In this document: piece after piece, positions 1 to 64,000 of the stretch
Layout of the letters: the number at the start of each line of letters is the position of its first letter
Numbering within the stretch: the first letter of the stretch is position 1
NCBI RefSeq assembly: GCF_000018865.1
Contig: NC_010175.1
Span: 1,798,001-1,862,000 of the forward strand
Origin: Chloroflexus aurantiacus J-10-fl
Lineage (GTDB): Bacteria > Chloroflexota > Chloroflexia > Chloroflexales > Chloroflexaceae
Direction: 5' to 3'
Length of the DNA: 64,000 nucleotides
Notes under the pieces: model-generated
The model's database searches: none
What the model saw: only the letters and a program-made list of their open reading frames with translations
What the model was told of the DNA's origin: nothing
Translations under genes and position numbers: made by a program

Positions 1-1
1 C

Positions 2-38
2 AAAAAGAATGCAGAGCACCGTGCAATTGGTGCTCTGC
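2..38 (-). terminator. Rho-independent terminator of the SRPBCC gene
   Basis: Perfect 10-bp inverted repeat GCAGAGCACC (11-20) / GGTGCTCTGC (29-38) with an 8-nt loop. On the minus strand it is followed by a T-rich run (positions 6-2 read TTTTT). It lies 30 nt beyond the stop of the gene ending at 68. Confidence 0.8.
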
Positions 39-67
39 GATTATACCAGAGACAGGGACAGAGTTGA

Positions 68-544
68 TTAGGCTGCGGCGCGGGCAGTTAATGTCTGACG
101 AGCCTGGCGAGCGACACCTCGCAATGCTGTCTCAAGATCGGCACCCAGCATATCGGCGACGGTCTTCTCCGGCACAAACGATGCCATCATGCCCAGAAGT
201 GGTGCCAGATCAATTCCCATAATAACCTGCAGATCGGTACCATTGACCGCCTGGCTCAGCACCCAGCGCGTCTCAACCGGTAGCGGCGTGCGCACGGTGA
301 AGACGATTTCGCGGTTGTCTTGCCAGGTCAGATCACCTTCACAGCGGATCGTGCCGAACAAACCACCCATTGACATATAGGTGACCAGACGGGCGCGACG
401 TGCGACATCATCACGATTGAGCAGCTCTGTCTTCTGCACGCGAGGCAAAATCTGGCTGATCAATGCCGGGTCAGAAAGGGTGGCGAACACCTGCTCTGGC
501 GTTACTCCCTCTATGTGGCAGCGCCGTCCTACTTTAATCATCAT
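68..544 (-). CDS. SRPBCC-fold (START/polyketide-cyclase-like) protein
   Basis: About 158 residues, one domain, no signal peptide or membrane segment. The N-terminal strand and helix (around residues 8-25, VTPEQVFATLSDP) followed by antiparallel strands and a long C-terminal helix fit the SRPBCC/CoxG-like ligand-binding fold. Members bind lipids or other hydrophobic ligands, or act as aromatase/cyclases; no catalytic residue can be assigned here. I start at the ATG at 544 because GGAG lies at good spacing before it; a TTG at 568 would add eight residues without a ribosome-binding site. The gene stands alone with its own terminator. A second SRPBCC-like gene at 20532 is not closely similar by eye. 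Confidence 0.75.
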   Translation of the reverse strand: MMIKVGRRCHIEGVTPEQVFATLSDPALISQILPRVQKTELLNRDDVARRARLVTYMSMGGLFGTIRCEGDLTWQDNREIVFTVRTPLPVETRWVLSQAVNGTDLQVIMGIDLAPLLGMMASFVPEKTVADMLGADLETALRGVARQARQTLTARAAA

Positions 545-642
545 GGTCTCCTGTCTCTGTACTGTCAATGTTTTGCACAGTCATCATAGCACCCTTGCAC
601 AGACATGTCAATAGCTTTATTAATGAAAATACAATGAGGAGC

Positions 643-954
643 GTCGTTTGGCCTGCGGCAGCCATGCTCCGCGCCTGCCGTGCTCGCGATCAGGTGCGGG
701 GCGCAGCGGTTTCGTCGCCGGTCACGGCAACGCACTGCCGTCTGCTGTGACGATACGTGCTGCGTAGACGGGGTGTGAGCGGGGGAGCGGATCGTGATGT
801 GTCGTTTGGCCTGCGGCAGCCACGCTCCGCGCCTGCCGTGCTCGCGATCAGGTGCGGGGCGCAGCGGTTTCGTCGCCGGTCACGGCAACGCACTGCCGTC
901 TGCTGTGACGATACGTGCTGCGTAGACGGGGTGTGAGCGGGGGAGCGGATCGTG
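643..954. repeat. Tandem direct repeat, two 154-bp units
   Basis: Units 643-796 and 801-954 are identical apart from one visible T/C difference (catgctcc versus cacgctcc) and are separated by the 4-nt spacer ATGT. They fill much of the 663-nt gene-free stretch 545-1207. No credible ORF, tRNA or transposase is present; the short frames crossing the repeat have no family signature. A diverged relative lies at 5290-5371, so this is a dispersed family. The rest of the gap (955-1207) shows nothing recognisable. Confidence 0.9.
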
Positions 955-1207
955 GCACAGACGTTCCGCCTGCTGTTTGGAGCATGCCTTAGCTATTGAA
1001 CAGCAACCATTTCGCAAAAGTCTCAACCCACAAACCATCCTGGCGCAGGCTGCCAACAGTGTGAACGCGCCGCACGTGTGCCCCCGCCGGTGCGCGTCAA
1101 TTGCCACGACACAGGCGTTCCAGCCCGACCCACGCTCCTACAGCGGTTGCCCTACCAGTACTTGTTAGATTTCACAGCATACTTGCGGAATGACCAGCAG
1201 CCAGGTG

Positions 1208-2440
1208 CTACTCTTCGCTCACAACTACCGGCTCAGGTTGATCGCGATTGGCCCAATACATCAAGACCAGCGCACTAAAGGCCAGTACAGCGAACCCCAT
1301 CGCCAGTGGCGTCACTGTGCCGTTGTACGCCTGCCCAATAACCGCACCGAGCGGAATCGCGACGAAGGTGGAAAGCGAGCCAACTACTGCCGAACCTACA
1401 CCGGCAATATGACCGAGTGGTTCCATCGCCAGTGCATTCATATTGCCGAAGAGAATGCCCAGACAGAAGAAACACGGGATCAGGTACGCCATCAACTTCC
1501 ACAACGGCGGTTGCCCGGCGGTGATCAGAGCGATCCCGACAAAGAGCAGGGCTATGCTGCACAACGCAAACAGCGCAATTTTTACCAGCGGACGCATGCC
1601 GTAGCGCATGACGAGGCGGCCATTCACGAATGAAGCGAGGCCAATCGCCAGGGCATTGATCGCAAAAAATAGTGGAAACAGTGCACCTAAACCGTATTGC
1701 TGCTGAAAAATCTGCTGTGACGAATTCAGATACGCTTGCAGGATGGCCGACACTGCTCCGGCCATGAGGGTGTAACCGAGCGTGGTGGCGTTCGCCAGTA
1801 CTTCGCGGAGCGCACCAATCATTCGGCGTGCCGACAACGGCACCCTGCGCTCGGATGGAAGTGTCTCCGGCTGACGGAGCGCAAACCAGATCAGTGATAC
1901 TACCCCCAGCACCAGCAGGATGACGAAGATGATGCGCCAGGCAGCCACAAACAGGATAGCCTGGCCGATAGCCGGCGCAATGATAGGTACCACGATGAAG
2001 ACAACCATAATAAATGACATCACCCGCGCCATCGCTCTCCCGGCAAAGCGATCCCGAATGAGCGCCATTGAGACCCCACGTGGCCCGGCCACGCCCAACC
2101 CCTGAAGCAGACGCCCGATCAGCATCATGGGAAAATTGATGGCGAAGATAGCCAGCAGTGAGCCAACACCAAACATGGCGTATCCCAGGTAAATCGCCGG
2201 TTTACGCCCGATGCTGTCCGAAAGCGGGCCGTAGAGAAGCTGACCAATCGCCAGGCCGAGAAAGACCATCGTGACGACAAGCTGGTTGGCATTCTCGTGG
2301 GGGGAGCCGAGATCGGCGCCAATATCGGCCAGGGCGGGTAACATCAGATCAATCGACATAGCGACCAGCGAGGTCATTAGAGCCATCATGGCGATAAATT
2401 CGCCGGTTTGCGGGCCGTGTGTGAGTTTTGACGATGACAT
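1208..2440 (-). CDS. MFS exporter, Bcr/CflA (DHA1) drug-resistance type
   Basis: 410 residues with about twelve hydrophobic segments. The N-terminal half carries the MFS motif A loop (GPLSDSIGRKP, around residues 80-90) and the motif C-like stretch VVPIIAPAIGQAI in TM5, both usual in proton-driven multidrug exporters of the Bcr/CflA branch. Expected role: proton-coupled efflux of small toxic compounds across the cytoplasmic membrane; the substrate cannot be read from sequence. The gene is divergent from a GNAT acetyltransferase across a 221-nt spacer, so exporter and possible modifying enzyme may share control, but that is inference from position. Full family length, no frameshift. Confidence 0.85.
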   Translation of the reverse strand: MSSSKLTHGPQTGEFIAMMALMTSLVAMSIDLMLPALADIGADLGSPHENANQLVVTMVFLGLAIGQLLYGPLSDSIGRKPAIYLGYAMFGVGSLLAIFAINFPMMLIGRLLQGLGVAGPRGVSMALIRDRFAGRAMARVMSFIMVVFIVVPIIAPAIGQAILFVAAWRIIFVILLVLGVVSLIWFALRQPETLPSERRVPLSARRMIGALREVLANATTLGYTLMAGAVSAILQAYLNSSQQIFQQQYGLGALFPLFFAINALAIGLASFVNGRLVMRYGMRPLVKIALFALCSIALLFVGIALITAGQPPLWKLMAYLIPCFFCLGILFGNMNALAMEPLGHIAGVGSAVVGSLSTFVAIPLGAVIGQAYNGTVTPLAMGFAVLAFSALVLMYWANRDQPEPVVVSEE

Positions 2441-2504
2441 GACGTTTCCAGTTCCTTTACGCTATCTGATAGGTTTTCGTCGTATTATGCCCTCTTTGCG
2501 CAAT

Positions 2505-2534
2505 CTTGACAAGACAATCTTCGCTTTGTCAAAG
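2505..2534. promoter_or_regulatory. Inverted repeat between divergent genes, possible operator
   Basis: TTGACAA (2506-2512) and TTGTCAA (2526-2532) form an inverted repeat; each arm sits in a near-palindrome (CTTGACAAG and CTTTGTCAAAG). It lies in the spacer between the MFS exporter and the acetyltransferase, a usual place for a MarR/TetR-type operator. No regulator gene is adjacent. Confidence 0.35.
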
Positions 2535-2661
2535 AGTTTTGCGCCGGGTGCAGGATGGTGTTTCTGGGATTATCGGCGGCGAGGGCACTGTCTTTTTCCA
2601 CCCTGGCAGCAGGTTGCGGTATTATACGTAAAGCAGGGTTTCCCCCTCAGCCGGAGGAGCT

Positions 2662-3126
2662 ATGTCAGCAATAATCATTGTCCGCGCTCAACCGTCCGAC
2701 GCAGCGCTGCTCAAGCAAATTGCTGTGGCTGCCAAGCGATATTGGGGCTATCCCGACCATCTCATCAGCCAGTGGGCCGCCTCGCCGATCATCACCCCAG
2801 CGGCGATTGATCACGATCTGGTCTTTGCTGCTCATCAGCAGGGGCAGCCGATTGGCTGGTACCGGTTGATTGTCGATAGCTCACCGGCCATACTCGAAGA
2901 CCTTTGGGTGATACCGTCCTGGATTGGTCAGGGCGTGGGGCGAATGCTCTTTACCCATGCCGTTGCCCAATGCCGTGCGCAGAGAATTGCGCAGATCGAG
3001 TTGGACGCTGATCCACATGCCGTCGGCTTCTATCGCAACATGGGATGTACCGTGATCGGGGAGACTATCTCAGAATGGAACCGACCGGTACCACGGCTCC
3101 GCTATACACTTGCAGCAGTGGATTGA
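2662..3126 (+). CDS. GNAT-family N-acetyltransferase
   Basis: 154 residues, the usual length of a single GNAT domain. Residues about 80-105 read VIPSWIGQGVGRMLFTHAV, containing the acetyl-CoA binding motif (Q/R-x-x-G-x-G/A). The C-terminal AVGFYRNMGCTVIGE matches the FY-x-x-x-GF segment of the fold. It should transfer an acetyl group from acetyl-CoA to an amine on a small molecule or protein; the acceptor is unknown. The start is secure: GGAGG at 2653-2657 precedes ATG 2662. It converges on the TIGR04282 gene, and the 88-nt spacer 3127-3214 holds nothing clear. Confidence 0.85.
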   Translation: MSAIIIVRAQPSDAALLKQIAVAAKRYWGYPDHLISQWAASPIITPAAIDHDLVFAAHQQGQPIGWYRLIVDSSPAILEDLWVIPSWIGQGVGRMLFTHAVAQCRAQRIAQIELDADPHAVGFYRNMGCTVIGETISEWNRPVPRLRYTLAAVD

Positions 3127-3214
3127 AGCCGGGGTTTATGTCTCGTGAAACGTGCGCAAACCTTTGTGTGCAGTGTGTGTTTTGTGGGGGATGATTGATA
3201 TATCTGCCACCACG

Positions 3215-3880
3215 TCATCCTCCAGCCTGTGCCAGCACGTGCTCCAATAGTGGCCGGGTGTGGGTCAGAGAGGCTGAACTGGCGATCAAGCGGTGCAGAT
3301 CAGTAAAGGTGTCGATGTCATACCAAAGGGGAAGGAGCGAGGTCTGAAGCCGCAGTTGTTCGGCAATCGCCAGCGTATCACGCAGTACGGTTGGCGTACT
3401 CATGGTGACGCCGGTGAAGAGGGTTGGTGCCGGTCGGCGCAACCCAACCAGATAGTAACCACCATCACTGGCCGGCCCCAGCACAAGATCGGCCCCTTGC
3501 GCTAATTCAGCAATAGCCTGTTCGATGAAGGCCACCGGCAAATCAGGGCTATCGCTCCCGATCACAACCACTGCCGGCGCGCCTTCGTTCAGGAGCGCAT
3601 CGGTGATGTTGGCCAGCCGTTCACCCAAATCAGCGCCAACCTGTGGCCGGTGGGCAAGGTCAGGGGCAAGGCGGGCAAAGTAATCGGCAGCGGTTTCCGG
3701 CGCATACGCGATGATCGGCTGCACCCCACGTACACTCCGCAACAACGCCGTCAAATCATAAAGAAACGCTTCGTACAGAGTAGTTGCCTGCTCTGGGGTC
3801 AAAGGCGGGCACAAACGGGTCTTAACCCGTCCCGGTTCAGGGCGACGGGCCATCATCACGAGCGCTGGATGCACGCTCAC
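3215..3880 (-). CDS. TIGR04282/DUF2064 glycosyltransferase-like protein
   Basis: About 221 residues with a nucleotide-sugar-transferase (GT-A/MobA-like) fold. The signature region is near the N-terminus (MMARRPEPGRVKTRL), with VVVIGSDSPDLP and GPASDGGYYLVGL further on, the order seen in TIGR04282 proteins. These often occur beside ArsS in arsenosugar loci, consistent with a sugar-transfer or sugar-activation role. I start at GTG 3880: its GTGA overlaps the stop reached if the upstream arsS UGA is read through, which implies translational coupling. A longer frame from 3928 would overlap arsS by 28 nt; a shorter start at ATG 3856 is also possible. Confidence 0.75.
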   Translation of the reverse strand: MSVHPALVMMARRPEPGRVKTRLCPPLTPEQATTLYEAFLYDLTALLRSVRGVQPIIAYAPETAADYFARLAPDLAHRPQVGADLGERLANITDALLNEGAPAVVVIGSDSPDLPVAFIEQAIAELAQGADLVLGPASDGGYYLVGLRRPAPTLFTGVTMSTPTVLRDTLAIAEQLRLQTSLLPLWYDIDTFTDLHRLIASSASLTHTRPLLEHVLAQAGG

Positions 3881-3903
3881 GGCGTGCCGATAGCGCCTGT
3901 TCA
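3877..3903 (-). other. Candidate selenocysteine UGA and C-terminal readthrough of arsS
   Basis: The arsS frame meets TGA at 3903-3901 right after the Cys-rich tail HCYACTAAAGST. Read through, it continues T-G-A-I-G-T-P to a second TGA at 3879-3877, which overlaps the next gene's GTG start as GTGA. As I recall the family, the tail reads A-G-S-S-(C/U)-x-G-A, so this UGA sits where Cys or Sec is expected. GC-rich inverted repeats follow (GGCG/CGCC and GAGCG/CGCTC) that could form a SECIS-like hairpin. Not proven: no selenocysteine machinery is visible in this window. Confidence 0.55.
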
Positions 3904-4923
3904 GGTGGAGCCGGCGGCTGCGGTGCATGCGTAACAGTGTGCTGCGGTGCGAATCTCGCGTCCGGCCAGATCGGCGATGGTCACATCGCGAATGGTCTGC
4001 GGCAACGCGAGATCGAGCATCTGATTGAAATCACAGTCGTAGAGTCGCCCATCCCAACCGACCGAGAGCGTGGTGCGACACATCAAGCCATTCACTGTCG
4101 CCGGGTTGAACGCCTGAACGAGTAGGTGCATGTATGCTTCCAGCTCGCCATTGGCCTGCAAGTGAGCCAGATAGCGGCTGATCGGCATGTTGGTGAGCGT
4201 ATACAGGCGATTGAAGACTATGCCATAACGGGTAGCCAGCTCTTGCCGCCAGCGTTGTTCGAGAGTTTCCTGCGCCTCCGGCAGATAAGGGCCGGTTGGA
4301 TTTGCGATCAGATTCAGCAGCAAACCGCTGCCCTCAATACCGTAGCCCAACGCATTGAGTTCGCGCAACGTTACCAGCGATTGCGCAAAGACTCCCTCAC
4401 CACGTTGACCATCGGTCGACTCCGGATCGGTAGTCGGCAACGATGCAATGATCTCGACCTGATGTTCGGTAAAAAATCGGGGCAGATAACGATAATTTGG
4501 CAGTTGGGCAATCGTCAGATTACAGCGGTCGATCACATGACAGCCCAGCGCACGTGCCTGACGAACAATCTCGGTAAATGCGGGATGCAGCTCCGGCGCA
4601 CCACCGGTAATGTCGAGCGTCGGAATCCGCCAACGTGCCAGCACATCCAGACAGGCGGCGACAATTTCCGGCGGCATCACCTCCTTGCGGTCGGGGCCGG
4701 CATCAACGTGACAATGATGACAGGTCTGATTACAGCGTCGTCCCACATTGATCTGCAAGACATCAATGCGCGACTCGGCCCGTAGCGGGGCCAGACCATA
4801 GGCCAGGAGTGTCTCATTGAAGGCAGGCACCGGCACCTGTGCCAGCACCTGTTGCTGGATCAGCGGATTGGCCAATGGATGTGCCTGCCGCTGCAACGTT
4901 TGAATCAACCGTTTTGATGGCAT
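3901..4923 (-). CDS. arsS: Arsenosugar-biosynthesis radical SAM (seleno)protein ArsS-like
   Basis: 340 residues to the first in-frame TGA, 348 if that codon is selenocysteine. The radical SAM cluster motif CNQTCHHC (C64, C68, C71) is followed by the family's HVDAGP segment. The C-terminal half is the Cys-rich DUF3641-type domain (MCRTTLSVGWDGRLYDCDFN, then HCYAC near the end). Family role: joining an adenosyl-derived sugar to methylated arsenic in arsenosugar biosynthesis. I start at ATG 4923 because AAGGAG lies 8 nt upstream; the longer frame to 4965 would begin inside the upstream palindrome. It is coupled to the TIGR04282 gene. No arsM methyltransferase is nearby. See the separate entry on its in-frame UGA. 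Confidence 0.8.
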   Translation of the reverse strand: MPSKRLIQTLQRQAHPLANPLIQQQVLAQVPVPAFNETLLAYGLAPLRAESRIDVLQINVGRRCNQTCHHCHVDAGPDRKEVMPPEIVAACLDVLARWRIPTLDITGGAPELHPAFTEIVRQARALGCHVIDRCNLTIAQLPNYRYLPRFFTEHQVEIIASLPTTDPESTDGQRGEGVFAQSLVTLRELNALGYGIEGSGLLLNLIANPTGPYLPEAQETLEQRWRQELATRYGIVFNRLYTLTNMPISRYLAHLQANGELEAYMHLLVQAFNPATVNGLMCRTTLSVGWDGRLYDCDFNQMLDLALPQTIRDVTIADLAGREIRTAAHCYACTAAAGST

Positions 4924-4931
4924 TTTTACTA

Positions 4932-4969
4932 CTCCTTGTATTAGAGAGTATACCATGCAATACAAGGAG
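4932..4969 (-). promoter_or_regulatory. arsS promoter enclosed by an 11-bp palindrome
   Basis: CTCCTTGTATT (4932-4942) and AATACAAGGAG (4959-4969) are perfect inverted repeats 16 nt apart. On the minus strand the spacer holds an extended -10 element (TGGTATACT). The arm nearer the gene contains the arsS ribosome-binding site (AAGGAG). A dimeric repressor could block transcription here, or the RNA could mask the ribosome-binding site by pairing. Confidence 0.5.
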
Positions 4970-5566
4970 CATCAGGCGTGATCCTACTGAACCACACAGC
5001 AATCACGTCGCCGGATGATACCTGTTTTGGCAATGCCTGTGGCATGTGATTAAGAGCGCGGAAGAGACGATCTCGACCATCTGAAATCCTCTTTACACCT
5101 GCTGTACCAGACGGGTTTGGAAAATCCTAACGATGCTATTGTGCTCCCAGACTGTCACCCAGGCGCATGACGCTTGCCAATCACCACAGACTGCCCGTCC
5201 TGCACCTGGCCCGTTGGCAGAGAGCTGCTCCTGTTATGCCATCACGCGCTGGATGGGGTGCTTACCCACTCGGCACGCGCTTGTCGCGACGTTTGGCGTG
5301 CGGCCCATGCTGCCGCAACAGCCGTGCTCACGATCCGGCGCGTGGCACACCGTTGACTCTACTGGTCACGGGTATGCCGGGTGTGCTCCTATAGAGTCGG
5401 TCAGGAATGAACGGGATACCTTCTCGTAGACGTTTTTTGAAATAGGTTCTACACTCCAGAATAGGACAACCTTCTCGCTGTGCGATACGTAGAAGTTTTC
5501 TCCATGCTTACGCACAAATCGTACCTGCGGAAACACATTCACACACCGATCACTGCACGAGCACAC
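4970..5566. other. Gene-free stretch with one diverged repeat copy
   Basis: About 600 nt between arsS and the VanW gene. Short frames in all phases have no family signature. The only structure I can support is the repeat relative at 5290-5371. No terminator for the upstream genes and no RNA gene was recognised. Confidence 0.6.
5290..5371. repeat. Diverged partial copy of the 154-bp repeat
   Basis: Aligns with the first part of the 643-796 unit: cGTTTGGC, TGCGGC, CCATGCT, CCGC, GCCGTGCTC, CGATC, GGC and GGTCACGG occur in the same order, with substitutions and small indels between them. This shows an older member of the same dispersed family. Confidence 0.65.
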
Positions 5567-7474
5567 CTACCCGCTACCACGAACGAAAATATTAGGCCAT
5601 GGGCGGAAACGGGTGAAGAACAGCTCGCGTCGCACCTCACCATCTGCTTCGGTCACGATGCGGTAGATGGAAATATCACGACCACTGCGCGCAACATCGG
5701 TTTGCCGTATTGTTCCACGCGGCAGTGAAGGATCATCAATATAGACCGGCTCAGTCGGTGCACGTACCTCGTTAGCGATGATTGGGCCTTCGATCCGCAC
5801 CTCGCGTTCAGGACGGGTGCCATACAATTGGACGACCAGCACCTGTGCCTGCTCATCAATACTCGTTTGCATCAGCAGCCAGCGCCCGGTATCGTTGATG
5901 AACTTGAGGTCTTGCACCCCGGTAAAGATTGCGGCATCGAGACCCTGACCATCGCCGTTCGGGCCGAGTCCGAAACGGTCGTACCAGCTTATGTAAAACG
6001 AGTGGGCATGGCGTTCGGTGATCGGCAGACCGGCCCAAAACGCGGCTCGAAAGACGGTTGTGCTCACCTGACACACCCCACCACCCCATTCGAGCTGAGT
6101 CCGGTTGCCGATAATGGCATACCCTTCAACAAAGCCATTTTCGGCGTTGACTTCCCCCAACTGGCGGTTAAACGAAAATTCTTCGCCGGGCGCAATCAAT
6201 ACGCCGTTCATACGGGCTGCACCGGCGCGAATGTTGGTGATGCGGTATGGAGCTGAGCCGGCAAAACTGCTCCGCCCTTCTGCCACCAGCTCGACAATGC
6301 CCAGATTGTCGAGGGTTGCTGCCGTAATTTGCGGTTCAACCCGCTCAACCGGTAGAGTCAGCGTGCGGGTTACCGGTGAAGGCTGCATCAGCACATCGGC
6401 AATAGCAGTCACCGCGTCAGCCTGACGCAACCGCCGCCCCGGCTGTCCCTCGGCGACGATCCGCACCCGACCGTCACTGAAGCGCAGGCGCGGTTCGGCG
6501 GTACCGGTATCAATCATCTGCGCCAGCCCTTCCACGGCACGGGCAAGACGATCTGGATCAACTTCTATTGTTAGTCGACCATCAACCGGTGTTACCCGCA
6601 GCAGTTCTGCCAGACGTTCAGGCGTCCAGACGATTGTCTGGTCTTCGACCTTCAACTCAAGCGCACTCCGCAGCAATTGGTCGGCAATCTGCTGGGCAAC
6701 CACCAGATCGGTATCGTCAATCTGTGGCACGATCTGACGAGTGCGGATCGGCACCGTTTGTGGTTGAAGCGCACGGATAGCCAGCAGCACATCATTTGCC
6801 GTCGCGTCAACCAAAAGCTGCGTACCCGGTTGACTGGGCTGACCAACCACGCGGGCATCGGCCAGACTGAGGACAGCATCAGCCGGCAATCGCTCGATCT
6901 GTGGCGCCAGACCCAGCAGATAGCGTTGGGTTTGCGCGAGATCGACGGTCAGACGAGGCGTTATATCAATTCCTTCTTGCCAGAGCAACCACAACTCATA
7001 GGCCCGGGTCAGCGGATCACCGCTCCGCCCAAGCGCAAAGGCACTATTCACCAGCCGTTCCACATCAAAGGCGACCCCCAACTCAGCGAGTGTCGGTTGC
7101 CACTGCTGATCACGAAAGGTAAGTGTCACCGGCTGTTGTTCGAAGGAACGATAGCGCCGCCGCAACTCGATAATCAAATCGGTGCGCGTATAACCACCAA
7201 TTGACTCGCCATTGAGCGAAACGCCAGGCAAAATCGTTTCAGGATACACTATATCCACGGCGTACAGCGCACCGGTGGGAATTGCGACAAGCAGGACTAA
7301 GCCTACCACCAGCCACAACCAGACCGGTACCCGCCGCCGATGGCGCACTGGCCGCCGCACACGGGGGCGGCGCGGCTCATCAGGTGGTAGTTCGTCGTCG
7401 GCAAGCGGTGGACGTTGTCCGGCTCGACGGCGATAGATCGGGCCATATTCCTGATAGTAGCGATTGTTCGGCAT
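5567..7474 (-). CDS. VanW-family protein with peptidoglycan-binding-like repeats
   Basis: 635 residues. A short basic, Pro/Arg-rich cytoplasmic tail (1-46) leads into one membrane segment (about 50-75, VWLWLVVGLVLLVAIP), so the rest is outside the cell. Two PG_binding_4-type modules follow (about 80-370), then the VanW domain (about 400-560) with NGVLIAPGEEFSFN, GNRTQLEWGGGVCQVSTT and YNDT-like loops. VanW proteins occur in cell-envelope loci and are named for vancomycin clusters, but their reaction is unknown; a surface role at the cell wall is the fair inference. Monocistronic between gene-free stretches. Confidence 0.85.
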   Translation of the reverse strand: MPNNRYYQEYGPIYRRRAGQRPPLADDELPPDEPRRPRVRRPVRHRRRVPVWLWLVVGLVLLVAIPTGALYAVDIVYPETILPGVSLNGESIGGYTRTDLIIELRRRYRSFEQQPVTLTFRDQQWQPTLAELGVAFDVERLVNSAFALGRSGDPLTRAYELWLLWQEGIDITPRLTVDLAQTQRYLLGLAPQIERLPADAVLSLADARVVGQPSQPGTQLLVDATANDVLLAIRALQPQTVPIRTRQIVPQIDDTDLVVAQQIADQLLRSALELKVEDQTIVWTPERLAELLRVTPVDGRLTIEVDPDRLARAVEGLAQMIDTGTAEPRLRFSDGRVRIVAEGQPGRRLRQADAVTAIADVLMQPSPVTRTLTLPVERVEPQITAATLDNLGIVELVAEGRSSFAGSAPYRITNIRAGAARMNGVLIAPGEEFSFNRQLGEVNAENGFVEGYAIIGNRTQLEWGGGVCQVSTTVFRAAFWAGLPITERHAHSFYISWYDRFGLGPNGDGQGLDAAIFTGVQDLKFINDTGRWLLMQTSIDEQAQVLVVQLYGTRPEREVRIEGPIIANEVRAPTEPVYIDDPSLPRGTIRQTDVARSGRDISIYRIVTEADGEVRRELFFTRFRPWPNIFVRGSG

Positions 7475-7703
7475 ACGGATGCAGCAACCTTAATAACACC
7501 GGATTACTCGCATTGTACAAAACCTTGAGCGTGGCGACAAGTTTCGGATCAGGATATGAAAGTGAATCTGGCAGGTTGGCGTCGGGGTAGAACAGGTTGG
7601 GAACTACGAAACGACAGCGCGCCTGTTTCAAGATTGGAAGCTGGAAACACGGTATTCCTTTTGCTGATATGGGCAGGAGGCATCAGCATGGCAAAGATCA
7701 GGC

Positions 7704-7743
7704 AGAAAAAAGCACCACACCCGGCCATTTGGTCGGGTGTGGT
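7704..7743 (-). terminator. Rho-independent terminator of the Flp pilin gene
   Basis: Long stem CCACACCCG...CGGGTGTGG (7714-7742, with one internal mismatch and an ATTT loop). On the minus strand it is followed by six Ts (7711-7706). It lies 25 nt past the pilin stop codon. Confidence 0.85.
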
Positions 7744-7766
7744 TGAGTGTCGTATGATAACGACAA

Positions 7767-7925
7767 TTACGGCTGAATGGTGCCGGCGAGATTGTTGAAC
7801 AGGTCGCTAATGTTCTGGCCGAGCAGGGTCAGAGCACCGATAACGACGACTGCGATCAGAACGAGGATGAGTGCGTACTCGACCAGACCCTGGCCCTCTT
7901 CCTTGGCGAAGAAGCTGCGAAGCAT
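7767..7925 (-). CDS. Flp/Fap-type (type IVb) pilin
   Basis: 52 residues from ATG 7925 (55 from ATG 7934). The sequence has a short basic leader (MLRSFFAKEEG), then QGLVEYALILVLIAVVVIG, the classic Flp pilin segment: a conserved E-Y pair at the start of one hydrophobic helix. It should be cut after the Gly before QGLVEY by a TadV/PilD-type prepeptidase and assembled into a thin Tad pilus for adhesion. AGGA lies before ATG 7925. No tad assembly genes are in the window, so this is an isolated pilin gene. It is followed by its own strong terminator, which suggests high expression. Confidence 0.85.
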   Translation of the reverse strand: MLRSFFAKEEGQGLVEYALILVLIAVVVIGALTLLGQNISDLFNNLAGTIQP

Positions 7926-7934
7926 TGTGAACAT

Positions 7935-8270
7935 CCTGAATACTAGTGCGGTTTTACTATTCCCGTGGAGTACCTCTCCACGCTTCGTAGTATATATGCT
8001 CGGGCAGGTTTTGCCAATAGCCTGAGGGTACTATTTTGTGTCGGTACTGAATAAGATAGGGGGAGACGAATGAAGGTACTGATGTACTATGCGTCGATGA
8101 AGATTTTGTTATTTTGATCGCGTACAAAGTATAGTACTACTATTTATCGTAATACATTATTTCATAAGTCGATGGTTTTGTCAAACATATCAGTTGCGCA
8201 ATACGGTCAAATAACCCGAACATCGATACCTGTTCGGACGTCGTGCCCACTAACAGCAATGTGAGGAACC
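7935..8270. other. AT-rich leader region upstream of the Flp pilin
   Basis: 336 nt without a gene. It is much more AT-rich than its surroundings. A minus-strand TATACT (8133-8128) could be a -10 element for a long-leader pilin transcript, but no clear -35 was found. No RNA motif recognised. Confidence 0.35.
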
Positions 8271-9332
8271 TCACGGCAACGGTACGGTCGCCGCCACTCG
8301 CGTGCCGCGACCAATAGAACTCTCAATACCAAATTCGCCCTGCAAGAGTACCTCGATCTGCTGGCGCATGTTCGCCAGCCCCATGTTCTTGCGGGTACCA
8401 GCGCTGGCAATCGCTTCTTTGACTGCGAAGCCATTCCCATTGTCTTCGATCAGTATCTGAAGGACGTTGTCGCTGTTTTCGAGCATTACGCGGGCCTGGG
8501 TCGCCCCAGAATGGCGTACAACATTATTGATAGCTTCCTGAATGAACCGGAAGATTGTTACTTCATAGTGACCTGGCAGACGCTGGTCGAGGTTTTGCAC
8601 CATCAGGTTAATGTCGATCTTGTGTTTTTCGGCAACCTGAGCGACATAGCGGCGCAGGGTGGGTACCAGACCCAGATCGTCGAGGGTCATTGGTCGGAGA
8701 TCGAAGATGAATTTGCGCGTCTCTTGCAGCGTGTTATTGACTGCTGTCTTGAGGGCAACCAGTTCAGCACGGGCCTGATCAAGGTCGCGGTCAAGCAAGC
8801 GCTGGCAGATTTCAGCCCGCAGCACCAGGTTGCTCATCGCCTGGGCCGGGCCATCGTGCATCTGGAGCGAGATGCGCAGCCGTTCACTCTCTTGCGATTG
8901 AATAATGTTGGCAATCATGGTCTGCGGATCGAAGGGGAGATCGGCGACCTTTGCACTCCGCGCTAACTCACTTGCAGCCTGTTCCAGCAATTCAACCACA
9001 TCACTCAGCAGACTCTGCCGGTTGCGCAGGGCTTCGCGACGGGCTTGCAACTGATCGACTTGCGCTCGCATGGTCTGCAAGCGCATCTGCACTTCGATCA
9101 GCGTGCTGAAGAAGGTCTTGATGTCGGTTTTCTCGTAACGATCCAGGTTGACATCGAGATCACGTACCCGGTTGGCGATTGAGGTTTCGCGCATCGCCAA
9201 CCGATCCACTTCAGCCATATTCTGGCGCAACAACGACTCTACCTCGTTGATTTCACGGCGGGTGCGATCAATCTCGTCGCGGTAGGCCTGAATGGCGTTT
9301 GTGATGCGCTGTTGTAGTTCTTCGCCTGACAC
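8271..9332 (-). CDS. DegS/NarX-type sensor histidine kinase, cytoplasmic
   Basis: 353 residues, no membrane segment. Residues 1-150 are a long coiled coil like the DegS sensor region. The HisKA_3 dimerisation box SLQMHDGPAQAMSNLVLR carries the phospho-acceptor His159 in the HDGPAQ motif. A HATPase domain follows, with N box EAINNVVRHSG, G1 DNGNGF and G2 GLANMRQQI. Such kinases phosphorylate NarL/FixJ-type response regulators; none is adjacent, so the partner is encoded elsewhere. Start is GTG 9332 with GGAG about 8 nt upstream. It is divergent from the LysR gene. Confidence 0.85.
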   Translation of the reverse strand: MSGEELQQRITNAIQAYRDEIDRTRREINEVESLLRQNMAEVDRLAMRETSIANRVRDLDVNLDRYEKTDIKTFFSTLIEVQMRLQTMRAQVDQLQARREALRNRQSLLSDVVELLEQAASELARSAKVADLPFDPQTMIANIIQSQESERLRISLQMHDGPAQAMSNLVLRAEICQRLLDRDLDQARAELVALKTAVNNTLQETRKFIFDLRPMTLDDLGLVPTLRRYVAQVAEKHKIDINLMVQNLDQRLPGHYEVTIFRFIQEAINNVVRHSGATQARVMLENSDNVLQILIEDNGNGFAVKEAIASAGTRKNMGLANMRQQIEVLLQGEFGIESSIGRGTRVAATVPLP

Positions 9333-9536
9333 TGCTGATTCTCCTCTGCTGCCCGTGCAACCGGTCTCTCTGCTGCTCAGATTATAGACGGTTCAGCCAG
9401 AGGATGCAACGTTTTGTGTGCAACCCGGCCGACCGGCCTGTTAATCACGGTTACGCTGAATTATCTCGTCGTGCGATCACGACAATGACACGTCCACCTC
9501 AATTGTCAAGTCCTAACGCACATAACCGGCGGGATT

Positions 9537-9549
9537 TGGTATCATACCA
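9537..9549. promoter_or_regulatory. LysR-type T-N11-A operator
   Basis: TGGTATCATACCA is a perfect 13-bp palindrome around a central C and fits the T-N11-A box bound by LysR regulators. It lies 35 nt before the LysR start codon, so autoregulation is likely. Confidence 0.5.
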
Positions 9550-9583
9550 TGCAGAGTGTTCGCTAATACGGAAGGGCAAGAGT

Positions 9584-10489
9584 ATGGAACTTCGCCATCT
9601 GCGCTACTTTGAAGCCGTAGCCCGTCATTCACACGTGACTCGCGCCGCAGCCGAGCTGCATATCGCCCAACCAGCACTCAGTAAGCAGATCAGTCAGCTT
9701 GAACGGGAACTGGGTATTACCCTCTTTGATCGGGTAGGGCGTAGTTTACGCCTGACAGAAGCTGGTGAAGCTCTGTTACCGTATGCGCGGGCCATTCTTG
9801 CTCAGGTCGAAGAGGCACGGGCTGCGATGGCCGAGCGCATTGGCTTGAAAGCCGGTCGGGTTACCATAGGCGCACCTCCAACCGTGGGTGCCCATCTCTT
9901 GCCACCACTGCTCACCATCTTTCATCAGCGGTATCCCGGTATCACGTTGCGCCTGCACGAGGCAGGGATACAGTCACTGCTCGATCTGCTGGAAGCCGGT
10001 ATCACTGATCTAGCCGTTGTTGCGCTGCCGGTGACCGATGAACAGTTGACGGTAACCCCGCTGTTGAACGAGCCGCTGGTTCTGATTGTCAGTACGACCC
10101 ACCCACTGGCCCGGCGCAGTGAAGTGATGATGACGGAGTTGCGTCACGAACGCTGGATTCTATCCCCATCAAGCTATGAGTTGCGCGAAGCAACCTTAAA
10201 GGCCTGTCGCGAGGCTGGTTTTACGCCTCAGACCGTGCTGGAGGGCGGGGAAACGGAAACCCTGGTGCGGTTTGTGGCCGCCGGATTGGGAGTGTCGCTG
10301 GTACCTGCCCTGGCTGTCGCCGGTTGTACTGATGTCGTGCGCCTAACGGTGTCTGACCAACATCTGACCCGTTCACTCGGCCTGGTCTGGCGGAGTGATC
10401 GCACAGCTTCGCCGGCAGCCCGTGCCTTGCGCGAGTTTCTGGTGAACGAAGTGCGCCAGCGGCCAATTGAGACCTTTATCCGTCCCTAA
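9584..10489 (+). CDS. LysR-family transcriptional regulator
   Basis: 301 residues. The N-terminal winged helix-turn-helix is canonical: MELRHLRYFEAVARHSHVTR, then AAELHIAQPALSKQISQLE, with FDRVGRSLRLTEAG after it. Residues 90-295 form the periplasmic-binding-like effector domain (GRVTIGAPPTVGAHLLPPLL onwards), closest in feel to CynR/CbbR-type members. The co-inducer is unknown. I use ATG 9584, where the domain begins and a GAAGGG lies 8 nt upstream, not the longer frame from 9404. It converges on pcrA, and the two 3' ends overlap by 14 bp. Confidence 0.9.
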   Translation: MELRHLRYFEAVARHSHVTRAAAELHIAQPALSKQISQLERELGITLFDRVGRSLRLTEAGEALLPYARAILAQVEEARAAMAERIGLKAGRVTIGAPPTVGAHLLPPLLTIFHQRYPGITLRLHEAGIQSLLDLLEAGITDLAVVALPVTDEQLTVTPLLNEPLVLIVSTTHPLARRSEVMMTELRHERWILSPSSYELREATLKACREAGFTPQTVLEGGETETLVRFVAAGLGVSLVPALAVAGCTDVVRLTVSDQHLTRSLGLVWRSDRTASPAARALREFLVNEVRQRPIETFIRP

Positions 10490-12716
10490 GCTGTTCAAGC
10501 CGGGCAAAACTCGCCAATAGTCGGCGTTCGCGATCAGCAAAACGGACGGTCACCTCTTCATCACCTTCGATCAGGCGGCTGTCAACGACAATTCCTTCGC
10601 CGAAGGTGGCGTGTCGCACGCGCTGTCCAGGGAAGAAAACGGCTTTTTGTGGTGTGGGAAGCGGAGCCTGGTTTCTTGACGTGCGTCGGTTCTGCTCAGA
10701 CTGACCAGAGGTGCGGAACTGCCACGTTGTCCCAGCTACAGCGGGAATAGCCCGATAACCACGACGATGCACCTGCTGGACGAGTGTCGGTGGAATGTCG
10801 TTGAGAAACCGAGAGCGGGCACCGATATTCACGCGACCGAACATGGTGCGTTTTGTCGCATGACAGAGGTATAAACGCCGTTGGGCACGGGTCATCCCGA
10901 CGTAAAGGAGACGGCGCTCTTCTTCAATCGAGTCGCGGTTATCCAGCGACCGGCTATGCGGCAGCAGTCCCTCTTCAATCCCTAGCAGAAAGACACAGGG
11001 AAACTCAAGCCCTTTCGCCTGATGGAGTGTGATGCAGGTGACCGTATCGCTGTTGCGATCAATCGCATCAACATCGGCAACCAGAGCAATCTCTTCGAGA
11101 AAGGCAGTAAGTTGAGTCTCAACCGGCAAGTTGACATACTTCAAGGCCGCATTTCGTAACTCCTGCACGTTGCGCCAGCGATCATCGGCTTCATCGCCAT
11201 CGTATTCGCTGTAGAGGGTTGCGCGCACGTCGATTCGATTGAGCAGATAATCGATCAGATCACTCAGCGCCATCATTCCGTGCAACTGATGCAGCTCGCT
11301 CAGCAGGCGATAAAACTCAGTCAGTGCAGTACGCGCTCGTCCACCAAAGGGATGGGAAATCGCATCATTGTCGGCAATCTCGCGCAACGCCTGATAGAGT
11401 GGTAGTCCCAACGTCCTGGCCCAGGCGATCAGCTCCGCAACGGTACGCTCGCCAATCCCACGACCTGGCCAGTTGATGATGCGTTGTAGACTGACGCTAT
11501 CGTATGGATTTGCTATCAGCCGGAGATACGCGAGCACATCTTTGATCTCTTTGCGTTCGTAGAAACGCACCCCACCAACCACGTAGTACGGCACACCGGC
11601 ATGAATGAGAGCCTCTTCAACCAGACGGGACTGCGCATTGGTACGGTACATGATGGCGCAATCGCCGGGACGAGCCTTTCCTTCCGCGATTAAGCGCAGA
11701 ATTTCATCAACGACAAACTGGACTTCGTCCTCTTCATCGCTTGCCTCGTACAGCGTGACCGCCTCGCCTTTGCCGTTGACCGTCCAGAGGTTTTTGGCGT
11801 ATTTGCGTTGGGGGCTGGCGTGCATCAACGCCTGCGCAGCATCGAGAATAGCCTGCGTGCTGCGATAATTCTGTTCGAGCAAAATCACCCTGGCATCGGG
11901 ATAATCGTGTTCAAATTGCAAGATATTACGAATATCGGCGCCACGCCAGGCATAGATACTCTGTGCTTCATCCCCGACCACAAACAGATTGCGGTCGCGT
12001 TCGGCAAGAGCACGCACGATCAGATACTGCGCACGGTTCGTATCCTGATACTCATCGACGAGCAGGAACCGGTAGCGCTGATGGTAATGATGAAGGATGG
12101 CAGGATGTTCCTGGAACAGGCGCACCGTTTCGACGAGCAGATCATCGAAGTCGAGCGCGTTGCTTTCAATCAGGAGCTGTTGGTACCGTGTGTAGCAACG
12201 GGCGACAATCTCGTCGAAGTAGCTACGGGCAGTGCGAGCAAATGCCTCTGGATCAACCAGCTCATTTTTGGCTCGTGAAATGACCCCTAGAATAGCGCGC
12301 GGCGGATACTGCTTTTCATTGAGATTCAGTTCGCGCAACACCCGCTTCATCAGGCGTTCTTGATCATCGCTATCGTAGATCACGAAGTCACGTTCACGAC
12401 CGAGATGAACAATATCGCGTCGCAGCCAGCGCGTACAAATCGCATGAAAGGTACCGATGGTTATCTCATGAGCAACGGTTTCGCCCACGAGCAGGTTCAG
12501 ACGTTCGCGAATCTCACGCGCTGCCTTGTTGGTGAAGGTGACTGCCAGTATCTGAAGCGGATCAATCCCCGTCTCGGCGATCAGATAGGCGATCCGGTGG
12601 GTAAGCACACGAGTCTTACCACTTCCCGGCCCGGCCAATACCAGCACCGGCCCGGTAACGGTGGTCACGGCACGTTGCTGGGGTTCATTGAGGTTAGCTA
12701 AAAGATCACCTGTCAT
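10476..12716 (-). CDS. pcrA: ATP-dependent DNA helicase, PcrA/UvrD family
   Basis: 746 residues, normal for PcrA/UvrD. Superfamily 1 motifs run in order: Q-motif LNEPQQRAV, Walker A GPGSGKT (29-35), motif Ia TFTNKAAREI, Walker B DEYQDTN, motif III GDEAQSIYAWRGAD, motif IV NYRST, motif V TLHQAKGLEF and motif VI VGMTRAQRRLYL. The C-terminal tail ends in the Tudor-like segment GQRVRHATFGEGIVV that in PcrA contacts RNA polymerase. It unwinds DNA 3'-5' in nucleotide-excision repair and at replication-transcription conflicts. The start at ATG 12716 matches the domain start; the longer frame to 12971 would add 85 residues unlike the family. Confidence 0.93.
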   Translation of the reverse strand: MTGDLLANLNEPQQRAVTTVTGPVLVLAGPGSGKTRVLTHRIAYLIAETGIDPLQILAVTFTNKAAREIRERLNLLVGETVAHEITIGTFHAICTRWLRRDIVHLGRERDFVIYDSDDQERLMKRVLRELNLNEKQYPPRAILGVISRAKNELVDPEAFARTARSYFDEIVARCYTRYQQLLIESNALDFDDLLVETVRLFQEHPAILHHYHQRYRFLLVDEYQDTNRAQYLIVRALAERDRNLFVVGDEAQSIYAWRGADIRNILQFEHDYPDARVILLEQNYRSTQAILDAAQALMHASPQRKYAKNLWTVNGKGEAVTLYEASDEEDEVQFVVDEILRLIAEGKARPGDCAIMYRTNAQSRLVEEALIHAGVPYYVVGGVRFYERKEIKDVLAYLRLIANPYDSVSLQRIINWPGRGIGERTVAELIAWARTLGLPLYQALREIADNDAISHPFGGRARTALTEFYRLLSELHQLHGMMALSDLIDYLLNRIDVRATLYSEYDGDEADDRWRNVQELRNAALKYVNLPVETQLTAFLEEIALVADVDAIDRNSDTVTCITLHQAKGLEFPCVFLLGIEEGLLPHSRSLDNRDSIEEERRLLYVGMTRAQRRLYLCHATKRTMFGRVNIGARSRFLNDIPPTLVQQVHRRGYRAIPAVAGTTWQFRTSGQSEQNRRTSRNQAPLPTPQKAVFFPGQRVRHATFGEGIVVDSRLIEGDEEVTVRFADRERRLLASFARLEQLRDG

Positions 12717-13071
12717 GATCGATTTGGGAATTGGTAATACGTTCTGACAATTCAGGCACGAACAGTATAGCACACCTGCTTTGCTGGCAGGTGGGTTGTT
12801 TGATGATGATATCAACTTTTGACAATAATGAGCATTGTCCAGGTGTAATCTTCGTGTTAACGTGCTACCGGGTGTGCCGGCGACACGCCACGTGGGTCGT
12901 CGCTGACCCAGAAGCATCGCTTCAGCACATCTGCACTCAGGTGCGCCGCCAGGATGATGGCTGGATAGCATGTCATCCGTTCGCTACGTAGATGAGGCGC
13001 TATGAGGTAGTCGGTGGTGCGACGAGCCGGTAAGGTGGAACCCTGCCTCAATGTGGAAAAGCCGGCAGACT
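12717..13071. other. Intergenic stretch with the pcrA promoter region
   Basis: On the minus strand an extended -10 element (TGCTATACT, 12772-12764) lies 48 nt before the pcrA start. Just upstream of it is a 7-bp hairpin CACCTGC/GCAGGTG (12773-12793), so there is no good -35. The remainder (about 12800-13071) holds no recognisable gene. Confidence 0.45.
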
Positions 13072-13104
13072 AAAACCCCCTGTGCAGTTCAGCACAGGGG
13101 GTTT
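13072..13104 (-). terminator. Rho-independent terminator of hppA
   Basis: Perfect 10-bp stem CCCCCTGTGC (13076-13085) / GCACAGGGGG (13092-13101), with a 6-nt loop and A/T runs on both sides. It lies 22 nt past the hppA stop codon. Confidence 0.88.
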
Positions 13105-13125
13105 ATTCATCGCATAGACAAGTGT

Positions 13126-15453
13126 TTAATCAGCCGAAGCCGGTGCCTGAGCGATCTCTTTGAGCGCCTCGCTCTCGCGCTTGCTCTGCCAGATTGCCCA
13201 GACCAACGCCGCGCCACAGATGATCATGGCGATAATCACGCCGGGGCTACCGGGTTCGATGGTCACCACAATGGGTGCAATGATCAATGCGACCAGGTTG
13301 ATGACCTTGATCATCGGGTTGAGCGCCGGGCCGGCCGTATCCTTCAGGGGGTCACCGACCGTATCACCCACAACTGCGGCCTTGTGCGGCTCGCTGTGCT
13401 TACCACCGAAATTCCCCTCTTCGATATACTTCTTGGCGTTATCCCAGGCACCACCAGCGTTGGCCTGGAATACTGCCATCAACTGACCGGTCAGGATAAT
13501 CCCGGCCAGGAAGCCACCCAACGCTTCGACACCCAATGTAAAGCCGACGATGATCGGTACCATCACCGCGATCAAGCCCAGGCTGATCAGTTCCTTCTGA
13601 GCGGCGGTGGTTGAAATCTGGACGGCACGGGCATAGTCGGGCTGCACCTTGCCTTCCATCAAACCTGGAATACGGAATTGCCGGCGCACCTCATTGACAA
13701 TTTGTGCCGCGGCCCGCGAGACGGCGCGGATGGTGAGTGCTGAGAAGAGGAATGGTACTGCACCACCGATGAGCAAGCCAATAAATACCGGCGGAGCAGC
13801 AACGTTGATCGACGCCAGCAGTTCAATACCTTGCCGGCCTTCATTGATCATTTGCTGCAAGACCTTGTTCACGTCGGTGAAATACGACCCGTAAAGTGCC
13901 ACTGCTGCAATCACCGCTGAACCGATAGCGATACCTTTGGTCACCGCTTTGGTCGTGTTACCAACTGCATCGAGATCGTCCATCACATTGCGGGCATTCT
14001 TGTCGAGGCCGGCCATCTCGCCAATCCCGTTCGCGTTGTCCGAGATCGGCCCGAAGCTGTCCATCGAGATGGTATTGCCGGTCAACAGCAACATCCCGAT
14101 ACCGGTCAGCGACACGCCGTAGAGAATAGCGGTAAACTGGGTAGCCGCTGGCTCGCCAGCGTAGATCAGGACTGACGTAAAGATCGAGGCCGAGATCACC
14201 AGAATCGCCCAAACGCTACTCTCCATACCCAGAGCCAGACCAGAGAGAATATTGGTCGCCGATCCGGTCTGTGAAGCCTTAGAAGTCTCTTTCACCGGGC
14301 TAAAGTGGGTGCTGGTGAAGTATTCGGTCAGCTTATCCAACACAATTGCCAGCACCACACCCGACAGAGTGGCGAAGAACGGTCGCCAGTCAACTTCGCC
14401 GGTCGCTTCGTTCACCATAAAGACGGGCGTAGCTGCGGCACTGGCTGCAATTGCCAACCCGGCAGCAATATAGAAGCCGCGATTCATCGCAGCCATTGCA
14501 TTGCGCTTGCGCTCATCGGTGGTGACAAAGAGATTGCCGATCACCGACGCGACAACACCAATGGCGCGCAGTACCAATGGGAAGATGATAAAGCGCAGAT
14601 CGTAAGCACCATCACCGATGGTACCAACCACAGCATCACCCAGCACCAATCCCAGGATCAATGCCGAGACCAGGGTCACTTCAAAGCTCTCAAACACGTC
14701 GGCAGCCATACCGGCACAGTCACCGACGTTATCGCCTACCAGGTCGGCAATGACGGCAGCATTGCGGGGATCATCTTCTGGAATACCGGCCTCAACCTTG
14801 CCCACCAGATCGGCGCCGACGTCAGCCGCCTTGGTGTAGATACCACCACCAACGCGCATGAAGAGTGCGATCAGCGATCCGCCAAAGCCAAAACCAAGCA
14901 GTGCATCCGGGGCGGCAATTCCGAACACCATAAAGATCAGCGTACCGCCGAGCAGACCAAGACCGACCGTCAGCATGCCGGTCACGGAACCGGATTTATA
15001 CGCCACCTGCAACGCCGGATTATAACCTTTCCGGGCTGCCGCCGCGACCCGCACATTCCCCTCAACCGCCACATTCATGCCGACGAAGCCAACGGCATAG
15101 CTGAAGAGTGATCCCATCAGGAAGGCTACTGCCCGCCCGATGGCAACCCAGATTGTTGCCGCTTCTTTACTCCCAAAACGTTCAACGGCTTCAGTCGTGG
15201 GGGGAATAATAAACACACTTGCTGCCAGCACAAACGTCAAAATCACGATCAAAATTGAAATTGTACGGAATTGTTGACTCAGATAGGCATTGGCGCCGGT
15301 CTTGATAAAACCCCAGACCTCACGCATTTTGGGAGTGCCCGTATCCTGGGCGAGGATTTGACTACGAATGAAGAAGGCGTAACCGATACCGAGCAGTGAG
15401 ATGACGAGAACGGCCCAGACTGCAAGGCTTTGGACGGCATTCAGATCCTGCAT
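13126..15453 (-). CDS. hppA: K+-independent membrane H+-translocating pyrophosphatase
   Basis: 775 residues with about 16 membrane segments. Catalytic loop motifs are intact: DVGADLVGKVEAG, then DNVGDCAGMAADVFES, and near the end GDTVGDPLKDTAGPALNP. The enzyme hydrolyses cytoplasmic pyrophosphate and pumps protons across the membrane, saving biosynthetic energy. The determinant after helix 11 reads GNTTKA, with Lys where K+-dependent enzymes have Ala, so this should be a K+-independent pump. Start ATG 15453 has AAGGAG upstream; the frame could extend ten residues without support. A good promoter lies at 15575-15603 and a terminator follows. Confidence 0.95.
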   Translation of the reverse strand: MQDLNAVQSLAVWAVLVISLLGIGYAFFIRSQILAQDTGTPKMREVWGFIKTGANAYLSQQFRTISILIVILTFVLAASVFIIPPTTEAVERFGSKEAATIWVAIGRAVAFLMGSLFSYAVGFVGMNVAVEGNVRVAAAARKGYNPALQVAYKSGSVTGMLTVGLGLLGGTLIFMVFGIAAPDALLGFGFGGSLIALFMRVGGGIYTKAADVGADLVGKVEAGIPEDDPRNAAVIADLVGDNVGDCAGMAADVFESFEVTLVSALILGLVLGDAVVGTIGDGAYDLRFIIFPLVLRAIGVVASVIGNLFVTTDERKRNAMAAMNRGFYIAAGLAIAASAAATPVFMVNEATGEVDWRPFFATLSGVVLAIVLDKLTEYFTSTHFSPVKETSKASQTGSATNILSGLALGMESSVWAILVISASIFTSVLIYAGEPAATQFTAILYGVSLTGIGMLLLTGNTISMDSFGPISDNANGIGEMAGLDKNARNVMDDLDAVGNTTKAVTKGIAIGSAVIAAVALYGSYFTDVNKVLQQMINEGRQGIELLASINVAAPPVFIGLLIGGAVPFLFSALTIRAVSRAAAQIVNEVRRQFRIPGLMEGKVQPDYARAVQISTTAAQKELISLGLIAVMVPIIVGFTLGVEALGGFLAGIILTGQLMAVFQANAGGAWDNAKKYIEEGNFGGKHSEPHKAAVVGDTVGDPLKDTAGPALNPMIKVINLVALIIAPIVVTIEPGSPGVIIAMIICGAALVWAIWQSKRESEALKEIAQAPASAD

Positions 15454-15574
15454 GATCCCAACTCCTTCGTTGCACGAATGCACGAACCGATGTACCTGCC
15501 GGCGCAGCGTGTGATACTACTCTCACGCGGGGCGCTGGTTATGGTGGAAAAAACCCTTACGGTAGACGTGGATT

Positions 15575-15603
15575 ATTCTAGCATAGTCGAGTTACGATTG
15601 CAA
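15575..15603 (-). promoter_or_regulatory. hppA promoter (sigma-70 type)
   Basis: Minus strand: -35 TTGCAA (15603-15598), 17-nt spacer, -10 TAGAAT (15580-15575) with a TGn extension. It lies about 120 nt upstream of the hppA ATG. Confidence 0.6.
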
Positions 15604-15683
15604 CGGGCGGCACAATCGCAATGTTGGGCAGAAGCCGTGCGAAGATTGTGCGTTTATCTCTGAAGCCAGCCAAATCTAAACTA

Positions 15684-16562
15684 TCATCGTTCATGATGAT
15701 CGCTTCTCTTACGCACAATCTGCCGCCCCAGCCGTCGAAATGCCAGCTCGACCCCATTTTGCAGATTAGCGCCAATGAGAATGTGGCCAAGATCAACGCC
15801 AAGCTGGACGATAGTCTGGGCAATTTCCGGGCCAATACCGACCAGAATCACCTGGGCACCGATCAACTGTGCTGCCCGTGCTGTTTGTAAGAGGTAACTC
15901 GCGACAGCGGTATCGATCACCGGCACGCCGGTAATATCAATGATCACAATGTCTGATTGACGTTCGGCAACCGTCGTTAGCAGGCGTTCCATCATCTGGC
16001 CGGCACGGAAACTGTCAATCGCGCCGACCAGCGGCACGACCAGAATCCCTTCGTAAAGCGGAAGAATGGGGGTGCTCAGTTCACGAATAGTTTGTTGTTG
16101 AGCCTCAATCTGATCGGTTTGGTCGCGAAACTGGTGGTGCAATTGATTGTACGTAAAGCTAAAACTGGTGACAATAGCACGTCTAAACTGCTCCAGCATA
16201 TCTTCTATAGCGCGCACCGTGTCAACGGTACAATCCGGGCGCTCAGCGGCAAAGGCCATCAGCACGTCCCAGATGAGTGAACGAAAGATATCGACTGCTA
16301 TCAAGACATCGCTGAGCAAAAACCCGGTATGAGCGCGCACTTCACCAAGCGCTTCTGCATACGCCAGCAACGGTAGCAGGTCTTGGGTACCAATTGCTTC
16401 CGCCAGTGATTCGATGGTGGTGCCTACCGAAAATGACAACTCTTCCTGATTAAAGCGAGCATAACCGGCACTCTGACGTTGCACCTGTTGCGCCAGTGCG
16501 TGTTCCATTGCCGAACGCCGGGCCAGGAGAAAGTCTTGTAGATCGGTGAAGATATCTGCCAC
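15684..16562 (-). CDS. RsbR-like stressosome protein (RsbRD_N + STAS), copy 3
   Basis: 292 residues. Residues 1-150 form an all-helical RsbRD_N-type sensor domain, then a short coiled coil (QTDQIEAQQQTIRELST). The C-terminal STAS domain (about 165-285) reads PILPLYEGILVVPLVGAIDS and DITGVPVIDTAVASYLL, with Thr residues where RsbT phosphorylates RsbR relatives. Role by family: a stressosome subunit passing an environmental signal to a switch kinase. Start is GTG 16562 behind AGGAGG. It is the last of three same-strand paralogues, after a 130-nt gap. No RsbS, RsbT or sigma-factor gene is adjacent. Confidence 0.85.
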   Translation of the reverse strand: MADIFTDLQDFLLARRSAMEHALAQQVQRQSAGYARFNQEELSFSVGTTIESLAEAIGTQDLLPLLAYAEALGEVRAHTGFLLSDVLIAVDIFRSLIWDVLMAFAAERPDCTVDTVRAIEDMLEQFRRAIVTSFSFTYNQLHHQFRDQTDQIEAQQQTIRELSTPILPLYEGILVVPLVGAIDSFRAGQMMERLLTTVAERQSDIVIIDITGVPVIDTAVASYLLQTARAAQLIGAQVILVGIGPEIAQTIVQLGVDLGHILIGANLQNGVELAFRRLGRQIVRKRSDHHER

Positions 16563-16692
16563 GCGACCTCCTTGTCGCTACACGACGTATCGTCGGAAAG
16601 GATGCGACGTCAAACACCCGTTAACACACGCTTGTCTGCGGAGCGTAGGGCAAGGTTTCCGTAACCAGATGGCGACAGCCTGCGATTGGCGT

Positions 16693-17556
16693 CTATCGTT
16701 GCAGTGGTCTTATTTCATGGCCGGTACGCTGGAGTGCCAGCTCGATCCCGGTTTGCAAGGTTGCTCCGACCTGGATGCCACTCAGATCAACTCCAAGTTG
16801 CACAAGAGTTTGGGCAATTTCCGGGCCAATACCGACCAGAATCACCTGTGCCCCGATCAATTGTGCTGCCCGTGCCGCCTGTAAGAGATAATTCGCAACT
16901 GCGGTATCGATCACCGGCACGCCGGTGATGTCAATAATCACGATGTCTGATTGACGTTCGGCAATTGCGGTGAGCAGGCGTTCCATGATCTGGCCGGCAC
17001 GGAAGCTATCAATCACCCCGACCAGTGGCACAACCAGAATACCTTCGTAGAGCGGGAGGATCGGTGTGCTCAACTCACGAATAGTCTGCTGTTGAGCCGC
17101 GATCTGTGCAGCCTGATCATTGATCTGAAGCTGCACATCACGATACATAACGCTAAAACTGGTGAGTAATTCCTGTCCAAAAGCGTGAATAATATCTTCT
17201 AATCGCCGCACATGATTAACGGTCACCGTCTGATGTTCGCGATTAAAATCCTCTATCAGACTCCAGGCAATGCGGCGCAATTCATTCAAGGCACCGAACA
17301 TATCGGCGGCAATGAACCCACTACTGGCCCGTGCCTTACCAATTGAGCGGGCATGGTCAAGAAATGGTTTCAAATCGCCGGTTCCAATCGCCTGGATCAG
17401 TGTCTTAAGCGACGTCGTTACCGCTTGCAGCAGTACAGCCCGATCCATGGCCGCATAGTTTGCGTGGCGGTTACGAAGCTCATCGGTAAACCGTTCAGCA
17501 GTTTCGACCAGGCGTGCCTCGCAGAAGGCGACGATGTTAGCAATGACCTGGGGCAT
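16693..17556 (-). CDS. RsbR-like stressosome protein (RsbRD_N + STAS), copy 2
   Basis: 287 residues with the same two-domain plan. The N-terminal half (FCEARLVETAERFTDELRNR onwards) differs strongly from its neighbours. From AAQQQTIRELSTPILPLYEG to the end of the STAS core it is almost identical to copies 1 and 3. The Thr-bearing loop DITGVPVIDTAVANYLLQ is present. ATG 17556 has GAGGT upstream. It starts 15 nt after copy 1 stops, so the two are co-transcribed. The diverged N-termini suggest each paralogue senses something different while sharing one output surface. Confidence 0.85.
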   Translation of the reverse strand: MPQVIANIVAFCEARLVETAERFTDELRNRHANYAAMDRAVLLQAVTTSLKTLIQAIGTGDLKPFLDHARSIGKARASSGFIAADMFGALNELRRIAWSLIEDFNREHQTVTVNHVRRLEDIIHAFGQELLTSFSVMYRDVQLQINDQAAQIAAQQQTIRELSTPILPLYEGILVVPLVGVIDSFRAGQIMERLLTAIAERQSDIVIIDITGVPVIDTAVANYLLQAARAAQLIGAQVILVGIGPEIAQTLVQLGVDLSGIQVGATLQTGIELALQRTGHEIRPLQR

Positions 17557-17571
17557 CAGTACCTCACCTGA

Positions 17572-18417
17572 TCAGCGAATGGTGTAGCCTTGCTGACTTA
17601 ATGCCAGTTCAATGCCGGCCTGAAGATTGGCGCCGATCTGGATTCCACGCAGATCAACACCCAGTTGCACAATCGTCTGAGCAATTTCCGGGCCAATACC
17701 GACCAGAATCACCTGGGCACCGATCAACTGCGCCGCCCGCGCCGTCTGCAAGAGATAGTTGGCGACCGCAGTATCGATCACCGGCACCCCGGTAATATCA
17801 ATAATCACAATATCTGACTGACGTTCAGCAATGGCTGTTAGCAGACGTTCCATAATCTGGCCGGCGCGGAAACTGTCAATTGCGCCAACCAGTGGCAAGA
17901 CAAGAATCCCTTCGTAGAGCGGTAGAATAGGTGTGCTCAGCTCGCGGATAGTCTGCTGCTGCGCAGCAATCTGTTCGGCCTGATCATGCAACTCTTGCTG
18001 GAGGGTCAGCATTGCCTGACTGTAGCCCAACAACAGCAAGCGGTTAAATTCACTGATGGCATCTTCAAATTGACGGACATCACCGATGGTTAGACGATCA
18101 CTGCCGAATTCGGTTAACTCCTGCCAGCAAAACTCACGGATACCTGAGACGACGCTCATCATATCGTCGAGCGACAGGCCCATCCGGGCGCGTCGCTCAC
18201 CGATGTAGGGTGCCCATTCGTTCAGCGGGCCTGCATTATTGTCACCAAAGACAGCACAGATCGTCTCAACCGAACGTTGCAGGGCGGGGCGGAGTTCGTC
18301 AGCCGGGATTGAGGCATATCCGCTACTACTGCTCTGTACAGCGTGCAGCAAACGCGCACCTGTCTGCGGTAACCGTTCACGAATGAATGCAGCCAGGCTG
18401 CTCAGGATGGCGCTCAT
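17572..18417 (-). CDS. RsbR-like stressosome protein (RsbRD_N + STAS), copy 1
   Basis: 281 residues from ATG 18417, preferred because GGAG stands 6 nt before it; a GTG at 18432 would add five residues. The helical N-terminal domain has its own sequence (LLHAVQSSSSGYASIPADEL). The linker and STAS domain match the other two copies nearly word for word, including DITGVPVIDTAVANYLLQ and GAQVILVGIGPEIAQTIVQL. It lies about 30 nt downstream of proS on the same strand, so the stress proteins may be read through from the synthetase transcript. Confidence 0.85.
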   Translation of the reverse strand: MSAILSSLAAFIRERLPQTGARLLHAVQSSSSGYASIPADELRPALQRSVETICAVFGDNNAGPLNEWAPYIGERRARMGLSLDDMMSVVSGIREFCWQELTEFGSDRLTIGDVRQFEDAISEFNRLLLLGYSQAMLTLQQELHDQAEQIAAQQQTIRELSTPILPLYEGILVLPLVGAIDSFRAGQIMERLLTAIAERQSDIVIIDITGVPVIDTAVANYLLQTARAAQLIGAQVILVGIGPEIAQTIVQLGVDLRGIQIGANLQAGIELALSQQGYTIR

Positions 18418-18447
18418 GGTATTCTCCGACACTAAACAGATACCGCA

Positions 18448-19890
18448 TCAATAGGCACGGGCAAAGATTACCTGACGATCCGTTTCGCGACCGGTGTAAA
18501 CACAGCGACCGACCGACCCCGGCTGCTCGAGCGGAATGCAACGGATTGTCGCCCGCGTCTCTTCTTGAATGCGCTTTTCATCAGCGGTATCACCGGCCCA
18601 GTAGGCCCGGGCAAAGCCTCGTTCGATCTGCTCTTTCAATTCGTCGTAGCTGGTGACATCCGCAGTGTGCGCTTCGCGGAAAGCAAGTGCACGCTGGAAG
18701 AGTGCGGTCTGCATCTCGTTCAACAATGCCTCAATCCGCTCGGTCAGACCGGCCTGGGGGACGAAGCTCTTGCCGGCTTTACCGGGAATATCCCGGCGGG
18801 CGAGAGCCACCGTCTCTTTTGCCACATCTTTCGGCCCAACTTCAATCCGAACCGGAACACCCTTCAACTCCCATTCGTTGAATTTATAACCGGGACTGTA
18901 ATTGTCGCGGTCATCAACTTTGAAGCGCAGGCGACCCTTCCAGGCTGCGGTCATCTGCTCAACGGCGGCCATCACCAGGCTGCGCTCTTCGTCGTTCTTG
19001 TAAATCGGCACTACCACCACCTGAATGGGAGCCAGCCGAGGCGGCAAAACCAGCCCCTCATCATCCGAATGGGTCATAATCAGCGCACCGATCAGACGGG
19101 TACTTACCCCCCAACTGGTCGTCCAGGCGTACTGAATGGTGTTGTTCTGATCGGTAAAGGTAATATCGAAGGCGCGGGCAAAATTCTGACCAAGATTATG
19201 CGACGTACCGGCCTGCAAGGCCCGGCCATCCTGCATCATTGCCTCAATACAGTATGAACGTAGCGCACCGGGAAATTTCTCTTTTTCAGTCTTAAGCCCG
19301 CGAATGACCGGCACGGCCATCTCTTTTTCAACGAAATCGGCATAAACGTCGTGAAGAATGCGCAGGGTCTCTTCCTCGGCCTCGGCTTCGGTGGCATGCG
19401 CAGTATGACCTTCCTGCCACCAGAATTCAGCCGTGCGCAGGAAAGGACGAGTGCGCATTTCCCAGCGCATGACGTTGGCCCACTGGTTGTAGAGCAAAGG
19501 CAGATCGCGGTACGAGCGAATCCACTTGCTGTAGAAATAACCGATGATGGTCTCGCTGGTAGGACGGATAATATATGGCTCGGCCAGTTCTTCACCGCCG
19601 GCGCGGGTGACTTCTGCGACTTCTGGAGCAAAGCCCTCGACGTGCTCGGCCTCTTTCATAATAAAGCTCTTGGGGATGAGCAGAGGGAACTGCACGTTGG
19701 CATGACCGGTTGCCTTGATCCGATCATCGAGTGCACGCTGCATCAATTCCCAGATCGCCCAGCCGTGGGCCTTAACGACGATACAACCACGGACAACTTC
19801 GGCAACCTCGGCCAGATCAGCTTCCCGCACAATATCGAGGTACCACTGGTTGTAATCAACACTCCGTTGGGTAATAACCTCTTTTGGCAT
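18448..19890 (-). CDS. proS: Prolyl-tRNA synthetase, archaeal/eukaryotic-type
   Basis: 480 residues, class II synthetase that charges tRNA-Pro. Motif 2 lies in NQWANVMRWEMRTRPFLRTAEFWWQEGHTAHA and motif 3 in GVSTRLIGALI. The proline-binding TSETI, the anticodon-binding domain (APIQVVVVPIYK onwards) and a C-terminal segment ending in Tyr (VIFARAY) mark the short ProRS-2 form, which lacks the large editing insertion of the E. coli-type enzyme. Start ATG 19890. No T-box or other leader structure was seen upstream. Three RsbR-like genes follow closely on the same strand. Confidence 0.93.
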   Translation of the reverse strand: MPKEVITQRSVDYNQWYLDIVREADLAEVAEVVRGCIVVKAHGWAIWELMQRALDDRIKATGHANVQFPLLIPKSFIMKEAEHVEGFAPEVAEVTRAGGEELAEPYIIRPTSETIIGYFYSKWIRSYRDLPLLYNQWANVMRWEMRTRPFLRTAEFWWQEGHTAHATEAEAEEETLRILHDVYADFVEKEMAVPVIRGLKTEKEKFPGALRSYCIEAMMQDGRALQAGTSHNLGQNFARAFDITFTDQNNTIQYAWTTSWGVSTRLIGALIMTHSDDEGLVLPPRLAPIQVVVVPIYKNDEERSLVMAAVEQMTAAWKGRLRFKVDDRDNYSPGYKFNEWELKGVPVRIEVGPKDVAKETVALARRDIPGKAGKSFVPQAGLTERIEALLNEMQTALFQRALAFREAHTADVTSYDELKEQIERGFARAYWAGDTADEKRIQEETRATIRCIPLEQPGSVGRCVYTGRETDRQVIFARAY

Positions 19891-20021
19891 GCCGTTCCTC
19901 GGGCTGATGATGATATGCTGTAGGCGTTACATTCTATTCATACTCCCTCTATTATAGCTGATATGGCAAAACTCATTGCAAAGCGGTTTTGTTGGCATAC
20001 GGGAACTGCACACCATAATAA

Positions 20022-20045
20022 GGCGGTGACCAGATGGTCACCGCC
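20022..20045 (-). terminator. Likely terminator after the small coiled-coil gene
   Basis: Perfect 11-bp inverted repeat GGCGGTGACCA (20022-20032) / TGGTCACCGCC (20035-20045). On the minus strand it is followed by TTATTATGG, a weak U-tract. It lies about 50 nt past the stop of the 20094 gene. Confidence 0.6.
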
Positions 20046-20093
20046 GTCAGTTGCTTTGAAAACACCTGTATTTATATCGTATGGGAAGGCCGA

Positions 20094-20339
20094 CTACTTC
20101 TTCAATTCCTGCTGGATCGTTGCCATAATTCGGTCAACATCAAGTCCGGCTTCTTTGGCCAGGCGAATCTGTTCGAGCAAACGAGCCTGCGCTTCGGCCA
20201 GGCGACGCTGCTGATCAATCTTCTCCTGTTCGCGATCAGCTTTGGCCTGCTCTTCTGCCCAATTCCAAACCTGTTCCCAGAAGAAACCTACTTCGCGGAA
20301 CATCATGCCAAAGATGCCGCCGCTCTCTTTCACTGACAT
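20094..20339 (-). CDS. Small coiled-coil protein, function unknown
   Basis: 81 residues. The N-terminus (SGGIFGMMFREVGFFWEQVW) is aromatic and could lie on a membrane or partner surface. Residues about 28-80 are a charged helix rich in Glu, Gln, Arg and Ala (EQAKADREQEKIDQQRRLAE) that should form a coiled coil. I do not recognise a family. ATG 20339 has GGAG about 9 nt upstream and the gene has a hairpin terminator, so it is probably real. It is divergent from the SRPBCC gene at 20532. Confidence 0.65.
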   Translation of the reverse strand: MSVKESGGIFGMMFREVGFFWEQVWNWAEEQAKADREQEKIDQQRRLAEAQARLLEQIRLAKEAGLDVDRIMATIQQELKK

Positions 20340-20437
20340 GGATCGCTCCTTCCTGCGGCCAGCCCGGCTGCGAACTGTCATTGCGGTTCTGGTTGTATTC
20401 TATTACGTAAAAAGCAAAACGTCAATCCGGTTTACAC

Positions 20438-20466
20438 TTGCACAAGGCGCACAGAGATGCTATACT
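20438..20466 (+). promoter_or_regulatory. Promoter of the SRPBCC gene at 20532
   Basis: -35 TTGCAC (20438-20443), 17-nt spacer, extended -10 TGCTATACT (20458-20466). Confidence 0.65.
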
Positions 20467-20531
20467 GGCGGTAATTGATGTCATATATGAAAGTTGTGTC
20501 GGTTCACAAACCCCGACCACAAGGAGCGTCT

Positions 20532-21104
20532 ATGTCGGCGCCCTACACACCCTCTGTAACCAACGAAGAGCAGCGCCGGGCCGTCGATCTCAGTGGTGCT
20601 GCGGTACACCTCTTTCGTTTTCGGGGGCCGCTCGATCTCGCTTATGAATACTTCTGCGATGTGCCGGCTGTCTTCAGTCTGCTCCCCGATGTGATTGATG
20701 TCCTCACCTATGGCCCTAACCGCTACCGCTTGATCGTCGGAGCAACTGATGGCCACGGCCATGCGATGGCCGGCTACTTCGATGTGGCTGCTGCATTCGA
20801 GCCTCATCGCCTGATTCGGATTATGCCGGTTGATGATGGTCCGCCGATTGACCTTAGTGGTTTTGTCTTCCCAGGTCAGCTCTTTGCTGAGGCCGTGTTT
20901 TATCCCCATGCCCACGGTACCGATGTCGAATATACGGTTGAACTGGCAATGACCATCCCGGTGCCAAAGGTGCTCTGGTTTATGCCCGGCAGTGTGTTGC
21001 AGGCAATTGGCGAGCGGGCAATGGAACACAAGATGAACCATATGATTAGTGGTTTTTCGCGGGCCGTCGATATCGATTTTCACGCCTGGATCGGCAACGA
21101 GTAG
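20532..21104 (+). CDS. SRPBCC-fold protein, DUF1997-like
   Basis: 190 residues, soluble. The layout is that of an SRPBCC ligand-binding domain: VHLFRFRGPLDLAYEYFCDV at the start, strands through YRLIVGATDGHGHAMAGYFD, and a long C-terminal helix (GSVLQAIGERAMEHKMNHMI). It resembles DUF1997 proteins of phototrophs. Ligand and role unknown. AAGGAG at 20521-20526 sets the start at ATG 20532; the longer frame from 20475 is rejected. A good promoter lies upstream. An 8-bp hairpin GGCGAGCC/GGCTCGCC (21135-21163) follows the stop. Confidence 0.75.
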   Translation: MSAPYTPSVTNEEQRRAVDLSGAAVHLFRFRGPLDLAYEYFCDVPAVFSLLPDVIDVLTYGPNRYRLIVGATDGHGHAMAGYFDVAAAFEPHRLIRIMPVDDGPPIDLSGFVFPGQLFAEAVFYPHAHGTDVEYTVELAMTIPVPKVLWFMPGSVLQAIGERAMEHKMNHMISGFSRAVDIDFHAWIGNE

Positions 21105-21171
21105 CCATAATACCTCTCTCAAGCATTGCTTTAAGGCGAGCCGATGTCCTGTCGCGGCTCGCCAATGTTGT

Positions 21172-21179
21172 GCTATACT
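21172..21179 (+). promoter_or_regulatory. Extended -10 promoter of the pullulanase gene
   Basis: TGCTATACT ending at 21179, about 45 nt before the start codon; no matching -35. The same TGCTATACT string occurs upstream of several other genes in the window. Confidence 0.5.
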
Positions 21180-21222
21180 ATCCACAAATAGTTCCGCATT
21201 CAACTATCTGTAGAGGACGACT

Positions 21223-24200
21223 ATGTGGCTCCCTGTCTGGCCGCGACGCTTCTTGTCAGCACTGTCGGTTCTGCTATTGATCTGCTGGTCACTGGCCAGT
21301 TTTCCGGTCGCCGCCCAAAATACACCCGACCCGAAAACGGTCACTATTCCCGGTACCATCCAGAGTGTCCTGGGGTGTCCCGGCGACTGGCAACCATCGT
21401 GTAGTATCACCTATCTGACCTACGATCCGGCAGTAGACCTCTGGAGCGCCCGGTTCGATTTGCCTGCCGGCGCCTACGAATACAAAGTTGCCCTCAACGA
21501 CAGTTGGGCTGAAAATTATGGTCTGAATGCGCGCCGTGATGGGCCAAACATTCCCTTACAGGTACCGGCCCCAACCAGCGTGCGCTTTATCTACGATCAC
21601 AAGACGCATTGGGTCACCGATAGCATCAATACGCCGATTATTGTGGCGGTTGGGGAGTTTCAGACGGCCCTCGGGTGTGCGACGGCCAACGATCCAACCT
21701 GTCTTGGCTCGTGGTTGCAAGACCCTGATGGTGACGGATTGTATACGTTTACTACCAACCGTATCCCTGCCGGTGATTACCAGCTCCGGCTGGCTATCGG
21801 TGAGACGCTTGACGGCGCAATTGGTGAGGGGGGCGCCGGTGGACCGCCTTTTGCCATTACCGTTGCCGAAGGTGGTGAGGTCTATATCGGCTATAACGCA
21901 GGGAGTGGCGAAGTGACGATTTCAACTGCTGGGGCACCTAAAGGCGATATTTCGCGTGCCCGTGCCTATTGGGTTGATGCCGATACGATTGTCTGGAATG
22001 TGATCGGCACGCCACGTTATCAGTATGCCTTGTTCAGCGATCCAGGCGGTAATCTGAAACTGACCCCCGAAGGGGTGGTTGGTGGTCAGCGGATCGATCT
22101 CACCTTCTCGCCGGCTGGACCTGGCGAAGCGCTGAAGAAGTTTCCCCACCTGGCAGGATTTAGCGCGTTCAAGCTGCCACCACTCGACCGGGCACGTTTG
22201 ATCGGGCTGACCCGTGGTCAGTTGGTGGTGGCGATGTACGATGAAAATGGGCAGCCACTTGATGCCACGCGCGTCCAGATCCCCGGTGCTCTTGATGCTC
22301 TCTTCCCCTACGATGGCCCGCTAGGGGTCACGATTGAAGATGGCCTGCCGACAATCCGGGTCTGGGCCCCAACGGCCCGTCAGGTGCGGCTGCACCGCTT
22401 TGCCGATTCCCAACCGGATACGCGGGCAGTGGTGCTGCCAATGACGCTCGACGCCACGACCGGCGTCTGGAGTATTCGCGGTGAAGCGAGCTGGATCGGT
22501 CAATATTATTTGTTTGAGGTGGATGTCTACGTACCGGCTGCCGGGCGGGTGGTGACCAACCTGGTGACCGATCCCTATTCGGTGGCGCTGAGCGCCAACA
22601 GTACCCGCAGCCAGATTATCGATCTGAACGATCCGGCATTACAACCGCCGGGCTGGGAGACACTGCGCAAGCCACCGCTGGAAGCGCCGGAGGATGTGGT
22701 TCTCTACGAGTTGCATGTGCGTGACTTCAGCATTCTCGACGAGAGTGTTCCGGCTGACCTGCGTGGTACGTTCCGCGCTTTCACCGTTCGTGACAGTGTA
22801 GGGATGCGCCATCTGGCCGAACTCGCCGACGCGGGTGTCACCCATGTTCACCTCTTGCCGGTATTTGACATTGCCACTATCGAAGAGATTCGTGAGCAGC
22901 AGGTGCCCTTACCCTACGACCAGCTTCGGGCACTCCCACCCGATTCACCTGAACAACAGGCATTGATCGAGCCAATCCGTGATCTTGATGGTTTTAACTG
23001 GGGGTACGATCCCTTCCACTACTCAGTACCGGAGGGAAGTTACAGCACCAATCCTGATGGGCCACAGCGCACGCTTGAGTTTCGCGAGATGGTGCAGGCG
23101 CTGAATGAAACTGGCCTGCGCGTCGTGATGGATGTTGTCTACAACCACACCAACGCCAGTGGTCAGAATCCTCGCTCAGTCCTTGATCGTATCGTGCCCG
23201 GCTACTATCACCGACTCGACGGTGACGGCAATGTCACGACTTCCACCTGTTGTGCGAACACGGCGACCGAGCATCGCATGATGGAGAAGTTGATGATCGA
23301 CTCGGTGGTGCTGTGGGCGAAGTATTACAAAGTTGATGGCTTCCGCTTCGATCTGATGGGCCATCACATGAAGGACAACATGCTGGCGGTGCGCGCAGCA
23401 CTCGATGCGCTGACCTTAGAGCGCGATGGGGTTGATGGCAAATCAATCATCATCTACGGCGAAGGTTGGAATTTTGGTGAAGTCGCCAATAATGCCCGTG
23501 GTATTAACGCTACCCAATTCAACATGGCCGGTACCGGTATCGGTACCTTCTCAGACCGCCTCCGCGACGCAGCCCGTGGCGGTGGTCCCTTCGACGATCC
23601 ACGGCTCCAGGGGTTCATTTCCGGTCTGGCTACCGATCCGAGTGATTTCCCGCAAGGGACACCGGATGCGCAGCGGGTCAAACTGCTGGCTGAGACCGAT
23701 TTGATCAAACTTGGCCTGGCCGGTAACCTGAAGACCTACCGGATGATCAATTACGAAGGTCGTCTCGTACCCGGTGAGCAGATCAAGTACCGTGGCGCAG
23801 CCGGCGGCTACACGCTTGATCCGCAAGAGCAGATTGTCTACGTTTCAGCCCACGACAACGAAACGCTGTTTGATGCGGTACAACTCAAGGCCGCAGCCGG
23901 TACACCTATCGCCGAGCGAGCACGAATGGCCCAACTCGGTCTCTCACTGACTGCGCTGGCGCAGGGTATTCCCTTCTTCCACGCCGGTGATGAACTGCTG
24001 CGCTCGAAATCGCTCGACCGCAACAGCTACAACTCATCGGACTGGTTCAACCGGATTGACTGGCGTGGTCAGGAGAATACTTTTGGCTCCGGTCTGCCCC
24101 CGGCCTGGGACAACCAGAGCAACTGGCCGATCATGGCGCCATTGCTGGCCAACCCGGCACTCAAACCGGACGCCAGCCTGATGCAGGCGACGTATGAACA

Positions 24201-24774
24201 CTTCCGCGAGATGCTCCGCATCCGGCGCAGTACACCTCTCTTCCGTCTGCGCACGGCTGCCGAGGTCGAGCGCATGGTTTCGTTCTTCAATAACGGGCCT
24301 GATCAGATTCCCGGTCTAATCGTCATGAGCATCAGTGATAATGGCCCAAGCCGACTCGATCCGAACATCGGGCAGGTGGTGGTCTTGTTCAATGCCCGGC
24401 CTGAGACAGTGACGATTACCATCCCCGAACTGGCAAATGGCGATCTGTCCTTACACGACGTTCAGGTCGCATCGAGCGATGAGCGGGTCACGCAATCGCG
24501 CTATACCGCCGACGGCACCTTCAGCGTGCCCGGACGCACCACGGCGGTCTTTGTTGGGCCGCGACCGTTGGTACCTGCCCCCGCCCCTGAGCCGACGCCG
24601 ACAGTAGCGGTGGAGCCGGCGCCAACCGCCAGCACGGAGGCGACGGCGCCGACCACGCCAGCACCTGCCGCACAGGGAGGCGGGGCGCCGGTCTGGTTGT
24701 GGATTGTGCTCGTCGTTATTGCGCTGGTTGGGGCCGGGATATTCGTTGCCCGGCGTCGTGGCGGCGCACGGTAG
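21223..24774 (+). CDS. Pullulanase-type alpha-1,6-glucosidase, cell-surface anchored
   Basis: 1,183 residues. A signal peptide (about 1-30) is followed by two X25-like beta modules (about 38-130 and 135-235), a CBM48-type domain and a GH13_14 catalytic domain. The latter has the pullulanase mark [17 protein letters not shown]. Catalytic residues are the nucleophile Asp710 in DGFRFDL, acid/base Glu747 in IYGEGWN and Asp878 in SAHDNE. The C-terminus has a Pro/Thr linker ([17 protein letters not shown]), one membrane helix and RRRGGAR, so the enzyme is tethered outside the cell. It debranches pullulan, starch or glycogen. No sugar importer is nearby. Start ATG 21223 follows AGAGGA. Confidence 0.93.
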
Positions 24775-24798
24775 TTCTGAGCGGTGACGGAAGTATCT

Positions 24799-24830
24799 GA
24801 GACGCACCGTGATGGTGCGTCTCTTCGTCT
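24799..24830 (+). terminator. Terminator after the pullulanase gene
   Basis: Perfect 10-bp stem GAGACGCACC (24799-24808) / GGTGCGTCTC (24814-24823), 5-nt loop, then TTCGTCTTTAT. It lies 25 nt after the stop codon. Confidence 0.8.
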
Positions 24831-24880
24831 TTATGTCAACGCTTGCTCAAACTCGGGTATTGGTTCATGGGGGCGATTAG

Positions 24881-25207
24881 CGCGCCGGAGGCGTGCGCTC
24901 CCAGGGCATACTGACTCGCCCCCACCCTCACCCGCCCCCGCTGGGAGCGGGAACACTGATGCCGGATTGATCTCGCTGTCGGGTGTTGGGGCAAGGCGGC
25001 AATGCCCGTGCGCACCGGAGGCGCGCGCTCCCAGCGAGGGGGCGATGCCTGTGCGCGCCGGAGGCACGCGCTCCCAGGGCATACTGACTCGCCCCCACCC
25101 TCACCCGCCCCCGCTGGGAGCGGGAACACTGATGCCGGATTGATCTCGCTGTCGGGTGTTGGGGCAAGGCGGCGATGCCCGTGCGCACCGGAGGCGTGCG
25201 CTCCCAG
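24881..25207. repeat. Tandem 173-bp period intergenic repeat
   Basis: Two near-identical blocks (24881-25034 and 25054-25207, offset 173 nt) fill most of the 536-nt gap 24775-25310. The core GCCGGAGGC-n-CGCTCCCAG occurs four times. The CGCTCCCAG arms can pair with CTGGGAGCG inside each unit (for example 24896-24904 with 24941-24949), giving large hairpins. No protein-coding signature is present. It is unrelated by eye to the 154-bp repeat at 643. The gap's right part (25208-25310) shows nothing. Confidence 0.85.
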
Positions 25208-25310
25208 GTGTTGGTGCAAATCCAGATCAACCTGATGCGGTAGGGACACGGCATGCCATGCCCCTACCCGAAGATACACTGGCGAAGAGGATGCCCAATA
25301 CCGGCGTTGG

Positions 25311-25955
25311 TCACTCTTCTCGCACAAAGCGCACCCGATCACCCGGTTGCAACAGCGTCGGTGGATCAGCAGTCGGATTGAACAATCGCAGGCCGGTGCG
25401 ACCGATGATATGCCAGCCGCCGGGCAACTTTGTCGGATAGATACCGGTCATACCGGCAGCAATTGCCACCGATCCGGCGGGAACTGCCAGGCGCGGCGTT
25501 GCCCGCCGTGGCAGATGAAGGGCTGGCGGTAACCAGCCCAGATAAGGGTAGCCCGGAGCAAAACCGATCATCAGCACACGCTGTACGGTACCGGTATGTA
25601 AGGCCACTACCTCATCCGGTGACAACCCGGATTGGGCAGCGACCTCGTGGAGATCAGGCCCCTCATCGCCGCCGTAACGCACCGGAATAACCACCTCACG
25701 TCCGACGGGCATCGCGGTTAAGGGTGGATGTGCAGCCAGATCGGCCAGACGGGCGGCAAGAAGATCACGATTGGCGATCAACGGATCGAAACAGACCAGT
25801 AGCGAGTCAATTGCCGGCACCAGATCGATCAAACCGGGGGGTGGATCGGATTGGAGTGCAGCCATTGCGGCCAGCGGTGCCCCTGCGCCGGCCAGATCGG
25901 TCGGCCAGCGCACCAGGAACGCTGCTTCGCCAAATGGATCTACCCGTCCGCTCAT
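25311..25955 (-). CDS. pxpB: 5-oxoprolinase subunit B (KipI family)
   Basis: 214 residues. N-terminal [10 protein letters not shown] and later [32 protein letters not shown] and [10 protein letters not shown] are diagnostic of the KipI/PxpB family. With PxpA and PxpC it forms the ATP-dependent enzyme that opens 5-oxoproline to glutamate. The ATG at 25955 overlaps the pxpA stop (ATGA), so the two are translationally coupled. PxpC (KipA-like), usually next door or fused, is absent from the cluster. The longer frame to 26051 is rejected. Confidence 0.9.
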
Positions 25956-26713
25956 CGTTGTGGCGCCTGTACGGTGATGCCTGCGGCAGCCAGACCCTGA
26001 CGGATCGTTGCTGCTCGCAGCGCGGCACCCGGTGTATCGCCGTGGATACAAATTGTGGCGGCCTGTAATGGCACGAGTGTGCCATCAACGGCTCTGACCG
26101 CACCATCGCGAATAATATGCAGTGTCTGGGCCAGACATGCTGCCGGATCGATAATCAGGGCATCGGGATGATGCCGGTTGCGCAACGTACCATCGGCTTC
26201 GTAGGTACGGTCGGCAAAAGCCTCTGCCAGCACCGGCACGCCGACTTCGTGGCCGGCGGTGATCAGCAACGAGCCGGCCAATCCAACCAGAGCCAGTTCA
26301 CGGCTGAAGGCAGCCACGGCACGGGCAATCGCCATCGCCACGGTAAGGTCGCGGGCGGCCACATTGTAGAGCGCACCGTGAGGCTTCACATGGCGCAATT
26401 CAACCTTTTCCGAGCGGGCAATTGCGGCTAAAGAACCGATCTGAGTCAGCACCCACGCCTCGATCTCATCCGGTGTTAGCGGTAATACCCGGCGGCCAAA
26501 GCCGTACAGATCGGGGTAGGAAGGATGAGCACCAACCGCCACCCCCAGATCACGGCAACGCCGGACAGTGCGCCGCATCACCATCGGATCACCGGCATGA
26601 CCGCCACAGGCGACATTTGCCGAACTGACAAACGGCAGTATACCATCGTCGTCACCGACCTGAAAAGCGCCGTAACTCTCACCACAATCGCAGTTGATAT
26701 CAATCGTCAACAT
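25952..26713 (-). CDS. pxpA: 5-oxoprolinase subunit A (LamB/YcsF family)
   Basis: 253 residues, typical length. The N-terminus [15 protein letters not shown], then [14 protein letters not shown] and VGAHPSYPD are the family's hallmark and supply likely metal and catalytic residues; VKPHGALYN and [10 protein letters not shown] follow. It activates 5-oxoproline for ring opening to L-glutamate together with PxpB/PxpC, removing a damaged form of glutamine or glutamate. The stop overlaps the pxpB start; the upstream MFS gene ends 7 nt before its ATG, so all lie in one operon. Confidence 0.92.
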
Positions 26714-26720
26714 CGCTTCG

Positions 26721-27881
26721 CTACCCTACTGGTGCCTCGGCAATTCTCGGCACCCGTTTCATCCCATGTCGTGCCACAAGCAGCAGCAATAGCATCACAC
26801 CGGCATCAACCACAACCAGAATTGCGCCACTCACCGGGCCAAACCAGCCGATCAGTTGACCAAAGAGTGCCGGCAGAAACAACCCACCACCGGTACCGAT
26901 GGTCAGCGCAACACTCAGCGCAGCCGCACTACGACCAGCAGACTGTGTGATCAACAGCATCGTCGTAGGGAAGATCGGGCCACACGATAGCCCCATCAGC
27001 GCAACTGCAACCAGTGCTAAAGCGACCTGATTAACACCGATGACTAACAGCAAACCACCGGAGCCAAGACCGATCAGACACAAGAGCAGCATACGCAACG
27101 CACCCAGGCGATCTCCCCAAAAGATGGCCGCCATGCGCCCGGCGGTCAACATCCCCCAGAACAGACTACTGCCCAGGGCTGCAATCGGCGCAGCCAGACC
27201 ACCACCGCGTTCGAGAATCAGCGCAATCCAACCACCAATGCCGATTTCGGTACCGATGTAGGTAAACATCAGCAACCCACACATCACGGCTGCCAGCCAG
27301 CGTGGCGGCCCGGCCATCTGGGCGGAGGGGGCCTGCGTCGGCTCACGCAATTGGGTGGCCGGCCAGACCAGAGCCAGCATGAGCAGTGCGCCGATCCAGA
27401 TGGCAGCCTGGGGACGGTCGACAAGTGTCAACATCAGCGCAACCAGCAAAGGGCCGCCAATTGAACCAACACTAAAGAACAGATTCAGGGCATTCAAGGC
27501 ACCGGCAGCGCCATGGTACAGGCGTGCGATTAGCAGGTTCCCGCCGGCCAGCATACCGCCGTAACCAAAACCGGCCATACCGGCCCCAAGCAACATCCCA
27601 ATCAGAACCGGACTGAAACCGAGTGCCAGCATGCCGCCACCCATCAGCGCAGCACCAATTGCAATCACGGGACGCATCCCCCAGCGCTGGATGGCCGAAC
27701 CGACGCCTACAGAAGCCAGCACGCCACCCAGGGAAAACGCCGTAAACACAGCGCCCAGATCGGTCACTTCACGCCCGACCTGAGCTGCAAGGCCAGGAAG
27801 ACTCGGCCCGATAGCCGACAACATCCAGCCCACACCCAGGTAAAGAGCGCCTACTATCAATAAAGCCAATGATGGTTTCAC
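26721..27881 (-). CDS. MFS transporter
   Basis: About 386 residues with roughly twelve membrane helices. The first helix begins [18 protein letters not shown]. The A-like loop is [12 protein letters not shown], and Gly-rich helices ([19 protein letters not shown]) resemble FucP/sugar-transporter-like MFS proteins. Substrate unknown; its place upstream of pxpAB could mean 5-oxoproline or peptide uptake, a weak inference. I start at GTG 27881 because its GTGA overlaps the stop of the preceding glycosyltransferase; a TTG at 27911 would add ten residues. Confidence 0.8.
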
Positions 27882-29158
27882 GACACCCGTACCAATCGCC
27901 GTACCGCCCAATTCGCTGCATTTGCGGCAGTCAATTCATCATAAAGCGCAGCAATGCGACGCGCAATGGTCGGCCAGCTATACTCGGCTGCACGCTGTAC
28001 CGCAGCCGAACGCAGACGTGCAGCCAGCTCTGCGTCGGTCAGAACACGTTCAATCTGGGCAGCTAACGCAGCATCATTATCGGGCGGGAAGAGCAACCCG
28101 CTATGGCGATCTTCAATCGTCAATGCCAATCCACCGACGTTAGAGGCGACGACCGCTGCACCGCAGGCCAGTGCTTCGAGGGCAGCCAGCCCAAACGACT
28201 CATAATGCGAGGGAGCAGCCACCACATCGGCAGCCACGTAATAGAGCGGTAGACGTTCCTGGGGTTGGGCACCGGCAAACACGACCTGATCTTGCACGCC
28301 CAGGGTACGGCGCAAATGATCGAGACGGCGCTGTTCACCATTCCACAGTGTGGCCTGAGTCTCGTCTTCACCACCGATCAGCACCACCTGCAAGCGATCA
28401 CGCCACTCTGGATGGTCGGCGAGCAACCGCGCCGCCGCCCGAATCAGGGCATCCATCCCCTTCAGTGGTTCCATCCGCCCCACACACACCAGAAGGATCG
28501 CGTCTGCCGAAATGCCCAATGCCGCCCGTGCCGCAGTGCGATCCCCCGGTTGAAAGCGACGCAAATCAACCCCGCACGGAATGACCCGAATTCGCCCGGT
28601 ATCGGCACCATAATGCCAGACCATCTGCGCTCGATCAAGCGGTGTTGCCGCAACCACTGCATCAACCTCGCGCATTAACCGCCGCTCAATTGCAATCCGA
28701 CGCTTCGTTTCCACCTCTTCCTCGGAGCGGGCGACACTGTTCTTCATAGCGCCCAGAGTGTGAAACATGTGCACCACCGGCGCCCGCCAGACCCGCCGCA
28801 GGCGTAGAGCAGCCTCACCTGACAGCCAGTAATGGCTATGGATGAGATCGTAACTCAAATCTTCACCATCGGCAAAACAGCGTACCCGGCTGACAAACTC
28901 CGGCAGATAGGTCAAGAGCAGGTTCTTATCGTAAGGTGCTGCCGGGCCGGCGTGCAGGCTAATCAGCCGCACACCACGGCTCAGAGGAACAATCATTGGC
29001 GTATCGCGGTCTTGACTACGGGTAAAAATATCAACCAGTATCCCCCGCTGCCCCAATTCACGGGCCAGCTCGCGCACGTAGACATTCATCCCGCCCGCTT
29101 CTTTACCACCCAACCGGGCCAGCGGACTACTATGCACACTCAACATTGCCACTCGCAT
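27878..29158 (-). CDS. Glycosyltransferase family 4, MshA/sucrose-synthase-like
   Basis: 426 residues, GT-B fold. The N-terminal GGKEAGGMNVYVRELA is the acceptor-site signature shared by MshA and sucrose-phosphate synthases. DLIHSHYWLSGE and IRVIPCGVDLRRFQPG follow. The C-terminal donor site has LVCVGRMEPLKGMD and the E-x7-E motif ESFGLAALEALACGAAVVAS. It transfers a sugar from a nucleotide donor; the acceptor is unclear, as the phylum is not known for mycothiol. ATG 29158 has GAGGA upstream. It overlaps the MFS gene by four bases and heads the operon with pxpAB. Confidence 0.87.
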   Translation of the reverse strand: MRVAMLSVHSSPLARLGGKEAGGMNVYVRELARELGQRGILVDIFTRSQDRDTPMIVPLSRGVRLISLHAGPAAPYDKNLLLTYLPEFVSRVRCFADGEDLSYDLIHSHYWLSGEAALRLRRVWRAPVVHMFHTLGAMKNSVARSEEEVETKRRIAIERRLMREVDAVVAATPLDRAQMVWHYGADTGRIRVIPCGVDLRRFQPGDRTAARAALGISADAILLVCVGRMEPLKGMDALIRAAARLLADHPEWRDRLQVVLIGGEDETQATLWNGEQRRLDHLRRTLGVQDQVVFAGAQPQERLPLYYVAADVVAAPSHYESFGLAALEALACGAAVVASNVGGLALTIEDRHSGLLFPPDNDAALAAQIERVLTDAELAARLRSAAVQRAAEYSWPTIARRIAALYDELTAANAANWAVRRLVRVS

Positions 29159-29571
29159 GGATTCCTCATAACGAATGAAAAGCGAGCGTATCGGAAAACC
29201 CGTACCGCCCGCCCCTCAGCGGAATAGTAAGCAGGTACAAAACCTGCCTTTCTCGAGTGTTGTATCACAAATTATCTGATTGCACAAGTATTGGCAGAAA
29301 AACTGGTGGCGGCATGACCCGGCGGGGAGGAAAAGCGGGGTTCATCCTGTTCGAAACCTGTGTACAAACCATCACGGAACATCATCTTCAACTGGTATGA
29401 ACGATGTGGCATGACCGTGAGTGTCGTCATAGGTGCAGGGCGCACCACGCCTCTACCCTACACGCCGGTCGTATGGGAAGAGAGCGATGGCAAGCGAAGC
29501 CAGAAGCGTTTTCTCCTCGACGAAACACCAAAAGGTGATAAATGATTTCTGCCCCCAACTGGTCGTTGAGG
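29159..29571. other. Gene-free spacer with one small hairpin
   Basis: 413 nt between the GT4 and GT2 genes. A 6-bp hairpin GCAGGT (29231-29236) / ACCTGC (29242-29247) followed by CTTTCT is the only visible structure. The short frame 29360-29545 has no ribosome-binding site or family signature. Confidence 0.45.
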
Positions 29572-30282
29572 TTACCACCAAAACCGATACTTAAAGAGGG
29601 CAAAAATCGCGTAAAACCCTTGAATAGGCTTCATCTTCTTTCCCTCTTCATAAGTACGCCCCAAATAGCTCACCGGCACTTCATAAATGCGATAACCTCG
29701 GCGCAGAACCTTCGCTGCAATCTCCGGCTCAATCCGAAAATCATCACTTTCCAACCGCAAATCACGCAAAATATCGGTTCGTACCACCTTGTAGCAGGTC
29801 TCCATATCGGAGATCCAGCAATTAAACAAAAAATTGGTCAGGAAGGTTAAAAACTTATTCCCCAGCGCATTCCAGAAATACATACCGGTATGGCGACCAA
29901 GAAAACGGCTGCCGAAGACGACATCAACGCGACCGGAGGCAATTGGCTTGACCAGTTCGTAATAATCCTGGGGATCATACTCCAGATCGGCATCCTGCAC
30001 GATAGTAATCTCACCACGGGCATGCGCCAGACCACTACGCACTGCTGCGCCCTTGCCGCGATTGTGAGGGTGACGGATGACAGTAATATGGGGACGAGAA
30101 CGACGTAGCTCTTCCAGAATGGCCGGTGTCTCGTCGGTAGAGTGATCATCAACGATGATAATCTCTTTATCGAGATTAACAGCTTCAACCTGATTAAGGA
30201 TCAGCGGAAGGGTAGCAGCTTCGTTATAACAGGGAATAATAACTGAAAGCAATGGACGTTTCATTGGAAGATGATGGTTCAT
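29572..30282 (-). CDS. Glycosyltransferase family 2, dolichyl/polyprenyl-P-mannose-synthase-like
   Basis: 236 residues, GT-A fold. PLLSVIIPCYNEAATLPLIL, IIIVDDHSTDETPAIL and the metal-binding QDADLEYDPQDY are the core motifs of the DPM1/DPG-synthase-like branch; GSRFLGRHTGM follows. The hydrophobic stretch around residue 145 (NKFLTFLTNFLFNCWISD) probably lies on the membrane. It should move a sugar from a nucleotide donor to polyprenyl phosphate, giving a donor for membrane glycosyltransferases such as the PMT-like module at 50096. That link is inference. Start is ATG 30282 or 30264; neither has a good ribosome-binding site. Confidence 0.85.
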   Translation of the reverse strand: MNHHLPMKRPLLSVIIPCYNEAATLPLILNQVEAVNLDKEIIIVDDHSTDETPAILEELRRSRPHITVIRHPHNRGKGAAVRSGLAHARGEITIVQDADLEYDPQDYYELVKPIASGRVDVVFGSRFLGRHTGMYFWNALGNKFLTFLTNFLFNCWISDMETCYKVVRTDILRDLRLESDDFRIEPEIAAKVLRRGYRIYEVPVSYLGRTYEEGKKMKPIQGFYAIFALFKYRFWW

Positions 30283-30634
30283 ACAGAAATCGGTGTTTGA
30301 TACAACCGAGGAAAGACCTCAGACAGCCATAGCAGCTATTATAGCAGCAAGAGGTAAATACGTGGTCTCCACTGACAGAAATGAGCAAAACGGCACTGAT
30401 CGCCTGAAATGTTTCAGAATTGAAACGAAAATGAACGGTGAACGAAGGCATCGGATCTTGATTTAGCACCTGTCATGCCCTAGCATAGAAAAAGGCAAGT
30501 TCGTTCGCCAGCCTACTGCCGCGCAAGCATTGGTGTATCCGTGGTATGATGCGGGTACGACGTCATGATCTAGATGATCTAGCATGCGCGGTTTGCAGAC
30601 CAGCGCGCATGATGCAACTACGAGCGAGGCAACG
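30283..30634. other. Divergent spacer upstream of dhaL
   Basis: 352 nt with no gene. A plus-strand extended -10 (TGGTATGAT, ending 30550) could serve dhaL. Just downstream are a short tandem repeat (GATCTA-GATGATCTAG, around 30568-30582) and an inverted repeat CATGCGC (30583-30589) / GCGCATG (30605-30611), which could be an operator or leader hairpin. No dhaK fragment is present. Confidence 0.4.
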
Positions 30635-31282
30635 ATGCCAATCACAGTAGAACACGTCACGCACTTCTTGACAGCGGCGGCGGAAATTATTCATGCTCAT
30701 CGTGACGAGCTAACTGCACTGGATGCAGCAATTGGTGATGCCGATCATGGCGCAAACCTTGATCGTGGATTCGCTGCGGTGCTTTCCCGCCTGCCCACCG
30801 TTGCCGACAAAGACATCGGCACCGTGCTCAAGACGACCGGAATGACGATTGTCTCGACAGTAGGCGGTGCTTCCGGCCCCCTGTACGGTACTGCCTTCGT
30901 TCGCGCCGGTATGGCTCTGGCAGATCGGCATGAACTGAGTGACGAAGATGTTGTCCTGGCCCTGGAGGCTGCCCTGGCCGGCATCGTGGCGCGTGGCAAA
31001 GCGCAACGCGGTGAAAAGACGATGGTTGATGCGCTGGCCCCGGCTATCGAAGCGCTCCAATCAGCGCTGGCCGAGGGCAAGTCGTTAGGACGGGCATTGC
31101 TGGCTGCGGCTGCGGCTGCTGAGGCAGGGGCAAAAGCAACCATCCCTATGCTGGCGATGAAGGGACGTGCCTCATACCTTGGTGAACGCAGTATCGGGCA
31201 TCAGGATCCGGGAGCAACTTCGACGGCGTATCTGTTACGAGCGCTGGCGATGACGTGTAGCCGTAATGAGGAGGAGGCATGA
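30635..31282 (+). CDS. dhaL: Dihydroxyacetone kinase ADP-binding subunit DhaL
   Basis: 215 residues, normal for DhaL. The ADP/Mg site is intact: [18 protein letters not shown] near residue 30 supplies the metal-binding Asp residues, and [13 protein letters not shown] and HQDPGATS follow. In PTS-dependent dihydroxyacetone kinases DhaL carries a tightly bound ADP, rephosphorylated by DhaM, and phosphorylates the substrate held on DhaK. Here DhaK is missing upstream and downstream. Start ATG 30635 follows GAGG; its stop overlaps dhaM (ATGA). Confidence 0.9.
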
Positions 31283-31671
31283 TAGGGCTCTTGATCGTCT
31301 CGCATAGCGCACGATTGGCAGAAGGCGTGCAAGAGTTTGTCGGCCAAATCAGTGGGGGTCAGATTCCGATTATCGCTGCTGGCGGGGCCAGTGATGGCTC
31401 GCTTGGTACCAGCGTCGAACGCATTCTGGCCGGCCTCGAACAGTTGCGTACCACCGACGGCATTCTGGCGCTGGTCGATCTGGGTAGTGCTGTGATGAGT
31501 GTGGAAACAGCTCTGGAGCATTTTTCCGGCCCACCAGTCCATATCAGTAATGCGCCGCTGGTAGAGGGGGCTTATCTGGCTGCGATTGAGGCAACCAGCG
31601 CTACAGCCACCCTTGAACACGTTGCCAGCGCTGCCTTGCAGGCCCGCGACCTGATTAAGGTGTATGAGTAA
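31279..31671 (+). CDS. dhaM: PTS-dependent dihydroxyacetone kinase phosphotransferase subunit DhaM
   Basis: 130 residues: a single EIIA-Man-like domain. The phosphorylated His is in [13 protein letters not shown] (His9), and [16 protein letters not shown] is the conserved second motif. It passes phosphate from HPr to the ADP on DhaL. Unlike the long E. coli DhaM it has no fused HPr or EI part; those functions are separate genes directly downstream. Overlaps dhaL by four bases and the HPr gene by eight. Confidence 0.9.
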
Positions 31672-31948
31672 TTCTATGACTGAAGTGATATTAACCGTGA
31701 CCAATCCGGTTGGTCTTCACGCACGACCGGCAAAGCTCTTTGTTGAAACTGTCCGTGCTTACAAGAGTACGGTGACTATTCAGAATTTGAGCCGACCGCA
31801 AACGAAGGAGCTGCCGGTCACTGCTTTTAATCTGTTGCAGATTGGTGTTCGTCAGGGACACCAAATCCGGTTGCGTGCCAGTGGTGAAGATGAGGCAGAA
31901 GTCATTGCTGCTCTAACCAAACTGGTGGAAGAGAATTTTGGCGAGTAG
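31664..31948 (+). CDS. HPr-family phosphocarrier protein (dha cluster)
   Basis: 94 residues. The active-site His19 lies in NPVGLHARPAKLFV. The region where Ser46 sits in classical HPr reads TKELPVTAFNLLQIGV, so the regulatory serine is absent. That suggests a carrier dedicated to dihydroxyacetone-kinase phosphate flow, not to HPr-kinase control. It starts inside the end of dhaM (AAGG before ATG 31664); ATG 31676 is an alternative. Confidence 0.88.
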   Translation: MSNSMTEVILTVTNPVGLHARPAKLFVETVRAYKSTVTIQNLSRPQTKELPVTAFNLLQIGVRQGHQIRLRASGEDEAEVIAALTKLVEENFGE

Positions 31949-31959
31949 CAGGTAGAGGC

Positions 31960-33624
31960 ATGATGATGTCGGCGACACTTCGTGGTGCAGGGGGAGCTGC
32001 CGGTTTGGCGTTAGGGCCAGCGTACCACTGGCAACGAGTGTCCATCCCTACCGATCCACCCAATGAACCGCCAGAAGCAGCCCTGGCCCGTTTTCACGCT
32101 GCCCAACACACCGCGGCCCACCGCCTACGGGCACTGGCTGAACGGCAGCGTGCTGCCGGCCTGCGCGAAGCCGATCTCTTCGATGCACAGGCGCTGCTGG
32201 TTGAAGATGAAACGCTGACTGACGGCGTAACTGCATTGCTGCTCGACGGTCAGCCCCTCATTCCTGCGATTCAGACGGTGGTGCGCCAGATGGAAGAGGC
32301 GCTGGCCGCGCTTGACGATGACTATTTACGTGAACGGGCAGCCGATATTGCCGCGGTTGGAGTTGAGTTGCTGCGTGCGCTGAGCGGAGATCACGCGCCA
32401 CCGCCGATCCCACCCGGCGCCATTGTTATCGCCGATGATCTGACTCCCGCAGAGACGGTTGATCTTCCGCATCACGTTGCCGGCTTTGCCACTGCCGGCG
32501 GTGGCCCAACCGGTCATACCATCATCCTGGCCCGTTCGCGTGGGGTGCCGGCGGTTGTCGGGTTGGGAGAGGCTATTCTGCACATCCCCGCCGGTACGAC
32601 GCTTCTTCTCGATGGTGATGCGGCTTTGGTGATGGTTGATCCAGATGAAGCGGCACTACAGGCAGCTCAGGAACGAATGACCGCCATTCAGGAGACCCGC
32701 CGCCGCCAGGCGGCCCTGCGCGATCTTCCCGGTCGGTTGCGCGATGGCCGCTCAATCGCGCTGTGGGCAAATATCGGTCGTCCGGCCGAGGCGCGCCTGG
32801 CCCGTGACAACGGTGCCGAAGGGATTGGCCTCTTTCGGACCGAGTTTCTCTTCCTTGATCGCAGTGCACCTCCCGATGAAGACGAGCAATTTGCAGCGTA
32901 TCGCGCCGTCATCACCGAACTGCCCAACCGTCCGATTGTGATCCGGACGCTCGATGTAGGTGGCGATAAGCCGCTGCCCTACCTACCGCTTCCCCCTGAA
33001 GCCAATCCATTTCTGGGGGTGCGTGGCGTTCGGCTGTCGATGCAGCGTCCTGATCTCTTCCAGGTGCAATTACGGGCATTGCTGCGTGCTGCCTTCTACG
33101 GCGACATCTGGATTATGCTGCCGATGGTCACCACGCTGGCCGACCTGGTCTGGGGGCAAGAGCAGATGCGTGAAGCAGCCGCCGCGCTGGCCGCAGCCGG
33201 GATTGAACATCGCGCCGATCCGCCGCTGGGCATTATGATTGAGACACCGGCAGCGGCGGTACTGGCCGATCAGTTTGCACGCCACGCCGCTTTCTTCAGT
33301 ATTGGCAGTAACGATCTTGCCCAGTACACGCTGGCGGTTGATCGTGGTCACCCGACGCTGGCCACGCAATATCGGGCCGATGATCCGGCAGTGTGGCGGA
33401 TGATTGATTTGGCCGCTCGCGCCGCACAGCAGGCCGGTATTCCGATTGGCATCTGTGGCGAACTCGGTGGCGAACCGGATGCTGCGGTTGCCCTGGCCGG
33501 CCTGGGCCTCAACGAATTGAGCATGGCCCCGGCACGTATCCCGGTCGTCAAAGAGCGATTGGCGCAGACTTCGTGGGCTGAAGCGCAGGCCGCTGCAGCC
33601 CGGATGGTGCAGCGGGTTGAATGA
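31960..33624 (+). CDS. ptsI: PTS Enzyme I (phosphoenolpyruvate-protein phosphotransferase), dha cluster
   Basis: 554 residues, near the usual length. The phospho-His186 lies in GGGPTGHTIILARSRG. The PEP-binding barrel has GLFRTEFLFLDRSAPPDEDE, RTLDVGGDKPLPYLPLP, FFSIGSNDLAQYTLAVDR and GICGELGGEPDA. It takes phosphate from PEP and gives it to HPr. Three ATGs in a row mark the start behind AGAGG. A second EI gene lies at 35081 in the neighbouring cluster; the two differ clearly. Confidence 0.93.
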   Translation: MMMSATLRGAGGAAGLALGPAYHWQRVSIPTDPPNEPPEAALARFHAAQHTAAHRLRALAERQRAAGLREADLFDAQALLVEDETLTDGVTALLLDGQPLIPAIQTVVRQMEEALAALDDDYLRERAADIAAVGVELLRALSGDHAPPPIPPGAIVIADDLTPAETVDLPHHVAGFATAGGGPTGHTIILARSRGVPAVVGLGEAILHIPAGTTLLLDGDAALVMVDPDEAALQAAQERMTAIQETRRRQAALRDLPGRLRDGRSIALWANIGRPAEARLARDNGAEGIGLFRTEFLFLDRSAPPDEDEQFAAYRAVITELPNRPIVIRTLDVGGDKPLPYLPLPPEANPFLGVRGVRLSMQRPDLFQVQLRALLRAAFYGDIWIMLPMVTTLADLVWGQEQMREAAAALAAAGIEHRADPPLGIMIETPAAAVLADQFARHAAFFSIGSNDLAQYTLAVDRGHPTLATQYRADDPAVWRMIDLAARAAQQAGIPIGICGELGGEPDAAVALAGLGLNELSMAPARIPVVKERLAQTSWAEAQAAAARMVQRVE

Positions 33625-33962
33625 GTCTGAGAGGTTCTATGTCCGAGCGACCCTGGATCGAACTCTTCCCCGGCGTTCACCGCCGGCGCATTGCCCTCAC
33701 CGACCGTATCTATCAGATGGAGGTACGGCTGGCAGCCGGAAGTCACGTGCCGCTGCATAGCCATCCCGAAGACCAGGTGGCGTATGTGGTAAGTGGCCGG
33801 TTGCGGTTTCAGGTTGGTGAAGAGATCATCGACGCGACGGCAGGTCGTTCGGTTGCTATTCCCGGTGGCACCCCCCACGCGGTGTGGACGGTAGAGGATA
33901 CACTCGCGATTGACACCTTTAGTCCGCCACGAGCCGATTATTTGCAGGTTGATGGCGATTGA
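33621..33962 (+). CDS. Cupin-domain protein
   Basis: 113 residues, one cupin barrel. The metal site is intact: GSHVPLHSHPEDQVAYVVSG (motif 1, two His and one Glu/Asp) and PGGTPHAVWTVED (motif 2, His). Small cupins of this type bind metal and act on, or sense, sugars or other small molecules; the function is not assignable. ATG 33621 overlaps the ptsI stop (ATGA), placing it in the dha operon; ATG 33639 is an alternative. Its gene converges on the arsR-arsC fusion; the 94-nt spacer shows nothing clear. Confidence 0.8.
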   Translation: MSLRGSMSERPWIELFPGVHRRRIALTDRIYQMEVRLAAGSHVPLHSHPEDQVAYVVSGRLRFQVGEEIIDATAGRSVAIPGGTPHAVWTVEDTLAIDTFSPPRADYLQVDGD

Positions 33963-34056
33963 TAGTCGCGAGAGGGGGATCATAGGTACACGCATCCGGT
34001 CGATGTACAGGGGACGCGGAAGCGTAGCTTCTGCACACCCATCCTGAGCATACCCC

Positions 34057-34818
34057 CTACGTATCGTGTGATGCACCCCCCCCAAACCAACGCGGCAATA
34101 ACGCCAGCAGGCCCCGCACCCGTTCGCGCAATTCTTCGCGGGCGGCGACAAAGGCGGCATGCCGCTGATCAGCAGTACCCTGAATAGCCACCGGATCGGC
34201 TACACTCCAGTGAATATGGCGGGCGGCCTCTGGCCACACCGGACACTCCTCGCGCGCAATGTCACACACCGTTACAATCAGATCAGGACGCTGATCGATG
34301 ATCATTGTGATCGATTTGGAAACTTGCTGATCAATCGGTATCCCTACCTCTGCCATGACAGTGATGGCTAACGGATGGACAGCTTGCGGGTGCGTTCCAG
34401 CACTCATCGCCTGGACCTGACCATCGCTCAACACACGCAACCAGGCCTCGGCTATTTGCGAGCGAGCACTGTTGGCGCGGCACAGGAATGCTACTTTCAC
34501 CGCCGGTAGTTCAAGCGGACGGGTGCCCGGCAATGCCAGTTCATCACCGATGCCGGTCAGCAGGGCAGCCATCGCTGCCAGATCGAGGCTGTAGTAGACA
34601 ACCCGCCCATCAGCGTCGCTGCGGTGGGCACGTACCAGGCCAGCCTGACGCAACACGTGTAGATGATACGAGACCAGATTCTGGGCCAGACCGAGCGTCG
34701 TCACCAGCTCACTCACCTGGCGATCACTGTCGCGCAGGGACTGGATGATCTTCCAGCGCGTTTCGTCGGTCAGCAGGCGCAGCCCGTTCAGTGCTGAGGA
34801 AGAAGGTTGTGAGTTCAT
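34057..34818 (-). CDS. ArsR-type regulator fused to low-molecular-weight arsenate reductase/phosphatase
   Basis: 253 residues. Residues 10-95 are an ArsR winged helix (DETRWKIIQSLRDSDRQVSE, SYHLHVLRQAGLVRAHRSD). Residues 107-240 are a low-molecular-weight phosphatase/thioredoxin-type arsenate reductase domain, with the P-loop Cys113-x5-Arg119 in FLCRANSARSQIAEA and further Cys in TVCDIAREECPVW. It may reduce arsenate and repress its own or other arsenic genes. The usual ArsR metal-binding Cys-x-Cys in the recognition helix is absent, so the ligand may be sensed through the reductase part. Start ATG 34818; the longer frame is rejected. Confidence 0.85.
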   Translation of the reverse strand: MNSQPSSSALNGLRLLTDETRWKIIQSLRDSDRQVSELVTTLGLAQNLVSYHLHVLRQAGLVRAHRSDADGRVVYYSLDLAAMAALLTGIGDELALPGTRPLELPAVKVAFLCRANSARSQIAEAWLRVLSDGQVQAMSAGTHPQAVHPLAITVMAEVGIPIDQQVSKSITMIIDQRPDLIVTVCDIAREECPVWPEAARHIHWSVADPVAIQGTADQRHAAFVAAREELRERVRGLLALLPRWFGGGASHDT

Positions 34819-35080
34819 AGGGTTTGAAACTCTCTGCGATACGGCGTGCCCGTATCGTACCAGAGCCGGGCTGGTTCGGCAAGGAGATGGAAGAGGGAAG
34901 AGTATCAAGCTACACACAACCTTTTCAAGAACACCTTGCACAGGATAACCAAAGTCGTGTGGCGTAAACTTGAAGATGGAACGTTTCTGGAACCTCGCTG
35001 CCATTCATATTTTTCATATTTGGTTATACCCCCACACCCGCAATAATCTTCGCCTTGTCAAATTTCTTTAAACGAACAAG

Positions 35081-36823
35081 CTAATGCGGTTGCTGTTGTT
35101 TAAGGTATTCGATAACATCCGCTGCAAGAGAAAATTGTAAGCACTGTTGAGCTACGGCTTCAGCAGCTGGCAAAGACCACTGACGAATAATATCTTTAAT
35201 TATCGGAATGAAAGACGGTGCCATGCTAAACTCATCAAGATGTAAACCAAGTAAAAGTGGAACTGCTAGAGGATCACCTGCTAGCTCACCGCATAGCCCC
35301 ACCCACTTTCCTGCTGTGTGAGCAGCTCGGATTGTTTTATCAATAAGATGCAGGACAGCCGGATGATACGGACTCGCCAGTACCGAAACTCGTTCATTTG
35401 TTCGATCTACAGCCAAAGTATACTGAGTCAGATCATTCGTTCCTATGCTGAAAAAGTCTACTAACGGCGCAAAGCGATCTGCTAATAATGCAGCTGCCGG
35501 AACCTCAACCATAATACCAAATTGAATCTTATCTGGAAGAGGAAGTCCTTGTGCTCGTACACAAGTCTGAGCCTCTTCAAAGATCTCTCGCGCTCTTGCC
35601 ACCTCAGCCAGTGAAGACACCATTGGTAGCATGATACGAAGATCACTACCAGTTCCGCTTGTGCTGGTCTGAGCAACAGCAGTAAGCAGAGCAATAAATT
35701 GTTGTTCCAAAATATCTGGGCGTTCACGAATTGTGCGAATTCCCCGCCAACCAAGAAAAGGGTTTGGTTCCTTCTGTGTACCTAGATAGGGAAATTCTTT
35801 ATCTCCTCCAATATCAAGAGTACGTACAACTACCGGACGGTTACCCATTACCTTAAGCACATCCTGATAGGCACGTACTTGTTCCGCAAGTGTAGGGACA
35901 TTATTTCGTTGCAGATAAAGAAATTCTGTTCGAAACAATCCTACTCCTTCGGCCCCAAAATCAATAGCTGATTTAGCATCTTCAACACCTCCGATATTCG
36001 CAACTATTTCTGGATGAAAAGAGCCATCTTTAGTCACTGCCGGCAGAGTAGCCTGACTTAAAACGAACTGGTAACGAGAATCGATCAGTTCCTTTTCTTT
36101 ACGAGCTATCTCTAGTTCATGGAGAGTAGGACCAACGTTAAAGAGGCCACTATTACCATTCACTATAGCTAACGTACCATTACGAATATCAGACAACTCG
36201 AGAGGGACACTCACTACTGCTGGTATTCCCATTGCTCGAGCTAAAATCACTGCGTGAGAAGTTGGGCCACCGCGAGAGGTAACAATAGCCAATATCTTAT
36301 CACGATCAAATTGGATAGTATCTGAAGGTGTTAAATCTTCAGCAACCACAATGATTGGTTCAACAATTTCTCCAGCCTTTTCCTCTTTCTCTGATCCCTG
36401 AAGGCACCGTAGCACACGGTGAGCCACATCGCGCACATCTTGAGCACGACTGCGAAAATACTCATCCTCAAGGTTTGAGAGTGCTTCCGCATATTGCTCA
36501 AACGCCTTATACACTGCGGCCTTTGCATTACGATGCTCACGTAGCACCATTGTCCGCAAAGTTGCTAACAGTTCTTCATCAGCGAGGAAGAGGCGATGCG
36601 CAGCGAATATTACTGCCTCTTCCTCACCAGCAATCTTACGCGCTCGTTCTTCTAGTGCTATTAATTGCGTATGTGCTTGTTGCAAAGCATGCTGAAGATG
36701 ACGCCATTCACTTATTGGATCATCGGCAGAGTGTTCAGAGATAGTAACTTGTTGGCTATGGTAAACGAATACTGGACCGATAGCTATCCCAGGTGAACCT
36801 GATTGACCTTGATATCGTGGCAT
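35081..36823 (-). CDS. ptsI: PTS Enzyme I of the glucitol-type cluster
   Basis: 580 residues. The phospho-His motif is GGPTSHAVILARAMGIPAVV. PEP-binding motifs GLFRTEFLYLQR, RTLDIGGDKEFPYLG, FFSIGTNDLTQYTLAVDR and GLCGELAGDP are all intact. It starts the phosphate relay for the PTS in this cluster. It is the last gene of the twelve-gene minus-strand unit, 34 nt after its HPr. GC content and codon use are lower than in the other EI at 31960, and the protein is closer to ordinary Firmicutes-type EI by eye. No clear terminator follows. Confidence 0.93.
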   Translation of the reverse strand: MPRYQGQSGSPGIAIGPVFVYHSQQVTISEHSADDPISEWRHLQHALQQAHTQLIALEERARKIAGEEEAVIFAAHRLFLADEELLATLRTMVLREHRNAKAAVYKAFEQYAEALSNLEDEYFRSRAQDVRDVAHRVLRCLQGSEKEEKAGEIVEPIIVVAEDLTPSDTIQFDRDKILAIVTSRGGPTSHAVILARAMGIPAVVSVPLELSDIRNGTLAIVNGNSGLFNVGPTLHELEIARKEKELIDSRYQFVLSQATLPAVTKDGSFHPEIVANIGGVEDAKSAIDFGAEGVGLFRTEFLYLQRNNVPTLAEQVRAYQDVLKVMGNRPVVVRTLDIGGDKEFPYLGTQKEPNPFLGWRGIRTIRERPDILEQQFIALLTAVAQTSTSGTGSDLRIMLPMVSSLAEVARAREIFEEAQTCVRAQGLPLPDKIQFGIMVEVPAAALLADRFAPLVDFFSIGTNDLTQYTLAVDRTNERVSVLASPYHPAVLHLIDKTIRAAHTAGKWVGLCGELAGDPLAVPLLLGLHLDEFSMAPSFIPIIKDIIRQWSLPAAEAVAQQCLQFSLAADVIEYLKQQQPH

Positions 36824-36857
36824 CTTTTCCAGATCCTCTACTCAGAAAGATCCCTGA

Positions 36858-37157
36858 TCAGGAATGAGAAGTTGTCGATTCCTCAAAGTTATGCCGAATA
36901 AGAGCGATTAAAGCGCTAATCGCTTCTTGAGCTTGATCGCCCTGAGCTACGATCTCTACTGTATCGCCTTGATTAACTGCTAGCGTTAGTACACCTAGCG
37001 CACTTTTAGCATTGACTGGTGGCTTCGAACCATTCAACTTACGAACCGTAATGGAACAGGGAAATCTAGCTGCCAGTGTCACGAAACGCGCTGCAGGACG
37101 AGCATGCAGACCTGCTGGATGATCAATAGTAATGATTGTTGAGACTTGTGTGTTCAT
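36858..37157 (-). CDS. HPr phosphocarrier protein of the glucitol-type cluster
   Basis: 99 residues. Phospho-His18 is in DHPAGLHARPAARFV. Unlike the dha-cluster HPr, it keeps the regulatory site NAKSALGVLTLAV with Ser52 in the Ser46 position, so it could be controlled by an HPr kinase. ATG 37157 lies 2 nt after the oxidoreductase stop; a GTG at 37166 would overlap that gene. Ends with a short Ser/Thr tail (EESTTSHS). Confidence 0.9.
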   Translation of the reverse strand: MNTQVSTIITIDHPAGLHARPAARFVTLAARFPCSITVRKLNGSKPPVNAKSALGVLTLAVNQGDTVEIVAQGDQAQEAISALIALIRHNFEESTTSHS

Positions 37158-37159
37158 AG

Positions 37160-38464
37160 CTAACACCCCAATAATTGATCTTGTTCCTGACGAAGCTGAA
37201 AAATAACCTGGCTTTTGTTCAATTCAACCTCATCATAGTGAATTGGACAATGTGCTTTAATAGGACGTATCACCGTTGCCCCAACGATCAAACCTAACGG
37301 CACTTCACCATCACGATGAGCTTTTTCAAATTGTTCAATCATGCCGTATACGGTAAAGCCACCTAAAGCGTCTATAACCTCTCCAGGATATAGATCACGT
37401 TTAGCATAAGCTACCGTCTCTGCAACAGGTGAACGAGAAGTAGCAAGAAACCTTTCCTTCTCAAGTGCAACTCGTGCCACAGTAATAGGTGCTTCAAGAT
37501 TTGCAAGGTGGTAAGGACGATATAATGTCCAATAGTTATGATCGGCATGACCAAGCAATCTGAGATAACGCAAGTCACGAATGATTTTAGGCTGATCCGT
37601 GGTAATAACCACAAATACACCAGGTGCCACATCACCAACTGCAAAATCAACCACTTTCGTGTTATTAAAAATACCACCCAGTGCTTTAGGAATAAACACT
37701 TTTGGTAAATCTGCTACTGTACAAGAGGGACCATATCCTCCTGTTACTTCTGGTGCATACCCAAGAGCATTGCCGATTGCAGTCATTTCAACCATGGTTT
37801 TTGTACCATCTACAAATGATGTCAACATTTTAGGATTCATGCCTTGTTTCTGCGCTTGTAGTCGCAGACGATCAGGCGTAGCTGTCCGATCAAGGGGATT
37901 GTTCTTTCCTTTACCAATATAGGCCACCTCAAAACCCAGTGCATCAGCAAAATCAAACAGTTCTTTGATGGCACCGGGTTCATCGCCTGCGGCAAGAGTA
38001 TAAATTACACCTCTCTCGGCAGCTAATTTAGCTAAACGATAACCAATCGTAGCATCTGTTTCAACATTCATATTGACAACATGCTTACTATGTTGGATAG
38101 CAGCATAGCAAACACGAGCACCAACTTCAGGGATACCAGTGCATTCTAAGATAACATCCAGATTTGCAATCTGAACGAGAAAAGCCGCATCAACTGTTGC
38201 AATTCGATGACCTGAATCAATTAACTCAGCTGCCCTTTCTGGATCCTCATCAAGATGAATAATCATCTCGGGTGATACACCACTCTCTAAATAACCACTT
38301 TCTGCTTGACCGGGGATAATATCCGCAACCGCTACCACTCGCAAACCTTCCATCCTTTCAGTCTGACTAATAAAGCCGACGCCCATCTGTCCGGCACCAA
38401 CCAAACCTACTCGTATCATCTTTTGGTGTTGGGAATATTGAATGAGACGTTCTCGTAAAGACAT
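37160..38464 (-). CDS. NAD(P)-dependent oxidoreductase with C-terminal SAF domain (COG4091-like)
   Basis: 434 residues. Residues 16-150 form a Rossmann fold (IRVGLVGAGQMGVGFISQ) related to homoserine dehydrogenase. The middle has GDEPGAIKELFDFADALG and KGKNNPLDRTATPDRL. The C-terminal part (YAKRDLYPGEVIDALGGFTV onwards) is a SAF domain. COG4091 proteins are called predicted homoserine dehydrogenases, but the real substrate is not established as far as I know. Here it sits between PTS components, so it probably acts on the phosphorylated substrate that the permease delivers. ATG 38464 has AAAGGA upstream. A 214-nt AT-rich gap with a perfect palindrome precedes it. Confidence 0.85.
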   Translation of the reverse strand: MSLRERLIQYSQHQKMIRVGLVGAGQMGVGFISQTERMEGLRVVAVADIIPGQAESGYLESGVSPEMIIHLDEDPERAAELIDSGHRIATVDAAFLVQIANLDVILECTGIPEVGARVCYAAIQHSKHVVNMNVETDATIGYRLAKLAAERGVIYTLAAGDEPGAIKELFDFADALGFEVAYIGKGKNNPLDRTATPDRLRLQAQKQGMNPKMLTSFVDGTKTMVEMTAIGNALGYAPEVTGGYGPSCTVADLPKVFIPKALGGIFNNTKVVDFAVGDVAPGVFVVITTDQPKIIRDLRYLRLLGHADHNYWTLYRPYHLANLEAPITVARVALEKERFLATSRSPVAETVAYAKRDLYPGEVIDALGGFTVYGMIEQFEKAHRDGEVPLGLIVGATVIRPIKAHCPIHYDEVELNKSQVIFQLRQEQDQLLGC

Positions 38465-38553
38465 GGCATAAATCCTTTCGGGCTAAAATTTCTTCCGGGT
38501 GAAAAGTATATGCGCCACCAAAATTAAAGTCAGAAAGAGCAAAGATATCCATC

Positions 38554-38573
38554 ACATGTCATTCTTGACATGT
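38554..38573. promoter_or_regulatory. Perfect palindrome inside the PTS operon
   Basis: ACATGTCA-TTCT-TGACATGT: 8-bp arms, 4-nt centre. It lies in the only long internal gap of the cluster (38465-38678), 90 nt before the oxidoreductase start. It could be an operator for an internal promoter, or a processing hairpin setting the PTS/oxidoreductase ratio; there is no U-tract for termination. Confidence 0.5.
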
Positions 38574-38678
38574 ATTTTTAACGATTAATTAAATTGATTC
38601 GAAATTTAATATTTTATCCTGCAATTAACTTCTTTGAAACAAGATTATAATATTGAGTAATAAAACATCTCGTTCCAA

Positions 38679-39044
38679 TTAAGGATCAGACGCAAAACCA
38701 AAGGTTTCGCCTATTTTAATGTGTGGGAGTGGGCGCATCTCAACACAAATGTCACCAGGCATTTCAGGGGTTTTCTCTCCATTGAACTTGATTACGAAAT
38801 GACCAAGTGAACATAAGTTTTGATTCGCAACCTCTCCCACAGCAAGGACTGTGAAACGCTCATCACCAATGTAAAACACGTCTCCCACGACTACATCTGA
38901 GATGAGCGTTCCACCATCGTGAAGAATGGCAAAGCTACGTAATTCGTCCGGCGCATTTTGTCCGAAGAAAACCATTATCCCTGCCGAACAAAACTCGTCG
39001 ACAAGCGGACCAATTGCAGAAATAGTCGCTGAAAATTTGATCAT
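38679..39044 (-). CDS. srlB: PTS glucitol/sorbitol-family EIIA component
   Basis: 121 residues, the length of EIIA-Gut. The start KFSATISAIGPLVDEFCSAG, then FAILHDGGTLISDVVVGDVF and NLCSLGHFVIKFNG match the family. His42 in ILHDGG is the likely phospho-acceptor. It takes phosphate from HPr and passes it to the EIIB cysteine. ATG 39044 has a weak ribosome-binding site. It lies 17 nt after the EIIB gene. Confidence 0.88.
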   Translation of the reverse strand: MIKFSATISAIGPLVDEFCSAGIMVFFGQNAPDELRSFAILHDGGTLISDVVVGDVFYIGDERFTVLAVGEVANQNLCSLGHFVIKFNGEKTPEMPGDICVEMRPLPHIKIGETFGFASDP

Positions 39045-39061
39045 GCGAATGCCCGCTAGTA

Positions 39062-39448
39062 TTACTCATCGATCAATTCCACATCTTCCGGTCTTACACC
39101 CGAGACAAAATATTCTTCAGTGATAAAGCGCATCAATGGACCAGAAGGCGAGGTTGGATAGATATCAACGGTCGGTACTTTTTTCATAGGATAGACGCCA
39201 ATGCGCGCAGTACCTCCACAATCGATCACAGCAACCGCAATTTCACTAAAATCGGCCTTTGATTTAAACCCATCAAACGGTCGCCCACCAGTCAGATTAG
39301 CGATATGTTGAGCCAGAGGATGAATACCGCCACCAGTTACTGAATAAATGAGATCCCTTCCCGGTTTCGGTTCAATAATGAGAGGCCCCCCCCAACCCTT
39401 CGGTCCCTTCTTAATCCGAACCTTGCGGTACTTTTTCACCTCAGTCAT
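39062..39448 (-). CDS. srlE: PTS glucitol/sorbitol-family EIIB, N-terminal (phosphorylated) half
   Basis: 128 residues. KGPKGWGGPLIIEPKPG, then YSVTGGGIHPLAQHIANL and the phosphocysteine loop AVIDCGGTARIGVYPMKKV identify the soluble EIIB-Gut domain. In E. coli this domain and the membrane part encoded next door form one SrlE chain; here they are two genes. I start at ATG 39448 because AGGAGG is 8 nt upstream, better spacing than for ATG 39454. Confidence 0.88.
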   Translation of the reverse strand: MTEVKKYRKVRIKKGPKGWGGPLIIEPKPGRDLIYSVTGGGIHPLAQHIANLTGGRPFDGFKSKADFSEIAVAVIDCGGTARIGVYPMKKVPTVDIYPTSPSGPLMRFITEEYFVSGVRPEDVELIDE

Positions 39449-39520
39449 AGACATATCCTCCTTTCTTGATTTGATTCGGGTATGAAGCTTGAGACAAAGT
39501 TGCTTCATACCCTTCAAAGA

Positions 39521-40054
39521 TCAAAGACCAACGCTGAAGATCCAAGCGATGATGACAGCAATAGGACCGGTAATAAGTCGAGAGAACAGTACTGCCGGCA
39601 CCCCAACTTCGACCGTCTCAGGCTCAGCTTCACCTAATGCCAGACCAACAGGGATAAAATCGCATCCTACTTGTGGGTTGATAGCAAATAAAGCAGGCAA
39701 GGCAACATATGCCGGGAGTGCCTGGCTGGCAAACTGAGTTCCTAATAACGTGCCTATAATCTGGGCAATCACGGCACCTGGACCGAGAAGTGGCGATAGT
39801 ACCGGCAAACCGATTATAAGTGACATAATAACCAGGCCTACAGGATTTGTAGCCAGTGGTTGCAAGGCTCGCGCCAAAATATCGCCAATGCCGGTGGCGA
39901 GAATAACACCGATAATGAAAGAGATAAATGCCATGAAGGGCAGGATATTTTTCACAACCTGATCGATAGCTTCTCGCCCTGATTGGTAGAGCACACCGAC
40001 TACTTTTCCCGCTCCGCGACCGATGCGCTCTAACAGCTTTGTTATACCCTCCAT
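39521..40054 (-). CDS. PTS glucitol/sorbitol-family EIIB, C-terminal membrane half
   Basis: 177 residues, corresponding to the C-terminal EIIBC-Gut domain. The first 30 residues are a cytoplasmic helix (TKLLERIGRGAGKVVGVLYQ). About four membrane helices follow, with the conserved loops IGLPVLSPLLGPGAVIAQII and FAINPQVGCDFIPVGLALGE. With EIIC it forms the transport channel. Its own strong AGGAGG site before ATG 40054 shows that the split is a genuine gene boundary and not a frameshift. Confidence 0.88.
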   Translation of the reverse strand: MEGITKLLERIGRGAGKVVGVLYQSGREAIDQVVKNILPFMAFISFIIGVILATGIGDILARALQPLATNPVGLVIMSLIIGLPVLSPLLGPGAVIAQIIGTLLGTQFASQALPAYVALPALFAINPQVGCDFIPVGLALGEAEPETVEVGVPAVLFSRLITGPIAVIIAWIFSVGL

Positions 40055-40065
40055 CGCCTTACCTC

Positions 40066-40614
40066 CTAAGCCGCATAGGCTACACGTCGTGCCAACAGGA
40101 ATGCAGTTATTCGCTCAGTAACAAGACCACGAATGAAGATGACAATTAAGCCAACTATCAGATAACGTACTGCCAGTGCCGCTGTTTCTTCACTGCCGTA
40201 GCCAGCAGTTATACCTTGGGCAATACCTGCCCACACAAATAACTCGCCTGGATTCACGTGAGGAAAAATACCAAGTGGGGGATGAACGAAAGATACTGCT
40301 GCATCGTAGAACGCTGGTTTGTAGCGCTCGGGCAGGAAGCGTCCCATTGTGTATGCCATCGGATTGGTGAGAACGAAGACGGATACAACCGGTAAGACCA
40401 AATAACGTAATGGGGTGTACAGAAAACCCTCTTTGCCGGCTGCCTCTCCAATCTTATCGATCCGCTCCTGGCCGATAAGTGCAACCAGAGCATTGAAGGC
40501 TGTCAGTAGTACAATGACAAGTGGAACAATACCGGTTACCAGTCCGACGAACGTCTCAGCGCCCTTCTGGAATAAGCCGATGAACCATACAGCGGCATCA
40601 ACTAAAAATTCCAT
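40066..40614 (-). CDS. srlA: PTS glucitol/sorbitol-family EIIC permease
   Basis: 182 residues with about four membrane segments. LFQKGAETFVGLVTGIVPLV, YLVLPVVSVFVLTNPMAYTM and GIFPHVNPGELFVWAGIAQG are the family hallmarks of EIIC-Gut. It binds and carries the polyol-like substrate. The start ATG 40614 follows GGGAGG; the next gene begins 11 nt after its stop. The actual sugar cannot be told from sequence. Confidence 0.9.
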   Translation of the reverse strand: MEFLVDAAVWFIGLFQKGAETFVGLVTGIVPLVIVLLTAFNALVALIGQERIDKIGEAAGKEGFLYTPLRYLVLPVVSVFVLTNPMAYTMGRFLPERYKPAFYDAAVSFVHPPLGIFPHVNPGELFVWAGIAQGITAGYGSEETAALAVRYLIVGLIVIFIRGLVTERITAFLLARRVAYAA

Positions 40615-40699
40615 TGCCTACCTCCCTGAATAACTAAGCTACGATTAGACCACTCCCAGACCCTGCGCACACTTTCGACTTGTATGACCTCCTTTCAGC

Positions 40700-41173
40700 T
40701 CAATTCCGCAAAGAAGTGGTTTCGGCAGAAGGAGTCGACTCAACAAAAGTCTGATCCCGCTCCTCTATCTGCCGTGCTTTGAATTCAACGATATGCTGAG
40801 CCGCATTCCGCAAGGCAAGGACAAGTTTTGGATGAATGTGTCTGGGAAGTGATATGCTCTCGTCTAACAAATCACGGACATTTATGCCTTCTAATCCAGG
40901 TAGCGGCTTAAGTCTTGCTAGCACTGTCCATCCAGATAGTTGTTCACAATGACAAATTTCGTTTGTCTCTGGATCGACAACGAGAATAGCATATTGCCGA
41001 CGCCTCCAGGCAGATCCTGCCATCCCAACTGATACCAGGCGACCAGACCTGCGCAGTTGACTTACTCGGCCGTAGAATTGACGTAATTGAAAATAGGAAA
41101 GGAACAATTGCAAAATCCAGGCAGCGGCCAACCCAAGAATGATAGTACTTGCAGTAATATCTATTGGCTGCAT
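40700..41173 (-). CDS. gutM: GutM-type glucitol operon activator
   Basis: 157 residues. One N-terminal membrane helix (about 6-28, TIILGLAAAWILQLFLSYFQ), then a basic soluble domain with LRRSGRLVSVGMAGSAWRRR, AILVVDPETNEICHCEQLSG and GINVRDLL, as in GutM/SrlM. In enterobacteria GutM activates the glucitol operon; here its membrane anchor and place between the E2 and permease genes suggest a membrane-linked accessory of the permease. ATG 41173 follows GGGAGG; the longer frame to 41215 is rejected. Confidence 0.82.
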   Translation of the reverse strand: MQPIDITASTIILGLAAAWILQLFLSYFQLRQFYGRVSQLRRSGRLVSVGMAGSAWRRRQYAILVVDPETNEICHCEQLSGWTVLARLKPLPGLEGINVRDLLDESISLPRHIHPKLVLALRNAAQHIVEFKARQIEERDQTFVESTPSAETTSLRN

Positions 41174-41186
41174 ATCACCTCCCATT

Positions 41187-42572
41187 TTATAACAACATAA
41201 CCTGTGGATCCTCAAGCACTACCTTGAGATCGTGAAGAAAAGCAGCAGCCACCGCCCCATCGACAACTCTGTGATCGACACAAAGTGTAAGCTTCACAAG
41301 GGGACGAACTGAAATTCCATTATTTTCATCAGCAACAACCTCTCGACATACTGCACCAACCGCCAAAATAGCAACCTGTGGAGGATTGATAATTGCCGAA
41401 AAGCGCTCTATACCAAACATACCAAGGTTAGAGATAGAGAAAGTACCATCTACGACCTCATCTGGACGTAGTTTATCAGTACGAGCCCGCTGACTCAGGT
41501 CGTCGATCTCTCGAGCTATTTGTAATATCCCCTTTTCATTTGCCTTTCGGATTACTGGTACAATCAACCCTTGTTCAAGCGCAACTGCAATACCAATATT
41601 AATTTCATCAACTAAGACGATCTGTTCCTCATGCCCAATTGATTGTAACCAGGCATTTAGGTAAGGGTGCCGTTTCAATGCCCATGCAGCACTCTTCACA
41701 AAAATAGCTGTCAAGCTAACTTTAGGCTGTTCGTCAAGATGGTGTCGATTAGCTTTAGCTCGCAGTGCTTCTACCTCAGTTACATCAACGCGTACCTCAA
41801 GCTGGATATGTGGAGCTTCCTGTGCACTCCGCTGGAGTCGGCGAGCAATGGTACGACGCATGCCTGTGAGCGGCAGCTTGCGATAACCGGATTGCGTTTG
41901 GGTATCACCAGTGATGGTTGAAGACGTCACAACATCTTCGGGTTGCTTGATTGGCCCAGACGTGGTAAATGTCGCATCTAATGAAGATCTGGTAGCCAAA
42001 TAATTTTGCACATCACTGGATTGCACACGATGATGAGGACCCGTACCTTTCACTTTGCTTATATCAATACCTGCTTCACGTGCTAATCGGCGTGCTGCCG
42101 GCACCGCTCGAACTTTATTCATTGATAACTGCCGTAGAGTGTTTTCTACGTCACGACGAAGGATTCGTCCGTTTGGACCACTACCCTGGATTCGGTCAAG
42201 AGACAATCCAACTGTGCGAGCTACCCGTTCAGCAAGCGGTGTTGCCTTCGGCTCGCTGCGTTGTGAAGGTGCAGAGTTAACAACCATATGATGGTCTGTG
42301 CCGCTCTGACTTGCGGATTGCACCCCTACTTCTTCGAGTGGCATAATGTACGCGATAACTTCCGTTACCGGTACGACGTCACCTTCTCGATAGCGCACAT
42401 TACCAAGTACACCACGTGCAGGTGCTTCAACCTCCATATTGACCTTATCAGTAGTTACTTCAACAATCGGTTCGCCAATATCAACCAAATCACCCTCACG
42501 TTTAATCCAGCGAACAATTTCTGCAGTCTCCTGGGTAAAGCCAAATTTTGGCATAATTACTTCACGCACCAT
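41187..42572 (-). CDS. 2-oxoacid/acetoin dehydrogenase complex E2 (dihydrolipoyl acyltransferase)
   Basis: 461 residues. Lipoyl domain 1-80 with lipoylated Lys43 in TTDKVNME. There are two consecutive peripheral-subunit-binding domains: 111-148 (PLAERVARTVGLSLDRIQG) and 157-193 (VPAARRLAREAGIDISKVKG). Catalytic domain from about 230, ending with the active-site motif VDHRVVDGA. It forms the core that moves the acyl group from E1 to CoA. Most bacterial E2 chains have one such binding domain, so the tandem pair is unusual. No E3 gene is in the cluster. ATG 42572 follows GAGGA. Confidence 0.9.
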   Translation of the reverse strand: MVREVIMPKFGFTQETAEIVRWIKREGDLVDIGEPIVEVTTDKVNMEVEAPARGVLGNVRYREGDVVPVTEVIAYIMPLEEVGVQSASQSGTDHHMVVNSAPSQRSEPKATPLAERVARTVGLSLDRIQGSGPNGRILRRDVENTLRQLSMNKVRAVPAARRLAREAGIDISKVKGTGPHHRVQSSDVQNYLATRSSLDATFTTSGPIKQPEDVVTSSTITGDTQTQSGYRKLPLTGMRRTIARRLQRSAQEAPHIQLEVRVDVTEVEALRAKANRHHLDEQPKVSLTAIFVKSAAWALKRHPYLNAWLQSIGHEEQIVLVDEINIGIAVALEQGLIVPVIRKANEKGILQIAREIDDLSQRARTDKLRPDEVVDGTFSISNLGMFGIERFSAIINPPQVAILAVGAVCREVVADENNGISVRPLVKLTLCVDHRVVDGAVAAAFLHDLKVVLEDPQVMLL

Positions 42573-42579
42573 TGTTTCC

Positions 42580-43566
42580 TCACACTCTTAATGCTACTAA
42601 ATCACGAGCAGCCGCAATAATATTTTCAATCTGAGGCACTGCGTGATATTCAAGAGTTCGGTTATATGGGATGGGAATATCGAGTCCACCAAGTCGGCAA
42701 ATAGGCGCCTCGAGGTAATCAAAGGCCGTACTTTCAGCGATCCGAGCAGCGATCTCGCCACCAAAGCCAGCCATCTTAACAGCTTCATGCACTATTAACA
42801 CCTTACCGGTTTTTACCACCGACTCTAGAATTGGTTCATCATCTAAAGGTCGCAACGTTCGCGGATCAATGATTTCTGCTTCTATTCCTTCTCGAGCCAA
42901 TTGTTCAGCAGCTTCAAGTGCTCGTTGTACCATCACCGAAGTGGCAACAATTGTGACATCACGACCCTGGCGAACTACGTGACTCTTTCCAAGAGGAACT
43001 CGATATATATCTTCTGGTACAACACCTTTTGTTTTATACAAAAGCTTATGTTCGATAAATATGACAGGGTTATTGTCTTCAATCGATGCGATGAGCAATC
43101 CCTTCGCATCGTAGGGTGTTGCAGGCATTACTACTTTCAAGCCCGGTATATGAACAAACCAATTCTCCAAACTTTCTGAATGCTGAGCTGCCGCTCCGGT
43201 ACCTGCACCACCCGGCATGCGCAAAACGAAGGGTACGCTGGCTTTACCACCGAACATGAAACGAATCTTCGCTGCCTGCAATACTAACTGCTCCATACTG
43301 AGGGTAACAAAATCCATGAATTGAATCTCCCCTACAGGACGAAAACCTGTTAATGCTGCACCAATGCAAGCGCCAGCAATACCAGCTTCCGAAATCGGAG
43401 TGTCGATAACCCGATCTTCGCCGAATTCTTCGATTAACCCTGCTGTTGCACCGAATGCACCACCATACAAGCCAATATCTTCGCCAATCAAAAAAACCGT
43501 TTCATCTTCTTTCATCTTCTGCCGTAGGGCTTCACGAATTGCTTCGACATAAGTAATTTCACGCAT
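42580..43566 (-). CDS. 2-oxoacid/acetoin dehydrogenase E1 component, beta subunit
   Basis: 328 residues. [56 protein letters not shown] and [20 protein letters not shown] are standard E1-beta motifs. The C-terminal transketolase domain has [16 protein letters not shown] and [19 protein letters not shown]. It pairs with E1 alpha around thiamine diphosphate. ATG 43566 overlaps the E1-alpha stop by eight bases, so the subunits are made in step. Pyruvate, acetoin and branched-chain enzymes look alike here; the acetoin-type branch is a guess from context. Confidence 0.9.
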
Positions 43567-44563
43567 ACAATCCCTCAAAAATAGTATCAGGATCAGGTTC
43601 CGGACTGGCCTGAGCAAATTCGACCGCTTCCTCGATCATAGTCCGAGCTTGATCAACGATAGCTTTGAATTCAGCGTCACTCATTTGAATCAGTCTGGCT
43701 AATCGCATGATTGGATCACGAGATTGCCAATCTTTCACCTCATCACGACTCCGATAAGCTTGACGGTCACTCTTAGAATGACCTTTCCAACGATAGGTAA
43801 TCGCTTCAACAAGTGTTGGCCCATAACCACTTCGCGCTCTTGCCACAGCCTGGCGAACTGCTTCATACACTGCTAATGCATCGTTACCATCAACCGTTAT
43901 TCCAGCTATCGCATATGCAGCAGCTCGCTGGCTCAGGTGATTGAGTCTGCACGCTTTCTGGATCGGCATTGACATAGCGTATTGGTTGTTCTCACAGAGA
44001 TAAACCACGGGTAAGTTCCAGATACTGGCCATATTTAGGGATTCGTGAAAAGCACCAGTATTGACTGCACCATCACCAAAAATAGTGAGACAAACCTGAG
44101 AAGATCGGCGCTTTTTAATACTCAATCCAACACCAACTGAAATGGGAATACCACCACCAACAATACCATTTGCACCCAAATTATTCATTTCAACATTAGC
44201 AATGTGCATTGATCCACCACGACCACGGCAATATCCTGTTTCTTTGCCTAAAAACTCTGCCATCATTAGCCGTACATCACTACCCCAGGCCAGACAATGT
44301 CCATGGCCACGATGATGGTTAAGCAAATAATCTCCAGGTTTCATCGCTGCAGAAGCACCTATCGCCACAGCCTCCTGCCCGATCGAAAGATGCATCGTGC
44401 CGTGTACTAATCCACGCGCAAACAGTTCTTCGGCTTTTTCTTCAAAAGCACGAATAATCTGCATTCTAAGCACCCATTCACGCAAGCGTTCATTCCCTAA
44501 TTCGTTGATGAGCTTACTATGATCGGGAGAGAAAATCTCTGATGTAGACATGAGCATTTCCAT
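43559..44563 (-). CDS. 2-oxoacid/acetoin dehydrogenase E1 component, alpha subunit
   Basis: 334 residues. The thiamine diphosphate motif is [18 protein letters not shown] followed by [37 protein letters not shown] and [19 protein letters not shown] precede it. The phosphorylation-loop region reads [20 protein letters not shown]. It decarboxylates or cleaves a 2-oxoacid or alpha-diketone and hands the acyl group to E2 lipoate. The start lies 17 nt after the SorC regulator stop; three in-frame ATGs (44563, 44557, 44551) are possible. Confidence 0.9.
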
Positions 44564-44580
44564 AAGTATGACTTATCTCC

Positions 44581-45546
44581 TCACAGAGTTCCATCACCCT
44601 CAAAAAACTTCTGTATTCGGAGGGCAGCTATTTCATCAGTCACTAAATAATTGATGAACTTTGCACGGCTGGCTGCCACAATAGGCAAAGCTTTCGATTG
44701 ACCTCCAGCAACCCCGATCCGCACTGGGATAGAGCACAAGGTCGCAGGATCTACTCCGACAATACAACGTGTTAATGGGGTGTTTACCAGATTACCATCA
44801 ATATCCACATGAATAGCGCACACATCACCTACTGCACCTGCTTCGCGCAATGACTCCAATTGGTAAGAGTCGAGATACCCTGCACGCAAGAGGCTGGCAT
44901 GCTCAACATCGATAGTACCAATACCAACTAATGCGAGATCAATCTGCTTGAACTGATACATTACCCGTCTAATGTGGGGGGCATTGAGTAGTGCAAGCTT
45001 CGTTGTTTCGCTATCAACAATTAGTGGTAATGGGAGGGTTGAATATTGCCCCCCGAGTAAACGCGCCAAACGTCTGGCCAGCTCTGGTCCATCAATGTCT
45101 GAGTTCAGTGTACCTAGAGAGCCGATCATTTGAATAACTCTCAATCCCTCCAACGTTTGACTGTGTACTGCATTGACAGTTTCATATACCGCTGTTCCCC
45201 ATGAAGTACCGATAATTATGTGCTCTTGCAGATGAGCCTCCAGGAGGAGCGCTGCCAGCGCTCCCAAGCGACGAAGCATTTCAGAATGACCTAAGGAGCC
45301 GCGCTGTAGGACGCGAACTTCTTTGAGCTGGAGAACCTTCTGTAAATACACCTCAAGTTCTCGTACTCGTTGAAGTGGGTAATGAATTCGAATCTCCACG
45401 ATACTCTGCTCACGCGCTTCGCTTATAAGGCGTGAAATCATTGATCGTGAATAACCTAGTTTCTGAGCAATCTGACTCTGTGTCAGTTGTTGCTCGAAAT
45501 ACATTTCGGCAATCCTTGCCAAAAGCTCCATGCGACGAGTTTCCAT
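44581..45546 (-). CDS. SorC/DeoR-type sugar-responsive transcriptional regulator
   Basis: 321 residues. The N-terminal helix-turn-helix (QQLTQSQIAQKLGYSRSMIS) and the large C-terminal sugar-phosphate-binding domain (IIIGTSWGTAVYETVNAV, LALVGIGTIDVEHASLL, GVAGGQSKALPIVAASRAKF) define the SorC family. It probably senses the phosphorylated PTS substrate and controls the whole twelve-gene unit, of which it is the first gene. A matching palindrome lies about 70 nt upstream. ATG 45546. Confidence 0.9.
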   Translation of the reverse strand: METRRMELLARIAEMYFEQQLTQSQIAQKLGYSRSMISRLISEAREQSIVEIRIHYPLQRVRELEVYLQKVLQLKEVRVLQRGSLGHSEMLRRLGALAALLLEAHLQEHIIIGTSWGTAVYETVNAVHSQTLEGLRVIQMIGSLGTLNSDIDGPELARRLARLLGGQYSTLPLPLIVDSETTKLALLNAPHIRRVMYQFKQIDLALVGIGTIDVEHASLLRAGYLDSYQLESLREAGAVGDVCAIHVDIDGNLVNTPLTRCIVGVDPATLCSIPVRIGVAGGQSKALPIVAASRAKFINYLVTDEIAALRIQKFFEGDGTL

Positions 45547-45862
45547 AACTCTTAGTTATCGGTTTTATAATGGTTGCTCACATATTACCGAAACAAGAAC
45601 AATCAATCAATACGTATGTGAAAATCTTTCACACATGTGAAAAGGGCGGTGAAAGCTAACAGCTCACTCTGTGAGTCTCTTCGCTCATGAGAGTCACCTC
45701 ACATAGTAACCACACCTCATGTGCCGGCAACCGACGGGAGACGTCTTTTCCTACGTTTGCAGTGGAATTCTATAGGGGTGGGAAGCTGAAAGAGCCCATA
45801 AGAGTATGCTCAAACAGAGTGCACTGTTATCAGAGATGAGCCGACATGTCAGTACAAACCGA
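45547..45862. other. Control region of the PTS cluster
   Basis: About 316 nt with no gene. It marks the right edge of the AT-richer block. It carries the TGTGAAA operator array (separate entry) and a smaller inverted repeat CTCAC-TCT-GTGAG (45663-45675). The rest shows nothing recognisable up to the crtO-side terminator. Confidence 0.5.
45617..45642. promoter_or_regulatory. Likely SorC operator array
   Basis: TGTGAAA-ATC-TTTCACA (45617-45633) is a perfect 17-bp inverted repeat, and a third half-site TGTGAAA follows at 45636-45642. It lies 70 nt upstream of the SorC start, the place expected for autoregulation and for control of the cluster. Confidence 0.55.
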
Positions 45863-45883
45863 AGAGGCGCCAGCAGCGCCTCT
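45863..45883 (-). terminator. Terminator of the CrtO-like gene
   Basis: Perfect 8-bp stem AGAGGCGC (45863-45870) / GCGCCTCT (45876-45883) with a 5-nt loop. On the minus strand it is followed by TCGGTTTGT. It lies about 18 nt past the stop codon at 45901. Confidence 0.65.
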
Positions 45884-45900
45884 CCGTCAATATGCGGCGG

Positions 45901-47562
45901 TTAGTCCCGCAGTAGTTTGCGCCCGGCGAGGACCGCTCCGGCGGCCAGTGCGCCGGCACCGAGCACGATTGGTCCCCAACGCCGGGCACGGGTATCGGCC
46001 AGTACCACTCGCGCAGTGTTGTAGCCACTAGCGCCGAAGACGCCGCCACCCGGATGGGTGCTGGCGCCGGTCAGGTATAACCCCCGAATCGGGGTACGGT
46101 AGCCGGCCAGTTCTGGCAGGGGGCGGAAGAAGAACATCTGGTCAAAGCTCATCTCGACGTGCATGACGTTGCCCCGCAGCAGGCCGATCCGCCGCTCAAG
46201 GTCGAGTGGGGTTTGGATGAAGCGGTCGATAATCTTGCCGCGCATGTTTGGCGCGTACCGGTAGAGTACTTCGAGGATCGAGTCGGCAACCGACTCGCGG
46301 ATGTCGTCCCAATGCCGGCCATTGCTGAGCTGGTACGGGAAGTATTGCGACCAGAGGAATACGGTGTGCTTGCCGGGCGGTGCCACATCGGGATCGATGG
46401 CCGAAAAGGTCATGGCAATCACCGCCGGTTCGCGGCTGGGTTCGCCGCGCAGGTAGTCTTCGTAGGCGCGCCGCACGTAGTTCATGCTGGGACTCAGCAG
46501 TTGCAGGCCGTGGTGACTCTCGTGTGGGCGGCCATAGCTGCGGGCGGCGATGTAGTCGGGCAGCTCTTCGGCGGCGCAGCGCACGGTCATGCCAAAGCCG
46601 TTCCCGATCCGAATGTGGTTGAGGCGTCGCACCAGATCGGCACTCAAGTGCTCGGGGCCAACCAGTTGCAGGAAAGTTGTCAGCACGTGAGCGTTGGAAA
46701 CAACAATCGGGGCCGAATAGCGCTGACCGTCTGCCGTTTCCACGCCCTGCACTCGCCCGTTCTGCACCAGGATGCGCCGCACCGGGGCATCGAGGATGAC
46801 TTCACCACCCATGGCTTTGAGCGAGCGGGCCATGGCCTGGGTCAGCATGCCCGAACCGCCACGGGGATGTTTGGCGCCGCTGTAGTGCAACATGGCGTGC
46901 CAGCCGAAAAAGTCGCCGGCACCGATTTCGTCCGGTGGTGGGCCGCTCTGCGCCGCCAGCCAGGTCATCGCTGCCCGCATCGCCTCGCTCTCGAAGGTCT
47001 CTTCGATCAGTTGGGCATAGCTGGTGAAGAGCCGGCGCGTTACTTCCAACACCTTCTGTTCAGCTTTCGGCAAGCGGGGAATGCTCGACGCCACTTTGCC
47101 GAACAGCCGGGTAACTGATGGCGGATTGAGGAAGACATCAAACACCGCCTCGTTCAGGGGTGTCCAGAAATCGAGGAAGCGCCGGTAGGCTTCGGCATCG
47201 CGCGGGCTGACCGTGGCAATGCTCTGGCACGTGCGTTCAACATCGCGGTAGAAGTAGATGGCGCCACTCCCGTCGGGAAGTGGATAGAAGGCATACGGGT
47301 CCATGTCGATGTACTCGAGACCATGACGTTCGAGTTCGAGATCACGGACAATCGGGGTAAGGTGGATCATGATGTGGGCCGATGAGCCAACATCGATTTT
47401 GTAGCCGGGGATGACCTCTTCGGTACAGACGGCTCCGCCGACAATCGGGCGTCGTTCGAGTACCAGTACGCGCTTACCGGCCCTGGCCAGATAACCGGCA
47501 CAGGTAAGGCCGTTGTGACCACCACCTACGACAATCACGTCGTAGTCGCTCGTTGCTGCCAT
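45901..47562 (-). CDS. crtO: FAD-dependent carotenoid oxidoreductase, CrtO/CrtI-like
   Basis: 553 residues. The N-terminal FAD site DVIVVGGGHNGLTCAGYLAR, then LERRPIVGGAVCTEE and the C-terminal GLYLTGASTHPGGGVFGASG are the family's dinucleotide and pyridine-nucleotide signatures. Length and motifs fit the CrtO-type beta/gamma-carotene ketolases and related phytoene-desaturase-like enzymes. A C-terminal hydrophobic helix (GPIVLGAGALAAGAVLAGRK) could anchor it in the membrane, where carotenoids are. ATG 47562 follows AAAGG. CrtO as against another CrtI-like enzyme is not certain from sequence alone. Confidence 0.75.
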   Translation of the reverse strand: MAATSDYDVIVVGGGHNGLTCAGYLARAGKRVLVLERRPIVGGAVCTEEVIPGYKIDVGSSAHIMIHLTPIVRDLELERHGLEYIDMDPYAFYPLPDGSGAIYFYRDVERTCQSIATVSPRDAEAYRRFLDFWTPLNEAVFDVFLNPPSVTRLFGKVASSIPRLPKAEQKVLEVTRRLFTSYAQLIEETFESEAMRAAMTWLAAQSGPPPDEIGAGDFFGWHAMLHYSGAKHPRGGSGMLTQAMARSLKAMGGEVILDAPVRRILVQNGRVQGVETADGQRYSAPIVVSNAHVLTTFLQLVGPEHLSADLVRRLNHIRIGNGFGMTVRCAAEELPDYIAARSYGRPHESHHGLQLLSPSMNYVRRAYEDYLRGEPSREPAVIAMTFSAIDPDVAPPGKHTVFLWSQYFPYQLSNGRHWDDIRESVADSILEVLYRYAPNMRGKIIDRFIQTPLDLERRIGLLRGNVMHVEMSFDQMFFFRPLPELAGYRTPIRGLYLTGASTHPGGGVFGASGYNTARVVLADTRARRWGPIVLGAGALAAGAVLAGRKLLRD

Positions 47563-47654
47563 GGACAACCTTTCTTGCACTGTTTACAAAACACGTTCCA
47601 TGATCAGTATACATTCATCTTGCGGCTCGGCTGGAGAGATTTTGCCATCGGCGC

Positions 47655-50099
47655 TCAGCGCGTTACCCGATAGATTACGACTTCGTCCTGCGCAAACACG
47701 GGGGTGCCGATCTGGGCCAGCACATCCAGGCTGCTCGCCGGGTAGCGTTCACGTTCCAGGCTACCAACGTAGATGTAATCAACGCTGTACTGATCGATCA
47801 GCGGCCTGATCCGGTTGAGATCGCCACTGCGGTAGATGGTGTCAACCGCAATGCAGCGTGGCCCCAGCTCGGCCAGGGCCTGTTGGTCGCCACCACGCCA
47901 TTGCATCTCGTGACCGACCCATCCCAACACGGTGGGCAGACCACTCGCTGCCGACACGCCACCAAAGCCTTGCCAGTTGTACGAGCCGCCACACCGTGGC
48001 TGTTCGCTACCCGCAGCAACGGCGGCCTCGTTCTCTACCGCCACGGCCTCCAGCACGACACTGCCCGCCGGAGCATACTGGCGCAACCAGGCAATCGCGG
48101 CTGCCCCCGCCGTCGTCTGTTCACGCGGCGTGTAACCATTCAGGCCGATCATCGGCCCGCGCCCGATGTCGCGCACCACAATCCACGGGTACACACTGGC
48201 TCCGATCAGCAACAGGACGGTGCACACACTCACCAATCCGGCCAGCAGACGTTGCCGGCCAGACGCCAATGCCCAAACCCACCAGAGGGCAACCGGCGCC
48301 AGAACGCCCCACAGCAGCCAGACCTGGTAGTAGAACTTGAAGATGGTGTTCATCCGCGCCGATAGACCCTCGAATACGTCGCGAATGTAGATGATCTCGA
48401 CGCCGAACAGGACTGAACTACCCAGCGCGGCGATCAGCATCCCACAGCGTACACCGGCTTCATCGGTCGTGAGCGCTCGCCAGCCGGTGTACACGGCCAG
48501 ACCGGCCAGAGCAAGCAGGGGAAAACCGATCAGCAGGCCAATGCAAAGGAGGATGAAAGGTAGCCATTCCACCCAGCGTGGCATCTCGCTGATCGCCACG
48601 CCCGTATTATCAACTACGGTGGTTGATCGGTAGAGATAGCTACCGGCGATGATCGGCAGCGCCATCAGACCAAAAATGATGATAAAGGCGTGCCAGCCAC
48701 TCCGCTCCCCCAGGTAGATGCCGATGATGCTGGTCAGGCGATTGAGCAGTGGGAGATCAAGCCATGGCGTTGCCCCGCCAACCGGTGCCCGAAAGGTGAG
48801 GTGAAAGGGTAGAAAGAGCACGAATGCCAGCAAGGCGATGATCACTGCTTCGCGCAACCAGGCACGCCAGGGGAAGGCGACAGTCGGTTGCCGGTAAGCC
48901 AGTGCCAGGCTTCCCCAGTAGAGCAAGAGATAGGTCGGCAAATCCCAACTGTTGATCGCGTAGAGGCTGCCGAGGATGATGCCGTGCCCGATGCGCGTGA
49001 ACCAGTCAGAACGTTGTGCGCCGCCGGACAGGGTCGCAACCGCCAGCGCCAAGCCGATTGCCAACGTGGTGAAGGGCAATGCCATCACGTGCGGATGCAT
49101 ATCACCCAGGCGCAGGCTGAAGAACGGAAACTCGGTAATCGTGTAGCGCCGTTCGCGCTGCGGTGGATCACCGGGGATGGTGTAGCCATCCCACAGCGAA
49201 CGCGACGGCCACCACCAGTTGAAATCGTTCCACTTGTCGGCCCGACGCCAGCTTTCGATCAGGCCAAAGTCCTGGGCGTTTGTCGCGTAAGGTAAAACGA
49301 TGATCGACTCGCCGCGCCAGGATTGCGCTATCGCCGCCAGAAGCTGACGATCATCGAGGGCCACCACCCGTTCATCACCCAGCATGACCTGAAGCGCACC
49401 CGATTGATTGCCGGCACCCAGAATGATCAGCGCCCCCAGCACACCCAGTCCGACCCGCACGAAGGCCGGTGGAGGCCGCTTGAGCAGCCCCAACAGCGTC
49501 TCGATCAGACCGGCAGCCCCTTGCGCCGTCATTCCGGCCAGCAGGGCCAGCGCCAGATTGTAGGCAGTCGCCGGCGGTAAGCCACTGATCATCGCCGGCA
49601 CACTCATCAAGAGATAGCCAAAGTAGTAGTAGTTGATGCTGTAACCGGCCAGCCATGGGTCTTGCGGTGGAAAGAGACCGCTCCGCTGAATGGCATTGAA
49701 GAAGGCGAAGTCCATCGGGCGCTCGGTACCCCACGGTGTCGGATCGTGTGCCCGCAACCAGACGATACAGAGCATGGTGAGCAAAAAGATGACTTCGCCA
49801 CGCAGTGCCACCGCTATCGGTGGTAAGCGCCGATGGTTCCCCCGCCATAACCAGAGCCAGCCACTGCCCCCGACCAGCAACAGACTGATGATGATCAATG
49901 GCAGCTCGAACCGGCCCAATCCGAGCATCGCCAGTAGCCAGGCGGTAAAACCACTGAGTAGCAGGCCGAGCGGACGGGCCAGGGCAAAGGCCAGGCCGGG
50001 TAGATGACCAAACAGCCGCACCGCAGCCGGCCAGCCAACAATGGTAAAGACCTGAACGGTGATCCACCAGATCAGCACATCGCCGACCAGTTCGCTCAT
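47655..50099 (-). CDS. DUF2298 (Chlor_Arch_YYY) membrane protein
   Basis: 814 residues with many membrane helices. The name-giving motif appears as YSINYYYFGYLLMSVPAMIS (around residue 155). Other landmarks are EFPFFSLRLGDMHPHVMALP, ARMNTIFKFYYQVWLLWG and, near the end, YIYVGSLERERYPAS. The family is found in Chloroflexi and Archaea and is thought to be related to membrane glycosyltransferases, but the reaction is unknown. Its ATG overlaps the stop of the giant gene upstream (ATGA), so the two are made together. Confidence 0.88.
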   Translation of the reverse strand: MSELVGDVLIWWITVQVFTIVGWPAAVRLFGHLPGLAFALARPLGLLLSGFTAWLLAMLGLGRFELPLIIISLLLVGGSGWLWLWRGNHRRLPPIAVALRGEVIFLLTMLCIVWLRAHDPTPWGTERPMDFAFFNAIQRSGLFPPQDPWLAGYSINYYYFGYLLMSVPAMISGLPPATAYNLALALLAGMTAQGAAGLIETLLGLLKRPPPAFVRVGLGVLGALIILGAGNQSGALQVMLGDERVVALDDRQLLAAIAQSWRGESIIVLPYATNAQDFGLIESWRRADKWNDFNWWWPSRSLWDGYTIPGDPPQRERRYTITEFPFFSLRLGDMHPHVMALPFTTLAIGLALAVATLSGGAQRSDWFTRIGHGIILGSLYAINSWDLPTYLLLYWGSLALAYRQPTVAFPWRAWLREAVIIALLAFVLFLPFHLTFRAPVGGATPWLDLPLLNRLTSIIGIYLGERSGWHAFIIIFGLMALPIIAGSYLYRSTTVVDNTGVAISEMPRWVEWLPFILLCIGLLIGFPLLALAGLAVYTGWRALTTDEAGVRCGMLIAALGSSVLFGVEIIYIRDVFEGLSARMNTIFKFYYQVWLLWGVLAPVALWWVWALASGRQRLLAGLVSVCTVLLLIGASVYPWIVVRDIGRGPMIGLNGYTPREQTTAGAAAIAWLRQYAPAGSVVLEAVAVENEAAVAAGSEQPRCGGSYNWQGFGGVSAASGLPTVLGWVGHEMQWRGGDQQALAELGPRCIAVDTIYRSGDLNRIRPLIDQYSVDYIYVGSLERERYPASSLDVLAQIGTPVFAQDEVVIYRVTR

Positions 50100-53000
50100 G
50101 GTTGGCCTCCGTTCAGGTGTGCCAGCATCTGGCGCGCTTCTCCGGCCCAGCGGCCTTCCGGTGCCAGTTGCAGGTAGCGTTGTAACGCATCCTGGGCCAG
50201 GGTGGTCTGGTTGCGTTGCATGAAGAGCCGGGCCAGTTGGAAGTAGGGGTCGGGCAGGCCCGGATCAGTACTCAACGCCTGCCCTAGCGCAATCTCAGCC
50301 TTATCCAACCAGCCCCAATCGATCAGGGCAGTTGCCAGCTTATTGTAATTCCCGGCAGTTGGGCTGGCCCGCACTGCGGCCAGATACGCCTGCTCGGCCT
50401 CCTCGTAGCGCCCGGCGTCGGCTAAGATGTCGCCCCAGAGATGGTGCAGGCCGACATCATCAGGGTTGGCAGCCGCAGCGGTCGCCAACACCTCTGCGGC
50501 TTCGGTAAGCCGTCCCTGCCGACGATAGGCTTCGGCCAGACCAAATGCCAGTGGGCCGTTGGTAGGTTGTGCCGCAACTGCGGCTTCAAGTTCCGCCAGA
50601 TCGACCACCGGTTCGTTGGGGGGCGGCGATGGCGGTGGCGCAGGTTGAGCCACCGGCAGCCTTTCGGCGCGTAAGAATCGATAACTGTCGGGTAAATCGG
50701 TCACGGCGTAGATGGTCACCCCATCCTGTTCGTAGACCGAACGGAGATAGCGATCACGCAACACTGCGAATTTGGAGAGACCTTGTGGGTAGAATGCCCG
50801 TTCAACTCCCCCGACATAGACGTAGTCTACGTTGTAGCGGGCCAGAATCCGCAGTGCGGTATCAGGGTCGGTGGTGGTGAAGAAGGTCTCGACATCGCGC
50901 ACCCGCTGTCCGGTGACCACCGGATCACGCTGTTCATCAGCGTGCAGCGCACTGATCACCGTCGGCAAACCGGTGGCTGCGGCCACGCGAATAGCGTAGG
51001 CGCGGTAGAACCAGAGGCTCGATTGCAGCACAACCGGTGTGCCATCGATCTGCCGGTTGAGCCAGCGAATCGCCGCTGCATCACCGCTGAGATCAACCTG
51101 GACGAAGGCTGTATCGGGAGCGCACCCACCAAACGCCTGACAATCGTAGGTAAATGTGGCCTGTTCCATAAAGGCCATACCATCAAGTGTCGGGCCAGTC
51201 TCGACATCAAACCGGGTCACCAATCGCGAGGGAATCGCCACCGGTGCATAGCTACCGGCGATTATGGCCGGAATAGCAATGATCGCCAATCCTGCCATGA
51301 CGGCGCTGGAACCACCGTAGCGTTGCAAGCCACGCAGCAGCCGGGGCAAGAGGCCAGCTGCCGCCAGCCCCAATAACACCCAAACGTGCAGACCAAACTT
51401 GAAGACAGTGTTCATGCGGTACCAGTCACTGCCATCGAGATGGTCGCGGATGTAGACAATCTCTACCCCCAACGACACCGCCCACGCCACCCAGCACAGG
51501 AGAAGCGCATACCATGCCGGTGCGCCGGCTGCCCGTCGCATCAGCAAGATCGTCGTCACCATCAACACAACGAACAGCGACAGCCGCAGTGCCAGTTCGG
51601 GGACGGCAGCACCGATGATCATCAGCAGACCGATCCCACTTGCAATTAGTGCCCAGCGGCGACCGGCAAAGCCGCTTCGCCAGCGCTGGAGCAATCCACC
51701 GGCAATCACCGGAATCACGATGATCAGGGGCACGCCGTAGATAAGCAGATAATCCAGGGGAAGCGTGACACCGGTGGTGACCAGGCCAATGCCACGTACC
51801 ATCGGCCAGTAGCGGTCGAAGAAGGGCGCGAAGAGCAGCAACGATCCCAACCCCAGCCCCACGGCCTGCACGACGGCCAGCGTCAGTGGTTGCCAGCGCC
51901 AGCCGGTGCGACGGATAGCACCGGCAATAATTGCCAGCCCGCACAACAGACCGTAGGTCGGAAAATCCCACGAGTTTGTCACCGCTAATGTCCCCAGGGT
52001 CAGTGCGCTGAGGAGCCAGAGCGGACGTTGAGGGCGCAAGATGAGGTGCCAGCCACAGACGATTGCCAGCAGCGCCAGCGGCAGTGCGATGAGATGCGGA
52101 TGCAGATCGGCGTACAGGAAACTGAAGAGCGGAAATTCGTTAATCGTATAGGGAATGACGCGACTCGGCCCGACAAACCAATCACCGAGCAGTTCGGCCT
52201 GACCACTCAGCAAGAGGCGCAATCCCTGTGCTCCCAGCGACCAGCCGGCGGGGATCAGGCTGGTCAGATTCCCCATCAGACCGATCAGGCTGAGAGCGAC
52301 AATACCGTAGCGACGACGCCCACCCAGACGAGTGCCCAATTCGTAAGCCCCGGCCAGAAGCATGCCGTACAGCGTCGCCAATGCCAGATTGAAACCGACT
52401 GCCGAATCGATACCGAGCAGTTTGATCGGCACCGACATCAGATAGAGGCCGTAGTAGTAGTAGTTGATATACCCGTTACTATAAAATGGATCGTAGGGTG
52501 GCATCTGGGGACTGCGGAGGATGGCGTTGAGAAAGCCCTGCTCCATCGGCTTTTCACCACCCCAAACCGGATGCCACAGATCGGGATTCAGCGCGCGAAT
52601 AATGGTCATGGCGGCAAAACCGGCCAGGAAGATCGCCTCGCCGGGAAGGAGTGACCGCCACGCCGCTCGCTCAGGGCGCACGCCAACCCACCAGAGGAAT
52701 AGCCCAATCCCGATCAGTACCAGCAGCCCACCCGCCAGACCTGCACTATCGTACCGCCACCAGCCAAGGCTGGCCGGCAACCAGATGACATACCCCAACA
52801 AGATCAAGCCAATCGGGCGTGCCCAGGCCAGACCGTGTACCCCCAGAGCCGCATAGGCAGGCAATACACCCAGCCCGGCGATGAGATACCAGACGAGTAA
52901 CCAGGCCACGATAGCCAGCCACGGCTGCTCGTTCAGCATGGTATTCCAGCTCAATCGGCCCACTGAAGGTAAATCCTGCACCGGCTGCAACAACTCCAGC

Positions 53001-56000
53001 GCCGGTGTCGTGCGCAGCGACGGGGCGCGGATCGGCAGATCATTGGTCAGCATCTGTGGCTGGCCCGGTGTGCGCACGCGATAGAGCACGCTCTGCCCGG
53101 CCTGAAAGACCCGTTCCAGTTCGCCCTGATCTACCAACGCAGCGAATTTTGCCAGTCCTTCAGCACTGTAGAGTTGTCGTTCAACCCCGCCGACATAGAT
53201 ATATTCCACGCCATAGCGACGGATCGCCGCCAGCGCTGTTGTCGGATCGGGAGAGTTATAGATCGCGGCAATGACCTGTTGACGATAATTGATGACCGGC
53301 GTTGCGTTGACTGCACTGCGCTGCTGAATCTGGTGCCACTCCCAACCGAGGATCGTCGGCAGACCGGTAAAGGTTGCGATACGCCCGGCCCACTGATACG
53401 ATGGTTGATGAGCTTCGAGAATGATCGCCGTTCCCCGCACATTCCGCCGCAACCAGTCAATCGTTGCCGCATCCTCATCAAGTGAGTAGCCGGGGCCATT
53501 GCGCATCTCGGTGATAGTGTTCAGGAATGCCGCGCCATCAAGCGTGCGCGGTGCGTCAGGGTTCCAGCGGTCGGCAATCCGGGCCGGAGCAGCGGTGACC
53601 GGGTACACCAGGCCGGCAGCCAGAAAGAGAGCGCACAGGCTGCGTAGTCCCCAACGCCAGAAAGGAAGCAATCGCTGCGTTGCTGCCCACAACCAGGGAA
53701 GCGCAACCGCGGTCGCGAGGGCAAGCAGTATCCACGTATGCAGGCCGAATTTGAAGACGGTATTCATGCGCCCTACATCACCGCGCACCACCACCATCTC
53801 AACCATGGCCCACAGCCCGATCCCGCCAAACGCCCACAGTAGCGGCACGATGATCGTGAATGAACGACGACGGATGCGCCACAAGAGCCAGGCTGTTGTG
53901 ACCAGCACGCCGATCAGAGGCAGGATTGCCGGCAGATTCAAGCCCAGGGCCACCAGCCAGACCGCCAGCGGCACAATCACTATCAAAAGGCTTTCCCGCT
54001 GTCGCCACGCCCACAATCCCACAAACACGAACCAGATGATGAGCCAGTGACCACCAATCTGAACGATCTGACCGGTTGTGGTGCGTTCAGCGGTCAGGAT
54101 CGTCTCCAGCAGGGTAAAGCCAGGCCCCTGCCAGAGGGCAATGCCACTGGATTCGGTGGCAAAGCTGGCAATAAATGGCGCAAAGAGGATATTTCCGACC
54201 AGAGCCGGAGCAGCCCCAACGACCAGCGCAACCAGCAGTGTAGCTGGCCACCCTCGCCCGGCCTGGCGCCAGCGCCGACCCGTTGCCAGCGCCACCATCA
54301 ACCCGGCCAGGCCAACAAACGTTGGATAATCCCAGGTGTTGGTGGCCCGGATCGCACCCGCGACCAGGCCCAGCAGACCGATGATCCACCAGTGTGCGGC
54401 AGTTCCCTTGCGCATCCACGCCAGCGCCAGCCCTAATGCCGCCAGACTCAGGGGCATCACTATCATATGGGCGTGAAGATCGGCGAACAGAAACGTAAAG
54501 AAGGGAAATTCATTGATGGTACCCGGGGTAATGCGGGTGGCATCCCAAAAGGCCCACTCATACCGTCCTTTGGCCATCTGTTCGGCGGCATAGCCGTTCA
54601 AGAACCAGCCAGCCTGCGCCAGATTACCGATCAGCAAGACGAGAACCGGCGCCAATCCGGCGGCTATCAGCGCTGTTCGTTCACGCTGCGGTTGCGGTGA
54701 ACGTGCTGCCAGCAGGTTATACACCACCCCAAACGCCCCCAACGCTGTCAGCGCGAAGATCGTCGCCACACCGAGGTTGTAGCCGACTGCCGGCGCGACA
54801 CCGCTGAGATGAATCAGCGCACCAACCAGCACAAACCCAAAGTAGTAGTAGTTGATATACCCACCTGCGTGCCACGGATCAAGGGGTGGAAAGGCAGCAC
54901 TCCGCAGCACCGCATTGAGGTAGGCGAAGTCCATGGGCTTCTCGCCGCCGCGTGCCGGATGCCAGAGATCGGGGTTGAACCAGCGCAACGTCAGGCCAAT
55001 GAGCAGGAAAGCGAGAAAGACCATCTCGGCCATAGCGAGCGCCGACCAGCGCTCGTGCCAGATGCGGCGCAATGTAGTACGTTCACGCCAACCGATGAAT
55101 CCTCCCACCCCTAGCACAACCATCCCGATTGTCCAGAGTGTGGTCGGTGCGAACGGTACCAGATGCAGACTGCCTCCCAACCACGCCAGATACGCGACCA
55201 GCAAGAGACCCACGATCTTGGCCAGACTATATCCCCGGTCGGGCAGGTTACGTAAGCGTGGCCCAATCACGGCAAAGATCGCCAGCCCTAATCCTTCCAG
55301 CCAGAACAGCCACCACATCGCGGCGAAGGGAGTGGTGCCCAACCAGGACCACCATTCACCGCCAGCCGCGTATCGTGGCCAGACACTCTCGGTCAGGCGC
55401 AGAGCCGTTGGGTTACGGTCGGCAATCAAAAGCGGCGACTTATACACCTCGCCCCATTCGACATTTTCGGTGATCAATCGCTCGGCCCGTTCACGGCTAT
55501 AGAGCGGTGTCTTCTGAAAAATGAGCACGCGCGGATGGTCGTAAACGCTAAAAGCCTCTTCGGCCATCCAATCAGGAATGCGAATGCCGAGGATCGTTGG
55601 ATACGAGGTAATCTCCGCCACCAGCTCAAAACCGAGTTCACCGTTGAACAGGTAGTGGTAATAGCGCATCAGGGCCGGATAGCGCATCCGCAACCGTGAG
55701 GTACTATCGTACACACGATTGCTGGTCAGCGTGATGTAATCAGCCTGATCGAGCTGATCGAGCAGACCGGGTTCGCTGCCATTACCGAAATACTTGACCG
55801 GTTCGTCCTCGGCATACGGTGACGAATCGATCCCAAAAAAGGTGATGTTCCAGGCGGCATTTGTCGTGGCCTGCAACGGGAGCGGATCGTCCCAGCGCTC
55901 GGACATGACAACACTGCCGGGTTGGGCATGCTCGGCGAGCCAGCGTGCTGCCTGTACCCGCGAATGGGGAACGGTGTAGATGCGTGAGAAGGCATAGGCC

Positions 56001-57568
56001 CAAACAGCGGTCGCTACCAGCACGACCGGCAGCGCAACTCTGGCTGTCCAGAATAGTAGGCGCTGTGTGGTACCGGTGAGCCGCTGCCGCCAGGAGATCG
56101 AGCGAACCGCGACAACTGCATGCAGTCGGCGGCGTCCCCACCGGGCCAGAGTCACCAGTGCCCAGGCCGCCAGCACCGTAAGCGCACCATAGATTGGCAG
56201 CAGGTACCGCAGCGTGACGGCGAACTGATTGCCTTGCCAGGCAAAATAGAACGTCGCCCAACACCAGAGCACCCAGGCCGGATGCCATGGCCGCCCAATG
56301 AGTGATGTCGGGTGAAGCGCCCATTGCCAGCCACGCCGGACATACCGCCCGGCGAAGAAGAGCCATCCGCCCCAGGCCGCCAGCCCCAGCAACGGCCCCA
56401 TCCCCCACAACACCATATTCAGCCACGGAAAGATATAGGCCGGTCGGCCAACCCACTGCTGACCGGGCGGAAAGTCGTACTCACCGGTCACCAGGGCGCG
56501 TACCGTGGTTAAATTCTCACGAAAGCGGGGATCGAGCCGAATATCAAAAAACCCGGCACCGTGGAGGAGCGACGGGCCATCAATGCGTGGCGAATCGGCT
56601 CGCGAGCCGATAAACGCATCGGGAGCGAGGGCGCGGAATGCGACAAACGAGACCAGGCCGGCGAGGATCAAGAGCAACAGTTCGCGCTGCACCCAGCGAT
56701 TGACGAGAGTCGACCAGCGCTGCCCCTGCAATACCCGTTGAGCCGCAATCAGTGTTGCTACCACCGCCAGGCCACCAATCGTCACCATCGTGATCCGATT
56801 AGCACTTGCTGCTCCGATACTCAGACCGAGCGCGAGATACGAACCAACGCCACCCCCCTGGGCAACCCGCACCGTCCAGTACAACCCGAGTAGGCAGAAG
56901 AAGGTTGAAAAGGCCGGATCGACAAAGAAATGGCTCTGCTGAATATGCATGACCGTGAGTGCTGTCAGCAGTGCCGCTATCAGGCCCACCCGTCGCCGAA
57001 ACAAACGGCAGCCAATCAGATAGATAAGGACGACGCTACCGAGATCAAACAGCGCCGCCAGGATGCGTCCAACCTTAACAATCTCACCGTAACTCGTCAG
57101 ATTAACGCGGTCGGGATTCAGCCACCAGATCAGAGGTGTCAGGCGTGGCCAGGCTCGTTCCGGGTTGGCAATTGCCGGCCCGTAATCGGTACGTCGTTCG
57201 GTTGGCGCTGTTGGATCGGCCCCTACCCGTGGTGGCCCGGCAATCGTGAGCACCTGCGCCGGCAGCTCTTCTGGTGGAGTCAGCATCACCGCGACGGCCC
57301 GCGTCAGCATGATAGGGAGCGGCCCGTAGACGTAAAGGGGAAACTGTTCGTAATTACGCGGATTAAGTGGTGAACGACTGGAGTCGTAAAACTCAGCTAC
57401 ATCGCCCGGTAGTCGTACCGTTGAGGCGACATACGTAAAAAAGCGCTCATCAGGATGCTGACCGGTTCCAGAGTCCCAATCAGCGATATTTAGCGTCCGC
57501 AGGTAGAACCCTAACAGTAAAATGGCCGTCAGCCCAAGGCGGACGAACCAGACTCGATAGCGGAGCAT
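50096..57568 (-). CDS. Giant membrane protein: PMT-like glycosyltransferase + two DUF2298 modules + TPR
   Basis: About 2,490 residues. Module 1 (about 1-780) resembles GT39/ArnT-like membrane glycosyltransferases, with DSGTGQHPDERFFTYVAS near the start carrying the acidic pair typical of the first loop. Modules 2 (about 800-1590) and 3 (about 1600-2330) are DUF2298 units, each with YINYYYFGF or YINYYYYGL, ADLHAH or ADLHPH, RMNTVFKFGLH and YVGGVER. The tail (about 2345-2490) holds several TPR repeats, such as GRYEEAEQAYLAAVRASPTA. Likely role: polyprenyl-linked sugar transfer at the cell surface (inference). ATG 57568 is chosen; GTG 57592 is possible. Confidence 0.88.
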   Translation of the reverse strand: MLRYRVWFVRLGLTAILLLGFYLRTLNIADWDSGTGQHPDERFFTYVASTVRLPGDVAEFYDSSRSPLNPRNYEQFPLYVYGPLPIMLTRAVAVMLTPPEELPAQVLTIAGPPRVGADPTAPTERRTDYGPAIANPERAWPRLTPLIWWLNPDRVNLTSYGEIVKVGRILAALFDLGSVVLIYLIGCRLFRRRVGLIAALLTALTVMHIQQSHFFVDPAFSTFFCLLGLYWTVRVAQGGGVGSYLALGLSIGAASANRITMVTIGGLAVVATLIAAQRVLQGQRWSTLVNRWVQRELLLLILAGLVSFVAFRALAPDAFIGSRADSPRIDGPSLLHGAGFFDIRLDPRFRENLTTVRALVTGEYDFPPGQQWVGRPAYIFPWLNMVLWGMGPLLGLAAWGGWLFFAGRYVRRGWQWALHPTSLIGRPWHPAWVLWCWATFYFAWQGNQFAVTLRYLLPIYGALTVLAAWALVTLARWGRRRLHAVVAVRSISWRQRLTGTTQRLLFWTARVALPVVLVATAVWAYAFSRIYTVPHSRVQAARWLAEHAQPGSVVMSERWDDPLPLQATTNAAWNITFFGIDSSPYAEDEPVKYFGNGSEPGLLDQLDQADYITLTSNRVYDSTSRLRMRYPALMRYYHYLFNGELGFELVAEITSYPTILGIRIPDWMAEEAFSVYDHPRVLIFQKTPLYSRERAERLITENVEWGEVYKSPLLIADRNPTALRLTESVWPRYAAGGEWWSWLGTTPFAAMWWLFWLEGLGLAIFAVIGPRLRNLPDRGYSLAKIVGLLLVAYLAWLGGSLHLVPFAPTTLWTIGMVVLGVGGFIGWRERTTLRRIWHERWSALAMAEMVFLAFLLIGLTLRWFNPDLWHPARGGEKPMDFAYLNAVLRSAAFPPLDPWHAGGYINYYYFGFVLVGALIHLSGVAPAVGYNLGVATIFALTALGAFGVVYNLLAARSPQPQRERTALIAAGLAPVLVLLIGNLAQAGWFLNGYAAEQMAKGRYEWAFWDATRITPGTINEFPFFTFLFADLHAHMIVMPLSLAALGLALAWMRKGTAAHWWIIGLLGLVAGAIRATNTWDYPTFVGLAGLMVALATGRRWRQAGRGWPATLLVALVVGAAPALVGNILFAPFIASFATESSGIALWQGPGFTLLETILTAERTTTGQIVQIGGHWLIIWFVFVGLWAWRQRESLLIVIVPLAVWLVALGLNLPAILPLIGVLVTTAWLLWRIRRRSFTIIVPLLWAFGGIGLWAMVEMVVVRGDVGRMNTVFKFGLHTWILLALATAVALPWLWAATQRLLPFWRWGLRSLCALFLAAGLVYPVTAAPARIADRWNPDAPRTLDGAAFLNTITEMRNGPGYSLDEDAATIDWLRRNVRGTAIILEAHQPSYQWAGRIATFTGLPTILGWEWHQIQQRSAVNATPVINYRQQVIAAIYNSPDPTTALAAIRRYGVEYIYVGGVERQLYSAEGLAKFAALVDQGELERVFQAGQSVLYRVRTPGQPQMLTNDLPIRAPSLRTTPALELLQPVQDLPSVGRLSWNTMLNEQPWLAIVAWLLVWYLIAGLGVLPAYAALGVHGLAWARPIGLILLGYVIWLPASLGWWRYDSAGLAGGLLVLIGIGLFLWWVGVRPERAAWRSLLPGEAIFLAGFAAMTIIRALNPDLWHPVWGGEKPMEQGFLNAILRSPQMPPYDPFYSNGYINYYYYGLYLMSVPIKLLGIDSAVGFNLALATLYGMLLAGAYELGTRLGGRRRYGIVALSLIGLMGNLTSLIPAGWSLGAQGLRLLLSGQAELLGDWFVGPSRVIPYTINEFPLFSFLYADLHPHLIALPLALLAIVCGWHLILRPQRPLWLLSALTLGTLAVTNSWDFPTYGLLCGLAIIAGAIRRTGWRWQPLTLAVVQAVGLGLGSLLLFAPFFDRYWPMVRGIGLVTTGVTLPLDYLLIYGVPLIIVIPVIAGGLLQRWRSGFAGRRWALIASGIGLLMIIGAAVPELALRLSLFVVLMVTTILLMRRAAGAPAWYALLLCWVAWAVSLGVEIVYIRDHLDGSDWYRMNTVFKFGLHVWVLLGLAAAGLLPRLLRGLQRYGGSSAVMAGLAIIAIPAIIAGSYAPVAIPSRLVTRFDVETGPTLDGMAFMEQATFTYDCQAFGGCAPDTAFVQVDLSGDAAAIRWLNRQIDGTPVVLQSSLWFYRAYAIRVAAATGLPTVISALHADEQRDPVVTGQRVRDVETFFTTTDPDTALRILARYNVDYVYVGGVERAFYPQGLSKFAVLRDRYLRSVYEQDGVTIYAVTDLPDSYRFLRAERLPVAQPAPPPSPPPNEPVVDLAELEAAVAAQPTNGPLAFGLAEAYRRQGRLTEAAEVLATAAAANPDDVGLHHLWGDILADAGRYEEAEQAYLAAVRASPTAGNYNKLATALIDWGWLDKAEIALGQALSTDPGLPDPYFQLARLFMQRNQTTLAQDALQRYLQLAPEGRWAGEARQMLAHLNGGQP

Positions 57569-57657
57569 AGCCTGTTGCACAGCGGTTCCCACGACGTATA
57601 GTCAGCCTGCTTGATCGATGATACAGCGAAACAGCGCATTCGACGCATGCGCTGGCA

Positions 57658-57909
57658 TTATACACCGGTATCAGCAAGCTGTGCGATGAGAGTAGGAATC
57701 TCCGTTGGAGTCACGCCGTGAAACCGACGCCCGCCCGGATAGACAAGCAGATTGGGGCCAATAGTGCAACGATCCTGACAACTACCGGCGATACACGTGA
57801 TCTGATCGGACAAGCCGGCGCGCCAGATAGCATCTTCTAATGCGATGTGAACATCGGCTGCACCGCGCCCGCGGCAATGTGGCCCAAGACAGATGTAGAT
57901 GCGTTTCAT
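57658..57909 (-). CDS. Thioredoxin-like [2Fe-2S] ferredoxin domain protein
   Basis: 83 residues. KRIYICLGPHCRGRGAADVH gives two cysteines and CIAGSCQDRC gives three, matching the spacing of thioredoxin-like [2Fe-2S] ferredoxins (NuoE C-terminal-like). The conserved NLLVYPGGRRFHGVTP segment follows. Role: small electron carrier; partner unknown. ATG 57909 has no visible Shine-Dalgarno sequence, and an intrinsic terminator ends 12 nt upstream, so translation or transcription of this gene is probably controlled unusually. It lies downstream of cysK on the same strand. Confidence 0.82.
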   Translation of the reverse strand: MKRIYICLGPHCRGRGAADVHIALEDAIWRAGLSDQITCIAGSCQDRCTIGPNLLVYPGGRRFHGVTPTEIPTLIAQLADTGV

Positions 57910-57921
57910 GCGAGTAGTAAA

Positions 57922-57949
57922 ATTGCCCCAACTATAAGGTTGGGGCAAT
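57922..57949 (-). terminator. Terminator between cysK and the ferredoxin-like gene
   Basis: Perfect 11-bp stem ATTGCCCCAAC (57922-57932) / GTTGGGGCAAT (57939-57949), 6-nt loop. On the minus strand it is followed by TTTTACT. It begins 22 nt after the cysK stop and ends only 12 nt before the next start codon. Confidence 0.8.
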
Positions 57950-57971
57950 CGGTCGTTGTTCCGGCGGCTGA

Positions 57972-58901
57972 TCACTCTTCAGCGAAGAGTGGCGTTGATA
58001 GATAACGTTCACCGTTTGAGGGCACAATAAAGACGATCAGCTTACCGGCATTCTCCGGACGGCGGGCCACGCGCAGCGCTGCGGTCGCCGCAGCCCCACT
58101 TGAGATACCGACCATCAAACCCTCTTCGCGAGCCAGCCGACGGGCCATCGCAAAGGCATCTTCGTTGCTCACCTGCTGAATCTCGTCAAGAATGCTGGTA
58201 TTCAGCACATCTGGGATAAACCCGGCGCCAATGCCTTGAATCTTGTGCGGCCCAGGCTTGCCACCCGACAACACCGGCGAAGCCTCTGGCTCGACTGCGA
58301 CAATGCGCAGACTCGGTCGGCGCGGTTTGAGCACTTCGCCAATGCCGGTGAGTGTGCCACCGGTACCGACACCACCGACCACAATATCGACCTGACCGTC
58401 AGTATCGCGCCAGATTTCTTCGGCGGTAGTGGCACGGTGAATGGCCGGGTTGGCCGGGTTCTTGAACTGCTGCGGCATAAAGCTATTGGGGATTTCGGCC
58501 AGCAACTCCTCGGCGCGAGCAATGGCTCCCCGCATCCCTTCGCTACCCGGCGTCAACACCAGCTCGGCGCCAAAGCCACGCAACAGTTTGCGCCGTTCGA
58601 TGCTCATCGTTTCCGGCATCGTCAGGATTAGCCGGTAACCACGTGCCGCAGCGACTAACGCCAGACCGATCCCGGTATTGCCGCTTGTCGGCTCGATAAT
58701 GACCGTCTCGCCGGGTCGGATCAACCCTTCACGCTCGGCAGCGTCGATCATTGCCAGACCGATACGATCTTTGACCGAGCTGGCCGGGTTGAAGAATTCG
58801 AGCTTGGCTACCACGGTAGCCTGGGTATCATTAACGCGATTAAGCCGCACCAGCGGCGTGTTACCAATCAGTTCTGTGATCGAGTTGTAAATACGGGCCA
58901 C
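57972..58901 (-). CDS. cysK: Cysteine synthase (O-acetylserine sulfhydrylase)
   Basis: 309 residues, normal for Cys[15 protein letters not shown], the PLP lysine in [16 protein letters not shown], the substrate loop [15 protein letters not shown] and the phosphate-binding [15 protein letters not shown] are all present. It makes L-cysteine from O-acetylserine and sulfide in the cytoplasm. A sigma-70 promoter with consensus -35 lies upstream and a strong terminator follows. No cysE is nearby. Confidence 0.94.
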
Positions 58902-58942
58902 AGTTGGCTCCTTTACGCTAAACTATTTACGTTCTATCTGCT

Positions 58943-58971
58943 ATTGTACTCAGAGCAGCAATAAATGTCAA
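58943..58971 (-). promoter_or_regulatory. cysK promoter
   Basis: Minus strand: -35 TTGACA (58971-58966), 17-nt spacer, -10 TACAAT (58948-58943), about 40 nt before the cysK ATG. Confidence 0.75.
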
Positions 58972-59072
58972 TTTGTCAGGCAAAAAAGTCAAGTTTTGTG
59001 GCAACAATCACGCAGACAGTTCATGCTATACTGGACGGCGCAACGGTTCATTCAAAACAAGAGGGAGAAGCA

Positions 59073-59636
59073 ATGCGCGGTCGTGCAGTGCGTCCGGTAG
59101 ATCGAGCCGGCGGTGGAGAAGAGGCAATTCGTTTAACCCGGTGCGCAGGCACCTGGTTGGCCGATCCGCCCGATGCAGATGAGCAGGCGCGGATTGCCGA
59201 GGCAGTGCGGGCATTAAACGGTCAACGGGCATTAGCCCTTGAATTGCACCGCGATCCGGCGGCACTCGACGCTTACTGTGTCGAGTTGTTCCGCGATCCG
59301 ATGTTTAACCCGCTTCATATCGGGCCGGAGATCATTCGTCGAATTATCGACAAACTCGGTGAACCACCAGTTGCCGACGAGTCAGACCCAACGGCCTTCT
59401 CGCAGTACCTTCAGCAGGCCGTCCTGCTCTTTGCCCTTCCCAATCCGCGTCGGCTGCTGGCAGCGCAGTTGCGCCGCTATTTACCACGCTTTACCACAGC
59501 AGGCGATTGGAAGGCGGCGGTGGCGATTGATTACAGTGCGTTCCGCACCTCACTCGGCAACGAGGTCACTCCATTTCTGGCCCAGATGACGCTGGCCGGT
59601 CTGGCCGACTACTACGATGAATTGCCTGATGCGTAG
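59073..59636 (+). CDS. Conserved-looking protein of unknown function
   Basis: 187 residues, soluble, mostly helical. No family recognised. Visible parts: a basic start (MRGRAVRPVDRAGGG), a segment IRLTRCAGTWLADPPDADEQ, ELHRDPAALDAYCVELFRDP and a C-terminus with DYSAFRTSLGNEVTPFLAQM. GAGGGAG stands before ATG 59073 and an extended -10 (TGCTATACT, ending 59032) precedes it, so the gene is real. The longer frame from 58965 would run through the promoter. It is divergent from cysK and precedes tRNA-Glu. Confidence 0.7.
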   Translation: MRGRAVRPVDRAGGGEEAIRLTRCAGTWLADPPDADEQARIAEAVRALNGQRALALELHRDPAALDAYCVELFRDPMFNPLHIGPEIIRRIIDKLGEPPVADESDPTAFSQYLQQAVLLFALPNPRRLLAAQLRRYLPRFTTAGDWKAAVAIDYSAFRTSLGNEVTPFLAQMTLAGLADYYDELPDA

Positions 59637-59749
59637 CGCACCGGCTCAATCCATTGGCACAGGGGCGGTGCTTGAACCGTCTCTGCGCCACCAACCACCT
59701 CTCTGCTCACACGCACGGCTGGTCGGCAACCGGTCAGACTTTAGACCAG

Positions 59750-59777
59750 TTGCAACAATCGCAAAGTATGGTATAAT
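59750..59777 (+). promoter_or_regulatory. tRNA-Glu promoter
   Basis: -35 TTGCAA (59750-59755), 16-nt spacer, extended -10 TGGTATAAT (-10 hexamer 59772-59777), 13 nt before the tRNA. Confidence 0.85.
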
Positions 59778-59790
59778 GCCAGCTCGTCAG

Positions 59791-59867
59791 GCCCCCATCG
59801 TCTAGTGGCCTAGGACATCACCCTTTCAAGGTGGAGATCGCGGGTTCGAATCCCGCTGGGGGCACCA
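59791..59867 (+). tRNA. tRNA-Glu (anticodon UUC)
   Basis: 77 nt including an encoded CCA. Acceptor arms GCCCCCA / TGGGGGC pair fully, the discriminator base is A, and the T arm is GCGGG-TTCGAAT-CCCGC. The anticodon stem CACC/GGTG encloses the loop CTTTCAA, giving anticodon TTC at 59825-59827. Confidence 0.97.
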
Positions 59868-59869
59868 TA

Positions 59870-59903
59870 AAAGCGCACTGCCTGTTGCAGTGCGCTTTCT
59901 GTT
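59870..59903 (+). terminator. tRNA-Glu terminator
   Basis: 12-bp stem AAAGCGCACTGC (59870-59881) / GCAGTGCGCTTT (59887-59898), 5-nt loop, followed by CTGTTT. It may also stop minus-strand transcripts ending at 59955. Confidence 0.85.
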
Positions 59904-59954
59904 TGCAAAACCTCAATGTCAGTGGCAGAATCGGCAACATTGACCATCAGCACT

Positions 59955-61364
59955 TTACAGTTCCAATACCGTACCGCGTAGTCCTGCGGGGATCGGGATG
60001 TTGAACCGGCTCAACAGGGTAGGCAGTATATCGTAAATCTGTACATTGCCGAGGCGCTGTCCCCTACCAGGACGCTGCGGATCGCGCCAGATGAAAAGGC
60101 CATGCTGGGCATGGTTGGCGTCATCGGGACCGGTGTCGTTTTCGCGGGTGAATAGTCCATTGCCGCCGACCGTTCCCACCGCCCGCCAGGCAAGATCGCC
60201 AAAGTAGACGATCAGGTCAGGGGCAACGCCGCGCACGGCGCGATAGAGGCGCTGTGGCACGAAGACCCGATTTCCGAGTGGACGACCGTCGGGGCCGGGC
60301 ATTGCTTCCAGTCGCGCCGCCAGATCGGTGCGTACACGTTCATACTCCGCCGGCGGAATGACTCCCTGCGGTTCGCGTCCACGCACATTGAGAAAGATGC
60401 GTCCGTAGTAACCGCCTGCTCCCCAGGCACGGGTGCGCGACCAGTCAACATCCGCCTGATCGAGGCTGGTTGGCGTGTCCGGTATCGTGTGCAGCGTCAG
60501 ATCGCCCTGAGCGATCAACCATTGGTTGATTCGCACTCCTCCCATAAGTGGCCGCGCCCCGTGGTCAGACACGACCAGCACTGCCGTCTCAGCAGCGCAG
60601 TGTGCCAGTAAAGCGGCAATCTGGGTATCTACGTGGCGATAGTATGCGTGAATCGCATCGGCGAAGGGTGAATCGGGAACAAACAACGGATGTTGCGGAT
60701 CCATGTGCTTCCAGAGGGCATGGTGAATACGATCCACTCCCATATCCACCAGCATGAGCACATCGGGGCGCTCCTCCCTGATCAACGCTTCGGCAATCGC
60801 GAAACGTTGATCGCACATGGCATAGATGTCACGCACAATGCGCGCTTTGTCATCGGATCGGAAATCGGGAACATCGAGTAGATAGGTGTGTCCCGGCGTC
60901 GCTTCCGCGCTCCAGGCAGCCAGACGCTCCGCGAGTGTCGGGGGAAAGGTGTAAGTCGCATCGGTCGACGGTGCGAGGAAGCAGGAGACCAGCGTACCAT
61001 TGACTGCGGATGGCGGATACGTACCGGGCACGCCGATCACTGCTACACGCCACCCCGCGTCACCGAGGATGTCCCACAAACGTGGAAACCGGATTGCCCG
61101 ACTATCGGCAACAACCATGCGACCATAAGAACGATCAACACGGTTGCGAAACCCATAGACACCGAGTTCGCCCGGATCGCGCCCACTCATCATGCAACTC
61201 CAGGCAGGAACAGTGATCGCCGGGATACAGCTCTCCAGTTCGCCATAGACCCCTTCGGCCATCAGGCGGTTCAGCGTGGGCAGATCGGCACGCCAGCGTT
61301 CAAATACCAGCGACGGCTCGGCGGAGTCAAGACCAATAATGAGGAGACGGGGAAAAGAAGTCAT
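59955..61364 (-). CDS. Type I phosphodiesterase/nucleotide pyrophosphatase-like protein
   Basis: 469 residues of the alkaline-phosphatase superfamily. The metal-binding start LLIIGLDSAEPSLVFERW, the nucleophile region AITVPAWSCMMSGRDPGELG (Thr in TVPAW), VDMGVDRIHHALWKHMD and VVSDHGARPLMGGVRINQWL supply the two-zinc site. It should hydrolyse or transfer a phosphate ester or phosphodiester. No signal peptide, so it acts in the cytoplasm or on the inner membrane face. Its ATG overlaps the lgt stop (ATGA). Confidence 0.87.
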   Translation of the reverse strand: MTSFPRLLIIGLDSAEPSLVFERWRADLPTLNRLMAEGVYGELESCIPAITVPAWSCMMSGRDPGELGVYGFRNRVDRSYGRMVVADSRAIRFPRLWDILGDAGWRVAVIGVPGTYPPSAVNGTLVSCFLAPSTDATYTFPPTLAERLAAWSAEATPGHTYLLDVPDFRSDDKARIVRDIYAMCDQRFAIAEALIREERPDVLMLVDMGVDRIHHALWKHMDPQHPLFVPDSPFADAIHAYYRHVDTQIAALLAHCAAETAVLVVSDHGARPLMGGVRINQWLIAQGDLTLHTIPDTPTSLDQADVDWSRTRAWGAGGYYGRIFLNVRGREPQGVIPPAEYERVRTDLAARLEAMPGPDGRPLGNRVFVPQRLYRAVRGVAPDLIVYFGDLAWRAVGTVGGNGLFTRENDTGPDDANHAQHGLFIWRDPQRPGRGQRLGNVQIYDILPTLLSRFNIPIPAGLRGTVLEL

Positions 61365-62206
61365 GATTCAGCTTTTGCGCTCACGGTTGGATAGCGGTAC
61401 CGCCGGTAGAGCAGCACGGATGCGCCAACAACCGCAGCGAATGAAAGGACATGTACGACATTGAACGGTGTTCCGGGGAAAAACCACGAGTCAGTACGGA
61501 GAAACTCGATGAAGAAGCGTCCCAACGGATACCATACCAGGTACATAAGCGCTATATCACCATCACGCAAGCGATCACCGTAACGACGCCAGATGAAAAA
61601 GATCAACGCGAAGCCGATCAGGTTCCAGAGGGATTCGTACAGAAAAAGCGGGTGGAAGCGGGTTGTTTCTGGGAATGCCACCAGATCGCGGTACGGCCCG
61701 ATACGATATTCGGGATCGATACGCAATCCCCACGGCAAGGTGGTTGGTGGACCGTAGAGTTCCTGGTTAATAAAATTGGCCCACCGCCCGACAGCCTGCC
61801 CCAGCGGTAGACCGAGCGCAATCGCGTCGGCATAGACAAGGATCGGCACCTTCCGCATACGGGCAAACGCCCATAATCCAAGCGCGCCAAATATGAACCC
61901 GCCGAAGATGTGCAGACCACCTTCCCACACTGCCAGAATGCTCGCCGGATTGCTCAAAAAGCGCTCCAATCCTTCCGGGCCACGCGATGACTGGATGAAG
62001 ACATAGTAGAGGCGCGCACCTAACAATCCCGGAATCAGCACCCAGAGCAACAGGTCCCACACCGACTCGCGATCAAACCCACGGCGCTCAACATGGCGAG
62101 AGCCAACCCACGCGGCCAGCATAACACCCGCCATGATCAGCACGCCATACCAGCGCAGGGTTAGTGGGCCGAGTTGAATAATGACCGGATCAACAGGTGG
62201 ATACAT
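61361..62206 (-). CDS. lgt: Prolipoprotein diacylglyceryl transferase
   Basis: 281 residues, about seven membrane helices. The family signature is GRWANFINQELYG (around residue 138), preceded by LRWYGVLIMAGVMLAAWV with the essential Arg/Tyr region and GGLHIFGGFIFGAL. It transfers diacylglycerol from phosphatidylglycerol to the lipobox Cys of preprolipoproteins. It lies between two alkaline-phosphatase-fold genes, 5 nt after the sulfatase-like gene and overlapping the phosphodiesterase gene by four bases. Confidence 0.95.
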   Translation of the reverse strand: MYPPVDPVIIQLGPLTLRWYGVLIMAGVMLAAWVGSRHVERRGFDRESVWDLLLWVLIPGLLGARLYYVFIQSSRGPEGLERFLSNPASILAVWEGGLHIFGGFIFGALGLWAFARMRKVPILVYADAIALGLPLGQAVGRWANFINQELYGPPTTLPWGLRIDPEYRIGPYRDLVAFPETTRFHPLFLYESLWNLIGFALIFFIWRRYGDRLRDGDIALMYLVWYPLGRFFIEFLRTDSWFFPGTPFNVVHVLSFAAVVGASVLLYRRYRYPTVSAKAES

Positions 62207-62211
62207 AGGTG

Positions 62212-63750
62212 TTACTCAAGATACCCTAGTTCGCTCAAACGCCGCTGCAAGATCGGATCATCCACACTCTCAGCACGTTGAATAAGCGGTGCTACGGCAC
62301 TGGTACGGCGTACAAAAGCGCTGAGGCGCGCCTGAAGTTCTTCGACTCGTTCCGGTAATATAGCCGCCAGATCAATCGTTTCGCGGGGATCGGCATCGAG
62401 ATCGTATAACTCAACCTGATCCTCCCCGGTCTGGATCAATTTATACGAACCGCTGATCACGGCACGGCGCGGTTGATCGAAGCGATTTGCACGCACCCGC
62501 TCGGGCTGGCGACGCAGCATGATACCCAGAACATTCTGCGGCGGTTCTGCCTCACTGAAGACCGTTCCACCATCAGGATCGGCGGCAGGCGATTGGGCCA
62601 GTGAGCGATCACACTCAGCGCCGCTGGCGATCCCGGCGGCGCTGAGGAGCGTGTGAAATACCCTTCGCAATGATACGGGATGATTGACCTCCGTACCTCG
62701 CGGAAAGTCGCCTTCCGGATCGCGCACTATCAGCGGTACGTGAATCAGTTCGTTGTAGACTGACATGGCGTGCCCAACCATACCCTTCTCACCCAGGTGA
62801 TCACCATGGTCAGAGCATATCAGGAGTAGCGTGCGGTCCAACGCACCACTCTCGCGCATACGACGCAGAAATTCGCCAAGATGTGCATCTTGCGTAGCGA
62901 CCTCGGCATCGTACACGTCACTGAGCACGTGGCGATACCGTTCATCTGCTCCGGCGAATGGAGCAAGCCAGCCGAAAACATCGCCGTTGAAGCGGCGTAC
63001 ATAGCGCGCTGCTTCCCGGTCGCGGATCACGTCTGGCGCGAACCGTTCGATCATCCGCCGATCCGGATGGTACGGCATGTGAACGCCCATCAGATTGATA
63101 AAGGCAAAAATGGGCTGGTTTGGCTCAACACCGCGCCGCTCGATCAGCAGGCGCGCCGCATCACCGAGCGATTTGGGAGTATTCCCTTTGAAACTGAGCG
63201 CCGTCTGCCAGATCGGCACCATCAGCGGCGTGAACGCGAATTCCAGCATCAGCTCAGAACGAGCAAATACGTTCTGAATACGGTTAAGGACTGCTGCCAG
63301 GCGGCCTTTGAACCACTGACGATAACGACTGATCGGGCCGGCACGTGCGCCTGCCTGATTCGGACGTGAGGTCAGCAGACCGCTGTAATTCAGAAAACTC
63401 TCGAAACCACGCTGTAAACCATTGTTAACGACACCAACCAGTGGGTTATTGCAGAACGCCGCTGTCATGTACCCACCTGCCCGCAGGCGTTCTGCCAGCG
63501 TTGGAATGCCGGCAGGGAGCGCCGCGTATGATTGGTTGGTCGCGTGCTCGGATGGATAGAGACCGGTAAACATCGAAGCGTGCGATGGGATCGTCCAATG
63601 GGCAGCGGTAAAGACACGATGGAAGAGGGTCGATTCAGCCGCAAGTTCATCGAGGTGAGGCGAGGTCGGTCGGGAATAGCCGTAGCACGAAAGCCTATCG
63701 CGACGCTGGGTGTCCAGCACGATCAGCACAATATCGGGACGCCGACTCAC
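62212..63750 (-). CDS. Sulfatase-fold hydrolase/phosphotransferase with Thr nucleophile
   Basis: 512 residues. DIVLIVLDTQRRDRLSCYGY gives the first metal ligands; CSDHGDHLGEKGMVGH gives the second metal site. At the catalytic position the sequence is AAHWTIPSHASMFTG: Thr stands where true sulfatases have the Cys or Ser that becomes formylglycine, so this is more likely a phosphatase or phosphoglycerol/phosphoethanolamine-type transferase. No signal peptide is evident. First gene of the three-gene unit with lgt. Confidence 0.85.
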   Translation of the reverse strand: MSRRPDIVLIVLDTQRRDRLSCYGYSRPTSPHLDELAAESTLFHRVFTAAHWTIPSHASMFTGLYPSEHATNQSYAALPAGIPTLAERLRAGGYMTAAFCNNPLVGVVNNGLQRGFESFLNYSGLLTSRPNQAGARAGPISRYRQWFKGRLAAVLNRIQNVFARSELMLEFAFTPLMVPIWQTALSFKGNTPKSLGDAARLLIERRGVEPNQPIFAFINLMGVHMPYHPDRRMIERFAPDVIRDREAARYVRRFNGDVFGWLAPFAGADERYRHVLSDVYDAEVATQDAHLGEFLRRMRESGALDRTLLLICSDHGDHLGEKGMVGHAMSVYNELIHVPLIVRDPEGDFPRGTEVNHPVSLRRVFHTLLSAAGIASGAECDRSLAQSPAADPDGGTVFSEAEPPQNVLGIMLRRQPERVRANRFDQPRRAVISGSYKLIQTGEDQVELYDLDADPRETIDLAAILPERVEELQARLSAFVRRTSAVAPLIQRAESVDDPILQRRLSELGYLE

Positions 63751-64000
63751 AAAGGTTCCTCCTCTTGGAAACGTCGGTCCTGATAAATTCAGTATACCAC
63801 TCCATGGCCATGAGAGGAGGTTCAGACAGTATCAACAACAACTGTACCCTGCGCCGCGTCTGACGCAGGGTACTGAGGCAACCCTGGCCTGCCTGCTGAC
63901 ATCCTCTGACAGCCAGACCCTGCCCCTGCATCCAGCTAGCGCTTGCGGGCCACACTCCACTCCCAACTGTCCCGCCTGGTATGGCATACCCGCTGTTGTC
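63751..64000. other. Right edge of the window: hairpin, no gene seen
   Basis: A perfect 10-bp inverted repeat GTACCCTGCG (63844-63853) / CGCAGGGTAC (63864-63873) is likely a terminator for a gene beyond the edge; on the minus strand it is followed by AGTTGTTGTTG, a weak U-tract. The frame across 63695-63955 has no family features. Confidence 0.4.

Follow-up and report, generated by a model that had tools for sequence, protein, structure and literature searches.

ArsS is already known as a family with selenocysteine (Sec) members. NCBIfam names its model TIGR04167 (rSAM_SeCys) 'arsenosugar biosynthesis radical SAM (seleno)protein ArsS', and in tables of PMC9312934 and PMC13188914 TIGR04167 appears among the selenoprotein families, with AAR34688.1 as a predicted selenoprotein, the latter table giving the motif GxxU; given this name and these listings, Sec in the family is not itself new. 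According to the review PMC12159101, which cites an Angew. Chem. 2021 paper on ArsS, arsenic is adenosylated by a radical SAM enzyme during the synthesis of oxo-arsenosugars. For bacterial SECIS elements, PMC13188914 gives a loop of 3-9 nt and a stem of 4-16 bp placed 16-37 nt after the UGA, with a minimum free energy (MFE) below -7.5. A table in PMC1794560 has 3 selenoproteins for Chloroflexi, and these may include some of the genes studied here; the C. aurantiacus genome paper (PMC3150298) contains no word beginning 'selen'. Among the papers listed by our literature search we found no description of a Chloroflexus ArsS selenoprotein, of a stop and start codon in the hairpin loop, or of the decayed gene in a related genome described below.

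The gene considered here lies in a 64,000-nt stretch of Chloroflexus aurantiacus J-10-fl DNA (the window), part of a single 5,258,541-bp contig. On the minus strand, arsS runs over 3877..4923, from an ATG at 4921-4923 to a second UGA at 3877..3879; a probable ribosome-binding site read from the sequence, AAGGAG (4932..4937, minus strand), precedes the ATG by 8 nt. An in-frame UGA at 3901..3903 (minus strand), residue 341, falls at the family's invariant Cys position and is the predicted Sec codon. The preliminary description had stated that reading through this codon adds T-G-A-I-G-T-P before a second UGA that overlaps the next gene in the letters GTGA, and the sequence bears this out: the tail codons are ACA GGC GCT ATC GGC ACG CCG (3880..3900, minus strand), and the read-through protein is 348 aa including Met. 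This protein resembles TIGR04167 in its radical SAM core, its Cys-rich DUF3641 domain, its C-terminal GxxU/C motif and its full-length match above cut-off. Domain scores are 40.5 bits for PF04055 and 177.9 bits for PF12345, and the Cys residues of the radical SAM CxxxCxxC motif (C63, C67 and C70) show no change in any of the 47 rows of the alignment described below.

One might object that the UGA at residue 341 is an ordinary stop, that ArsS ends at Thr340, its final Cys having been lost, and that the tail is just a short intergenic stretch. TGA does end more of the window's ORFs than any other stop codon (19 of 36 with at least 200 aa), and a standard-code gene caller would be expected to end the gene here. 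However, two profiles extend past the codon. TIGR04167 scores 426.5 bits (cut-off 300) and reaches position 303/303 on the protein with its tail, and scores 416.8 bits and ends at 298/303 on the protein without it; the DUF3641 match extends three residues beyond the UGA, and its last profile position is reached only past that codon.

Comparison with relatives also argues against an ordinary stop. Among 158 genomes of the class that were searched for the family, 14 have ArsS at E <= 1e-40, and the tail is readable in 13; the match in the fourteenth (G042) reaches only profile position 233. The codon at the UGA site is TGA in 12 of the 13 readable Chloroflexia orthologues and TGT (Cys) in the other, G017; TAA or TAG never occurs there. 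The 12 UGA orthologues span five genera, although these are related species and not 12 independent events. All 12 keep the first seven tail residues, with synonymous changes present; Gly at +2 and Pro at +7 are kept throughout, and the +2 Gly codon differs only at its third base (GGC, GGG or GGT). Relatives that end at the UGA without the tail, which would have spoken for an ordinary stop, were sought and not found among the 12 UGA orthologues (0/12). Taken with the Cys counterparts, Sec genes and covarying hairpin presented below, these observations leave an ordinary stop very improbable. The same 12 genomes bear on the idea of a sequencing error or pseudogene. A related genome, G004, does carry an arsS pseudogene, but both the TGA and the tail recur in 12 genomes, and the window copy has an otherwise intact frame with invariant motifs and a confident structure model (mean pLDDT 92.1), so that we consider this idea hardly credible.

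Two fragmentary cases were seen besides: two IMG/VR contigs filed as viral (L204 and L205) hold ArsS-like stretches matching only residues 20-176 and 2-136. A class search around G158 (three genomes) reported no stop inside an ArsS match.

Farther afield, the position is taken by Cys. The UGA had been proposed to stand exactly at the family's C-terminal Cys/Sec site, and distant ArsS proteins from other phyla agree, with Cys there in 80 of 80 (54 TGC, 26 TGT; the best 80 of 589 confirmed). In a 47-row alignment made up of six UGA rows, G017 and 40 of the 80 distant Cys forms, both the Cys/UGA column and the +2 Gly are invariant in 47/47 rows. The C-terminal motif is CTAAAGST-U-TGA in the window copy and CTA-A-(A/S)-GST-U-(T/S/A)G(A/T) across the 12 UGA forms; the 80 distant Cys forms (again the best 80 of 589 confirmed) mostly read CTAGAGSS-C-GGA, so that Chloroflexus differs in having GST-U where they mostly have GSS-C. 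A single genome scan for Sec-form ArsS outside Chloroflexia found none among the best 80 of 589 loci, all of which have Cys; AAR34688.1 is presumably a Geobacter-type Sec form.

The Cys found at this site in the other ArsS sequences examined counts against an ordinary stop, and equally gives some footing to a further idea, that a suppressor or near-cognate tRNA decodes the UGA as a different residue, Cys or Trp, with no involvement of the SelB pathway. The preliminary description had directed attention to selA, selB, selD and tRNA-Sec, and all four are present in the same genome as arsS, so that the proposal is not refuted on this count. The selA match scores 586.7 bits; selB scores 312.8 bits over model positions 2-351 and has a full-length frame of 616 aa. 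The tRNA-Sec scores 70.7 bits (gathering score 47) and is typed by ARAGORN as tRNA-SeC(tca), with anticodon TCA; two other tRNA-like places in the genome score 48.6 and 47.2 on the same model, so the gathering score is insufficient by itself. The selD gene has its own in-frame TGA at the CAG-U position, a second sign that this host decodes UGA as Sec. This complete pathway with its Sec-type tRNA(UCA) speaks against decoding as Cys or Trp, as it does against an ordinary stop.

The distribution of the UGA form among genomes points the same way. tRNA-Sec (E <= 1e-9) is found in 11 of the 12 UGA genomes and is absent only from the draft G041; a full-length selB relative occurs in 10 of the 12, with a C-terminal fragment only in G041 and none in the draft G018. 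selA is present in all seven of the 12 that were searched for it, and selD is above cut-off in five of these seven, the exceptions being G001 and G002. The Cys-form genome G017 has selA, and its selD, selB and tRNA-Sec were not found at the thresholds used. In G004, a single contig from the same genus as the window genome, selA is without a match, nothing for selD rises above cut-off, and the matches to selB are all elongation-factor-like; its arsS has decayed, with stops and gaps and with CGA at the UGA codon. The UGA form is thus absent (G017) or decayed (G004) where Sec genes were not found, which is against a read-through that inserts some other residue; with the hairpin described below at SECIS distance, we regard such a read-through as even less credible than an ordinary stop.

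Several further observations concern these genomes. G001 and G002 combine the UGA form with selA, selB and tRNA-Sec and lack a selD above cut-off, which may reflect a draft gap or another selenophosphate source. G004 retains a tRNA-Sec match of 70.9 bits (L052, L090), perhaps an orphan of a lost pathway, and the glycosyltransferase gene beside its arsS pseudogene is intact (69% identity over residues 1-216 of 221 by tblastn). Two other genomes of the genus, G005 and G006, have the Sec genes, and no arsS was found in them. The arsenite methyltransferase model NF008823 gave nothing at E <= 1e-30 in G000, G001, G002 and G007 despite their arsS, gave two partial matches in G003, and is present in the UGA-form relatives G010, G018, G044, G045, G047 and G056.

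The preliminary description had also placed a GC-rich hairpin just after the UGA. One is present, folding at -20.7 kcal/mol, with 7 of 200 shuffles folding equally well. In the fold of the window copy, the whole hairpin spans 3861..3897 (minus strand), with a lower stem of 3897-3892 paired to 3866-3861; within it lies a SECIS-like stem-loop at 3871..3887 (minus strand), whose 6-bp upper stem (3887-3882/3876-3871) closes the loop CGUGA (3881-3877). The loop starts 19 nt downstream of the UGA. This resembles described bacterial SECIS elements in its loop of 5 nt with a G in second place and a U after it, its 6-bp upper stem, its distance of 19 nt and an MFE in range; it differs in that the gene's own stop codon lies in the loop, as does, in Chloroflexus, the start codon of the gene that follows.

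Such resemblance is easily come by. Of the 2354 TGA triplets that the window has on its two strands, 1542 satisfy the generic bacterial SECIS rules with a stem of at least 4 bp and 470 with at least 6 bp, and we therefore discarded these rules as an uninformative test; a generic scan of the window copy also offers an alternative 9-bp stem with its loop 28 nt after the arsS UGA. A strict loop-plus-stem pattern picks out 1 of the 2354 TGAs, but is not an independent test since it was written after the arsS and selD hairpins were known. What lifts the hairpin above chance is that it is conserved and covaries between species. We aligned 11 orthologues (10 distinct) without gaps over 44 nt, leaving out G002, whose hairpin is shifted by 2 nt. 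In the upper stem 93.3% of cells are paired over the 10 distinct rows, and three of the six pairs have changed on both sides (GC/UA/AU, CG/UA and GC/CG/UA), the other three never varying. The covariation score is 0.400, against an average of 0.140 in shuffles and at most 0.167 in slid versions; 0 of 500 shuffles reach 0.400, and two of the five pairing measures are no better than in shuffles (pairs with changes on both sides, reached by 146/500; further pair types, by 235/500), these counts not being probabilities because the species are related. The lower stem is 68.3% paired and less regular across genera. A covarying stem is not what an ordinary stop would call for.

Energy folding does not favour the inner stem in all of the genomes. 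Across the 12 UGA genomes the thermodynamic z-scores of the hairpin lie between -2.8 and +0.6, and the inner-stem probability is at least 0.5 in 10 of the 12 at 44 and 60 nt and in 7 of the 12 at 75 nt; it stays at or below 0.03 at every length in G056 and at or below 0.36 in G047. The case for Sec rests on the codon, the tail and the machinery more than on folding energy. A covariance model built from the 11 arsS hairpins recovers the left-out G002 hairpin (E 4.4e-4), which has a 6-bp stem and the loop CGGGA, and matches the decayed G004 copy (E 6e-4) with two non-standard pairs; it matches the window copy by construction, the next matches in the window standing at E 0.045 and 0.054.

We considered a single SECIS family common to arsS and selD, and found no support for it beyond the loop letters: the covariance model found no selD hairpin in L081 or L084-L089, and so the shared letters CG[GU]G rest on inspection. 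In selD this stretch is also fixed by coding.

The loop sits on a gene boundary. The next gene (3215..3880, minus strand) encodes a TIGR04282 arsenosugar-biosynthesis glycosyltransferase (189.8 bits, cut-off 134), and its GTG start (3880-3878) lies within the hairpin loop, overlapping the second UGA of arsS by the 4 nt GTGA. The second UGA had been taken for the true end of arsS, on the ground that such overlaps are frequent in the window. Their frequency is a fair point: a mechanical count, with the arsS overlap left out, gives 4 candidate 4-nt overlaps among 19 close same-strand ORF pairs. The position of the second stop fits as well, and a TGA occurs at the equivalent place in 11 of the 12 UGA orthologues, being displaced further on in G002. 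What does not stand is the overlap as the reason for the second stop across the wider group. Inspected by eye, the five Chloroflexus genomes whose tail is readable (G000, G001, G002, G003 and G007) have the glycosyltransferase frame after arsS; in the other 7 of the 12 UGA genomes no frame starts at the GTGA, as judged from frames of more than 90 aa, and CCGTGAGCG is nevertheless unchanged. Since these seven genomes keep CCGTGAGCG without a frame of that length starting there, it seems to be the hairpin loop that constrains the second stop. The simplest reading would be that the CGUGA loop is retained on account of the recoding signal, its UGA doubling as the arsS stop, and that Chloroflexus additionally uses the GUG of the loop as a start.

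G002 offers a variant of this arrangement. At its locus (L104, ~1470-1515) the hairpin lies 2 nt further on, and its loop has the letters of the selD loops of L085 and L089; arsS runs on to REGVS. Here it seems that both the stop of arsS and the start of the following gene have shifted downstream together while the hairpin stayed.

We also entertain, as a doubtful proposal, that the stem-loop is a selenium-responsive switch between arsS and the glycosyltransferase gene: SelB on the loop, or early stopping at UGA341 when selenium is scarce, would alter initiation of the next gene. Were this true, selenium supply would set the ratio of two arsenosugar enzymes.

As to the origin of the Sec form, we built a tree from 95 sequences, each truncated immediately ahead of the codon. 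All 12 UGA rows fall into a single group (SH-aLRT 98); G017 is its sister (SH-aLRT 92, below the tool's mark of 95), and both lie inside Cys-only sequences; the tree is a quick one, made without bootstraps and containing no Sec form from outside Chloroflexia. As judged from these sequences, this topology fits a single Cys-to-Sec change in the family to which Chloroflexus belongs. The Cys form G017 and the UGA form G041 belong to the same genus and are not grouped on the tree, so that G017 may reflect a transfer or a mix-up in a draft genome.

The predicted protein suggests where Sec would act. SPASM/twitch radical SAM enzymes carry an auxiliary-cluster motif, CX(9-15)GX4C followed by CX2C. The Cys-rich domain of ArsS has C281, C296, C329 and C332 (numbered from Pro2) in the spacing C281-x9-G291-x4-C296 and C329-x2-C332, invariant in the 47-row alignment, and these four residues could hold an auxiliary Fe-S cluster. 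The best structural matches of the ArsS model are SkfB (Z 20.1, rmsd 3.1, 240 aligned), SuiB (Z 18.8, rmsd 3.8, 245 aligned) and BlsE (Z 18.3, rmsd 3.6, 257 aligned), which, like EpeE, we take to be SPASM/twitch enzymes; identity to these three matches is 13-18%. We know of no Sec tail in the SPASM/twitch families. In the model the last seven residues (341-347, the tail after Sec) are disordered, and Sec would sit on a flexible C-terminal tail beside the Cys-rich domain, in place of the Cys of other ArsS proteins. We infer a role for the selenol near arsenic or near the auxiliary cluster, and think that Sec on a mobile tail may act on arsenic, as nucleophile or reductant, more strongly than Cys would.

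We conclude that this arsS very probably encodes an arsenosugar-synthesis radical SAM enzyme in which Sec341 is inserted via SelB and the stem-loop, with the stop codon in the loop. What the analysis shows directly is the codon, the machinery, the conservation, the covariation and the family membership; Sec insertion itself and the binding of SelB to this hairpin are inferred. The earlier suggestion that ArsS is probably a selenoprotein is strengthened by the Sec genes of the genome, the kept tail, the Cys counterparts and the covarying hairpin. The ribosome would arrive at UGA341, where SelB with Sec-tRNA(UCA) would be bound to the stem-loop and Sec would be inserted; seven more residues would follow, with termination at the second UGA in the loop, overlapping the glycosyltransferase GUG. 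What we propose as new is the SECIS loop CGUGA carrying the arsS stop together with the Chloroflexus GUG start, along with what looks like a Cys-to-Sec change.

In practical terms, a standard-code gene caller would probably end ArsS one residue before its invariant C-terminal Cys/Sec, and expressing the shorter frame would give a protein without that residue. For the family, this clade seems to offer a compact example of Cys giving way to Sec along with a SECIS hairpin, with a decayed gene in a related genome where searches for selA, selB and selD did not find them; and the locus shows how a single RNA loop could act as recoding signal, stop and start.
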